Positions 1 through 64,000 of a stretch of DNA of 64,000 nucleotides are shown here, piece by piece (within the stretch, counting starts at the first letter, position 1; each line of letters starts with the position of its first letter). Position numbers and translations under genes: made by a program. Source of the stretch: Arabidopsis thaliana (Eukaryota > Streptophyta > Magnoliopsida > Brassicales > Brassicaceae). The stretch is taken from NCBI RefSeq assembly GCF_000001735.4, contig NC_003071.7, positions 9,975,151-10,039,150 on the forward strand. Direction: 5' to 3'. A model generated the notes under the pieces. It saw only the letters and a list, made by a program, of their open reading frames with translations. It made no database searches and was not told where the DNA came from.

Positions 1-1869
1 GGAGACTGTAAAAACATTTACTCAAGTCAACGATTTTGGATCAGGTTTAGTTTCGTCATATGGTTGACAACTTACTGTTGCAAACGGATTGGTAAGCAGT
101 TGAGTTAATTGAGTTTTTTCTAGCAGAGATTTGAAGAACATTACCTTTCTTCAAAAACTTCTTTAGGCGTTACTAGGACGTTTGGGGTGGACCTAGTCAC
201 TAACCACATATTCAAAATTCATTTCCAAAAAGATGAATTATGGAATATGAGAATAGAAAAATACAACAGAGTAAATGAGGAGTAAAACTTTATTACAGAA
301 ACTTACCAAACAGTAAAAAAAAATATGGAATATAAGGAAACCATTACTTAACGAAAAATCACTTAACAAGAATACAAGATGACTAAAAATGACAAGACGA
401 TAATCCATCCAAATTGAGGTTAAAAACAAGTGATAGTTTTGGTCTTATACAACAGAGTTATACAAGTGTAACTTTGAATTCTTATGGTCTCCAAATAGCC
501 ATGGCTTCGAGGGCAGGGCACTCGATATGGGCGTGGGTTTTCTTGGATGAAAGTTAAATTTGTTGATATAAAAGAAACACATAGTATACACAAAACTGGT
601 CGGGACCAATACTCTTTTTTTTTTTGGCTCCGTTCATATTTTCAAAACAACAATTCTTTAGTGAAAATTAATAGATTGATTAAAGAAAAAAATGTTGAGA
701 AAACATGAACTTTCATATTGTTGACGAAAAAAACATGAACTTTTCAAATGTCATTTAAATCCTAAAGTTTAGTTTGACTTCTTAAAAAATAGTTAATTTA
801 GTTGACTTGGCCATTCCAAACATATCTTTAAGTTTCCCTTAACAATATCACGAAAATAAAACAGCCCTCGATGAAAGAATTGTTTTTGTTTATTTGAGTC
901 CCTCATTTAACCTGTTTGTGATCTGAATTAAGCTTACATATACAAAATGGTCCATGATCATTTGTTTTGAAGATTTTCTGAAATGGTCCATGAAAGAGTT
1001 TTGTTTCCAAGTCTTCGGATAATTTGTCTAGTTACAAAATGGTCCTGCATCATTTGGAATAATGTATTTATGGCATTATCTCAAAATTCTCTAACCATTG
1101 GGCCAGTACAGTATGCCCTTTACAGATCTAAAGTTTTATTATATGCTAGTATTATTATAATTAAAATTTTGAAAAGTTTCAAACCAAGTTTCGTGTGATA
1201 GAATGTTTGTGATTTGTTATTAATCAATAAACTTTAAGAATAACAGAATCATCTTGAAATTCTGATTGGTCGAGCTCAATCATATTCGGTGCTGAATATG
1301 AAACAAAAAAATTAGTTGGTGTGGTTAGCTGACATGGTTGGTACGATTTTGTTCAACAAAAAACTGCACTGAAATTGTCGATTAGTTAATTTAAGTAGTA
1401 GAACAATAATAACTAATTTCATAGTACTTTTTAATCCATATCAAACGTTGTAAGAAATAAAATTCTAAAATAATTTTAAGCGTTTAGGGCGGTAAGATAA
1501 TCTACCAAAATGCATTTGATGTTTTTGGTTGAATATTATTAAAACGGAGAAGACAAAAAAATGAGTGTGGTTGTACCTGTGTGGGGATAGAATTTTATCA
1601 GTCACCAAAAACATAAAAATGTACTAAAGAATATGCTAAAAGATACACAAGATTCGAAGAAGAGGTAAAAGTAGAGCTAAAAGACACGACTTTTCTGGGC
1701 TCTAAAATCTGTTAAAAAGCTTTCTTCTTTTTCTGTGCAATTTCGTACTTCTAAAAACATTCCTCCTACAAATCTTATATTTCCAAATCAACAAAATAAA
1801 ATTAACTTATTCCCTGAAATATTAAAATCTAAAAAGTTAAAAAAAAAACCATAAACTTCTTCTTCTTCT
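1..1869. other. Intergenic, no gene seen
   Basis: AT-rich sequence with only short spurious open frames, none with a recognisable domain or splice structure. A phrase beginning aaatggtcc recurs around 945-1045 but is not organised as a clean tandem array. The 3' flank of KRP1 (minus strand) enters from the right. Confidence 0.6.
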
Positions 1870-2771
1870 TCACTCTAACTTTACCCATTCGTAACGTCCT
1901 TCTAATGGCTTCTCCTTCTCGAAATCGAAATTGTACCTAATTAAAAAAAAATAAACTCACTCTTAATTTTACCTCAAAATCAATTTTAAATTATGAATAA
2001 AAAATATATTATCTATAAAAATCAAACTCACAAAATAAAATAAAAACTTACTTCTTCTTGAATTTTTCTTTGAGTTGTTTCTCAGCTTCCACAAAAAAAT
2101 CTTCAATTTCCGATTCCGTTGGCATCTCCGTCATCAATTTCGCCTTCTCCTCCTCCTCCGCCGTCACCGTCTCCTCCATCGTTTTCCTCCCGCTACAACA
2201 ACAATCTAACGATTCTTTAACCGCCGATTCAAATTCCGATGAATAATTCTCCATGGATTTACTTAATTCTTCTTTCTCCTCCTCTCTCAGATTTTCAAAA
2301 AGCTTCCTCTTCGTACCCCTAAAATAACTCACAAGCAAGATTCTAAATTTATTGAAGAGAGAGTCAAATAAATAACCGGGAAAATAATAAAACCTTCAAA
2401 ATTCAAATCATTTTCAGTTTTTTTTTTAACACTCACCGTCGATACGTCGACGTTTCAGTGTCACCATCTTTATCTTCCTCCTACAAAAATTTCAAAATTT
2501 CAAAAAAAAATACATTAACATTAAATGATACATATACAGTTACAAGAATCTAGAATCAACAACATTAAATAACCTCCAGATGTATTAATTCTTTCTTCTT
2601 ATATTCATTGCTTCCACTACAAGACGACGAAACTCCATTATCACCGACGACGGAGACAGAGCTTGATTTTTCCGATCTAACATAAACAATTCTCCGGCTC
2701 CGTAGCTGCATATACGTTGACGAAACTCCAGCTTCTACAATTCCTTTAGCTTTTCTATATTTTCTCACCAT
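1870..2771 (-). CDS. KRP1: Cyclin-dependent kinase inhibitor KRP1/ICK1
   Basis: Kip-related protein that binds and inhibits CDKA/cyclin D complexes in the nucleus and restrains cell-cycle entry. Four exons on the minus strand: 2574-2771, 2437-2480, 2052-2318 and 1870-1936, all joined at GT/AG sites in a continuous frame of 191 aa, the known length. The start is the ATG of MVRKYRKAKG. The N-terminal part is basic and low complexity. The acidic central region carries EEEEKAKL. The conserved C-terminal CDK/cyclin-binding module runs from about residue 148 (ESEIEDFFVEAEKQL) into the tiny last exon, which encodes YNFDFEKEKPLEGRYEWVKL. That last exon is too short for simple ORF finding. The match to the family signature and intron positions is complete, so the call is firm. 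It corresponds to At2g23430. Confidence 0.97.
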
Positions 2772-4209
2772 CTTCGATTTAGGTTACGTGTGCGTGAAGT
2801 CACAATCTCTGTGAGAGAGAGAGATATGATTGAGAGGATGAGGAAGAAGAAGAAAGAAAGATGATGAATTTGGTTTTGAACGGTCAGGATTGAGTTTTGT
2901 GCTGTGTGTGATAGAGAAATGGCGTGTTTTAGTGGTCCCGTTACAGTGACGGGGAATCTTTAACGGGGAAACTGGAGGCGCCGTTATTTGGATGTTATGG
3001 AGTTACTTATGCCGATGGTTTGTTTTATTGACACGTGTCGGTTATAAACGGTGACTTAACGGAACGGGAGGCGTAATAATTGTGGTGTAACTAACTATTT
3101 TAAAAACCCTCTCATCTATTGGTAATTCACAGATTTGCCATTACGCGAAACCGTTTAAAATGTTTTAAATTATAATTGACAAGCTTTTTGTATAGTTGGG
3201 ATGAATTTTATAGTTTAGGTAAAATTAGAAAGTTCATATTACTTTAAAATGAATTGGATAGAGACTATATATAGATTATGTGTATAGTATAGGTGGATTG
3301 TTACGGATAGCCTAAAAACTACGTACCTGTGAGTAAAATAAGGTAAAAGTAAAACTGACACTAGAAATTATATTTTTGTTATCCCTGCGTATTTGCTTAG
3401 CCTGATGTCAAGTTGTCAACAGCACGTGTCGATCGTGATATATTGGGCTTAATAAGTCATAATATAGTAAAGGTTTCTAAGAACTAAACTTGGCCTCCAT
3501 CACTTCCCATGGGCCTTGTCAGCCTTTCTATGTTTTGTTTTTGTCTCAAAGCATGAACAAAATGGAGTGGCGAGTGCATTCAAATTACCATGTCTTGCTT
3601 TAAAAATTAAAAATATTTTTTTTTTCACTGAAAGATAAATATATACTTCATAATTTCCAACCAAACATACAAAAAAATGTGGATCAAGGACAATCATTCT
3701 AGATCAACCAGTATTACACTAGGCATTTTTTTCTTCCTCAAAAAGTTGTTTTAACCAAAAAGAAAACCTAGTTGCTACATACGATTAACGGCGATCATTT
3801 TTTGTTACGCTCTTGGCAATAAAGTGAGCATCAAGATTAGATCTCCTTAACTCACCAAGCAATTTTCAATCCAAAAAATTCCCTAGTTTCTCAATCAAAA
3901 GAAGGGACTGAAATTTACATGAAGGTCATGCAGACGACTTTTGTTTTAATTGAATAACATAAAACTTTTACTCACTTTACAAAAAAGTATGAATCTATAA
4001 CCCTAGATTTATAAAGATATTAGAAAACTTTTTATAAATCTTAAATTAATAACAAAGAACTTTAATAAACTTTTTAAAAATCTTGATTGAATAACAAACG
4101 ATTTTACATAATCGTTAAAGTTCTTTTAAAATCATAAACCAATAATACCCCCTAAATATTTAATTTATCTCCTCAAGTGTTGCGCCCATGTTATGTAAAA
4201 TTTCATCCC
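2772..4209. other. Intergenic between KRP1 and CEP3
   Basis: Contains the KRP1 promoter and 5' leader (minus strand; GA-rich stretch near 2810-2860) and the upstream region of CEP3. No coding segment is supported. The minus-strand open frame around 3500-3700 has no recognisable features. Confidence 0.55.
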
Positions 4210-4217
4210 TATAAATA
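4210..4217 (+). promoter_or_regulatory. TATA box of CEP3
   Basis: TATAAATA lies 114 bp upstream of the CEP3 start codon, a normal distance for a short plant 5' leader. Assigned by sequence and position only. Confidence 0.6.
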
Positions 4218-4331
4218 CATCAGATGGTCCAAGAGGTTTCATGCATCAATACATAATACATTTTCGCCTTCGACTAAATATTATAATTTAGCTTCTTTTT
4301 TTTTCTAATTCTCGTCTCGGTTTTTCTAGTA

Positions 4332-4580
4332 ATGGCGACGATTAATGTTTACGTTTTTGCATTTATCTTTCTTTTGACTATTAGTGTTGGTTCAATTGAA
4401 GGCCGAAAACTCACCAAATTCACCGTAACGACGTCTGAGGAAATCAGAGCTGGTGGCTCTGTATTGTCGTCGTCACCTCCGACTGAGCCACTTGAGTCGC
4501 CGCCGAGCCACGGGGTTGATACCTTCAGACCTACGGAACCTGGTCATAGCCCCGGTATTGGACATTCCGTACATAATTAA
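4332..4580 (+). CDS. CEP3: C-terminally encoded peptide precursor CEP3
   Basis: Intronless 82-residue precursor of a secreted signalling peptide perceived by CEPR-type leucine-rich repeat receptor kinases, which act in nitrogen-demand signalling and root growth. Residues 1-24 form a hydrophobic signal peptide (FAFIFLLTISVGSIEG). A variable spacer with many Ser/Pro/Glu residues follows. Near the C terminus sits one CEP domain, TFRPTEPGHSPGIGH, followed by four residues. It matches the family pattern, with the two prolines that are hydroxylated in this family (FRPTEPGHSP). The start is the first ATG after the TATA box. The peptide sequence and location next to KRP1 identify At2g23440. A related second gene lies about 6.5 kb downstream on the same strand. 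Confidence 0.93.
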   Translation: MATINVYVFAFIFLLTISVGSIEGRKLTKFTVTTSEEIRAGGSVLSSSPPTEPLESPPSHGVDTFRPTEPGHSPGIGHSVHN

Positions 4581-5400
4581 CGGAGAGGAACAATAGCATC
4601 GTCTATGTGATTACATGTTGAAAATATGATTGGCCTGGTGACTTTTTTTTTCTGAATATGTATTTACGTACAGTTTCGTCATATTCAGTTTCTTGCAAGT
4701 GTGATTGTAATAATATTTATTTGATTAAATTAAGATTGATGTAATCCATCTTATTTTAAAAGCACATACATTTTTTTATCAGGTTCCAATTTTCTCATAT
4801 ATTTTTCTATCGAGATGTGTCACTCGCTTGAACTAAGAAATTTTTCTATCGAGATATGTCATTCGCTTGAACTGAATCATACGTAACTCGATCTAATCAC
4901 AAACCGATTTAGGAATAGAACTATAGAAGCAATTTCGATTACTTGTTTATGTCTTCAAAATCTGTACGTAGAACGAATAACTATCTTTGAAATAATTTGG
5001 TACAGATATTCCATATCTGCGTTTCAAAATTTGAGCCAGACATTATTTTGCATGGAGAAAAACCTAAAAGTTTGTATTACGTAATATTAGTCACTGAAAA
5101 ACTTTAGTTTGTTTGTTAAAAGTTTTAGACGGATGTTAGTATTTGAGAAATAAGCAATATACCAAGTAAAAGATGGTTAAGAATTTAGAGACAAATAACG
5201 AAAACTGAAGCTATATTTCCATTAACGAAAAAGTAATCATGTATATCCATTAACATAATCTGTATTTCTTTTAACTAAATTATATATTTATAGCTACTAC
5301 TTCAAAAATTAAGAAAATAAAAAATATTTCCAAAATACTGATTTACAATTCTCATACAAAATAATAATTAAGACAGTCAAGAACCTAAGAGTATCATTAA
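4581..5400. other. Intergenic; short 39-bp tandem duplication
   Basis: No gene seen. Around 4801-4875 a unit beginning atttttctatcgagat is repeated once with a 39-bp period (copies start at 4801 and 4840, few mismatches). The remainder is AT-rich. Confidence 0.6.
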
Positions 5401-6000
5401 AGGGGGGATATTAGGGAGATATTAGGAGATTCTTAGATTGTAAATGATTAAATTTAAATGTTAATTGAGCAATTTTGCTTAGAGGCCCTCTAAGCTAAGA
5501 GATCCTCTGAAGTAAAATGTGGTGGTGACGTGGCATGATTTGGTTGGTTGGAAGAATAATATTAAAGCCGAATTTTTTTTCTTACCGTTAATTCTTCTAC
5601 TATGTATAATAATTTATAATATGATAGTAGAAAACGAACGAGATACTTACACTTACTTTGATGTCTCTGAATTTGTACAACCGGAATCAACTAGAAATGC
5701 ACAAGTGGATTTCACCTATTCTACATATATGCCTTCAAATCTCGAGAATATATTGGAAACTCGAACTCGAATTCGTAATCGACAAGCACATCAATAATTG
5801 AATTTGATTTGGTTGAATATATATGGAAATTTTTTAGCAGAAATTAATAGTTAAATTTTATGTTTTCATGTATGTTTTAATTTTTTGTATGTCATCTATG
5901 TATTGAATATTATGAGTTCAATAATAATTAAGTTTTTATATATTTTAATTTTTAAATATATTTTTTTTAAGAACTTCAACTTAATATACTACTATTGAGC
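5400..6000 (+). mobile_element. PIF/Harbinger transposon remnant
   Basis: An open frame at 5519-5797 (92 codons) contains CIIIYNMIVENERDTY. It resembles the C-terminal IILHNMIVEDER region of plant PIF/Harbinger (HARBI1-like) DDE nucleases, followed by an acidic/aromatic tail. Only the last part of a transposase is present, preceded by a short non-coding stretch, so this is an internally deleted copy. The outer limits are approximate. I could not confirm terminal inverted repeats. The frame is probably not a functional gene. Confidence 0.55.
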
Positions 6001-6870
6001 TTGCCAAAAAATTAAAACCTTACCAAAATTCTTAACTACAAAATTTTACAAAGTTTACAAATTTTAAAAAAGGTTAAGGGCTCGAGAATTTTACAAGATC
6101 ATAAAGCTCTACTAAATTACATGAAACGGTCTAGTCTCCTTTAATCTATTATAGAAATGCACAACTTGAGCTTGAAATGGTAGGTAAGCTATACATGTGG
6201 TATTTCTCTATAAATTTGTAAAAGCTAACCGTACAAAAAGAAACCAAATATCATGGGATTTATTAATTGAATGGTCTCTCCTTATATTGGACCAAAAAGC
6301 GTTAGTCCAATGATGGTGAGTGATATTCGGAGTGTTCAAAAGATTCTCTGTCTAGCAGCTATAAATGTTTCGTAGGCTTCAACAACCAGTAGGATTATCA
6401 TTTCGCTCAGAGTTCGTATAATTTAGTAATTAGCAGGAATTCTTTTTGTTGGTTCAATATTTGTCAATAGTAGTAGTATTCTTAACTAAATTATGACACA
6501 ATAATCTATGTTTTAATAAATAAACTTGCCTTGATCAAGTAAATGACATATTAATCTATGTTTTGTAACCTGGCAAAACAATTTTAAAATGATATATAAA
6601 CTACATTTGTATGACTAATTTTCAAAGTAAAAATAAAAAATCCCACAAAACAAATTATTGTATTAATAATATAGTCTGTATTATATGCATAAATATATCA
6701 TTAAAATGGGTCAAATATATTCCACTATACATACTTTAATATTACATTATGTTTTCGCACTTTAATTTCTTTTGATTAATAAATCAACGGTAGAAGATGT
6801 ACGACAGCCTTGCAAATCAACTTTAATGCACAAATCTATGAGTTTGTTTGGTGGCGCATGAGCTTATCGT

Positions 6871-7345
6871 AAACTAAACATCTTCTCGCTTAATATTGGT
6901 ATATGTTCGGCACCTTTAGCAGAGCTATGGGGAGTGTATTACGGTCTCTATATTGCTTGGGGGAAGAGAGTGGAACGGTTGGAGTTAGAGGTGGACTCGG
7001 AGTTGGTGGTTGGGTTTCTAAAGACAAGGATAAGTGATTTTCATTCGTCGTCTTTCCTGGTACGGTTGTGCCATAGCTTTATCTCAAGGGACTGGATAGT
7101 CCGTATTTCTCACGTGTATAGAGAGTCTAACCGTCTTGTCGATGAGTTAGCTAACTATGCTTTTTCTTTGCCATTAGACTTTCATACTTTTAAGGCTTGT
7201 CCGCCGTGTGTGGCGTTGATTGTGGATGACGACATACGAGGAACTACAGTTTCTCGGAATGTTCGGGTGTAATTTTTTCATTTTATTTTTAATAAAAAAC
7301 AGGAAGAAATCCCTGTGCCTCACAAAAAAAAACTAAACATCTTCT
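6871..7345 (+). mobile_element. 5'-truncated LINE insertion with 16-bp target-site duplication
   Basis: The 16-mer aaactaaacatcttct occurs at 6871-6886 and again at 7330-7345. Between them lies about 440 bp ending in a short A run, on the plus strand. The insert is open from its 5' boundary to a stop at 7270-7272 and encodes the C-terminal RNase H-like domain of a plant LINE: AELWGVYYGL, LELEVDSELVVGFL and ESNRLVDELANYAF. Flanking duplications, an A-rich 3' end and loss of the 5' part are the hallmarks of target-primed reverse transcription. The intact frame and perfect duplication suggest a fairly recent insertion. It is not a host gene. Confidence 0.9.
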
Positions 7346-8300
7346 ATGGCCTCCTCTTCATTTCGAGTAGCCAACTAATTCTTTTTTTTATCTTTATTTT
7401 TGGTTTGTTCTTATAATCATTAAGATTTTAATCTACTGAATAAAATTTTCATTAAGTAATAGTGGTGTACAGAAACTAAAGTGGGATCCATTCAAGGGAC
7501 TTCCAAAAAGGCAGGAGCTAATTAGAATAATGTTTAGATTCCACCTCAAAATAGATGAAGTGTAACTAAAGGTGCACACGGTTAAACAATTAAAATGCAA
7601 TTTTATTACACCCTAATAGCACTTATAAATCCTACTGGAAAAGAAGAAACCCAATAAAAAACAAAACCCACACTAAGATGAGATATATAGGTGTATTATG
7701 AATTGTCCATTTTATTATTGTTAATATCATTATTATATATATACATATACATACATATGTTTATAATATAGAGAGAGTGTTTTTAATTATTTCATTTGTG
7801 TGGTTACATCCAAATATGTTTGATTACTAGTTTAGGGTGGTTATTATTATGATTAAGTTAATTTCTGTTTCGTTTTCTTTTACATGGATTTTTTTTTTTA
7901 AGATTCATTGTAGAGAAGAGAATGGTATTAACTTGTTGTTTTTTGTCTAAAATAATAAAGAGAAGACAAAAGGCCCAAAACGATTGAAAGAAGCAATAGG
8001 GGACAGCGACCGTATGCAAGATCCAATAGACTATAACCTGATGCTTATTTCTTTACAAATTTTTATCAAGTCTCATGCCTATGAGCCTCACTAATTTATG
8101 TAATAAAAACTATAGCTTTAGCCATACCAACTTATATGATGTCTTGTTTTATAATTTCCAAAACCATCACATCAAAATTTACGAATTATGATTGCAAATT
8201 TTTGGTGGAATTTCAAGTGGTAATCAACGAAGTTTATATTAGAAAGCTTGAAAAAAAATATTTTATTTAAAATAGTTGGAGGTTTAGAGTTTAGGATGGT
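7346..8300. other. Intergenic, nothing recognised
   Basis: AT-rich DNA with a TA-rich microsatellite-like stretch near 7735-7765. No supported gene. Confidence 0.5.
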
Positions 8301-8301
8301 T

Positions 8302-8559
8302 AGAGCAACTGCATCGCTAGTTTTTTAATAGAAACTTTAATTATTAAAAACAAGAAAAATAAATAAAAATTAAAAGAAAGATGAGAGAGAATCTCTAAAA
8401 ATCGTAAATCAAGGATCAATCCTATAAATAAAGATACATGTGTGATTTTATTGGTCGTTTGCATATATTAAATAATTAGAATATAATTATAGAATTACAA
8501 TATTATTACTTTTTGTTTTTTTTAGAAACTCTCACAATCCGAAACGTTGGAGTTGCTCT
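8302..8559. mobile_element. Possible MITE with short terminal inverted repeats
   Basis: agagcaactgcatcg at 8302-8316 is matched in inverted orientation at 8545-8559 (reverse complement agagcaactccaacg), 13 of 15 identical. The interior is about 230 bp of AT-rich non-coding DNA. Size and termini suit a small non-autonomous DNA transposon. No convincing target-site duplication was seen. Confidence 0.4.
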
Positions 8560-11036
8560 GTCATTTCAATATGGCTTTGCTAGTAAAAATGTTGTGAAGA
8601 TTAATTAATTTAATCATCTGGACTCTTTAGCATAAGTTTGCAAAGTTGCTATTATCAATACTTTAACCCCATGCAAAAGATTAGAAATTATCCTCATCAC
8701 TACTTAATCCATATCTTTGATAAAATGACATATATAACATGTTGAATCACAATTTTCTCAAAATTTAGAATAAATTGAGTCACTGGCTATAGAGGAGATC
8801 TTTCCATAAGAGAGACCATTACAAGGACCACCTATATTTTCAGTACAAGCGCAAGTTTAGAAGTTTAAAGAACTAAACCATTTTATGTCGCAAGTAATTT
8901 TTGGATTTTTTCTTTTGGATAAATTAGTGTAGAATGGATTATTTTCAGTGGAAACATGTTGCCTTTTTAAGAAAACAGGAACCGCTAAATACAGTAACTC
9001 ATACATAGAGTGAGGTCTTAGCTTAGACAATGAGATGATACCTCCGAAAAATGAAAACCTCTTTCCCTCTTTACATGTTGTCACCAGACAAACGGTTGTC
9101 ACCCTTCAAAAGTCATTCTATGGTATTTTCAAATCTTTTTGTTTGATATACTTACGACGTTCTTAACAAAGTTTGGTATGGTATAGTTTTGTATTGATTA
9201 TTCTTCGGATACATACAAACTAATATACTATCATGATCACATCGAACTATAGTTTTCATACATGTTGATGATATTTGATTGTTGGTAATGATTTACCTAC
9301 CTTGGGACGTTTTAAAAGCTTTTATTGAAAGTTTTTCATGTTAAATATTTGGATTAACCCACATTTACACTATAACTCAGCTATGTGATTCATGTATTAT
9401 CCCAATTTATGCAGACGAAAGTAGCACAAATATACACAATGGAAGGCCACATTTTGTGTGGTGTCATTCTTAAAGAGGTGTCCATGTCAAATGATCTTAT
9501 TATGATCTAATAATGATATTTTTGTTTATCGTAGAAGACAAAGAAACAAACGACGGCGTCACATTCTTTTCCTGATCGCAAAGTAACGCACAATATTGGC
9601 AGTGGGTACATGATAATTTAAATGGAATATTAATTCGTTAAAGCTTGACGTTATTTATAACGTTTCATTTCAAAGAAAAAATAACTATTATAAAACATAT
9701 TATGAGAAATTAATTCGTCAAAATCAAATAATTTGGAGTCTTTTAGTTTAGCTAAAGAAGGAAAAGGAGAATATTAGACAGGGAGGCAAAACTAACATGC
9801 AAATGCTTACAACTTTCCCTGAATATCGAACATTTTATTGCGGCGAGGCTGAACATTAATATTAGCCATCAATTAATATCATAAATAATAGGTCTAGCGA
9901 AACCACCACTACTTTTTCAGTTTTCACATGTTTATGTCTCATCCTTTCTTAAAACAATATTTCACTTTGTATTATTATATTCTCACGTATCATTTTGTTT
10001 CCATTTCTCACATATTAAGTATGTATTACTATCCGTGTTAATAGTTTAACTGGTCTCCTAGTTATTCATTCTATAAAGTCCCGTCAAGTTCAGGGATGAT
10101 GGAAAAATCAAGGGCTACAGAGAACATGGACCTAAGACCTGAAATTTTTTGAGTAAAAATTATGAATTACTACTAAAAATGAAAATATGGTGTAGGTCGC
10201 ATTCTCTCTGTTAAAGGGGCAAAATAGGTCTCTAACCCATGTTTTCTTTTTATATTTTGTTCAAATAATATCTTTAAATTTTATTAGTAACTTCCAAATT
10301 CTATAATCTAGAGTTAACTTTAATCTTAACTCTACAATTCTTAACTTTAATCACCGCCTTAAGCTTTGGTAGCCGAGAGAGTGTATAATGAAAGTTTGAA
10401 CCAAAAAAAGGAGGAAAAGGAAAAAAAGTACTGTAAGAAACAGATAATAAGACAAAGAATCCCAAACAATTTTTTCTTTTCTCAAACAATTAAAACTCTT
10501 GTTTTTTAAAGAGAAAAAAAGAAACGTTATATACGAACAAAAATGTCACCCCGAAAAGCTTTTAAGCTCTAGCATATTTTTGTTATGGTCATGCAAAATT
10601 TGCGGTGAAGAAGACAAATAATATATTTTTAATATAAAACCATCTATAGGCATCAAATACTCTGCTTAAACCCACATCTAGATTCACATGGAATAACTAA
10701 GAACAATATGTCATTCAAATAAAAATCATATATATACTAACAACAATTTTCCAAAGTTAAATGGTACGAGAATAAAGTATTTATGTATATTATAAGTCCT
10801 AGATTACAATCATGGGGTCTTGCATGCTCCACGAACAGTAAAGGTACGGTCGTTTTCCATCAATAACTTAGAAACATCGGAATCAATCGTTTAAGTCCAC
10901 TTTGTCTTTAAATAGCCACAGATTCAACCTCAAACTCTAAATCATTATTAAACCTTTCATAATACACATATATCATATATATTGCTACTACTCACGATCA
11001 AAGACTTTTAAACCTTATTTTTATATATTTGTAGTT
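8560..11036. other. Intergenic, no gene seen
   Basis: AT-rich DNA leading to the second CEP-like gene. Open frames here (for example on the minus strand near 8857-9102 and 10301-10489) lack domains, codon bias or splice partners. The final 150 bp hold AT-rich promoter-like sequence with TA-rich stretches but no single clear TATA box. Confidence 0.5.
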
Positions 11037-11042
11037 TTGGAT

Positions 11043-11186
11043 ATGGCAAAGACACGTCGTGTAATTTACCTTTTCCTTACTATAGTACTCCTTTTCTGCG
11101 AACTCATCGACGAGGCGCAAGGTAGCCGTTTTAGGTGTCATCACTCAGAAGATTATTCATGTAAGAAACGTTCAAGCCATCACCAT

Positions 11187-11217
<31 letters not shown>

Positions 11218-11357
11218 ACCATCACAAGGACACTCCCCCAGAGGAGCTTCAAGGAAGCATCAAGACGAGGAGGAGCAAGGATATTTATGGTCTCAATGCT
11301 TTCCGGTCTACTGAACCAGGTCACAGCCCTGGTGTTGGCCACTTGATCAAGACCTGA
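11043..11357 (+). CDS. CEP-type secreted peptide precursor with His/Gln-rich spacer
   Basis: Predicted 104-residue precursor from the ATG at 11043; an upstream in-frame TTG is not a start. Residues 1-28 form a signal peptide (VIYLFLTIVLLFCELIDEAQG). The spacer contains an uninterrupted run of nine His, then four Gln and three more His. Near the C terminus is one CEP domain, AFRSTEPGHSPGVGH, followed by four residues, closely resembling that of CEP3 upstream (both contain TEPGHSPG). Layout, strand and intronless structure are the same, which suggests an ancient tandem duplicate. The first proline of the usual FRPT is Ser here. I do not recognise an established symbol. His-rich runs can bind metals, but that is inference. 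Sure of the family, unsure of expression. Confidence 0.8.
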
Positions 11358-12530
11358 TAGAAAATTGAATTTATTAATCTGGATTTCTCCTACTCTTTTT
11401 CCCTTGCCTACATTGTTCCATCAACCAAAGGTTGTTCACTTTGGAGACCTAATTCAGTTATGCATGAGTCATGCTGTTTTCTCATATTGTAAATAGTATA
11501 ATTTGGTTTGGTCTCTTAATAATGGTTGTCGCTTCGTAATTTATGTTTCCATTGTTATCTTGCGGTTCTAATATATATATCATAGCCAAACAGAATAACA
11601 ATTAACAAATAAAAAAATAAATTATTTTATACTCTTGTTTTTTGGTAAATATTTATGCTCTTGGGAGATGATCTTTATAAGAATCATCTATTTTACAGGT
11701 TTCAAAATTTGCGTTAATATTGCAGCTACATTAACTTTATATGCGTCCGATATATTTTCTTGACGTACCTGTAACGTGTACAACTAGTGTCTAGTGTTAG
11801 AATTAGGCACTTAGTTAGGCTAATTAAGTAAAGTTTATAGTACGTAAATTTCATTGGGTTAACTAAGTACTGTGTTACAAGTACCAAATAGATATTTGTT
11901 TTATCATTTATTAATTAATTAATAAGAAAATATCTTGCATGCATCATCCCTTGGATTATGATAAATGGTAATTGATTAGGTATATATACAGGCAATATTG
12001 AAGAATCAACATCCACGAAAATAAAAAAGGTTAACACAACTCAAGATGATTGATTGTGTGCAATAATCTTTGATAGGAACCACAAAAGGAAGGGCGTGTA
12101 TCAAAACTCAAAAGCATATAAATATCTAACTCGAGTAATCAAAAAATATATCTAAAAAAACCTTAAAGTTAAGGAGAAAATTATAAAAAATAAACATAGA
12201 GAATCTTAAAAATGCAGGCACACCGTTCAGGACCGGTCCTAGTTGATAGATCAAAGGTGTGGGATAGTAGTTTAGGATTCACTGGGCTTTATTTTCGTAT
12301 TTAAGCAAGATTATTAAAAATGCAAATTTAAGATATTAGCTAAAAATATTAAATTGAAAAAAAAAACTAAAGGACTGTTGACAGAAAGAAAATTAGATGT
12401 CAATATACTGCTTTACTAATTACAGTTAACAGCTGTTTTTTTCTTCCTTCTAAAACTTTAATTAGTGATGGAAATCACAATCATTGTTTACAAGAGACAT
12501 GAGAAAGAAAGGGTATGTATGATACAAAAA
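11358..12530. other. Intergenic, nothing recognised
   Basis: AT-rich, with no gene supported. The last portion borders the RNase H relic. Confidence 0.5.
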
Positions 12531-12803
12531 CCAAAGTTGTGGACTTATAATAGCTTTTATCGCTAGCAGGTCTGCACAATTATTTTGTTCACGATGGGTG
12601 AAAGTAAATCTTGAGTTCATGAAACCACTTTTCCAATGTTGTATTGTCTCTATATAGTGTTTGAGTCGAATATTATTGATGTTCGCATTGATAACGTGGT
12701 TGATGATTTTGTTATCACCTTAGAATATTAGAGAGCGGTATCCTAGTCCCCATGAAACCTATATTGCCCAAATAAGAGCCGTGCTTCCTCCACTGTGTTA
12801 CGT
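12531..12803 (-). pseudogene. Decayed LINE RNase H-like domain fragment
   Basis: Read on the minus strand, this gives pieces of a plant LINE-type RNase H domain: VEEARLL, then WAI/WGLGYRSLIF, GDNKIINHVINANIN, and THREQNNCADLLA near the end. The block from GDN onward is open, but the upstream part has in-frame stops and a frameshift. It is a relic, not a gene. It differs in sequence and strand from the LINE at 6.9 kb, so it is an independent and older event. Confidence 0.7.
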
Positions 12804-13775
12804 CCTTCGAATACAGTGTTTTTCTTCTTATAGAAACTAACACGTTTATCAACTAAGCCGGAAATATATTTATATTATTCTTTACAGCAACATATGTATA
12901 TTTCTGTTTTGTAACAAGATTATGATAAATGTCAGCAAAAAAACGTTACCTTAGGAAATGATAGTGGAATATAGACTTTTTGGTGCCGTGATGGATTGAC
13001 TAACGATATCTAAAAAAATTCAGAAATCGTACCTAATATTAAAATCTGGCACCTATCTATTTCTATAGGATATGCAATTATTGCAATTTTTACTTTAGTT
13101 TCTTTTTTACAAGTTAATCAACAAACTTCCTAAATATCTTTCTTTAGAAGAAACTTCCTATACAGTGTATCATATTATTTTGTTGTTTCGGTTCCTACTC
13201 CACATTGTATAAAACTAAGGTTGGTTGGCTACCTAAATTCATTAGCAACTTATCAGACAATAATATCTCAAAACGCGTTTTAAATCTAATCAAAACCAAT
13301 TTAACATTACATAATCTGTTTCTCAAGTCAACCAAAACCAACCATATAATATATAACCACTAATATTTTCTAAACTGGTTTAACATTTTAAAAATACATT
13401 TTGTAACCAAGCCTCTGTTAGTCTGTTTAATGCATAAAAATTTAAAAGTAAAGATACACTTTTTAACATTTTTTCTTTTAATTACTTATTTTTGAAAATG
13501 AAAATAAAATTAAGATATAACCTCTATTTGATATGTAAGATCAGGAAAAAAAAGATAGATATTAGCCTTAGATTGGAAGATTCTTACTAAACATTGTGGT
13601 ACTGGTTGAAAGATCTTGTTTCAAGATCGTTTACATTATAACTCATGTATAAACCTGTTTTCACCATTGTTAATCTCTCTACTTAGCATTATAAACACTG
13701 AATGATTGTGAAAGCTACACAAAAGAGGGACTTATATAAACAAGAAAGTGGTAATCGTGTTTTGAGATCATACTA
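12804..13775. other. Intergenic, 3' flank of WAKL14
   Basis: AT-rich DNA with no recognised feature. The 3' untranslated region of the minus-strand kinase gene lies at its right end. Confidence 0.5.
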
Positions 13776-16094
13776 TCATCTTGGAATGTTACCGAGCAAT
13801 GTATTTGTAGACGGTGAGCTTTGTGCACTTAACCAAGGATCTTGAACTGAGATGGGTGAGCTATCGCTAATCTCTTCGACGGATGCGAGGCAATCAGGTT
13901 GTTTCTGAGGGATAACGACTCTTCTGCTTCCTATTGATGATTGTTTAACTGATCTTTCGCTTCCTCGATCAGATGAACGGAGAGAACCGGCTGGTGAATC
14001 CAAGCTCATGCTTGGAATCCAACCACTGAGTCTTATCTGTTCAAGCTCGTCCGCTACTTCGGTCATTGTCGGTCTCATGTCACTGTGGAAGGCTAAGCAT
14101 CGAAATGCAAGCTCAGCCACCGTGTGTATGGATGAGAGAGTCCATGCGTCGAGATCCAAGTCAAGAATCGGGTCTATTATCTCATCGATACAACCTGACC
14201 CGATTTTGTCAACAGCAAGAGCCGCTAGGTTGATTTCGGTATGTGGACGTGTGAAATCAACGACTTTCAATCCCGTTATAATCTCGGCAAGGACGACTCC
14301 AAAGCTGTAGACGTCGCTCTTATCAGAGAGATGAAAGCATTGATGGTACTGCGGGTCAAGATAACCAGGAGTCCCTTGAGGAGCCGTTGATATGTGAGAA
14401 GATTCCGTCATTCCCAGTCTAGAGAGTCCGAAATCCGCAACTTTGGAGTTGAAATCATAATCAAGAAGGATATTGGTAGATTTGATGTCACGGTGATAGA
14501 TCGGTGGGTTCATTGAAGAGTGGAGATACGCGATTGCTTTAGCTGTTTGAGTAGCAACAGTGAGACGCAAGGTCCATGGAAGACCACTCCCTCTATCTCT
14601 TTGTAGATGTTCAGATAGAGTTCCATTCGGCATGTACTCATAAACGAGAACTGGATCGCCTTGTTCTATACAACATCCTAAGAGACGGACAAGATTCGGG
14701 TGACTCACAGAGGAAAGAAGCTTGATCTCATTCATGACTTGGTCAAGACTTTCTGAATCTCTATGTCTAAGTCTTTTGATAGCAACCCATTCATCATTTT
14801 GGAGCTTTCCTCTATAGACCGTACCATATGCACCTATTCCTAACTTCTGCTTTTCAGAGAAACCATCTGTCGCTTTCTCGATTTCCTTGTAAGGGAAAAA
14901 GGCGACACTCGAGTTCCCTGCAGCTTCAGACAAAAGACGCTTTGCGCTTAAATGACTTCTCAAAGGAGTAGACCGTCTCCGCTTACAAAAGAAGAAAAAA
15001 GCCAAGGCAGCTAGTAAAAACGCTCCACCAACAGTTCCTATATATAGCAAATGAATAAACTTAGTCAAAGATCCAAAATGAACAAAACATTGAACCACCA
15101 AACAAACACTAAAGCGACCATTACCTCCTACAATAGTAATAAGATTAGATCTACAATGTCTCCAGACGAGCTTGGAACCACGGCACTCCGGTAGTGCTGC
15201 AAAGAGTATAGAGTAAACAAGTTAGCAAAAACAGCTTCGCGAATTTCGAAAACAAGAGACGTTATGTACTTATGTTGAAACAAAGACTAGATTTGACTAA
15301 CCTCTCTGGCAAGGGTTGGTGTATCCGTCACCGTGGAAACCGTCAAGACATGAGCACCGGTGTCCTGCATATCCATGAGGAGTTTCAACGTCTGTACAAT
15401 CGGTGTTAGCCGCGCAAGTTCCGCTCTCGCAACCTCCCTTAAGCCACCAACCTAACCGAACTCGCTCAAACTCTAACGCTATACCCGCATTCACACCTAC
15501 AGACTCGAAAGCTATCGACGAGAACAACAAACTACACGAGCTGTTCCTTAATGTCTTCATACTGAAAAACTTAGCTGAGTTCTTCGAACTCGAATTACTA
15601 TCTAAAGAAAAACAACTTATGTTTCCAGTAGCATCACAACTTTTGAGTTTCAGCACATTCTCCAGAAACTTCTGCTTGATAGAGCAACCATCGGTGGTAC
15701 GGTTACAATTCTCCATCAAGAAACTGTTCTCCGACGTTGGTGCGAAATTCTCGCCGAAAAGCGGATTCATATCTTCAATCTTCCGAGTACAATTGTGAGA
15801 GAGACCGACAAATATACTGTTTTCCGTCACGTTTTGAACGGAAAAGTCTCCGATCATCGGTTTCTCCGCCGCAGAGCAATCGAATCGGATCGAACAACCG
15901 TTTGAAAACCCGAAAGGATAAGGCAGAGTCAATCCACCGCATCTTCCGTTACAAGGTACGGTGAAATTAGCAGAAACTCGTCGGAAAATAGATCCTCCGA
16001 TTACGATTATGAAAACCAAAATCAAATCCAACTTATGAGAAATCATCACCATCTTCGTTGAACGTTGATTGAAATCAAAAATCGATCTCAACAT
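13776..16094 (-). CDS. WAKL14: Wall-associated kinase-like protein WAKL14
   Basis: Receptor-like Ser/Thr kinase of the plasma membrane. Three minus-strand exons, 15302-16094, 15125-15196 and 13776-15037, give 708 aa. Order: signal peptide (about 1-45); cysteine-rich galacturonan-binding (GUB_WAK) region starting CNGRCGGLTLPYPFGF; an EGF-like cysteine cluster before the first intron; a membrane span about residues 290-306 followed by KRRR; then the kinase. Kinase landmarks are the glycine loop GIGAYGTVYRG (about 355-365), VAIKR with Lys 376, HRD at 470-472 and DFG at 490-492, so it looks catalytically competent and of the RD class. The tail is Ser-rich. The large antisense open frames opposite exons 1 and 3 are shadows. 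Ligand unknown from sequence; cell-wall pectin is the family expectation. It corresponds to At2g23450. Confidence 0.96.
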
Positions 16095-19000
16095 TCATCA
16101 CCTTCCTGAAACCATAAGAAAATTCATTCAATTCTCCAGTGAAGCTGCGACAAGTCAACAGCTAAAACCCTAAGACCTCGAGAGAGAGAGACCACTTGGA
16201 AATTGGTTGAGCTATTAAAAGCTCTCAAGCTTCCCAACGGTACACACCAAAATAAATACACATAGAGAAACAGAGAGAGAGAGAGAGAAACTGATTCCTC
16301 CATTAATGGCCGATATTATAGAGTCTAATTAGTGTTTTAGATTTATCAATTACCTTCTTCTTCTTCTCTGAGGTTTCTCTTTATCTTCTTCATGGATTCA
16401 ATTTCTGTTTATTCTACTTTAATCGTCAAAAGAAGCTTTGAAACTTATTTGTTCTCCGGCGAAGAAGTTGATCGGTGATGATCGGAAAACGAAATCTCCC
16501 GTTTGAATTATACCGAATTGCGAAATAACAATCAGAGTAATAAATTGGTTTTGATTAAAGACGAGGAAGAAGAAGAAGATACGTGCCCAGTGGATGTCTA
16601 TTTTTTTGTTTAAAGACGAATAAGCCCTTGAGGAAAAGCGTGGGAAGATTAAAATGACGGATATGTCCTTATCATGGTCAACGAGCAATTGGGATATCTT
16701 TGACCGGGTTTGAGTTTTTTTTTTCTTTATTTATTGATGATGCGTGTGTGAGTGGACAGCATAACAATTTGATCAAAGTCGTTTTGTTTTCATTATTATA
16801 AAAAGAAAACAATGTTATTAGAATATACACTTCTATTGAATCGAATAATATTGTTTTTTTTTGTTGGGTCAATTAGTCAACTAGAACAAAATTGATGCAA
16901 ATTTAGGAAAATAATGTCTGATTGAGAAAATTGGATCATTGATGTTGATCTTCCGAAAATTCTTATTAACATAATATTTGAGATTGTGATTATCCACCTT
17001 TTTCGTGAGATGAAATTTGATTATGTATTATGTATATATATATATATATGTACATGTACAAGTTTAATTACAAACATATTGTTCTATGTTTCTTTATTAC
17101 ATATATCATATATATATGTACTCGAACCATTACATTGGTTAGACAAAAAATTATTCAACTAATTTTTACCATTTAAAATGAAAAAGATGAAAAATTATTT
17201 ATTTTCACCTGATCATTTGCAGTGCTAGTATATTGGTCGAACAATATTATTATTACTTTGTTGAAAAGTGGAACAATATCTTTAGCATATTGGTGGTTAC
17301 ATTTAAGAGTATTGTTGTTATAAGCAAACAGAGTAGTTACGTACCAAATTTGTGTTGTTGAACCGCTCAAACCATCATTTGTGTTATCTAACCAAATTTG
17401 GTCTTTTGTGCTTCTTGTCCTAACAAAAGTAAAACTACTTTTTTTGTAGAATAGAATGATCAATAAGAGGATATCAAATTGATGGATCAAAATCTTTTGA
17501 GCATTATCTCATGTTTTGTGTTAAATCAAACTAGAGATCGATAACCTTGTTTTCAACTGCACACACATTCAATTACTGAAAAGATTCTAATTTCACAATT
17601 ACTGACAAGATTCTAATTTGAAACGAAGAACAAAAGACGGTAAAAATACTCTAAAAACTCAATGTAAATGCATAAAAACAAAACTATGAAAGCGAATTTT
17701 AAATAAGCTAAAAAGTGAAAACCATATACATCAATTAAAAATAAAATATAAGTTTAGTGTGAACGTGTTATTCGTTGTTTCACGCAAAACCCGTTTATAT
17801 GTCAGTTCGTTGGATTTGGATATCGACTCTAGTCATGGTCCGGTCACGAGCCTTGTTCGTTATCGACTTACTTGCCGTGTGAGCTGGGGTAATCCATTTC
17901 CTAAATGACATAAATACCCTCATTACTTGCACCCATTGACTTCTATTCTTTTCCTTTTCGAGAATGATAAATACGTGCCTTACTATACACGTAAATGTTT
18001 ATATACGGTAAACATTTAATTTCGCTTTACAATTTATTTTTCTTCCATTTATCTATAGGATTCGATTCACATAGTATTACACATGTTTCATTTTGAAACT
18101 GGCAATACTCAATTAGAAGGAATCACTATGGAATGTGACTTTGAGTTTGATGTTGACCATGACTTTGAAAGTGTATGTACGTGACTCAAAATTACATTTA
18201 GCATGGAATTTAAACTCGTATCTCTTTATTTAATAGCTTAATATCTCTAACGAAACAACTAAACGTTTGATCTGTTATTAAAGATTATTTGTCGACCAAT
18301 TCATTGGGATCTAGTGGTCGATCGAATGACTATATTTGAATCATTCTGGTACATTTTTAATCATGGTTACTGTGGAATCTTTAAACGATAAATAAGAATA
18401 CAAAACTTTGATATTTCCGTTATAAGACATATAATTAATTTGTTGTCATATATAGTTTTGTCTTCAGCAATCACAACATTATTAAATTATCATATTGATC
18501 AGTATGAAAAAGGTCAGATAATTATTATCAATTAATCAGTTTTGTAGACCCAAGCTCAATGATTTATCTTCTTTCCTCTACTTTATAAGAAATTTGTGGA
18601 ATGATTAGAATAATTGGCAGGAATTCCGCTGATGAGAGGAAAGACCCAAACTCAATGATTAAGACTGGAGATTTTGTTTTTGTCCCGAATGTACTTTTCA
18701 ACACTTGATTTCTTCTCAATGTTCTCATGCGGAAATTTGGGGGAAATTGTCAATGTATCATTTTTTCGGTTGTCATCTCTAGTTATAGTGTTAGATCTCG
18801 TTTTTAATATGTCTCCGACTAATGTTTTTGTTATCATTTCTAAAGCAATGATATTTATGCTCAAATGAGCTTATTAAGAGAAATATAAAACTGAAATTAG
18901 ATAGCTCATTAAGAGCTTTATTACTCAAAGAAACTAAAAGAGGAAAGATTACTTTGTTATCACAAAGAACACGATGATTCAATTACTACTTTCATAAAGA

Positions 19001-20548
19001 TGAGAAAGGGAGTTGTTTTGAGACAACTCTTAAAGTTATCATCAAAGTTCTCATCACATAACTATATATATGAGTGATGAGTCACTATCTTGTTAATCCT
19101 ATTTATATGGACCACTACATGAGCTTTTAAGTTACTCATGAGACATTATATTGGGCTTTATATGGATCCTCTAATAGTTTTGCTAGATTAATGTGAATAC
19201 GTCTTTAGGAATGACTAGATCATGAGCACGAGATAATCGTCACCGCTTGCACTAATATAGTATAAGAGGGCAATGGTGACTAATTTTCAAAAATTTAGCT
19301 CCAAGGTGATTTTGGAGTTTTACGCTCATTTACATTTCAGAAAAAAATCAAACAATCATGATTGGGTCGTGTCTAAACAATTTTGCATACACATCAAAAC
19401 AAACATTTGCAAAAGTTTGAAGAATGATACTAAGCTAAAAAGTGAAAATTTCCAAAACAAAAATTAGGGACTAAGAAATGCGAGATTTTAAGCTCACAAA
19501 GAGTACTTAATTGATTGTGTTTCTTTTTTTGTTTATCTTCCCGTAGATTTCATGTCAATTTCCGAATGAACCTAGAAAATCACCACCATATTTCCTCTTA
19601 TCAAACAAATTTTCCATCCAATCATATTGTCTCATTCTAACTTGAGCGTAAAAAGGTATTTGAAAACAATTTATTTTAGTTTTCTCGGACACTTTCATGA
19701 GTTGAAGACAAAATCAGAGAAGTCTCCGAAAAGACAAAAATGGATCGTCAGTTTGTCACCAAACACCTACATGAACCTTACTTGATTCGCTCCAAGTGTT
19801 CAATCACTTATCATATGATCACCAACAATCCAAAAATAATCGAAGTTTCCATACCATAAACAAATTCCATAATCCAAAAATTCGACCCCTTGACACACAC
19901 TGACACACACTGACACACACACACAGAAAATATTCCCGTAGCTATGCCTATATGGGCAACTTCCTGGGCTAATGGTCCCATGAAAAACTGATGAGCTCAT
20001 AGTCAAATATTATGCACAAATGGGCTTATATAAATGTCAACTTCAAAGCTTACCAGAAACCCAACAAATACACAAGCCCTGAAGTAAAAAACAAAAACAA
20101 TATTTATATCACCGTAAATTTCGGACCAAATCAGAGAATTCAGAGTGTTTTTACTGTTCATGGATCCCACGTGATCAGACAGCTCAAATTCCGATCTCGT
20201 AACGACGTCGAATAAGACAATTTCGGTTTTGTCCCTAATCCCATCTTAAACTGGGTCCCACGTTTTTCTCTTCCTCCCAAAAAGCAAACTTAAAACCAAA
20301 AAAATATTATCGGACAAGATTCCAGCTACTAGTGGTTCTTTCTTTCTTCTTCATCTTTTTCTCAATCACTTTCTTCTTCTCCATTCTCCTTTTCTTTTGG
20401 TTCTCTCTCCCACTTGTGAAGAAGCTCCTCAAGAAGAACCCTAAAAAAATGATTCTTCTTTGATTTTGTGTATTTTTACCTGTTCTTGTTGGTGTTTGTT
20501 TGCTTAGTTCTGAAGCAAAAGCTAGGGTTTTTCTTCTTCTTCTTGAAA
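16095..20548. other. Intergenic between divergent WAKL14 and XLG1
   Basis: Holds both promoters and 5' leaders. Visible items: a GA-repeat tract near 16265-16290 in the WAKL14 leader; TA-rich stretches near 17030-17050 and 17110; and a short microsatellite of cacac/tgacacacac units at 19890-19926. The stretch at about 18640-19270 has overlapping open frames on both strands and could be old transposon DNA, but I cannot name a family. The XLG1 leader is pyrimidine-rich (about 20335-20460). Confidence 0.5.
19890..19926. repeat. Short (tgacacacac) microsatellite
   Basis: Three near-copies of a ten-base CA-rich unit in a row. Simple sequence; no function inferred. Confidence 0.8.
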
Positions 20549-23500
20549 ATGCCATTGAAAGAAGATGATTGTTGTTTATTCGCTGAAGAATACGATGGTC
20601 CACCATTATCATACAATATCCCTTGTGCTGTTCCTATTAACGTCGAGAAAATCCCAGTCGCCGCCGTTGTTTCTCCGGTTTGTATTTCCGATAACATGTC
20701 TTTCCCTGTGATTCAACCGATTTTATCAGTAGAGAGTAAAAAGTTTCTGATAGATTCGGTTTCTCCTACTTCTGTTATAGCTAATTGTGGATCTAATCAG
20801 CTTGAATTGGTTTCTGATTCAATCACTGTTTCTCCTACTTCGGTTATTGAACATACTGAGGAAGAAGAAGAAGAAGAAGGTGGTGATGGTGAGGATTGTG
20901 AATTGAGTAGCTCTGGAGAGTTATTGTTGAGGTCTTGTTCAGTGAAAGAGAGTTTAGACTTGAATGAGTCGTCTTCGAATCCGTTAGTACCGGATTGGGA
21001 ATCGAATGAGTCAGTTTTGAGTATGGATTACCCGTCGTCTCGTGTTACTGGAGATTGTGTTAGTGAGACTAATGGTGATGGTAAGAAGCAACCAGTTGTT
21101 ACTTTCTTGGGTATTGCTTCTGATGATGGATTTGAGGAAGAGGAGAGTTGTAGTAACCTGAGGCGGGTTCGGGTTGTACCGGTTAAGAAACAGCCGCAGA
21201 CGAAAGGTAAGAAGGGTTCTTGTTATCGGTGTTTTAAAGGGAGTAGGTTTACGGAGAAGGAAGTGTGTTTAGTTTGTGATGCTAAGTATTGTAATAGCTG
21301 TGTGCTTAGAGCTATGGGTTCTATGCCTGAAGGAAGGAAATGTGTTACTTGTATTGGCTTTCCTATTGATGAATCGAAGCGAGGGAGTTTAGGGAAATGC
21401 TCTAGGATGCTTAAGAGGTTGCTTAATGATTTGGAGGTTAAACAGATTATGAAGACTGAGAGGTTTTGTGAAGCTAATCAGTTACCAGCTGAGTATGTGT
21501 ATGTTAATGGACAACCTCTTTACCCTGAAGAGCTGGTTACACTTCAGACTTGTTCTAATCCTCCTAAGAAGCTGAAACCAGGGGACTATTGGTATGATAA
21601 AGTGTCTGGACTTTGGGGAAAGGTGAGGAATATTTACTGTTCTTTTGAGTTTTGTGTCTTAGTTTCTATTGTTTCTTATATATATATATATGATGTTGGG
21701 GTTCTACAGGAAGGAGAGAAGCCTTATCAGATAATTAGTCCTCATCTGAATGTTGGAGGTCCTATTAGTCCGGAAGCTAGCAACGGAAACACTCAAGTTT
21801 TCATAAACGGTCGGGAGATTACAAAAGTGGAGCTACGAATGCTGCAGTTGGCAGGAGTTCAATGTGCGGGTAACCCACATTTTTGGGTTAACGAGGATGG
21901 ATCGTATCAAGAAGAAGGACAGAAGAATACCAAGGGATACATATGGGGCAAGGTTCGTTGTTTTCGTATTAAATCTATATTCCATTCGATTGTGTTTTCC
22001 CCTTTGATTTAAAGATTGCAAACTTTTTGCTGCTTTGCAGGCTGGGACTAAGTTACTTTGTGCTGTATTGTCACTTCCTGTACCGTCAAAATCTACCGCG
22101 AATGCTTCTGGGGAACAACTCTATAGCGCAAATAGCAGAAGCATTCTGGACCATCTTGAGCATAGGACTTTGCAAAAAATTCTTTTGGTTGGAAACAGTG
22201 GTTCTGGAACTAGCACAATATTCAAGCAGGTATGAGTCTCTTTGCTGTATGTTGTACTGCTCGTTAGCGTAAGCCTTAAAATCTACACAACTGAATTACT
22301 TTCTCGTTTAGGCAAAGATCCTTTATAAGGACGTACCATTCTTGGAAGATGAGCGTGAAAACATAAAGGTGATTATCCAGACCAATGTGTATGGTTATCT
22401 CGGTATGCTTCTTGAGGGCCGGGAGCGGTTTGAAGAAGAAGCTCTTGCTCTCAGGAACACGAAGCAGTGTGTCCTTGAAAATATACCTGCAGATGAAGGT
22501 GCATAGATATTTCAACTCCTACTCATTCTTGAAATTCAGTTTCCTGAGAGAAATTTGTTTATGGACCAGATCAATCATGAATTTATATACATGTATCCCA
22601 TTTGAGTCTTAACTTGATTTATGTGTATGAGCAGGAGATGCGAAAAGCAACGACAAAACCGTCACCATGTACTCCATTGGCCCGAGGCTTAAAGCATTTT
22701 CTGATTGGCTATTAAAGACTATGGCTGCTGGAAATCTTGGGGTCATTTTCCCTGCAGCCTCTCGTGAGTATGCGCCACTAGTTGAGGAGTTATGGAGGGA
22801 TGCAGCTATCCAAGCTACATACAAACGGAGAAGTGAGCTAGGACTCCTTCCCAGTGTCGCTAGTTACTTCTTGGAGCGGGTAAATAAGTGCTTCACTATC
22901 TCTTGTGCTCTCAATTTTCCATTGCATTGTTCGTTAATCGTTACAGTAAGTTATTAATCTTGAAGCTGCTTTCCCGTTCTTCAGGCTATTGACGTGTTGA
23001 CACCAGATTACGAGCCATCAGATTTGGATATATTATATGCAGAAGGAGTCACTTCATCCAGTGGTCTAGCTTGTCTCGATTTCTCATTTCCACAGACTGC
23101 ATCAGAAGAGAATCTTGATCCTTCTGATCACCATGATTCCCTGCTCAGGTAAGTTCTGATTTTCCTTTTTGTTTATTGTTATTCAAGTCAGTTCGAAAAC
23201 ATTTGAAGACATTTTCTTGTGTGCTTTCAGGTACCAGTTAATTAGAGTACCCTCGAGAGGCCTCGGGGAAAACTGCAAGTGGATAGATATGTTTGAAGAC
23301 GTCGGAATGGTTGTGTTTGTTGTTTCCATGAGTGACTACGACCAGGTGTCAGAAGATGGAACCAACAAGATGTTACTCACAAAGAAACTCTTTGAAAGCA
23401 TTATCACTCATCCCATCTTTGAGAACATGGACTTCCTCTTGATTCTCAACAAGTACGATCTCTTGGAAGAAAAAGTAGAACGCGTTCCTTTGGCACGCTG

Positions 23501-23795
23501 CGAGTGGTTCCAAGACTTCAATCCCGTGGTCAGTCGTCACCGTGGTTCCAACAACGGTAACCCCACTTTGGGTCAGCTTGCCTTCCACTTCATGGCGGTT
23601 AAGTTCAAGCGGTTTTACTCTTCCTTGACCGGGAAAAAGCTGTTTGTTTCTTCAAGCAAAAGTTTGGACCCAAACAGTGTTGATTCGTCGCTGAAGTTAG
23701 CTATGGAGATACTGAAATGGAGTGAGGAGAGAACAAACATCTGCATGAGTGAATACTCTATGTATAGCACTGAGCCAAGTTCCTTCTCAAATTGA
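20549..23795 (+). CDS. XLG1: Extra-large GTP-binding protein XLG1
   Basis: Plant-specific extra-large G-alpha-like protein that can pair with G-beta/gamma and acts in defence and development. Seven exons, 20549-21622, 21710-21952, 22041-22229, 22312-22498, 22635-22879, 22985-23148 and 23231-23795, give 888 aa. The N-terminal half is acidic (E-rich run near residue 105) and then basic. A cysteine-rich zinc-finger-like region follows at about residues 220-275 ([25 protein letters not shown]). The C-terminal half is G-alpha-like: P-loop GNSGSGTST about 490-498, [17 protein letters not shown], and NKYD about 773-776. The P-loop has Thr where G proteins carry the phosphate-binding Lys, and the usual DVGGQ is replaced by RGLGENCKW. 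The start is the first ATG after the pyrimidine-rich leader. It corresponds to At2g23460. Confidence 0.97.
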
Positions 23796-23954
23796 TGTTT
23801 TTCACAGTCAACAAAAGAGTCTAATGTATATGGTAACAACTTTCTTGTGTATAGATTGCCACGTAGATTGTATTAACAGAGTACTCAAGCATCAGTTTAC
23901 AAACCAATCTCGGTGTACTAAAACTGTTACAATTTAACCGATTCTTCTTTTATG

Positions 23955-26248
23955 TTACAATTGGTTTTTGTCAAAAATGTATCTAATCTGCTCTTCTGCA
24001 CTCAACAAGACATTCTTTACGATCCAACCTTGTTCTTGCATTTGTTTGTTCAGTGCGATATTATCATCTCGAGCAGCTCGCTTACTCTCTCTAGTGAGCA
24101 AGGTCCAATCTTGTAGCGTCAAGTCTGAAAACGATAAATAGCTTCTCTTGGTTCTATTGGCTCCAAGGGATTTACGTATGTAACATGTCTGAACATATCA
24201 CCAAAATGTGTTATCAGTTAACTACTATGAACTTACTAAATTGATGATATTCAGTTGAGTCCCTTACCTGTAACAAACTCGTGATAACGTCTACACTGTT
24301 GGCTCCTTCGCGCAGACAAATAACGATGCCCGACTAAATATTTTACAAGTGTTGAGGATCAAACCACAGAATCATGAGGACATATTAGTAGCAAACATGA
24401 AACTCACTTTTGGTATTCTTCTGAAACCTTGGGAGGAAAGTTCCATGGTTATGAAGTAACCATCATCACTGCAGAGTGATTGCATGGCCATCATCGATAG
24501 TGTAGGAATCTGGGCCTTAGGATCTAAGCATCCGATTCTGATGGGCCAAACCCGTTTGCTACCTACAAAGAACATATGAAGGATTCAGCTTATCAACAAT
24601 GTCTGGAAAGTGAATAGCCTGAAGACGTTTTCTTGTTTTTCACCTCTACTCCCTAAAAGGCCAATTCCTTCCTCTTCACTCACTTCGGCAGGGGAAGGTA
24701 CTTGCCTAAATTCAATCCATCTTTCCAGAATAATTTCAAGCCTATCCTGATAAGGAAAAGAAAAACTTATAACAACATAAAGTAGTCTCCATTGTTCGAG
24801 TCTAGTTACCGAGATAACAAAAAACTACCTTGGTCAAAGTTTGCAGATTGATATGCTTGAGCCCTTGATAAATGCCAAGGAGATCAAACGTGGAGAAAAT
24901 CGGATATAGAACAAAAGGTAGACATGCCTGCAGTCTAGTACATAAAGCAAGTCAGAGGATTCAGAGACAAATCTCACAGATAAAGTAACTCTCAACGGTA
25001 CTAGATTGAGCTAACCTTTGGTTGTGTTGGAATAGCATATTTAGAAGAACCGCCAGTAGGAGACCAAGGTTATCAAAACAAACAGTTTGAATCTGAAAAG
25101 TCACAAATAAAATCAAGCCATGTGTGTGATACAAATGATAGAAAAGCTCGAGTAGGTTCGTTAATGAAACCTGTGCCTTTGCAGAGACTTCACCAAGGTT
25201 ATCCGCTACAGCAAAGCTTCGATGTACAGCTGACTATACAATGTCAAAACATTGGCTATCAAACCAAAACACCAAGCATAAAACAAAACACTTAAGTCAT
25301 AAGGAAAAATAACAAATAGGAAACCTTACACCGGTTGCTAAGTAGCACGACAGGCTAATCTGTTTAGCGATGTTAGCGATGGAAGCTAGCAAAAGGAAGT
25401 ACTGAGGGAATACTGGAGTCATTAACTCAACTCCAATGCTTAGACTGAAGAGTACAGACGTCGAGAACCTAACTCTCTTGATTTAGCAAAATCCTAAGAG
25501 TATATGAGTAACAAAAAATCTCCAAAGTTTCAAGAACTATAATTTAGTGAAGTAAAATACCTTCAAATTAGTGTCAAAAGCAGAAGCAAGACTAGCAGTG
25601 TATATACATCTACTTAACCTTCCAAGTCCATCTTTCAAAATCCAGTTAAAAGCAGCAGATGAAGCTAGTGACCGAGATTGTCCAATTCCTATTGCTCTAA
25701 ACATTGCCTGAAGCAACAAAAACAACTCAAAATTTGTAACAAACAAAAGTCCAAGTTCAAGTCTAGAACTGTGTCAATGTTACCTGAGTGGCAAGAACTT
25801 GTAAAGCAGAGCTGAAAACTCTGTGCAAAAACTTCCATTTGACATAACTTATATAATTGTCACTGACTTGTTTCGGTAAAAAGAAGTCTTTTGCAGCTGA
25901 AGAAGTAAGTCTTATCAATTTCCAGAAACCATCATCGAGGCCAAGGCAAAACGACGTCGAATCATCTTCTTCTTCATCAACACATAGCAGCTCCAAGGAA
26001 TCTCCTTTGATGAAGTACCTAGAAACTTTGCCAGACTTTTTGATTATAATTGGAAGACGACGAGCTACGTTACTGGGTACTACGAGGTCTTCTTTTGAAG
26101 CTCCTTCTTGCTTGTAATCAATGGAAGTTCTCAGAGACTTGACGAATTTTCTTGACGAAAATTTGGGGAAAATGAAGATTGGATATTGGGTTGATGTTGA
26201 TTTACATGGGTATTGAAAAAGTCGAGAGCTTTGATTCGTTGAATGCAT
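23955..26248 (-). CDS. RUS4: Root UV-B sensitive family protein RUS4 (DUF647)
   Basis: Ten minus-strand exons were traced: 25784-26248, 25561-25707, 25330-25476, 25171-25233, 25016-25092, 24829-24934, 24644-24746, 24408-24562, 24268-24333 and 23955-24188. All junctions keep frame and give 520 aa. The N terminus is Ser/Lys-rich and free of acidic residues at first, consistent with an organelle transit peptide, though this is inference. The DUF647 core spans roughly residues 130-400, with hydrophobic stretches such as FPQYFLLLASIANIAK and LGLLLAVLLNMLF that could be membrane-associated. RUS4 is reported to affect stamen development; the molecular activity of the family is unknown. Its stop lies 160 bp from the XLG1 stop (convergent pair), so 3' ends may overlap. 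It corresponds to At2g23470. Confidence 0.93.
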
Positions 26249-26742
26249 CAGAGTTCTTAGGGTTTTAGGGAAGGTTTTGCGTTTTCTACTTCTTCTTCCT
26301 TCTCTGTAACTACTAACTCGGTTCTGTGAGAATAATCGTCTGGCCAGTCCCTTTTTTGTAAAGAGAAAGCCAAAAAATCCTTGTAAAAAACTGAAATAAT
26401 TTTTGTTTTTTTTTTAATTCGAAATATATGGATATTACTAGTATATCTCCATCCGAACCTATTAATTACCAGAAAAACCATGGTTCGTTTCCGAACCAAA
26501 CCATCCGAACCACCTTTACTCTTTATTTGAAAATCAAATAAAAAAACCCTAATATTTCCAGGGATTTCCCAATTCGAAGAGAGATTTTTTGACTTCTTCT
26601 CCTTAGTAACCGTTTTCGATTTTTTGACTTCTTCTCCTTAGTAACCGTTTCAACTGCAACATTCCCTATTTCTTTAAATTTAATCGATCGTTCTTCTTGC
26701 TTTCACCAGTATTTCCGTTCTATTTCCGATTCGAAATCAGTC
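26249..26742. other. RUS4 leader and left part of the VANDAL element
   Basis: The RUS4 promoter/leader (minus) abuts the transposon, whose left end must lie somewhere in about 26.34-26.74 kb. I could not fix it because VANDAL elements lack long terminal inverted repeats. A block ending ctccttagtaaccgttt is tandemly repeated at about 26585-26655. Confidence 0.5.
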
Positions 26743-29699
26743 ATGCCGCCTAAGACGCGTGGAGGAGGTCAAGGGAAAAGAAAGGAGATAGAAGCGCCGG
26801 CGCCAGCGAAGACAGAGAAAGTTAAGGCGCCGGCTGAGAAAGTGAAGGAGAAGGTGCCGGCGAAGAAAGCGAAGGTTCAGGCGCCGGCGAAGAAAGAGAA
26901 GGTTCAGGCGCCGGCGAAGAAAGAGAAGGTTCAGGCGCCGGCGAAGAAAGCGAAGGTTCAGGCGACGGCGAAGACGACTGCGACGGCACAAACGACTGCG
27001 ACGGCGATGGCAACGACAGCGGCTCCAACGACAACGGCTCCAACGACGGCTCCAACGACGGAGAGCCCGATGCTTGATGATTCTACGTTTTATGATGCTC
27101 TGAAGCATATTCCGGCTGAAGAAACTCAAGAGAATATGCAAACTGATGAGGTGGAAGATGAAAATGAAAAAGAAGAAGGAAGTGAAAAAGAAGAATCAGG
27201 GAGTAGTAGCCAAACCTTGGGCTCCGATTCCGATTCAGAGGAGACGGAGACAAACAAAGAAGTCGCGTGTGCTAATCCCGTGGAAGAGGCGGAGAGACAA
27301 GATGACGGCCTAGCCGTTATCGAGGAGGAGGAGGAGAGGAGCTCCGCGAGCGACGAGGACGTCAATGTGGAAAAGTCTGTGGAGGATGAGGGAGACGAGG
27401 ACGAGAGAGACGAGGACGTGATAGTCCAAGTGGAAAAACCCGTGGAGGAGAGGACCATAGACGAGGACATCGCAAATGTGGTAAGTATTCCATTTCGTAA
27501 TACCGATCTAATTGGGTAATAATGCAATTGTGAAATGTGGACAGTACTAGTAACATTGGGAAATGCTATGTTGATATTTAGGACGAGAGAAACGAGGACG
27601 TGATAGTCCAAGTGGAAAAACCCGTGGAGGAGAGGACCATAGCCGAGGACATCGCAAATGTGGTAAGTATTCCATTTCGTAATACCGATCTAATTGGGTA
27701 ATAATGCAATTGTGAAATGTGGACAGTACTAGTAACATTGGGAAATGCTATGTTGATATTTAGGTAATATTGGCGGATGTGGGTAATACCTTATAGTAAT
27801 ACTACAATTGTGATTTATCAGTAGTTAGTACTAGTAACTTTGAGCAATACTATATAGTAAAATAGGAGTATCTGTGTAATACTGGTAATTACGGGGAATA
27901 CTTTTAGGAAATACAAAGTAATAATGTGGCAGTACTATTTACAATTGAGTGATATATGAATAGGAGTATCTGTGTAATACTGGTAATTACGGGGAATACT
28001 TTTTGGAAATACAGAGTAATAATGTGGCAGTACTATTTACAATTGAGTGATATATAAATGAATGTTTGTTTCTTTCAGGATATGGAGGAAGCGATGGCAA
28101 TGCAGCCACTTGGTATGTACTTCCCGGCGTCGGAGTATACCAAGAAGATGAAGTTAGCAACGAGGTGTTATATCTCGGAGGTGTTGAAGACCTTCGCTGA
28201 CTTGGAACATCCTCTAACGAATGTTGAAAAGAATTATTTTATGGAGCATCCGAGTTTCAAGCACATCTACCACCTGCCTTCCGGATATACCCACAAGTTA
28301 ATGGGGATGTGGATGCTTTTTCTTCGAACGGCATCTATTGAGAAGAAGAAGGAGGTTTGGTTCGTTGTTAATGGAGTTCCCATCCGCTATGGTATTAGGG
28401 AGCATGCTTTGATCTCTGGTTTCAACTGCAAGGCTTATCCAGCTAATTATCAGAGTGCTGGTAATATGAACTTCGCCAACAGGTACTTCAAAACCGGGGT
28501 AATTAGACGTGAAGACGTGAAAACCAAGCTAATGGAGATGGAACCGGCTAGATCAAAGGATAGGTTGCGGATGGCGGTCCTCTATTTTCTAACAAGCATC
28601 ATTGCCGTGCCTACTAAGACTGGAGAAAGGGCTAGTCCAATTGATGATTTCTGTGTTAGGGCTGCAAGTGATCTTACGTTTTGTAAGACATTTCCATGGG
28701 GGAGATATTCATTTGAGTACATGTTAAAATCGATCTCACACACATTGGATCATTTTAACGGTGTCGTCCCGAACACTCAGTCACCATGGCCTGTTCCCGG
28801 ATTCTGTGTGCCGCTTGAGGTAAGTCTTTTGTTTTATCCTTGTTACATTTTCGTAATTGAAGCTAACAATTAAATTTCATGTGTTTTGTGTAGTTTTTAG
28901 CATTTGAGGCCATTCCATCACTTAGGGAAAGATTCATAGAAGAAAAAGAGGGTTCACATGCCGGTTGTCCAAGGATGTGCAAGGTGAGTTTCAAGAGAAC
29001 CGAGATGAAAGGGTTTACCCTTGAGCAAATCAACCATGTACTCGGAACAACTGAGGTTAGTATTTCCTATAATTCCTTGAGCAAATATGAGCAAATATGA
29101 ATTTATTTCTTTCTAATATTTCATTGTTTATTATTTCCATAGGTCATTGAGAGTATAATTAGAGAGAAGGCTGAAGAAGTACCCCTTTTGGCTGAAATCA
29201 CGGGAGTAGAGGATGATGTTGATAAGCACGATGTTGTAGTTGATAGTTGGATGAAGCGTCTTGGTCAAGGGCGTGAAATTAGATTTGAGGAGGTGTACAA
29301 CGAGGATGTGCATGCACGAATGGAAGCCCCAAATGAAGAGGAAGTTCCCACAGCTGTTGGACCGGGAGACCCGACGTTAGTTGATGTAATGGAGAAGCTC
29401 CATTCCATCAATGACAAGCTGAATGAAGCTTTGTTGGCGCTTATGGAAATGGAGGAAAAACAAGCAACGTTCGAAGCATTTATGGATGAGATGAAAGCCA
29501 AGGTAAATCTGGGTAATACCGGATATACTGTTCCATAATTGGTAATATCGCGTAATACTAAGGTTTAACTAAATTAACAATGCAGATGTTTCAGAACCCA
29601 CCAGATGAGGAGGAATCAACAATCAAGGAAAATGCGGCTGCTACTGTTGTGCCCAAACGAGTGACCCGTTCAACCCGTGCAAGGTCTAGTAACATGTGA
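26743..29699 (+). CDS. vanC: VANC anti-silencing protein (DUF1985-type) of VANDAL21
   Basis: Six exons, 26743-27480, 27582-27662, 28079-28819, 28894-29055, 29143-29502 and 29586-29699, give 731 aa in one frame. Order: a Lys/Ala/Pro-rich N terminus with nine-residue repeats (PAKKEKVQA, about residues 40-72); a Thr/Ala run; a long acidic Ser/Glu/Asp region with DEDV and VEKPVEE repeats; the DUF1985-like globular part in exon 3 (about residues 274-520, including MGMWMLFLRT and LRMAVLYFLTSI); a coiled-coil-like segment in exon 5; and a basic C terminus (KRVTRSTRARS). Known work on this family shows sequence-specific loss of DNA methylation at motif-bearing copies, freeing the transposon from silencing. 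Exon 2 is a near-perfect tandem duplicate of the end of exon 1. The long GC-rich minus-strand frames opposite exon 1 are shadows. Confidence 0.88.
26850..26965 (+). repeat. 27-bp coding minisatellite in vanC exon 1
   Basis: Units of 27 bp beginning gcgccggcgaagaaag repeat about four times and encode PAKKxKVQA. They lie in frame, so copy-number changes would not break the gene. Confidence 0.85.
27400..27763 (+). repeat. 182-bp tandem duplication covering an exon end and intron
   Basis: 27400-27581 and 27582-27763 are almost identical; the differences I see are one base each in two codons, giving D to N and D to A. Each copy holds 81 bp of coding sequence ending gcaaatgtg plus a full intron with GT/AG. 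The second copy therefore adds an in-frame 27-residue exon. Confidence 0.92.
27796..27982. promoter_or_regulatory. VANC-type motif cluster 1 (YAGTATTAY)
   Basis: RTAATACTR (reverse of YAGTATTAY) occurs at 27796, 27876 and 27974, within the third vanC intron. Many half-related strings such as gtaatacc and ggaaatac lie around them. Confidence 0.7.
27863..28055 (+). repeat. 98-bp tandem duplication in vanC intron
   Basis: Copies start at 27863 and 27961 (taggagtatctgtgtaatac) with few differences. Each carries one GTAATACTG motif, so the duplication also doubles candidate VANC sites. Confidence 0.88.
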
Positions 29700-29958
29700 A
29701 AACTATTCGTGTAACTTCTCCGGATTTGTATTTTGATTTCTTGTACTTTGACTTTGTTTTAGGATTTCGCAAGTACTCGTAAAACTATGTTTGGATTCAA
29801 TTAATCTATTAGGATGTCTTATGATATTGTTAACTGAAATACGGGAAATACCAAACTGAACAACCATAGTATTACCAATCAAAGAGAAGTCTTACAAAGC
29901 ATAGGGAAAGTCTTCCAAGCAAATTAACAATAAGATTAAGGAACAATAGGATAACACA

Positions 29959-30534
29959 TTACTTCTTTGGATCCATAGGATTACGGAATACCACTTTGCT
30001 CACGTTCACAATCTCTGCACGGTGGACTTTCAATTCTTTTTGCATTTCTTCTATGAGATACTCATGATTTAGAACTTTCTTCCGATTGTAATCAACACTC
30101 TCCCTTAAGCTACTCACCTCTTCTTCCATAGCCTTATCCCAAAGTTTACGGATGTGCATACAATCAGTTCTATCATCCTACAAAGTACCAAATATTTATC
30201 AAATACAGATCTCGAGCTACAAAAACTAGAAGAACTTGTGGAGTATTACTCGTTCTAGGCAGTATTACCAAAACGGGAAATACTCTGAAATACCAAATAT
30301 ATCTAGATCTAGATCTACACAAACTTGAAAAACTTGTGCTCTACATCAACATACCTTAAACTTCTCGCATTGATAGTATCTCTTTTCATCCTTTCGCGTC
30401 TCGACAATGCTACCACCACATGGACAAAACTTAGGAATCCCTTCCATCATCGCAACCATTTCCATTTGGTCAATGGCTCTCTTCGCCACTTTCATATCAT
30501 CGTAGTAGGGGTCTCTCTCACACAGTCTATCCAT
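29959..30534 (-). CDS. vanB: VANB-like small zinc-finger/coiled-coil protein
   Basis: Two exons, 30355-30534 and 29959-30177, give 132 aa. The start is the ATG of MDRLCERDPYYDDMKVAKR. Residues about 40-72 have the pattern CPCGG...YYQCEKF...DC with a downstream W, resembling a GRF-type zinc finger (CxC...C...C). The remainder is a charged, heptad-like helix (EEEVSSLRESVDYNRKKVL) typical of a coiled coil. An upstream in-frame ATG in low-complexity leader sequence is unlikely to be used. It lies between vanC and vanA and belongs to the same element. The function of this second gene is not known to me. It corresponds to At2g23490. Confidence 0.75.
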
Positions 30535-31409
30535 GGTAGAAAGATGAAAGAAAGATGAGAGATGTGAGAGAATTCGAGTCGAAGAGAGAGATGAGAGATG
30601 TGGGAGAAGAGAGATGAGGGAGAAGAGAGATGAGAGATGAAAGAAAGTTGTAAGAAGAGATCGAAAAAGAAAGAGGAAAAAGAAAAAAGTGAAATTTTTG
30701 GTTTTGGAGGGAATCTCAAAATTTGTTAGGCGCCAAAAATTTTGGGGGAAAACCAAAAAAATTAATTCCCCACGTGTGCGCCGTTATTTTTGACATGTGC
30801 GCAGCCTTTTTACAGCATAGTATTTCCTAAGGTTTTGGTAGTGCCAATTTCTCAAATAGTATTACTTTCCATGTTTTTCATGTTTAGCAGTATTTCCTAT
30901 ATTTACAATTTGTTTATTTAGTAGTACACTGGATGGAACTTTATCAATATAGAGGTTAAAATATTTTGTGCAATTATAAATTAAATATATGTAGTAATAT
31001 GAATTTTTCATTTTAAGTTGGTGATAATATTAAAAGTGAGCTTAAAAGTATAAGGGATATGTTGTATTGAGTCTACTAAAGATAAGTTAAAAATTTTAAT
31101 ATTAAAATTTCTAACTTAATTAAGTATAAATGATTAATAATACATTTTTATCTGTTAAAAACTCACTGTATTCATTTTCATTGAGGTTTGAGGTAAACAA
31201 ATTCGAACTCCATAACACCAACTTAGTATTACCAGTAGTACTAATATGACTTCAAATTCGACAGAAACAGACATGATATTACTTGTTATAACCAGTATTA
31301 CAAAAAAACAATAGAAACAGACATAGTATTACAGAAGGGGAAATACAGTATTACATAATAAGTCCATACCATAAAAACAACAAATCACTGCAGAAACAAA
31401 GTTAAAAAC
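30535..31409. other. vanB promoter and vanA 3' flank with motif cluster
   Basis: GA-rich vanB leader (about 30540-30680), then AT-rich spacer. YAGTATTAY-type 9-mers lie at 30857, 31224, 31293, 31324 and 31346; further single copies are at 30260 (vanB intron) and 29867 (between vanC and vanB). Confidence 0.65.
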
Positions 31410-33764
31410 TCATATAGGCGTATTCCCAAATAATAACCATTGACACGATTGCCTTGGACGCCTTTTGTTTTGCGTCCTTTGTCGTTTTGGCCGTTTTTCC
31501 CCGGTTGATGGAAACCTTAGCATTTTTTTCCTTCCTTTCTTCGGTTTTTTAGACAGCGGAACTATCTTCAACGCCTTTACTTCATCTGGTACTTCCCACT
31601 GCGACCTATCCGGAACAAGATAAATAGTCCTATAATAGGCCAATGCCCACAACTCCGCCCAATAATATTTTGTAACCAAATCATGTAACTCCAAACCTCT
31701 TCTCCGATCTTCATCATCCATAATGTTAATGAAAGCGGCTAATGCATGAATACAAGGATATTTTTGGATATCGAAAACCTTGCAACTGCAAGTTTTCAAA
31801 AGCAAGCTCACCGTATAATCTATTCCTTTGTCGCATGTGACTACATATTCACGCTCGAATGAGTTTAGCTCCACCACTTTCAGCTTCTCGGCAAAAACCC
31901 ACAAATCATGCAAATAATTCTCGACCAAAGGCACCATCTTATTTTCTAAGGATCCAGACGCGGCTTCCATCCGATGTTCATTAAACCACCCGGAGATTTT
32001 TTTGATGATCGCATCAACCATTGGTATTAACGAGTATTTCCTTGCGTTTTTAAACACATTGTTCAAAGATTCCACACAATTGCTTGTGTCTAAGTTGTAT
32101 CTTTCTCCGGGAAAACAACACCTTGCCCATTTTTCTTTCACGGTTGTATCCTCTAAATACTTGGTCGCCTTAGGATATCTCAACTTAAACCCGTCATACG
32201 CTCGGTTGAAGTCCGCCACGACGTAGACCCGACTTAACTCCTGAAACTTCCATGCGAGTACGTCTCGGTTGGTGTGAGTAGCATGACCTTTCACATTTTG
32301 GGACAAATGCCAAATACAATACCCGTGATGAGCCGCGGTATACACGTTCCGTATGGCCTTTATGAGGCTTGCATTTCTGTCCGTCATGAAAACCAATTCC
32401 GAAGTATCGGGTACAACCGTTTTTAGCTTCTCGAAAAACCACTCCCAACTAGCATCATTCTCACCGTCGAGTACGGCAAACGCTATGATGTAATGGTGAC
32501 GGTTAGGATCTTGAGCCGAGGCAAACACTAGCACTCCGCCATAGCCGTTCTTCAAATGTGTTGCATCCACAATTAAAACTTTCCTCATCACTCTAAAACC
32601 TTCAATGCTAGCTCCCAAAGCTACGAATACGTACTGAAATTTATCATTCTCATCCAATTTCAGATAAGTAACTGTACCATCATTTACCTTCTTCAACATG
32701 TATAAATAACAATTGATATCCTTGTAGCTTTCTTCCGGGCTACCTTTTAAATCATAAATCGCATGATATTTCCCCCTTAGCGCTGTCGAGTATGATACTT
32801 TCACACCTAATTTCGTCTGAACTAGCTCCATGATGATACTTGGAACCGGAGTTTCCAACTGTCCCGGAAAATGATCATGAAGGAGAGCTGCGACTAATTG
32901 GGGGTTGCCTTTTCTTTTCCTGAGCCTACTACTACCTTTACTTAGCCGAGTGCAACTATGCATCTTATTGTACCTTCTAATCGAGAATATATCAGTAGTA
33001 CTAATATTGGACGCTCGTAAACGCCAAGAACAGCTCTCTTTGGCACACTTTAGGACATAGCGCTCCTTATCCGACTTCTTAATCACATAACCAAAACTGT
33101 TAGCAAATGCAGCTCTATCCACCACCTCGTGCAATGCCGCCTTGTTAGGAAATTCTTGACGTAAGGTCAACCCAATTCCGTCTTCCCATTCTTTTTTAAA
33201 CATACCCGGTTCTACAGCAGGTGGCGACTCAACATACTGTTCCCCCCTATCAGAATTATCCATAGACTCATCATAGCGTGTTTCATCTTCTTGAGTCCCG
33301 TGATCCTCCACTATTGCCTCAAGTTGATGTTGAGTTCCTTGTTCCTCTTCTAATAAGACGATGAGTGCACCATCATCCACTCTCATTTCATCCTCCTCTG
33401 AATTCAACTCCGTATAGTTCTTACCAACAGAACTATTACCAACTCTAGACAATTGCTCGGGCAATTGCTCCGGCTCGGGCGGTTTAGAGATCTCCTCCAC
33501 AACCAAAACACTTCTCCGGTTATTTTTTGCGGATGTTACATAAACACAGACATCCTCATCATCACAAACGTTCATTTCTTCCTCTACTCCGAACAACCGT
33601 GGATTGTACCTCATATGCAATTTTACCTTATTTCCATCTAATCCAAGCTTCGTCATTAGCCTATCTTCTAACATTGAGAAAGTAATCTTCTCCCCTAATG
33701 TCTTCATCATCACATTATACATGCGACCTTGGAATTTAAAATATATGATCACATTCTCTTTCAT
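31410..33764 (-). CDS. vanA: MULE transposase VANA of VANDAL21
   Basis: Uninterrupted 784-codon frame from the ATG of MKENVIIYFKFQ; a splice-acceptor-like TTGGCAG just upstream suggests a 5' leader intron. Domains in order: an N-terminal PB1-like/ubiquitin-like region; acidic linker; MuDR-type DNA-binding domain (KAALHEVVDRAAFANSFGY, C...C...H...C pattern near CAKESCSW and HSC); MULE catalytic domain with VDATHL near residue 396 and MTDRNASLIKAI near 460, carrying the acidic residues of the DDE triad; SWIM zinc finger CSCKVFDIQKYPCIHAL near residues 655-672; and a very basic tail. It cuts and pastes the element. No stop or frameshift was seen, so it is plausibly active. It corresponds to At2g23500. 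Confidence 0.92.
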   Translation of the reverse strand: MKENVIIYFKFQGRMYNVMMKTLGEKITFSMLEDRLMTKLGLDGNKVKLHMRYNPRLFGVEEEMNVCDDEDVCVYVTSAKNNRRSVLVVEEISKPPEPEQLPEQLSRVGNSSVGKNYTELNSEEDEMRVDDGALIVLLEEEQGTQHQLEAIVEDHGTQEDETRYDESMDNSDRGEQYVESPPAVEPGMFKKEWEDGIGLTLRQEFPNKAALHEVVDRAAFANSFGYVIKKSDKERYVLKCAKESCSWRLRASNISTTDIFSIRRYNKMHSCTRLSKGSSRLRKRKGNPQLVAALLHDHFPGQLETPVPSIIMELVQTKLGVKVSYSTALRGKYHAIYDLKGSPEESYKDINCYLYMLKKVNDGTVTYLKLDENDKFQYVFVALGASIEGFRVMRKVLIVDATHLKNGYGGVLVFASAQDPNRHHYIIAFAVLDGENDASWEWFFEKLKTVVPDTSELVFMTDRNASLIKAIRNVYTAAHHGYCIWHLSQNVKGHATHTNRDVLAWKFQELSRVYVVADFNRAYDGFKLRYPKATKYLEDTTVKEKWARCCFPGERYNLDTSNCVESLNNVFKNARKYSLIPMVDAIIKKISGWFNEHRMEAASGSLENKMVPLVENYLHDLWVFAEKLKVVELNSFEREYVVTCDKGIDYTVSLLLKTCSCKVFDIQKYPCIHALAAFINIMDDEDRRRGLELHDLVTKYYWAELWALAYYRTIYLVPDRSQWEVPDEVKALKIVPLSKKPKKGRKKMLRFPSTGEKRPKRQRTQNKRRPRQSCQWLLFGNTPI

Positions 33765-34400
33765 TGTAATCTGCCAAAACAATACACATACTCAGTCAAT
33801 ATTACTAGTATTACCGATTCTAGTACATTGTCAGTAATACTAGTACTAATTCTGAAATATTACATGTGTGAGTAATACTATTACATATATGAAATACTAC
33901 GTGTCTAAGTAATACTGGTGCTATTTAAACATATTATCTATATAAATAACGGTACTACTATAGCTAGTTCGACCAGTATTATTTTCGCGACAAGAACAAA
34001 TATTCGATTTGAGTTCAATTTAGTATGAATCAGCATGTGAAATCAATTGCTTACCCATTAACAGACCAAATGAAGCCTAAATCTATACTTAAACTTCTAA
34101 TGTAGGTGCTAAAACACAATAACCCAAATCTAATTGGATTGAATCTCAACATCCTCAAAATATGTAATTCAAAGCTTTTGAAGCTCTCTCCATACCTGGA
34201 CTTAGTAGATTGATGCAGCTTGCAGGAGGAGAAAAACGACAATGCGGCTCGCCGGAGCTCGCCGGAGGAAGAATCCCGAAGAAGAAGTCGAGCTCGCTCG
34301 TGTTCGAGCTTTTTTTTTTTTCTTTTTTCGTTTTTTGTTTTTTTTTGGTTTCAAAATGTTTTCTACAAATATTAATTATTATTCAAAATAAATTATAAGG
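33765..34400. promoter_or_regulatory. vanA upstream region with densest VANC-type motifs
   Basis: Five YAGTATTAY-type sites within 180 bp: 33806, 33834, 33872, 33909 and 33974, in both orientations. This is the promoter side of the transposase gene and the right terminal region of the element. Poly-T stretches at about 34305-34350 precede the probable right boundary. Confidence 0.7.
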
Positions 34401-36366
34401 GTAAATTTGTCTTAACACAAATCATTAAGTGAAAAGGGATATAAAGACTCTAAAGTGGTTTTGCAGATTATTTGTGCCACAAAAGGGACACAAGAGATGA
34501 TCCCTCGTTCTGTGAGGAGGAACTAAGAGTAACGTTTCTAATGTATTGGGCTGGAAATGGGCCTTACACACTTGGCCCATTTAGTTTTTTTTTCTTCTAA
34601 CATATGGTCGTTATTGAATTTGGGGTTATTTGATTTTTATTCTTTTCTTAAATGATAACATAAAAACCGAAAAATAATAGACTAACGGAGGACAAAAAAA
34701 AAATCAATAACTAGGCGATGGTGAATAGACTAAAGTGTTTTTCTACACATGCAACCAGCAAGGTTGGTAAGTGAATCCATTTTATCAAAATCATGAGGGT
34801 GAAATTCAATTTCACTATGAGATATCTCTCATTATGTTTTCTAGTTTTTTAGTTATTTTGATTTCAATGTTTTAAAGGATATAAATAAAACAAAAGAGAC
34901 ATAAAATTGTACAAAACTTGTTAAAATTTGTCATTTGGATTGTCTCTGGTGGCATGTTTTCTGCTCGTTATATATGATAACAAATAAAGTAAACTTGCAA
35001 TTTTCAAAGATATGGTAAAATATATATATATATATTGATTGAGAAAAATATGATATAGTAAGTTAATATAGTTGGTCAACATTAAGTTATGTGCATTTTA
35101 ACCATGTAGTTGTTTTGAAATATGTGTAATATTATTGGAATATATGAATTTTTTTCTATTATATATATGATTTAAGAGATTACATTTAGTTGAGAAAATT
35201 CTAATTTTTGTTAGATATATTAATTATATTATAAAAAAGCTAAATTAGGGAAAACATCTGTTAAATAAAAAAAATTAAATCCAACTTTTTCAATCTTGTA
35301 CAACAGATATGGATATGCAACTCTTGTAACCTGAAGACTCTCCTTCTTCCCCAAGGGAGACCCTCGTTTGAGTATGAGTCATGCATGTGTTGGAGTGGTT
35401 TATTGTTTGGACACTAGTGACTATAGAGTTTCCGTATATTCTACACTTGAAAAAGATTTCAAAAGAAAAAGAATCTCTGTGGAGAAATAGTTAATCAACT
35501 TCTAAAAGAAAAATTGTGATTAAAATAAAAGAAAAATTTGTAATCACAATTTTTCTTTTATGAATATGTGGTTTTATACTTATTAGTGTCGTTGTCTTTG
35601 CGTTTTTTTGCAAAAACTTTCGTTTGGTATATTGTTCAACAAAATTCATCTTATTGATTGGAGAAATGTACTCATAAGTATATCAATGAGACATATAATA
35701 GAAATCTGAATAATTGTAAAAATTTTAAAATGTCGATCTGAACACCTAGTTTAGATGATGAAGCCTACATATGATACAATACCACTATCTCGAGTGGTGT
35801 TTTTGTATTTTGAATATTGTATGTAATTTTTGCAGGAGGATTATGGTGTCTTCACGAAGTAGATTGCTGCTTCACGTAGTTGTGGAAAGGAGAAAATGAT
35901 ATTCTTCTTTTTGGTGTTAAAAGTCTTTTGTAATAGGTTTGATTGACTTATGTGTGCTTACCTTGGTTTGTGAAACAGTAACCTATGTTAGGAATTGTTT
36001 TGTTGTTATGGGAAAAACGTTAGCTATAAGCCTTATGTTTTTATGCCTTAATTTGAGTATATCAAATTTAGATGCTCTATTGTTATGGGAAAAACGTTAG
36101 CTATAAGCCTCATCAAAAAATGGTGTGTTTTATAAAATGTATGCCATTTTTTTTTCTTTGGAAACATGCGTTTTGTACTCCGGCTCTTTTATCATCGACG
36201 TTTGTCATCGTCACGTCATCGATACATGCGGAGTTTATTTAGCGGGTTACTTTTGTTTTTTGTTTTTTGCAAGAAAACCCTATTATAAAACATGCTGCAA
36301 TAAATTTTAATTTCTTATCTTATTTTATTATGATTTTCGAAATCAAAAGAAGATATACTTAAGTTT
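34400..36366. other. Intergenic, no gene seen
   Basis: AT-rich DNA. A 30-bp phrase starting ttgttatgggaaaaacg is present at 36003 and again at 36080 (77 bp apart). No coding segment is supported. The 3' side of SDT begins at the right. Confidence 0.5.
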
Positions 36367-38383
36367 TTACTCTAAAGCTTCCATCTCTTCCTTGAACTTA
36401 ACCATTGCAATTCTTGGCAATGTAACCACTATTTGAACCCCTCCGACCATATCCGATTCCAGCCTAGATGGTCGCATGAACATATTAACCGTCCTAGCTG
36501 TCTCCGATGGAACCACGGGTACGATATTCACCGGCTCATCCCACCCGAAATCCATCGATCCGAAAATCCCAATATTCCTCCAATCAGTCAAACAAAACAA
36601 CCCATCTTTTTTTCCTTTGATCGTTAAGTTCATCTTAATGATTTTTTCAGTGTTTGCAAGCTCTTCTTGGAGATAATCTTTATCGTGAGCATTCCTCTTC
36701 GCTTCTTTTATGAGCTTTACGATATCTGAGATCGTAAACTCTTCCACTTCTCTTGCGGTTAATGGCACATACATATCAATATATGCATTGCCATAGTATC
36801 CATCAGGCAAAGGTGGATCCACAACGTTGCGGATTCCTACTGATAAACCCAAAACAGTGACTCCATCTCGATCCAAATTAAGAGCTTTAACTCTTGACTT
36901 CCACAAATAAGCTCCTATAACTTCGAAAGTTGTGATTGTCTCATTAGAGAAGTCGTACTCTTTCAATGTAGCTTCTTTCAATCTTCTTATGCTATCGGCT
37001 CTAATAGTTATTTTTTCAGTTACCTATTTAAATTTATAAGAATGGAATAGAGTTTAAATAATATTTTAGATTAGAAATATATATTGTGGGAAATAAAGGA
37101 CATGAGGATCTTGTTATGTGCACACATACCCAATCATCCGTTGGTAAGTAAGGCGAAGCAGCTGTGTCGTCGCCGGGAACAAATGGAGGTTGATCATCTT
37201 CCGGCTTCCCCACGAGTCTTTCTCTTTCCCAAATCGGTGTCACCATCGGCTTCTTCTTCCCGCCAGCCAAATCCGTCAAGGCACACATGATATGACCTTC
37301 TCCATATCCATCGCACATTGCATGTGACATTGCCATCCCTAAGATAAATCCTCCACATTCAAATTTGGTTACCTGTCATTATCAAAAAGGTCATTTTGCA
37401 TGGAGGGAAATATTAATATATCTAAAATTGTTGTAAGAAAAGTTTGGTCACCTGCCACAAGATGTGCATCAATTACATGCATAAAATGTATAGAAAATTT
37501 TACCCTACAATAGACTCAAATCAGGCCGCAATGTAACGCAAAATTATTTAGAAAATTAGACAAGACCAAATTAAACTAAATTATACTGAATTTGTAGATT
37601 CCAAGGCGGTCATGCATGGCCATTTTGATTAACAAAAAAAACGAATCAGAATTCGAACAAGACGAATTGTTTTTTTTAATATCCTAATTATCTTTGAAAT
37701 TAAGGAAAAATGTGATTAAAAAACAAATCCCGACGACAAAAAAAAATAAAAATAAGACGACAAAAAAAAAACAAAAAAACAAATCCCAATCGAAACCAAA
37801 ATCGTACCAAATCATATAGCTTAGATTTTATATTGGAACTCTAATTCATAAACAAAAAATATGCATGAACCAAAATCAAAACTCTGGATTGAACACACCT
37901 AAAAAAAATGACCAATGGTTTGTGTACCTGCAAAGCAAAAGGTCGATAACCATCAATATCCACGTGAAGTACAGGCAAAAAATTCAAGGCCGTATCCGAG
38001 TCAATATTCTCTAGATTCTTCAAAGAAGAGAGCTCGACATTTGCAGTAGCTACCGTGAACGGCACACCACCTCCATCACCGCCACAACTCAACTGAAGCT
38101 TCCGGTCACTTTCCTGCCGCTTCAAACTCCCCGAAAGCGGATAGTAATACCCAAGAAGATCGGATAAAGCCTCCCTAAGCAAAGCTTCAGGCCGGTTATC
38201 ATCATCAGCAACGTTCTTGGCTTTGAAAACGTAACATGCCTTGTAAATAACTTCGTTGTAAGGATCATTGTCAAGTGTTGAAAGGTTAAGAGTTTGTTGA
38301 GGAATATGTTTTGAGGGTTTTACCATTTCGGTGAGCATCTTCTCGACCATTAAAGGGATCGATGAACCTATGTGAATCGGCAT
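36367..38383 (-). CDS. SDT: Spermidine disinapoyl transferase, BAHD acyltransferase
   Basis: Cytosolic BAHD-family enzyme that moves sinapoyl groups from CoA onto spermidine, making disinapoyl spermidine in seeds and roots (known for At2g23510). Three exons, 37928-38383, 37130-37372 and 36367-37023, give 451 aa. The catalytic HxxxD motif is HAMCD at residues 169-173. The structural DFGWG motif appears as DFGWD at about residues 391-395, a Gly-to-Asp change at its last position. The C terminus ends in a normal VVTLPRIAMVKFKEEMEALE-type strand/helix. A TATA box lies about 60 bp before the start. All splice joints are in phase 0. Confidence 0.95.
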
Positions 38384-38444
38384 GTTTTAATTTTTATGTG
38401 TTTGACAAATATAAGTGTATAAGTACTCTAAGAACACTCTTGTC

Positions 38445-38452
38445 TTTTATAG
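38445..38452 (-). promoter_or_regulatory. TATA box of SDT
   Basis: On the minus strand CTATAAAA lies about 62 bp upstream of the SDT start codon, in the expected place for a short 5' leader. Confidence 0.6.
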
Positions 38453-39105
38453 ATAAAGTTTTGGCTTCATGTTGGCCACGTTTAACCTTAAACATTGTAA
38501 GAAGTAACAAATGGCACTCTTATTTATATTCTAAGTAAGCCTTTATTGTCCGCACTGCCAATAAATTAAGAAAATGGAAACGGTTTGACATTGTAGTTTC
38601 ATTAAATGTCATTTTGAAACCAAACAAAGCTAAGTTATCCTTGTTGTCCGCACGGCCAATGAATTTTCATCATTATTTGAAAAGGTAAAAGCAAACGTAC
38701 GTAACTTTTCTCATGTTAAAACATTTGGTTTTACAACAAGTGATACTATGTGGTAGCCACGGAGGGAGAGAGTGAAAGGAAATTAAAGGAAAGTCTTAAA
38801 CAAATTCAATTTTTACGAATATGTATGATTTCAGGAGGGTTTAGTGTAAGAGCAAATGCTAAACTATGTTCCCTTGTCCGAAAGTGGAATCTTTGGCCAA
38901 AACATGTTCTGTTTTCCAGTTTACAAGAATTCTCCTCCTATCTCATATTCCTAAAAACTGAAACAGAGCCAAAACGAAAAAACTATATATAGCAAATCTT
39001 AATTCACAGTTTTACTTTTTACCCTCCTTCCATTTCCAGAAGCCTCTAGGATGTTAGTGGCTCAAGCCTTTTGAGTCCTGTTTCAAAAAGTTTTCAAAGA
39101 ATCAA
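38453..39105. other. Intergenic upstream of SDT
   Basis: SDT promoter region and the 3' flank of the PLP-fold gene. An imperfect direct repeat containing ttgtccgcac occurs near 38545 and 38643. No gene seen. Confidence 0.5.
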
Positions 39106-41793
39106 TCACGTCTCTGAATCTTCTGCTTCTTCTTCTATTACAGTCGGTAGTGATCCTTCTCTGCTGAAACCGGGGTTTAGGAACTTGGCTACAAAAGCCC
39201 ATAGCTTATAAACATCCTCAAAGTTCGACAAAAAGCTTAGAGAAGCTGTGACAACCTCAAATCGCACGAACCCATTTTTACCACCACGTTTACCAGCTTC
39301 TCTCTGCAGATGCAAAGAACTATCTTCCTTGATCCTAGCGCCTCCACGGTGGTTTCTCGGAAGATCCATTATGCGTATGTGACTCAATATTCCAATACCA
39401 AGAGATACACCTTCTCTCTCAGCCAGTTTCAGAACAATTTCTGGACTTACAAATCCTTTGCTTTTGTCTTTCACGTTGAAAGCAACTGCCGCTCCTCTTT
39501 CGTACTTTATCTTTGGGCCATAAATCTGCACAAGATTCATGTATCTGCTACTACCGTCACTGCCTGGTTCAGGCACTTTAAGCTGTAGCAAAGAGATCAC
39601 TAGCCAGTTAATCAGAAATCTGAGCCTACTTGTGGTTTTATTAAGACCTAACATATTCACATGATCGATATGGCTGCAAACAATCTCGGGCTCCCTTCTG
39701 TCCCAATCATCCTCATTCGGGTTTTCACCATCACTTTCGTCATATACACTGGCCAGAGAAGCTTCACCTTGGTCCAGACTATGACTGACACGGTCCATGT
39801 TAAATGAAACCCTTGTTCCTCTGCTTGGTTGTTCATCTTCCAAACCCAAAAGCCTCCCACCAGTACCCCTTCTTCCCAATAACCTAAACTCACCTTCTGT
39901 TTCTCGTCTAATTGCGTTATCTTTCATATCTGAAGAAATCTTGGAGCTTGAGCCATTTGATCCAAAACCAGATCCTGCACGATACACAATATTACCGCAG
40001 TTTTCTTCCTGTATCTCTTGAATTTGGAGATTATTAGAGTTCCTCAGATTCCGTGATGGCGTAGAGTTTATCTCCTGAGTAACTGACATTACTGCAGCAT
40101 CAAACGAGAGGACATCTTTACCATCATACATAGGACTGCTGTAACTCTTTGCCACCGGTTTTGGTGATTGCCTTTTGCTGGTAAACCAAAACGGTGGCAA
40201 TGGAGAGGCGATTTTATGGTGGTTCAAGTGACCCGCACTGTCAGACCCGAGCGGACTTTGACCCAAATCGATCCAAAACGAATTATCGGATGACTCATCT
40301 TCACTGAAAGCTGGACTTTTCATCAATTCTCCAACCGAAACACTTTCATTTTCTTCAAATATGGTACTACTAGTCCCATCTCTATCAGAGGCATTATCTT
40401 CTAAGAGATCTGTCTCAAACACATCCCTCACTTGAGCTGAAGTGTATGCACCAGAGAATACCGGCATCTGAGCGCCTCTACGAGCAGCATCTGTCGTAGC
40501 CGGTTTATCACCATTTGTACCAATGTCATGATCTTCAAGACCAACCAATCCGTCAAGACCATCTATCGAATCACTGAGATATAACGGATACTGAGGTGTG
40601 ATCTTCACAATTCCTGATCCTGTTTTCCCGGACTGACTCTGAAGATTACCCATCACCGACTTCTTAATCAACAGGCAACCAAAACCTGTAGGATCATGCC
40701 CAAAGACCTTGTAGAACGAGGTGATGATAAACTCTGGTCGAAACAATGATAACCCGAGCGAATCCATATCTTTGGGACCTAAAGAACCAGCATCAAGCAA
40801 CACATGCCAGTTGTTCTGCTGAGCAAGAGCCATCCACTGGTAAGAGTACTTAGAACCTGTAACTCTAGACTGAGCAGGAAACACAAACAACCCAACCGCA
40901 GAATCCTTCTTCTTCCTCTTCTTATGAGACAAACGCTTCTTCAAATCCGTCGAACACAGCTTCAAAGTTGGCCATTTAAACCAAGCGTTATAAGCTTTAG
41001 CACCTTTCTCTCTTGCAGTCTGAGCCATCCAATTCACAGACTGACTCTCATGATCAAACATTGTCAAAAGCCGCTTATTCGTATGAAAAGGATAAGATTC
41101 CGCAAGCAACCTAAACGCAGAGCCTCTACTTCCAGTAAAAACAAGACCATACTCACTCTCAGGTATATTCAGATAATCCATTATCCTAGTCTTGAGATCA
41201 TGTTCCACAGTTCCAATCTCAGCTCCACCATAAAGCGCATGGTTACTCAAATTAGCAGTAATCTCAGATAAACTAAACGTACAAGAATCCCAATAATGCA
41301 AAGTCTGAACATAAGAAAACAACCCAAATCCACAGTAATCAAGACATACCTTTGAATCCAACAAGTGACCATACTCATCAGATCTCAATTGATCAACTTT
41401 CTCAGAAGTCTCAAACTTTGGATACATTGTAAGAAACTTATTAAAAGCTTCAAGAAGCTCAGGTATATCATCTTCAGACTCAAAAGCACGTTCTGCAGCT
41501 AAAGCAGTAGCACGTAAGAACTCACGTTGAGCGTGTAACCTAGCCAAAGATCTAGAACGACCTAAGCTCTCATCTTGATTCTCATTCTCAACGTCTTGAG
41601 ATTTAAAGAGTGACCCATTCTCAGAAGCTTCTTCAAGAGCATCTCTAAGCTTATCTTCATACAATTTCCTAAGCATTGAAGCTTTCCTTCTAACATCGAT
41701 TGGTGAATCAGAACCATCTCTTCTCCTACTCTTACTCTTATCTAAGATCAGAGTAGCACAGTGATGAATTTGCTTCCACAAAGGAAAATGCAT
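39106..41793 (-). CDS. PLP-dependent transferase-fold protein (NifS/MOCOS N-terminal type)
   Basis: Single-exon, 895-residue protein starting at [12 protein letters not shown]; an upstream in-frame TTG is not a start. The fold resembles the cysteine-desulfurase-like N-terminal domain of molybdenum cofactor sulfurase: an aromatic entry region ([14 protein letters not shown]-like), [17 protein letters not shown], [17 protein letters not shown] with the cofactor-contacting Asp, and [16 protein letters not shown] with the candidate PLP lysine near residue 358. Unlike MOCOS it has long Ser/Asp/Glu-rich inserts (about residues 430-640), and the C-terminal MOSC part is absent. Reaction unknown. It corresponds to At2g23520, of a small plant family including At4g37100. 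Together with its neighbour at 45.5 kb it forms a gene pair duplicated on chromosome 4. Confidence 0.88.
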
Positions 41794-42990
41794 TAATCTC
41801 AAATTTCGAAACTTTCCTAAGAGATTAATCAGAAGAAGGGTTTCTCTAGCCCATAAGAGAACTAAAACCCTAAAAAGTGAAGATCTTAAAGCAGATCAAA
41901 GAGAAGCCTCTAAAAGCGGAAACTTTCACAAAACCCACAAAAAAAGTAAACGACTTTCACGGAAGAGAAGAAGTAGCAGAATTTTCAACAAACAGATCCC
42001 AAAATTGTGAAAGGAAGAAGATGAATTTTGTGAAGCTTTAAGCTTTTGGTTTTGCTCTGTATTGAAGCTTTTTTAGAGAAGATGATATAATAAATGCAAA
42101 GCTGACTCCTTTCACCACCAATCTCTCGTTTCATTTACTACAACTACAACACTCTCTCTCTACTCAGTGCGGTTTCTCTCTCTAATCCTCGGGTCAAAAA
42201 AGGCATTGACTTTTTTTTCCATTAGAAGCAGAGTAGTGGTGGCGTTAGGGTTTTTGAGAAGCTTAATTAATCACTTTCTATAATCATTTGATTTTGTATT
42301 ATTCAAATGAAAGATGATTAGTAACCTCATTTTATAATTAATTTGTGTTTATTTTAAGCAGAGAGAAACAAAACAGAAACGATATTTTTTACTTAATAAA
42401 ACAGAATTTTGTCTTATTTTTGCCCTGAAAAAAATGTAAGAATTAGTCAACTCGGCAAGTAAAGAAGGTAATTAATTTGGGGGAAAATTTTACTGTCAAC
42501 CTTTAGGATTCTTAAGGATTATATTTAGAGAGTGTGAATAACTGAAAATACATTTTTTAAAGTCAATTTAAGAAAGTGAAAAGCTTTTAATTTAGATATA
42601 TGTTGGGAGTGTTGGGTAAGGAGACCAAATGTATTAAATATGTTAGGTTGAGAACAGTGGGAAGATTCTTGCTCTTTTTTAGACTCCACATTTATGTAAG
42701 AAAAAAATATATCAGAATATTTTTTATTCAAACATAGCTTATAGAATTCTATGATGTGTAATTATTAGTAGCTTTTTTTTTTTTTTTTCACAGAAAATTA
42801 AAATTTCATTGATGGATTAGAACCTGACAAGACTTGAATTACATAAGTTGGCAAGGAAAACAATCCTTCCAAGTAGCTTTTAATTCAGAACAAATTGGCA
42901 AATTACAAATGACTCTATTATGATCTATATATACATTTTTGGAGGCGATTTTTGAAGATAATATTGAAGATTTGAGCCATAATTCAACAA
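41794..42990. other. Promoter/leader of the PLP-fold gene and AT-rich spacer
   Basis: 5' leader with pyrimidine/GA tracts (about 42140-42190), then AT-rich DNA and a long T run at 42772-42788. No coding feature is supported. Confidence 0.5.
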
Positions 42991-43403
42991 TTAATTTAAA
43001 TGGGTGGTTTTTACCCGGTTTAACTCTGTTCGGATCCTGGATAACATGTTTAATTCTGTTCTGATCTTGGATAACATTAATTTTTGGAAAAGTTACCTAA
43101 AAACTAATAATTAAAAACGAAAATTATTGATTTAATTACCAAATTTAATATAAACAATATTTCTAAACTAACCATATTTCTTATTTACCTTAACTAATTT
43201 CCTAAAATATTTCTATCTAATTTAAACATAAATATATAATTCTTCTTTCATTTTTATTTGATCTTATACTTTATTTATTTTGAATTTATATAAAATATTT
43301 ATAGTTAATAAAATATTATATTTTTTTCTGAATATGATGTAATTCAAATTTTTTAAAACGGACATATATTATTCAACGTATGAAGAAATAATATGTGTAC
43401 AAT

Positions 43404-43455
43404 ATCCCACATCGCTTAGAAAAATTGGACAATGGTTCAGACCCATATTATAAAA
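43404..43455 (+). promoter_or_regulatory. U-snRNA-type promoter (USE plus TATA), copy 1
   Basis: ATCCCACATCG at 43404-43414 matches the plant upstream sequence element RTCCCACATCG exactly. A TATA box (TATAAAA, 43449-43455) follows after 34 bp, the spacing of RNA polymerase II type snRNA genes. Downstream sequence does not resemble U1, U2, U4 or U5. Confidence 0.6.
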
Positions 43456-43966
43456 GGACCAAAATGATTCTGATTACGAATGAGCAGGAAGCTTGATTTA
43501 TCAGGCGTCCAAAATTAAAATAGTTATCCGATTTTACTCGGATTTTTTATTTTAAAGAATTGAAACTTTAAAATGTTTCAAGAAATTATAAATATTATAA
43601 CTTTATCAAAAGTTAAATATTATAATTTTAAAAACTTTGTATAAAGTTTATCTTTAAAAAATACTTTAAATATTTATATTTTTAAAACTTATAAAGTTTT
43701 AAAAATTATAAATTGAATTTTACAAGAAATTTAAACATTATAAATATATAAAAAATATATTAATACGAGACGATATATTACAGGAAAAATCTTAAATATA
43801 ACAATCAAAATTCAATGATGAATTTTGGGTCGATATTGTATTTTTTTAAGTTTCAAATTTTATAATATTGAAATTTATAAGAAAATGACAAAATTATGTT
43901 TAATTTCACGGGACTGGGTTATATGGTAGGACGGGTTTGGGTGGATAATAATTACGATTTTAAAAT

Positions 43967-44018
43967 GTTCCACATCGCTTAAAAAAATTGGACAATGGTC
44001 AAGAGCCATACTATAAAA
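43967..44018 (+). promoter_or_regulatory. U-snRNA-type promoter (USE plus TATA), copy 2
   Basis: GTTCCACATCG at 43967-43977 has one mismatch to the USE consensus, with TATAAAA at 44012-44018, again exactly 34 bp downstream. It is part of the 563-bp-spaced duplication of copy 1. Confidence 0.5.
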
Positions 44019-44560
44019 AGGACCAAAATGATTTCGATTACGAATGAGCATGAAACTTGATTTATGAGGTGTCCAAAATTAAAATGGTTTGTTTACTAGG
44101 GTTATTTATGTTAAAAAATTGAAACTTTAAAAAGTATAAAAAATTATAAATTAAATTTTACAAGAAATTTAAACAATATAAAAGATATTAATACGGGACG
44201 ATATACTGCGAGAGAAATCTTAGATATAACACTCAAAATTCAATGATGAAATTTGAGTCAATATTAATCTTTTTTGAAGTTTCTAATTTTATAAATATTT
44301 GAAATTTATAATAAAATGACAAATTTGTGTTTAATTTCACGGGACGGGGTTATATGGTGTGACGAGTTTGAGTGGATAATAACATGGGATAGTATGCTAT
44401 GGAAAAAAAAATATAATAACAATCATAATATAATTATATAATCTTAAACACTAAACAAAATTAACAATATTAAAAAAAACACTTAAAACTTTAATTTTTT
44501 TAAAACACATTTTGATTCTTTATAAGAAATTTAAACATTATAAATATATTTAAATTTATA

Positions 44561-45120
44561 CTACGGGTGAAATTTTAGAATTGACTGTTTGGGTTGATAA
44601 GAATTTGCGATAGAAGTAGGAGTTAAATCCTAGAATGACAATCAAAATATAATTGTACAATTAAATACTACCGCGAGTGAAATCCTAGAATTGACGAGTT
44701 TGAATCGATATTAATATGGGATGGTGTACTACGGATGATATTTTAGAATTGACTGGTTTGGGTTGATAATAATTTACGATAGAATTAGGAGTGAAATTCT
44801 AGAATGACAATTAAAATATAATTATACAATTAAATACCATCACGGATGAAATCCTAGAATTGACGGGTTTGATTCGATACTAATATGGGATGGTGTACTA
44901 CGGGTGATATTTTAGAATTGACTGGTTTGGGTTGATAATAATTTGCGATAGAATTAGGAGTGAAATCCTAGAATGACAATTAAAATATAATTATACAATT
45001 AAATACTACCACGGGTGAAATCCTATAATTGACGGGTTTGATTCGATATTAATATAGGATGGTGTACTACGGGTGAAATCCGAGAAACAACAATCAAAAT
45101 ACAATTATACAATATTAAAC
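44561..45120 (+). repeat. Tandem array of about 169-bp units
   Basis: The phrase acgggtga or acggatga, followed by ttttagaattgac-type sequence, recurs at 44563, 44731, 44900 and 45069, i.e. periods of 168-169 bp, about 3.3 copies with scattered differences. Each unit carries a second, shorter internal half-repeat ending in aaatcctagaa. It lies inside the Helitron. Confidence 0.8.
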
Positions 45121-45501
45121 ATTTAACAAAATAAACAAATACAACTGAAAACTTTAAAATTTGAGTTATAAAATTTTTTTTCGCGGTGAATTATACATTT
45201 AAATCAAACAATAGCATAAATTTATTAAATCATCCTAAAAAATATTCAATTATTTTTTATTTAATAAAAATATAGGCCCGCGGTATATCGCGGGTTAATA
45301 TCTAGTTTATGAGATTTTCATAGTATACTTGAAAGTATTTATTTGAATATTAAAGTTTGGAGATTTTTGTTTCAGATACTTTTAAGAAATAAGAATCTTT
45401 TTTCCTAACCACCTTATATGAAAACAGAGAGGGTCATGTCGAAATAGAGAGTTTAACAAAAGTGAATAGATGTTGGCTTTTTCTTCTGAGACTTCTTCTA
45501 A

Positions 45502-47654
45502 TTAGGTCCTTCTTCGCTGCCTTAGTCTTCCACCAATGCTATCTGGATTTGGTTCTAGAGCCGCTTTCCTCTTACTTCTCGTTACTCGAGCTTTGACCAC
45601 AAGGGTCTGACTTTCCCCAAGTCTTGTCTCCAAATTCGAGTCTTGTCCTGTCCCTTGTTGAATTTCTGGAAGATCATCACCGATGTGGGCACATGAATGT
45701 TCTTGTTTATCTTGCTTTGGTGTCTCAAGATACATGACCTGCGCATCCACCAATGAAGTTTGATCATCATCTATAGGAATCAAGTAGCTAACTGGTTTTG
45801 TCTCAGAAGTCGGGTCTTGTCCTATCCATTCTTGAATTTTTGGAAGACCATCACCAATGTGGGCACATGAATGTTCTTGCTTCGGCGTCTCAAGATAACT
45901 CAAGACCTGAACATCAACCAATGGAATCTGCTCATCCACATGAAGCAAGTAGCTATCTGGTTTCGTCTCCAAATTTGAGTGTTGTCCTATCCTTTCCTGA
46001 ATATCTGGAAGATCATCACCATTGTGTGCACATGAATGTTCTTGCTTTGGTGGCACAAGACAACTTAAGACCTGAACATCCACCAATGAAGTTTGATCAT
46101 CCTCTACAGAAGGCAATAAGAAGCTCAGTGACCTTCTAGCTGAATTTGGTGTCTCATCCTCCTCTTTCTTCAAGGAACCACCACTCTGACATTCCATATT
46201 CTGAACCTTTTGTACTTCTTCAGGGAGATCACCATTCTGATCTTCGTTCGTGTTTTCACCTTCTTCTTTCTGTAAGGAATCATCATTCTCAAGCATTGGT
46301 ACGTCTTCATCACCAGCAATCTTTTCTTGAAAGGAAAGTGATCTCTTTGCAGACGCTTGACTTGGTGTTGTGTCATCAGTTGGCGCCCGTTTGGTTTGAA
46401 TCAGATAATGTGCCACAGACTTATACCCAAGTGCAGCTATCTGGAAACAATCCAAAGAAAGAAAGAAATCTTCAGCTCTAGATTCTATTCAAGAATCAAA
46501 AACACCACAAGATAATACAAAAGAACAACTGAAAAAAACGCACCCTTCTGTAAATCGGGCCAGTTGGAACCCATCCTTTATTATTCCGGCACAAACTGCA
46601 ATTGCAGATCCCGCGACAAGCGGGACAAATCCAGTCTGGATTCTCAAGAGCTTCAAGCACATGTTCACCATATCTGTTCATCAAAAATATTAATATACAT
46701 TCATCATCAATAACAGAAAAACTAATAGCAACCAACCTCATGAACAAACAATCACCACAGAACTGTCCTTGAACCAAATTGCATTCACTGCACTGTGTAC
46801 GATGCCCCATCGTCTTCTGCCTGTAAGAAACACACAAACACACACTAAAGCATTACAGAAAAATCATTTCAGAGAGTTGCAATATCAAGTTCTCAACACA
46901 TATGAGTTTGGTTATTACCTGCATTGGTGACAAGTCTTACCGTTAAACGGATCATAAATCCGTTTCCCATTCTTATCATAGCCATCAACAAAACAAGTCC
47001 AGCTTCTTTCTGTATTCCCAAGAAGCTTCTCATGTTCCTCTGTGTAAATCTCAGCTCTTATCCCTTCACCAATCACAACACTCTCTCGTTTAGATGCTTT
47101 CTTGCCCTTCTCATTGATCCCATCAGTGTAGATAACTGGAGTTGTGTTCTCCAATCTAACAATCACAGAAGAAAAGAATCAATAATAAACCCAAATTCTT
47201 ACTTTAAAATCCAAATTCTTAAACCCTAGTTTTGCCTCAAAAACCCAATTCCTCCAGAAAAATCTCTCCTTTAAACTGATACAAATCGAATCATAATCCC
47301 TAATTCCACAAACTCATCTTTCAAATCCAAAACCCCAAAATATGATGGAATGAGAGAAACGGAGACAGAGAAAGGAAGAGATTACCGAGAAGATCGGCGA
47401 GAAGGCTGAAGAGGAGGAGTCGGATTCTGAACAGAATTACGGTTACCGTAAGATCTTTTAACGGGTCGGGTCTTGGGTTTGAGTTTGCGAGAGAGATTTA
47501 AGAGACCCAGATTGTTCATCCTCTGAAGATTCTCTTTGATCCTCTCTTCCCTGCATTGTTCGTAAAGAGAGACCTTTGGGGTTTCTTTGATTAGTTCCGG
47601 ATTAGGGTTTGATTTAGGTACTGAATCTTGTGCTTCAGTTCTCATGGTGAGCAT
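45502..47654 (-). CDS. CDCA7-type zinc-finger protein (zf-4CXXC_R1)
   Basis: Nuclear zinc-finger protein of the CDCA7 family, which partners HELLS/DDM1-type remodelers to maintain DNA methylation in heterochromatin. Five exons, 47386-47654, 46919-47155, 46820-46737 (written high to low), 46544-46673 and 45502-46440, give 552 aa. Residues about 163-240 hold the diagnostic cysteine array: CHQCRQKT, CSECN, FCGDCLFMRYGE, WICPACRGICNCSLCR. The invariant Arg/Gly positions around it are present, so it looks functional. The long last exon encodes an acidic tail with three repeats of about 55 residues (about 350-520; each has LVD.QV and QEHSCAH) and a basic end (RSKRKAAL, RLRQRRR). Start MLTMRTEAQ; a second ATG three codons later is equally possible. 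It corresponds to At2g23530, called CDCA7-beta in recent work. Confidence 0.93.
45600..46115 (-). repeat. Three in-frame coding repeats of 165-174 bp
   Basis: The stretch encoding QEHSCAH occurs near 46025, 45860 and 45685, giving periods of about 165 and 174 bp. Repeats are in frame and diverged at several codons, so they are not recent slippage. Confidence 0.85.
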
Positions 47655-49165
47655 GATGATGATGAAGATGATACTGGGTTTCAGATTTCAGAACTCTCTG
47701 TCACTCTCTTTATGGCTGCTCTCTGGAGAAATGATAGTAAAAGTTTAGGTTTTTATATTGTTTTGAGTTGATGTCCTGATGTTACAGCAACGGTCGGATT
47801 TATTATTTGAAAAGTGTGCTTATGGAAATGGGGAATAGTGTTTGGAAATGTTTACTAGCTTCTGTATCATAAATCCCTAATGATGGGACTTAATCTTTTT
47901 AAATATTTTTGTTTCCTTCTAATTGCAATACAGCTAAGTAGAGATAGTGGGAATATGGAAAGTTGTAATCTTTTAAGAGAAAATTAATAAACCATTCTAC
48001 AAAAATTGTTCTTGGTGCACTTTATTAAGATTACGAATATTAACATTTAAACAAATTTCCAATAGAAATATAAAGTTTGACTTTTGAGTAAAGTTTAGGG
48101 ACTGTCCATAAGATTGAGAGTCTCACCTTGTCAACCAAATTAACACCAAATCCCTTCACATTTAGGAGGATGTATTCAATATAGCATTTGGAATGATTTG
48201 TATTAAGATGAAAAATATATTTTATTCAAACATGAATTCTAAAAAGCTTTCTAAAATCAAGTGTTATTGGATTAATAATTTTAAAATCTAGAATCAAATC
48301 TGCTGTTATTAGAAATATTTTAAATAGTGGATTTGAATTGACTTGAGAGATTTTGGGTGAAATTTCAATGAATTTTTAAAAATTCAAACATTCCCTGTCT
48401 CATAGTTTGAGGTAGATTTTAAACAGTTTTAATAACAAATTTTCGAATTCACTAAAATAATTTCAAAACTCAATAAAACTCAAATCACTCCAAATTCTTT
48501 CTACAATACACTCCCTTAATTTTTATTTTTTTTTCTTTTTTCCTATTTTTTTACACCCCTTTATTAATTACTGTGCTTTACTAAACTTACCACACATACA
48601 AAAATATGAAATTTAAGTTACTAATATAGAAGAATACTGTTGGGGACTAGAATCACATGATCGTTGTTGTCATAAAATCTATCGCTAGTTAAAGTATTAA
48701 AAGATCGAGAAAAAAAATTATTAGTTCCCCAAACTCATAATTGTATGTTAACATTTTCTACCCATTTTCTTAGATTTGAATAAGGAAAAATAATATTTTG
48801 GTTGTAAATTGTAATAACTAAATTTTTTCCGGATTTGATTATTTGTTTTATTTTCTTGACAGTGGTAACTCTGCTCAAGTGCTTGCCTTCATCTATAAAA
48901 TTGGAGAGACTTTTCATTAATTACTGTTCCAACAAATTTGAACTACTTTTAATTATGAGTCTAATTAATACAGAGAGAGTTCAAGCGTCCAACGAATTAA
49001 AGGTCTCGTTGTTATTTTCTCACTAGCTAAAGGAAAAACTTGGCCACGTTGATGAACCACCACTTGAAAAATCTTGAAGCCTCCATTTACATCAAAACAG
49101 TCAAACCAAATTCGCAATCTCACAAGTTTCCCTTCCATCCCAAACAACACTTTATTATCTCTTGT
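47655..49165. other. Intergenic between divergent CDCA7-type and GDSL genes
   Basis: Contains both promoters. AT-rich, with no further gene or repeat recognised. Confidence 0.5.
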
Positions 49166-49175
49166 TATATATAAA
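49166..49175 (+). promoter_or_regulatory. TATA box of the GDSL lipase gene
   Basis: TATATATAAA lies about 40-50 bp before the start codon, implying a very short 5' leader. Confidence 0.6.
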
Positions 49176-49215
49176 TCTCAAACAATAACACTAACATTTC
49201 TCAAAATCAAGAAAT

Positions 49216-50908
49216 ATGGCCACAAGAGCTTCTACATCTAGCAGAGTCTCTCCAGCTTTCACTTTCCTCGTCATCTTCTTCCTCTTATCTCTCACTGCTT
49301 CAGTAGAAGCTGCTGGTCGTGGAGTTAACAATGACAAGAAAGGCGGCGGATTAGGAGCTTCTTTCATATTCGGAGATTCTCTAGTCGATGCCGGAAATAA
49401 TAATTATCTATCGACGTTGTCTAGGGCTAATATGAAGCCTAATGGTATTGATTTCAAAGCCTCCGGAGGAACTCCTACCGGCCGGTTCACCAATGGACGG
49501 ACCATCGGTGATATCGTTGGTACGTAACAAAAATGAAAAAAAGTTCTATAACCCATATATAGTAAAATGATATATGTGGTATACATTATTAGTCTAGAGA
49601 TTATGTTCAACTAACACACCTACACATGTATGTTGACGTTTATTACTCTTTTTCTTTGTTAAAATGATTAATTTTTTTTAGTGAATGATTCTAAAACGTT
49701 AAATATTTGATTTACGTTTTTTTCAGGGGAAGAACTCGGATCAGCGAACTACGCGATCCCGTTCTTGGCACCAGACGCGAAGGGAAAAGCTTTATTAGCC
49801 GGAGTGAACTATGCATCTGGAGGAGGAGGAATCATGAATGCCACCGGGAGAATCTTTGTATGTACCAAACTAATTTTAATCATATGTGCATTTAAAAATT
49901 TCTAAAATTTATTCTAGAGTTATGAAGTTTTAAGGAATTGTAAATATTTGGTAGGTGAATAGATTAGGTATGGATGTACAAGTTGATTTCTTCAACACTA
50001 CACGGAAACAGTTTGATGATCTACTTGGAAAAGAGAAAGCAAAAGATTACATAGCCAAGAAATCGATATTCTCAATCACTATAGGAGCAAATGATTTCCT
50101 CAACAATTATCTATTCCCACTACTCTCGGTAGGAACACGGTTCACTCAAACTCCCGATGATTTTATTGGCGACATGCTTGAACATCTACGCGACCAACTA
50201 ACCGTAAGCAACAAAATATTGATCTCTATCCATCAAAATAAAGTTAGAGAATTTTTGTTTAGTTCATTTGTTATCATATGCATGTTATGGTTGAAATACA
50301 GAGGCTGTATCAATTGGATGCGAGGAAGTTTGTGATCGGGAACGTTGGACCGATTGGATGCATACCGTACCAGAAAACAATCAATCAATTAGACGAAAAC
50401 GAGTGTGTGGATTTGGCTAATAAACTAGCAAATCAATACAATGTTCGGTTAAAGAGTTTATTAGAGGAACTAAACAAGAAACTTCCCGGAGCAATGTTTG
50501 TCCATGCAAACGTCTACGATCTCGTCATGGAGCTCATTACTAACTACGATAAATACGGTAATACATATATTTTTGTCTTCTACAACTCACACACGCACAC
50601 TACCATATATACACGTTTTAGGCCATGAAATGTAGATTATGAATATATGAAAAATAAAGATTTGTGGATTTGTAAACTTGGTAGGGTTCAAAAGTGCGAC
50701 AAAGGCTTGTTGCGGTAATGGAGGACAATACGCGGGTATAATTCCGTGCGGACCGACTTCGAGTTTGTGTGAAGAGAGGGATAAATATGTGTTTTGGGAT
50801 CCTTATCATCCGAGTGAAGCAGCAAATGTCATCATCGCGAAGCAATTGTTATATGGTGATGTTAAAGTTATATCTCCAGTTAATCTCAGCAAACTTAGAG
50901 ATATGTGA
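49216..50908 (+). CDS. GDSL-type esterase/lipase
   Basis: Secreted SGNH/GDSL hydrolase. Five exons, 49216-49519, 49727-49857, 49955-50203, 50302-50557 and 50685-50908, give 387 aa. Residues 1-33 are a signal peptide. Block I is FIFGDSLVDAGNNN with the nucleophile Ser 55; block III contains GAND (189-192) with the oxyanion Asn 191; block V is WDPYHPSEAAN with Asp 352 and His 355. Gly of block II is in SGGGGIMNATG. All catalytic residues are present and the length is typical of the plant family. Natural substrate unknown; relatives act on cutin or wall esters. It corresponds to At2g23540. Confidence 0.95.
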
Positions 50909-51798
50909 TTTGATTGTTTGTTGAACTAAATTAAATGTCCCTTGGAGGTATTTATATACATAATTTGTTATACGCCAAGTTAAGATTACTCTTTCACTCT
51001 TTGTATATGTATGTGTGTTGGTCGTGTTTGATTTTAGTGAGAATGCTTTTGTTTTGTCAAGATGTGATAAAATTCGATTACCTCTTTTCCCAAAGTTTTC
51101 AAAATCGGAGTGAACCAGGATTTGGATATTGAAATCGAGTCGGTTCAGTTAAACCGATTTTAATCTAGACTCGGCAACCTTAACCGGTCGGCCTGATTCG
51201 GTTTTCACTGTCTCTCTTTAGTCTTTCCCCTCTTTAGGGACTTTCCGTTAATGTCGCCGGCGACGGAAACTCAGGAATGTCGGTTCTCTGTGATCTCGAT
51301 TCCGACGAAAAGGCAGCAAATTTGCAGCCGTGTCAGCCGCAGAGAGCATCCCCTTCTTCTCGTAACCGCAGCAGCCGCAGAAACTCCGACAAAAACGCCA
51401 TCGTTTCGATACAGTAAATAGTAGGTGGATTTTCAAAAGCACCTGCTTTAGATTCTTATTTTTTATGCTTCAGTGCTTGAAACTGTTCGAAGGGTAGAGG
51501 AAATTTGATGAAAAGTTTTGTCTTTTCTTGTGGTGGAAGCTGAAGTTCGTTACTAAGGCTGTTGTCTAAGGTCCAGAGAATGGTAAACCAACGTTAAAGT
51601 GACTGTTAGTTAGTTTGTGGCTGTTCATTAAGTTCCAGATAATGGTACACCAACTTTACATTGAGTGTTAGTTTTAAGTCGGTAGAGTTGATGGAGTTAG
51701 TTTGTTGGTAGGTCGCCCTCTGGATTGTATATAATCTTAGAGCATAATCTTTGGATGAAAAACTGTTTATATGTACCTGCCATCTTCAAGAGATAATG

Positions 51799-51912
51799 AT
51801 AGATTTCTTGAGGCTTTTGATAACATGGACATATGATCTGCATCTTTGCATTTTCAAGTGCAAAGATGCAGATCATATGTCCATGTTAATATCAAAGCCT
51901 CAAGAACTCTAT
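51799..51912. ncRNA. Putative hairpin-forming inverted repeat of a MES exon
   Basis: 51822-51850 and 51859-51887 are perfect reverse complements over 29 bp with an 8-base loop (ttttcaag). Pairing extends outward to about 51799 and 51912 with one small bulge and few mismatches. Both arms derive from the part of MES exon 3 encoding DADHM...SKPQEL. The phrase catatgatctgcatctttg is identical to MES7 and MES19. A transcript would fold into a long near-perfect stem. Transcription is not shown by sequence. Confidence 0.55.
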
Positions 51913-52027
51913 CTGCCCACGAACAAGATCAGACCACTCCTGGTTATTTACCTTCTCTTTTTTAGCCTCTTTGTCTTCTATTTTTTCGACTATTAGTTTT
52001 GCTGGTAGCTGTCTGCGATTTACAAGA

Positions 52028-52127
52028 GATGGCCAGTTAGTAGTTGAGGCTTGCAGAACATTGGCATATGATCTGTGTCTACCATCTCTATCGCCTGATA
52101 ATTATTAATCATTAATTGCTGATGTTC
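52028..52127 (-). pseudogene. MES8-like exon 3 fragment
   Basis: The plus-strand text gatggccagttagtagttga and following bases align with the MES8 last exon near 59485 (gatggtcacttagtagttga), continuing through the His-motif region with substitutions and a gap. Only about 100 bp remains. Confidence 0.6.
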
Positions 52128-52662
52128 TTTTGCAATGGCTTTGTCCTCTCTGATCAGTTGTATTTTTTTACAGACGTAGGCGTATTAGTGAATTACAATA
52201 CCAAATTGGCCAATCTTCACTCAGTGAATCAGTCAGTTATATGAACTTACTTTTTTCCTCTCATTAGCCTAGATTCGTTTTCCGTTTTCTCCTCTAGTTT
52301 TTCTTTGCTTCAGTGCTTGAAGTTGTTTGATCGTAGACGAAAGTTGATGAGAAGTTATAGCTTTTCTTGAATCTAAGATTAGATCAGTGCAGTTGCCATA
52401 TTGTTCAGTTGTTTTCATCTTGCATATAGAAATTGCTCTGCAACATTGGTTATAGTGATGCTTCGCAATGCAGACATTGCAGTTCTCTCTATTATGATGC
52501 TATGATCCTACATTTGAAACCAAGAGGCCTTGTAACTACTTCTCTGTGTAATACAGTTTTCTCACGAAACTTTATTATATAAGCATTATCATTTGCTTAG
52601 TTCTCATACATATAGATGTATTCTCTTATGGCGTATTATTTATTGGTGGAAGCTGAAATTGG

Positions 52663-53617
52663 TTAATTTTTGCAATATTTATTTGCAATCTCCAGGAGAA
52701 GAGCACAAACTTCTTGAGGCTTGGAGAACATTGGCATATGATCTGCACATTTGATCTCCATTACTTCTTTTGGTGGAAAGTTGCTAATCATCCAACGCTG
52801 GTAATCTTCGACTTCCACAAGATCCTCTCTGCATACAATATATATACGTGTAACGGATCCGTACCCTTCCTCACTAAAGCTTCTTGTCCCTGCCAGATTG
52901 TTTGTAACTAACGGGTTTTCCCTCACTAATGTCTTCACCACTTCAAGATCCTTATTCGCCACAACAACAATCAACAAAAGATTGACTGAGATTACTAGCA
53001 CAATCCCATTTGTTTTTCTTTAAAGATTGGAGTCTTACTTGAACTGGAGAGTTTTGATACATTTTCTTGGCCATAAACTTTGGTCCCAAAAGAGTATACT
53101 GTAGAGGAAAATCAGGTTTCCCGTAGTTCACACACGTGGTGTCCAACCATTCCTCTTGTGGAATGCTTCTGAGCAGCTGCAGATTTAAGTATCAGAATCA
53201 CTCTGAAGAGATATCAGTCAGATAACATCATGTTCATTTATGTACCTTTTCGTAAACATAAGCAGGTGGGTTTATTGTGTCGGGCATGAAAGCTGTCAAA
53301 AAGACAATAGCGGCAATCTTACAAGCGAAGCTGTCAGCAGCAAGTGCAGCGGATATTCCTCCCATGCTATGAGCAACAACAATCACCTTACCGTCATCTG
53401 AGCCAAGCGAGCTCAGAAACTCAAGCAATGGTTTGCAGTAATCGTTCAGAGTCTGAATCTCTTCCACTTTGGTCATGTTTATACCTGATGCAGCAAGATC
53501 CACTGCCGTCACACAGTGACCTGCAACCTCCAGCTGCGTTTTCACCTTGTCCCAAGTCCATGCCCCGTGGCACACCCCATGGATGAGCACAAACCGCTTC
53601 TGGTTCTTATTCTCCAT
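52663..53617 (-). CDS. MES6: Methylesterase MES6
   Basis: Alpha/beta-hydrolase of the methylesterase family that cleaves methyl esters of plant hormones such as methyl salicylate, methyl jasmonate or methyl-IAA. Three exons, 53246-53617, 53039-53176 and 52663-52950, give 265 aa from [14 protein letters not shown]; an upstream in-frame ATG adds seven residues and is less likely by comparison with paralogues. The nucleophile is in AHSMGG (Ser 84), the acid Asp 213 in IVCRED, and the His 241 in CADHMPMF. The C terminus is two to three residues longer (YCKN) than in its neighbours because the usual stop position differs. The triad is intact, so an active enzyme is possible; activity for this member is not established to my knowledge. 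It corresponds to At2g23550. Confidence 0.92.
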
Positions 53618-54185
53618 TGCCTTTCTTACTCTCAGCATCTTGGTTCAACACTAATATATATGGTAAGTTTCCCACAGATAATCTTTGCATATTGACTGTT
53701 AGTTTTTGGTCGTTCTCTGAGTTCCATTGACTGTTAGATTTCTCATTTCAAATATAGTAAGCAATAAAGTCTGAACCTTTAGAAAGATCCTTTTAGAACA
53801 CACTTAATTGTATCAAATCAAGATACATTTTTTGTTGGTTGACTTGAAGACTCCACATGAGGTAGTTTGTTGCCATGTTGGATTTCGTAGTAATTGTTTC
53901 AGTGACTGTCACAGGTGAGAAGTGGCCATAGTATTTAGTATCTGCAGGAAAGTTTTTGGAAAGAGAGATTGTAAAATTTGTAGTTTTTGAAAGTGAATGC
54001 TTTATTGGAGAAGAGATGTACAAATTTATAGGGATACAATGGAGAGTCTAGGAATATGTTTATTATAGTTCTCTTATGATCTCTATTTACTAAATCATTC
54101 TTCTAAAATATTGTTTCTCATATGGCTTTTTGTTGTGGTGAAGTTGAAATTCATTACTAATTTGCAGTAACGATCTCAGGTTTAT
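53618..54185. other. Spacer between MES6 and MES7
   Basis: MES6 promoter and MES7 3' flank. No separate gene; a minus-strand open frame near 53793-54023 has no homology I recognise. Confidence 0.5.
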
Positions 54186-55132
54186 TTAGGCGTATTTATC
54201 TGCAATCTCCAAGAGAAGAGCACAGAGTTCTTGAGGCTTAGAGAACATTGGCATATGATCTGCATCTTTGATCTCCAGTACTTCCTTCACCGGGAAGTCA
54301 TTGATCATCCCACGCTGGTAATCCACAGGTACCGCAACGTCCTCTCCGCATACGATATATATACGTGTAACGGATCCGTACCTGTCCTCACTGAAGCTTA
54401 TTGTCCCTGCCAGGTTGTTTGTCATGAACGGGCTTACCCTCACCGACATTTTCGCCAATTCAAAATCCTAAACCAACACAACAACAATTAACAAAAGTTT
54501 AACTGAGGTTTACAAGCAATCCCATTTTAGTTTTTATGAGGCTTGGAGTCTTACTTGGAGGGGAGATAGGTTATACAAATACTTGGCCATGAACTCTGGT
54601 CCAAAAAGAGCAAACTCTAGAGGACGATCAGGTTTCCCAAACACAGTATCCATCCATACCTCTTGTGTAACGTCTTTGACCAGCTGCTAGTTTCAGGCAG
54701 ATATCAGAATCACATTGAAGAGATCACACCGTGAAGTTAATAATCATCGTTTTTACGTACCTTTTGGAAAACGTAAGCAGGCGGGTTGCTTATGTCGGGC
54801 ATAAAAGCTGCCACAAAGACAATAGCAGCAACTTTACTAGGGAAGATATCAGCAGCAAGTGAAGCTGATATTCCTCCCATGCTATGAGCAACAAGAATCA
54901 CCTTATCGTCATCCGAGCCAAGTGAGCTCAGAAACTCGAGCAGCGGTTTGCAGTAATCCTTCAAAGTCTGAATCTCATCCAGGCTAGTCATGTTTACACC
55001 AGATGCAGCTAGATCAACTGCGGTCACAGAATGACCAGCAGCCTCCAGCTGGGCTTTCACCTTGTACCAACACCAAGCTCCATGGCAGATTCCATGTACA
55101 AGCACAAACTTCTTCTGGTTATTCTTATCCAT
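54186..55132 (-). CDS. MES7: Methylesterase MES7
   Basis: Three exons, 54761-55132, 54555-54683 and 54186-54467, give 260 aa. Family members of this clade hydrolyse methyl salicylate to salicylic acid, and MES7 is reported active on it. Ser 84 in AHSMGG, Asp 210 in VCGED and His 238 in DADHMPMF complete the triad. The second exon is three codons shorter than in MES6, MES19 and MES4. The intron 1 acceptor is a TAGCAG tandem (NAG-NAG); use of the second AG matches the paralogues, and the first would insert one Gln. It corresponds to At2g23560. Confidence 0.94.
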
Positions 55133-56562
55133 TCCCTTGTTTACTCTCAGTATTTTTGTTCAGCACTTATATATAGAAATAGAAATACTTTCTGCATTTT
55201 GGCTATTAGTTTTATTAATTCAACCATATGAATAGAATGCAATAAAATTCGAACCTTTGGAAAGATCAATGTAACTGTATTATTAAATCTAAATACATAC
55301 ATTTTTGTTGTGTATCAAATGTTTTTCTTATGTTAAAGAATGGTATAATGCCAGTTGTAGGAAAAGAACGTATCGAATAAGAAAACGACTATTAACACAT
55401 TTGGACTTTAGTGAAATAAAAGTTCATTAAAGTGAAAATAAAGGTAATGATTTTGATGCATGATTATAGTTTTTTTTTTTTTTGTCAATTATATTTTTGT
55501 TTAATAGTTAGAGTTAAGTAAGCCTAGTGGGAGTGGTTATGTAGTAGTAGTTAGAGACTTTATTTGTGTGTGAGTGTGTGTAATGCTGTAAAGAATGTGT
55601 GAGAAAAAAATGCATTAGCTTTTCTTATGTCTTCCTTTTCTCAAAAAAATTTAAAACGTTTTTTTTTAGTCAAAGTCTAAGTTAGAATCAAAATAGAGAG
55701 ATGCAAGAAGAGAGCAACAAATATTACGAATACTAGTAAAATCAACAAAGATGCACTAAAAACATAGTGAGAATATTATTTTATCATTTTTGTTATATGA
55801 GATTGATTAGCATTATTGTCGTCTTAAAAGCTAAAACATGCTAACATTTTTTTCTGTGTATACACGGTGCTCATGCTATTTGCTTCCTTGGGCAAACAAA
55901 AGCTAGACGTCTAAAAATAGGTATAAAACCATCAATTTGATTTCTGTATAATAAGAGAAGTTAAACACTGCCGGGGGGAAATATATTGAACTTAAGGTTC
56001 TATATGTTTAGAAAAAAATCAATTGCAATAGGATACAAGCACACGATACAACAATACTATTGTTAGGATATATTTCACAAAAGATGTTTATTTAGATATC
56101 TAAACAAGCGTTTAGCAGAGAATTACTAGAAAATATAGTAAAAACTATTTTTCGGTGTCCAAATGAAATAAACCAAATCTTTATTTACAAAGTATAAAAA
56201 ATGATGAATTTTGATTTAGCTACTATATAATAACTGATATTAAATAAATCTTAAGAATCCAAATAAATTTTTGTTTGGTTCATAAGCTGCCACATGTTCC
56301 TAGTACTTTATCTAGGTATCATGTAACTTCTATGGCTGCAGGATTTACCAATGGGAAGAATGGTGGTTGTTATATGCTTACGGCCATATAGATTTTTGTG
56401 ATACAATATACTTAATTGTAACACGAATTTTATTTATATAACCACTCTTATAACTGCTTCTCTATGTAATACCGTTCTTATGAATATTATTTCTCATATG
56501 GCTTATTGTTGAGGTGGAAGCTGAAGTTCATTACTAATTTGTAGTGACCATCTAAGGTTTAT
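55133..56562. other. Spacer between MES7 and MES19
   Basis: About 1.4 kb, the longest gap in the array. AT-rich. A phrase tataataagagaag near 55945 resembles Arabidopsis Helitron 5' ends, but no matching 3' terminus was found nearby. No gene seen. Confidence 0.45.
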
Positions 56563-57520
56563 TTAGGCGTATTTATCTGCAATCTCCAAGAGAAGAGCAC
56601 ATAGTTCCTTAGGCTTGGAGAACATTGCCATATGATCTGCATCTTTGATCTCCATTACTTCTTTCACCGGGAAGTTGCGGATCATCCAACGCTGGTAGTC
56701 CTCAGGTAATATATTATCCTCTCCACTTATGATATAAATACGTGTAACCGATCCATATCCTTCCCCAGTAAAGCTTCTTGCCCCTGCCAGATTATTCGTA
56801 ACCAACGGGTTTACCCTTACCAACATTTTCGCCAGTTCAAGATCCTAATTAAAGGTAACAATCAAAAGAAGAATACATGAGGTTACTAGCAATCTCGTTT
56901 GTCAAAAAGAGGTTTGATTAGGCTTGGAGTCTTACTTCTATTGGAGACCGTTGATACACTTTCTTGGCCATGAACTTTGGTCCCAAAAGAGCTGACTCAA
57001 GAGGACAATCTGGATTCCCGTACCTTCCGAACGCGGTGTCCAACCATTCTTCTCGTGGAATACTTCTGATCAGCTGAAGAGTTTAGTCATCTATCAGAAT
57101 ATATCACTCGAAAGCGATCATACCGTGCAACAAAAGCATCATGTTTTTTATATGTACCTTTTCGAAAACATAAGCAGGTGGGTTTCTTGTGTCAGGCATG
57201 AAAGCTGCCAAGAAGACAACAGCAGAAATCTTACAAGAGAATATGTCAGCAGCAAGCGCAGCGGGTATTCCTCCCATGCTATGAGCAACAAGAATCACCT
57301 TATCGTCATCCTAGCCAAGCGAGCTCATAAAATTAAGCAAGGGTTTAGAGTAGTCCATCAATGTCTGAATCTCTTCCACTATGGTCATGTTTATACCCGA
57401 TGCAGCCAGATCTACTGCGGTCACACAGTGACCTGCAGCCTCCAACTTTGTTTTCACCTTGTACCAACTCCACGCCCCGTGGCAAACCGCATGTACAAGC
57501 ACAAACCGCTTTTTCTCCAT
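56563..57520 (-). pseudogene. MES19: MES19, methylesterase gene with a premature stop
   Basis: Three exons, 57158-57520, 56936-57073 and 56563-56844, align end to end with the neighbouring genes in one frame of 261 codons. A TAG at 57311-57313 interrupts exon 1 after residue 69 (context SSLG, stop, DDDKV). Paralogues have TCG (Ser) there, so one base change explains it. Everything downstream is intact, including AHSMGG, the Asp motif (SGED) and DADHMAMF, and the splice sites are normal. The lesion looks recent; the truncated product would lack the nucleophile. It corresponds to At2g23570. Confidence 0.9.
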
Positions 57521-57935
57521 TGCCTTCTTTTACTTTTAGCATTTTGCATCAACACATATATATTATATGTCGTACGGTACTTCATGCTTAGAAACAGTAC
57601 CATGCTTCTGGTGGTATGTCGCGTGCAAACTTTTACGTGATCAAAGCGCTAATTTGGGTTTATATTTCTTTTGAGGTAAAGACAAAAAAAATCTACAAGT
57701 ACAAAATCGAATTCTTGGAATGATATGGATGTAATGAAACTAACCACCGCGAAAGTGACACTAACTTTGGACTTTTATTACATTAGATGTGAGGAAACTA
57801 ATTGTAATCACATACACGTTAGATTGTCAACGTATGATCTACGTTTTATGGGCCTAATTCGCAAAGTATTTTTTTTTACCAAAAATAGCAAAGACAGCTA
57901 AAATGAAAATTTATATATCTTTTACTGCTTCAGAA

Positions 57936-57966
<31 letters not shown>

Positions 57967-58209
57967 TTTACTTTCCATTCGTATGCTCTTGATTTATTGG
58001 TTTCATCTTCAACGTGAGAGTTTTATCCATTTTTCAAAGAAGTTTAGGAGTTACAATTTTTTCTCTCACATTTTTGATTTCTTGCTCTTTTCTGAAAATA
58101 GTGTTTATAAGACAGAATCATGAAATAATTTTTAATGAGTATGATTATTTACTTATAATTCTAGTTGAAGCTATAAACTTTGTAACTGTAGTGAAGATCT
58201 TAAGATTAT
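57521..58209. other. Spacer between MES19 and MES4
   Basis: Contains an (AT)n microsatellite at about 57936-57958 followed by a T run. No gene seen. Confidence 0.5.
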
Positions 58210-59160
58210 TTAGGCATATTTACATGCAATCTCCACGAGAAGAGCACATAGTTTGTGAGGCTTGGAGAACATTGCCATATGATCTGCACATTTGATCTCC
58301 ATTACTTCTTTTGGCGGAAAGTTCTTGATCATCCACCACTGGTAATCCTCGGGTACCGCCATGTCCTCTCCACATACAATATATATACGTGTAACGGTAC
58401 CGTACCCTTCCTCACTAAAGCTTCTTGTCCCTGCCAGATTATTTGTAATGATGGGGTTTACTCTCACCAACATTTTCGCCAATTCAAGATCCTAACCCGT
58501 CACAACAACAATCAATAAAGGATTGATTACAAGCAATCCCATTTTTGTTTTTATTAGGCGTGGAGTCTTACTTGGACCGGAGAGAGTTGATACAAATTCT
58601 TGGCCATGAACTTTGGTCCAAAAAGAGCAAACTCTAGAGGACATTCATGTTTCCCATACGTTCCAAACACGGTGTCCAACCATCCTTCTTGTGGAACGCT
58701 TCTGATTAGCTGCGGATTTTAGTAAAATATTAGAACCACTTGGAAGAAGTCATACCTCAAAACCATATTAGAATGTATGATGATGTACCTTTTGGTAAAC
58801 ATAAGCAGGTAGGTTTCTTGTGTCGGGCATAAAAGCTGTCAAGAAAACAATAGTAGCAATCTTACTAGGGAATATGTCAGAAGCGAGAGCAGCAGGTATT
58901 CCTCCCATACTATGCGCAACAAGAATCACCTTATCGTCATCCGAGCCAAGTGAGTTCAGTAACTCAAGCAAAGGTTTGCAGTAATCCTTCAAAGTCTGAA
59001 TCTCTTCCAATCTAGTCATATTTATACCGGATGCAGCTAGATCCACCGCGGTCACACAGTGACCTACAGCCTCCAGATGCGTTTTCACCTTGTACCAACA
59101 CCAAGCGCCGTGGCACAGCCCATGGACGAGGACAAACCGCTTCTTGTTGTTCTTCTCCAT
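58210..59160 (-). CDS. MES4: Methylesterase MES4
   Basis: Three exons, 58789-59160, 58572-58709 and 58210-58491, give 263 aa. Triad: Ser 84 in AHSMGG, Asp 213 in VCGED, His 241 in [11 protein letters not shown]4 is reported to have methyl salicylate esterase activity. Exon lengths equal those of MES6 except at the extreme C terminus, and the protein is closest in appearance to MES6 and MES7. A TA-rich TATA-like run lies at 59203-59220, about 45-60 bp before the start codon. It corresponds to At2g23580. Confidence 0.94.
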
Positions 59161-59456
59161 TGTTTTCTTTCTTCTATACTCTCAATATCTTGGTTCAGCA
59201 CTTATATATATATATATATCGATGGTCACTTTCCTCATACTCTTTCTATATTGACTGTTAGTTTCTGGTCATTCTCGAAACAAACACTACATTGACTGTT
59301 AGATTTCTCATTTCAACCAAAGTAAGTAATAAATTCTGAACCTTTAGAAATATCAATTTTAGAACACACACTTGATGTATCATTAAGAGACAATGAACCA
59401 GGCCTCTTTAGAAGAGATTGATTGCAGCTCCAAATACATTTTCATCAAAATATTAT
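59161..59456. other. MES4 promoter with a short MES8 fragment
   Basis: gaaccaggcctctttagaag appears at about 59396, a second copy of sequence inside MES8 exon 3 near 59700 (flanking bases tcattaag also shared). It is a roughly 40-bp stray duplication beyond the MES8 stop codon. Confidence 0.6.
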
Positions 59457-60769
59457 TTAAGAGAATTTGTCGGCGATTGCCAATAGATGGTCACTTAGTA
59501 GTTGAGGTTTGCAAAACAATGGCAAATGATCCGTCCCTTCCATCTCTATCACTAAATTCGGCGGATAGTTATCGATCATCCATCGTTGATATTCTTCCGA
59601 GATGGTGTGGTCATCTTTGCTCACAATGTAAGCTCGAGGAACAGATCCATACCCTTTTTCAGAAAAGTTCTTCATCCTCGATAAATCATTAAGAAATAAT
59701 GAACCAGGCCTCTTTAGAAGCAATCTAAGCTCAAGATCCTAAATCAAGATTAACATATTCATGAGTACTATATATATGTCATCATCATAATGATGATTAC
59801 TTCCTTTTTTTTTGTTATAATGATGATTATATATAAATTACTTCAATAGGAGAAAGTTGGAGGATACGGTGCTTCGTGAACTCAGCGCTGAAGACCACAT
59901 ACGGCTCGAGCTCAGAGCCCATCCAATCTTCTGGTGTCATGGTGCTTGCAAACTTTTACATTAGGAAAAGAAAAACACATTCATACTTATTTTCCAAGCT
60001 CAATACAGTTAAATATACAAGTAGATAACCATACGGTAGTAATCTCCCTAGTGACAACCATGAATATGAAACATGTCCGAAACACTACAATTTAATCTCT
60101 AAGAACAAAGTTGAATCTTAGGATGATATGGTGGTAAAACTCTAATTACCACTAAAGTGACACTACTTTGACTTTACTAATTTAGATGTAACCAAAACTC
60201 GTTGTATACACCACCACAGACGGACTAATTTAGATTATCTAACACATGACCTATGATAATAGCATATACACCACAAATATTAAAGGCTACAAAATAAAAT
60301 CTCGATTTAATGGAACGATTGGACTGACTAATCGGACGTATAGACCAAAAGGAATTGTTATGTTGATCAATTTTTGAACAAAATTTGGTCGCTTAAAAAC
60401 GAGGTATACCTTTTCCAGGACGAACGATGGTGAGTTTTTGGTGTCGGGCATGAAAGAAGTTACGAAGACAGAGACAGAGATTTTGTCGGGAAACTTATCC
60501 ATGGCTATGGCTAAAGTCAAACCTCCATAGCTATGACCCACGAGCACAACCTTCTCATCATTCGGCAATGAAGTCATTAGCTGAATCAACGGCTCAGAAT
60601 ATTGTTCGCATGTGGAAATGTCAGTGATCGACCTTGTGTCTATACCACAAGCAGCTAGGTCTAAGGCGGTTACACGATGGCCCGAAGCCTCGAGCAGCGG
60701 CTTCACCTTGTACCAGCACCACGCGCCGAGGCACGAACCATGTACTAGCACGAAATGTTGCTTCATCAT
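59457..60769 (-). CDS. MES8: Methylesterase MES8
   Basis: Three exons, 60410-60769, 59842-59952 and 59457-59738, give 250 aa from MMKQHFVLVHGSCLGAWCWY; an upstream in-frame ATG adding 22 hydrophobic residues exists but lacks support from paralogues. The nucleophile motif is GHSYGG (Ser 80), unlike AHSMGG in the neighbours; Asp 199/200 is in SKDD and His 228 in GTDHLPLF. It is the most divergent member of the array here, with a second exon shorter by nine codons, and probably represents the older copy. Substrate not known to me. It corresponds to At2g23590. Confidence 0.93.
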
Positions 60770-62460
60770 CTCCTCACTCTTCACACATCCACATATAAGT
60801 AAAGAGATTATAAAGCTTATCCCGTTTTCATACATTTTTCTTACTCTTCTGATTTAGATTATCAAACACGTATCCAAACAATTAAGCCACGTGGTCATTG
60901 TCCGACTCTACAATCTCTCTCCGTTTCTTCTCTCATTCCTTTATAACAAAAAAGACAGAGCACAATGACTAGATTTACGGTAGTAACACGTAAAATAGTA
61001 TTATTTACATTTAAGTTTATCTTTATTGAGGAAATTAGGTTCAGTCTTTTTCTTATATATATCGGTGTATTATGTGATATTAATTATACGAGAGTCTATT
61101 ATAATATTTTTCAAACACTTTGTGTTTCATACTATTATCAATTTATCATATTCCCTTTTCTTATTTTTTTCCTACTCTTCATCATCCACACATAACACAT
61201 AAATGTTTACATTGAGTAAATTAGGTTTAGTCTTTTTCTTTATATATATCGATGTATTATGTGACATTAATCTTACGAGAGTCTATTATAATTCTTCCTA
61301 AACACTTTTGTATTTTTTACTCTTATCAATCTATCATATTCCTTTCTCTTACTTTTTTCTACTCTTCATCAACTACATATATCTTCTTATATAATAAGAG
61401 AAGGTTTTTTCTAACTTTGCCTACCAATACGACATTTGGCACTCTATTTTGATGACATGTGTACTTATCATTAATTGTAGTTTGACTAAAATAATTTATT
61501 AATAAATATAACATTTATTTAGAAAATAGTCATTAAACTATAAAAATACTACATATTAAACTACAATTTTGAAATGATTTTTTTTCTATCATAATTGCAA
61601 CTCTCTTAACTAATTACAAAATCAAATCTTTTAAATTTTGACATGATATTATGTTTTAGACTGCACATTAATAGTTCACAACTACAAATAATTCTCCAAT
61701 TTTATAAGATTTTTTTCCATTTTTAGTTCTTTTAAACAATAATTAATTAAAATAATTTTGTTTCGATCTTATATGATTAATTTTTTTTAAAAGCTGTTAA
61801 AATTTGATATCTTACATTTGCTCATATTTTAACAGTTTTTCTTTTTATATGTTATTTATGCATGTATATATTAATAAACATATCATATCTTATTTTTACA
61901 AAATAAATGTATGATAAAGTAAATTAAAAAATAATTTGTTGATATAAACTCATACATAATAGTTCCAAAACATTTTATTTTGTAAGTGATTTATTCAAAA
62001 CAATGATAAAAGAATAGTAATTATAGTATATATTTTATGATGTATCACTTATCAATATTTAAATACTACATATGCTTTTAAAAATATGATTTAATAAAAA
62101 ATAAATGAGTAGATGTAAAGCTCACCTGATTAAAAAAGACTCAAATGACCATAGTTTTGATAACGGTTAAAAACAACGAGAGAAAGAAAATTAGGATTAA
62201 ACACCATGCAGTTAAACCTCATTAAGGTCATTAGTGGCTCAATGAGATTGAATACTCAGTGTCTCATGTAATGTTTTAAAAAAAAAGAAATTATTAGTTT
62301 GTTACTCATGTAACGTTCATGTTATAAACGTTCTTCTATAATTATTAACCTTTATTAGTTATACCCTAACAATCTACTTTTCTAATATAAATAGCAAATA
62401 TTTACACAGACACAACACACACATATTTACAAGTGCTTTTGTTTCCTTTGACAATTGAAG
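60770..62460. other. MES8 upstream region, AT-rich repeats
   Basis: Includes a direct repeat of about 170 bp (copies near 61024-61190 and 61212-61380, period about 188 bp; both begin attgag.aaattaggtt and share ttacgagagtctattata-type text). From about 61382, tcttatataataagagaagg and the following tttggca.tctattttgatga phrase resemble Arabidopsis Helitron 5' ends, but the 3' end was not identified. No gene seen. Confidence 0.5.
61024..61380 (+). repeat. Direct repeat, about 170-bp units, two copies
   Basis: Both copies share a TATATATATCG.TGTATTATGTGA core and end in ctactcttcatca. They are moderately diverged. Confidence 0.75.
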
Positions 62461-62534
62461 TTATTCAATTACTGAAAGAAAAATGAAAGATGGTTTGCTG
62501 TATCACCAACATTTACGGTATCACCAACGTTTAC

Positions 62535-63020
62535 GGCAAGAGTCCTAACCTTATCAATTTGTCTCTTTCATTTAACGTTTGGACTCATATTACCTTTCAG
62601 TTTTTTTTTATCTTTTTCTTTTAGTTTTTGTGAATGATTTCATATTGTTTAATGTTTCTAAAATGGTTATATTGAGTCTTACTTACATGTTTTTGTTTTG
62701 TTCTAAATGTAAATCGAGAAATTTTTTTTTTTTTTTTTTTTTGGAAGTAGACATCAAATGCACTTTAAACCATAAATGAATATGAAAGAGGAAGCAAAAC
62801 AGGCAAGAGTCTCAACCTTATCAATTTGTCTCCTTCATTTAAAGTTTGGATTCATAATAGCTTTCAGATTTTGTTTTTCTTTGTAAGTTTTTGTAAATGA
62901 TTTTACATTGTTTAAAGTTTCTAAATTAGTTATATTGAGTCTTACTTATATATTTTTGTTAGTTTTTTTTTTGTAGGCATCAAATGCACTTTAAACCATT
63001 TAAATGGATATGAAAGAAAA
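62535..63020 (+). repeat. Diverged direct repeat, about 225-265 bp, two copies
   Basis: gcaagagtc..aaccttatca starts a unit at 62535 and again at about 62802. Both contain ttatattgagtcttactta and end with catcaaatgcactttaaacc (62752 and 62978). The first copy is longer because of a poly-T expansion near 62722-62742. Confidence 0.8.
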
Positions 63021-63676
63021 AGTTAGCATACTATGGATAGTAGAGTCAATTACAAGAGAAAGAAAGAATCAAAGTTTTGATCATTCATAAAATACAAAAA
63101 TTCAGGCAAGTGTTTTAGTTAGTCTCAAAAAATGATGGAGCGATAATAACAGGTATGACCACAATAATTATATAACTATTTATTTGTCTTTCCAAATTAA
63201 ATATTTTGAATTAATTTTTGCTATAAATAGTTACCAAATTTTGTTGACTTATATGCTCTCTAAAACAAAACTTAAATTGTTTTCTGATTTTTAATATAAT
63301 GAAGCTCAATTCTTAGTTTCTGAAGAAAACATGATCAACATTAGTTCACTCATACAAATTACAAAAATCTATGTCTATAATACACATTAGAAAATTATAT
63401 TGAAGCAAAAAAAAAATAGATTCTTTTATAGGAGTGACATATTGAAATGATTTAAGATTTATCTTCTCCAAGTTTATATTTTCTTAAATTGTTTTAAAAA
63501 TTTATTTAAACAAAAAAAAATAACAGTGTAAGGTTCATAATCTAAAATTAAAATTTAGAATTTAGCTTTTACAATAATATTTTTTAAACTCATAACAACA
63601 ACAAAGAAAAAACTTAAAACAAAACAAAACAATATTTGAGATACTGTGAAAGGGGATTAGGAAATGAGAGAATGAA

Positions 63677-63974
63677 AATAAATTGTGGGAGTTAATTTTT
63701 AATTTATTGTGTGTTGAAAAAAATGGTGTGGAGAAATATAATTAATTTATATATATTTATGATTTCAGTTTTGTAAATAAATTGTGGGAGTTAATTTTTA
63801 ATTTATTGTGTGTTGAATAAAATGGTGTGGAGAAATATAATTAATTTATATATATTTATGATTTCAGTTTTGTAAATAAATTGTGGGAGTTAATTTTTAA
63901 TTTATTGTGTGTTGAATAAAGTAGAGTGGATGAATATAATTGATACATATTTTTATGATTTCAGTTTTATATTA
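63677..63974 (+). repeat. Tandem array, three copies of a 99-bp unit
   Basis: aaattgtgggagttaatttt begins at 63680, 63779 and 63878, exactly 99 bp apart. Copies 1 and 2 are almost identical; copy 3 diverges after its first half. AT-rich, non-coding. Confidence 0.92.
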
Positions 63975-64000
63975 AACTGTGTGTTAAATATGTTATTTAT

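Follow-up and report, generated by a model that had tools for sequence, protein, structure and literature searches.

Does the short inverted repeat beside the methylesterase (MES) gene array on chromosome 2 of Arabidopsis thaliana constitute a young small-RNA gene made from one of its neighbours, and does it act upon them? The original prediction, made from the sequence alone, had proposed a candidate young MIRNA or siRNA locus. We followed this up in a stretch of 64,000 nucleotides (NC_003071.7, positions 9,975,151 to 10,039,150 of the forward strand), referred to below as the window. We are confident that the locus is the annotated young MIRNA ath-MIR5595a/ath-MIR5995b and that it was born from a MES exon fragment. 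That MES mRNAs are measurably silenced by this hairpin is, in our estimate, about even.

Structure of the hairpin

The inverted repeat occupies window positions 51798-51913 and is near-perfect, as had been proposed, with arms that measure ~55 bp where ~50 bp had been expected. It is organized as follows:

51798-51913, both strands: hairpin of ath-MIR5595a (minus) and ath-MIR5995b (plus), the two strands folding almost identically
51798-51817 with 51894-51913: outer arm pair
51821-51853 with 51856-51888: inner arm pair

Thirty contiguous perfect pairs connect 51821-51850 with 51859-51888, so that the perfect stem of the original prediction stands while its length, given as 29 bp, has to be corrected; the loop, TTTTCAAG, has the 8 nt anticipated. 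When the two 58-nt halves are aligned, 2 of the 55 ungapped columns are mismatched, and two internal indels, one of 3 nt and one of 1 nt, interrupt the alignment. RNA folding of 51780-51930 returned −83.2 kcal/mol for the plus strand (z = −13.98) and −82.8 kcal/mol for the minus strand (z = −13.1), and in neither case was any of 200 shuffled sequences as stable. The stability of the hairpin is thus far beyond chance expectation.

The 30-bp stem is the longest perfect hairpin stem of the whole window (loop of at most 60 nt). Shuffling the whole window 20 times with dinucleotide content preserved gave a maximum stem of 13, and six of the 20 shuffles were devoid of any stem of at least 11. A scan for inverted repeats of at least 24 nt lying within 400 bases returned five pairs; the hairpin is 97% complementary and the other four are 70-83% complementary, one of them being formed by a hairpin arm and a second exon relic (52057-52080). 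The community criteria for plant MIRNA loci ask for a foldback shorter than 300 nt and for a miRNA/miRNA* duplex with few mismatches and without large loops. Here, a single foldback of 116 nt contains the duplex within its 30 perfect pairs, and large loops are absent.

Identity of the locus

Rather than being a new candidate, the hairpin is already catalogued: miRBase and Rfam both list it, and it has been read from small-RNA libraries. The Rfam family mir-5595 (RF04242) matches 51819-51890 on both strands, with 101.0 bits for the plus and 100.6 bits for the minus strand, and because both values exceed the gathering score of 100, if narrowly, the locus belongs to this family. Several other Rfam models (MIR8675, mir-556, mir-3119, mir-737, mir-8356 and 6S) also matched the same stem; their scores are far below the respective gathering scores and were attributed to hairpin shape.

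In miRBase v20, ath-MIR5595a (minus strand) and ath-MIR5995b (plus strand) are both placed at chr2:10026910-10027050, with the accessions MI0020188/MI0020189 (PMC4573627). This interval corresponds to 51760-51900 of the window, overlaps the hairpin and ends 13 nt before the end of the right arm. Table 2 of a nitrate study by Vidal et al. lists miR5995b as the 21-nt sequence AAAGAUGCAGAUCAUAUGUCC on the minus strand of chromosome 2 at 10026977-10026997, with a "YES" for miRNA* reads; the same study places the locus between AT2G23540 and AT2G23550 and credits miR5995b to Zhang, Jin and Xie 2012, a study of jasmonate-treated plants according to its title (PMC3906980). The published read is found in the window without any difference:

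51827-51847, minus strand: published miR5995b, AAAGAUGCAGAUCAUAUGUCC, exact match; found also at 51862-51882 on the plus strand

Window positions were obtained by subtracting 9975150 from the chromosome 2 position, a conversion that we consider correct since the miR5995b read and two of three control loci fall at their published positions (MIR172a and MIR156a carry the expected Rfam family at their published coordinates, and MIR779 has no Rfam hit). The database entries and the hairpin are the same locus, given the overlap in coordinates and the position of the published mature sequence inside the stem. The only offset is that between the listed precursor (51760-51900) and the symmetric hairpin (51798-51913). 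According to a survey of 1060 accessions, the overlapping MIR5595 pair was genotyped as one region and is not copy-number variable (PMC10085913). The numbers 5595a and 5995b designate the two strands of one hairpin, and one paper has 5595b instead (PMC10085913); 5995b is possibly a typing slip that turned into a name.

As a discovery, our analysis adds little, the locus, a mature sequence and predicted MES targets being already in print. In the passages of the miR5595/miR5995b literature examined, neither the origin from a MES exon nor a duplex accounting for both database entries is stated.

Origin from a MES exon

Both arms match the end of MES exon 3, the neighbouring MES genes running on the minus strand:

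51770-51848, minus strand: left arm with ~28 nt of adjoining sequence, a MES exon 3 relic (terminal part) in MES-gene orientation, identical to the exon of the gene at the MES7 position in 64 of 79 columns
51856-51913, plus strand: right arm, MES homology spanning 51861-51910, 43 of 50 columns identical to the same exon

On the left, the exon homology continues for ~28 nt past the repeat, and on the right it stops with the repeat. For this reason the left arm is probably the relic of the parental exon, and we infer that the right arm is its inverted copy. With a 19-nt core set aside, the exon at the MES7 position is still matched by 45 of 60 columns of the left arm and by 24 of 31 of the right; the value for the left arm shows that the similarity comprises more than a microRNA site alone. 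Homology beyond the miRNA region, which is what an inverted duplication in a young MIRNA should leave, is hence present on both arms. The proposal that the repeat was built from MES exon 3, and that it may be a young MIRNA born by inverted duplication, agrees with these alignments, although the locus turned out to be annotated already. Inverted duplication is the accepted mechanism for the birth of MIRNA genes, a model that reportedly goes back to Allen et al. 2004 (cited in PMC1790633).

The hairpin might also be a MITE-like, transposon-derived inverted repeat whose similarity to MES genes is due to chance, MITEs being a known source of plant hairpins. Against this, a search of the plant's own genome with the hairpin (119.66 Mb, 7 contigs) found, among the best candidates scored, at least six matches, namely two to itself and four in two MES exons, of which one belongs to the array and the other lies on contig 4. 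Within the window, the arms weakly match the remaining MES exons too, their only other match being the second exon relic, and the homology extends past the arm into the flank. With no dispersed copies among the best-candidate genome matches, an origin from a transposon was set aside as highly improbable.

We also considered dating the duplication by the divergence of the arms (2 substitutions in 55 columns), which at a substitution rate of 7e-9 per site per year corresponds to ~2.6 million years (roughly 0.3 to 9). This date was given no weight because it depends on too few events and because gene conversion between the arms would mimic a younger age.

The relic, its putative inverted copy and several of the likely targets all lie within 7 kb. 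The locus presents a clean case of the birth of a miRNA from a neighbouring gene family, in which the inverted-duplication model can be read directly in the sequence. MIR161, MIR824 and other gene-derived loci likewise have arms that resemble protein-coding genes beyond the miRNA, according to Fahlgren et al. 2007.

Putative guide duplex and predicted targets

Duplex geometry assigns to the published read AAAGAUGCAGAUCAUAUGUCC the partner ACAUAUGAUCUGCAUCUUUGC with 2-nt 3′ overhangs, although these overhangs alone prove nothing, as the stem is so perfect that any register has such a partner. The partner can be located on both strands:

51829-51849, plus strand: inferred guide ACAUAUGAUCUGCAUCUUUGC on the 5′ arm of the plus-strand precursor, overhang partner of the published read
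51860-51880, minus strand: the same guide ACAUAUGAUCUGCAUCUUUGC on the 5′ arm of the minus-strand precursor, as computed

We take ACAUAUGAUCUGCAUCUUUGC to be the mature miR5595a sequence of miRBase. It is antisense to MES mRNA, and the published read AAAGAUGCAGAUCAUAUGUCC has MES sense and would hence be the passenger for MES silencing. The symmetry of the repeat means that guide and star are identical for the two strands, that reads cannot be assigned to one strand or one arm, and that the two database entries may represent a single product.

The guide was matched to the MES genes, the names of which (MES6, 7, 19, 4, 8, 2, 3, 1 and 9) we assigned by position and presume to be correct. The predicted sites within the array are:

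52734-52754, minus strand: first MES gene (MES6 by order), weaker predicted site, score 3.5
54251-54271, minus strand: second MES gene, exon 3 (MES7 by order), predicted site paired except at guide positions 1 and 21
56628-56648, minus strand: third MES gene (MES19 by order), predicted site paired except at guide positions 1 and 21
58275-58295, minus strand: fourth MES gene (MES4 by order), weaker predicted site, score 3.5

A 19-base stretch of the arm, CAAAGATGCAGATCATATG, is identical in the genes at the MES7 and MES19 positions, as had been noticed, and also in the MES gene on contig 4 (MES9). The guide pairs with each of these three at positions 2-20, forming 19 contiguous pairs. MES6 and MES4, said to deviate by few bases, do so at four positions of the 21-nt site, one of them a G:U. 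With the usual plant weighting, applied to the window and two further genomic stretches, the guide scores 2 for the MES7- and MES19-position genes and for MES9, and 3 for a further MES gene at C2:10044475. The expectation that the likely targets reside in the adjacent array is borne out in that the best-matching predicted sites are found there; MES9, on another chromosome, has to be added to them.

Across the whole genome, the guide has ten matches with at most three mismatches: two to the hairpin itself, four in MES exons (with 2, 2, 2 and 3 mismatches), and four elsewhere, at C1:7279145 (2 mismatches) and at C1:25043539, C2:16810029 and C4:13244836 (3 each). A reversed control pattern has two matches at the same threshold.

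The target site encodes the peptide IKDADHM, which aligns to IKGADHM of SABP2 and includes what is presumably the catalytic histidine. Since the site codes for this peptide, protein coding alone can hold it constant across the MES genes. When the guide region was compared with the rest of the arms by run-length permutation, six comparisons gave no significant extra conservation (P 0.058-0.210). In this respect the hairpin differs from miR778, miR780, miR824 and miR856, for which Fahlgren et al. 2007 describe the miRNA region as clearly more conserved than the rest.

Does the hairpin regulate MES genes?

From the pairing, the hairpin is predicted to silence some of the adjacent MES genes. The following course of events would account for the arrangement. 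Next to the MES array, the decayed terminal part of a MES exon 3 would have been copied in inverted orientation to give the ~55-bp hairpin. A transcript from either strand would fold alike and be diced to the same duplex, with the guide ACAUAUGAUCUGCAUCUUUGC, antisense to MES, on the 5′ arm and the star AAAGAUGCAGAUCAUAUGUCC on the 3′ arm, and the guide would then be expected to direct slicing of MES7, MES19, MES9 and perhaps MES3 mRNAs at the IKDADHM-coding segment. In this account the sequence of events in the duplication, the dicing into one dominant product, the loading into AGO1, the slicing and any effect on the metabolism of methylated hormones are putative.

In the cold, miR5595a changed −2.88-fold and its predicted target MES9 +3.58-fold, apparently at 6 h, the targets in that study being psRNATarget predictions (PMC7325139). 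Two reviews that cite Gong et al. 2019 give miR5595 as increased, under manganese according to the title of Gong et al., with MES genes as its targets; in one of them, MES7 and MES9 are instead named in connection with miR826, perhaps through a confusion. Degradome or cleavage evidence for MES mRNAs was not found in the literature searched.

The hairpin is compatible with both a MIRNA and an siRNA reading. DCL4, DCL2 or DCL3 might cut the stem into a mixture of 21-24 nt products, the MIRNA label then reflecting a permissive annotation and the origin from a MES exon being the same; we regard this as possible, yet rather doubtful. It would suit a stem with only 2 mismatches and 2 internal indels over ~55 bp, of a kind that Fahlgren et al. 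2007 expect to be a poor DCL1 substrate, and also the existence of two overlapping antisense annotations for one hairpin. The published 21-mer argues the other way, as Table 2 of the nitrate study lists it with miRNA* reads, even though a perfect stem supplies a partner for any register (PMC3906980). The annotated hairpin might, alternatively, be MIRNA-like and have no regulatory role, giving rise to small RNAs at a low level that leave MES transcripts not measurably affected; such neutral drift of the locus is perhaps the commonest fate according to Fahlgren et al. 2007. We consider this to be only slightly less probable than not. The complementarity to the targets stems from shared ancestry and is maintained on the MES side by coding for IKDADHM, and the guide region lacks significant excess conservation; moreover, the nitrate study describes all its new miRNAs as expressed at a low level, most having been sequenced fewer than 50 times (PMC3906980). 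A lack of function is harder to reconcile with the cold response opposite to that of MES9 (PMC7325139), with the manganese response and MES targets in the reviews citing Gong et al. 2019, and with the reported finding that MIR5595 is not copy-number variable among 1060 accessions (PMC10085913).

Salicylate is among the hormones that MES enzymes liberate from methyl esters, and the value of the locus would be greater if MES silencing were true. The most far-reaching version of a regulatory MIRNA would be a strand-indifferent gene, in which the same guide results whichever side is transcribed and acts as a working brake on MES7, MES9, MES19 and MES3, paired with the action of miR163 on SABATH methyltransferases; we deem this unlikely. 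The SABATH targets of miR163 methylate, whereas the MES enzymes predicted as targets here remove methyl groups. If the pairing were real, young miRNAs would control the methylating as well as the demethylating enzyme family, and each would have arisen next to the gene cluster that it targets, from the very family to which those targets belong. The two loci differ in that ath-MIR163 yields a 24-nt product and has mutant phenotypes in defence, while the published product of the present hairpin has 21 nt and its targets are only predicted.

Surroundings of the hairpin

The region around the hairpin contains further repeated and MES-derived segments:

52010-52157, minus strand: second MES exon 3 relic, outside the hairpin, nearest to MES8/MES2/MES1-type exons, with one TAA stop in the protein match

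This second relic agrees with MES8/MES2/MES1-type exons in up to 117 of 155 columns and also shares a tract of 31 identical positions out of 32 with the exon at the MES6 position (52714-52745), so that its origin looks like gene conversion or a mosaic. A 72-nt direct repeat (80.6%) at 51459-51530 and 52299-52369, spaced by 840 bp, flanks the hairpin region. This repeat region may be a duplicated MES 3′ flank, as 51525-51556 resembles 56506-56537, located just 3′ of a MES gene. Upstream of the hairpin, the two copies of a 55-nt direct repeat (81.8%; 51557-51611 and 51619-51673) lie 62 bp apart, and the window search returned no further match to them. In exon 1 of the third MES gene (MES19 by order; C2:10032323-10032655, window 57173-57505), an in-frame TAG is located within the match to the hydrolase model, which could point to a pseudogene or to a match that extends into an intron.
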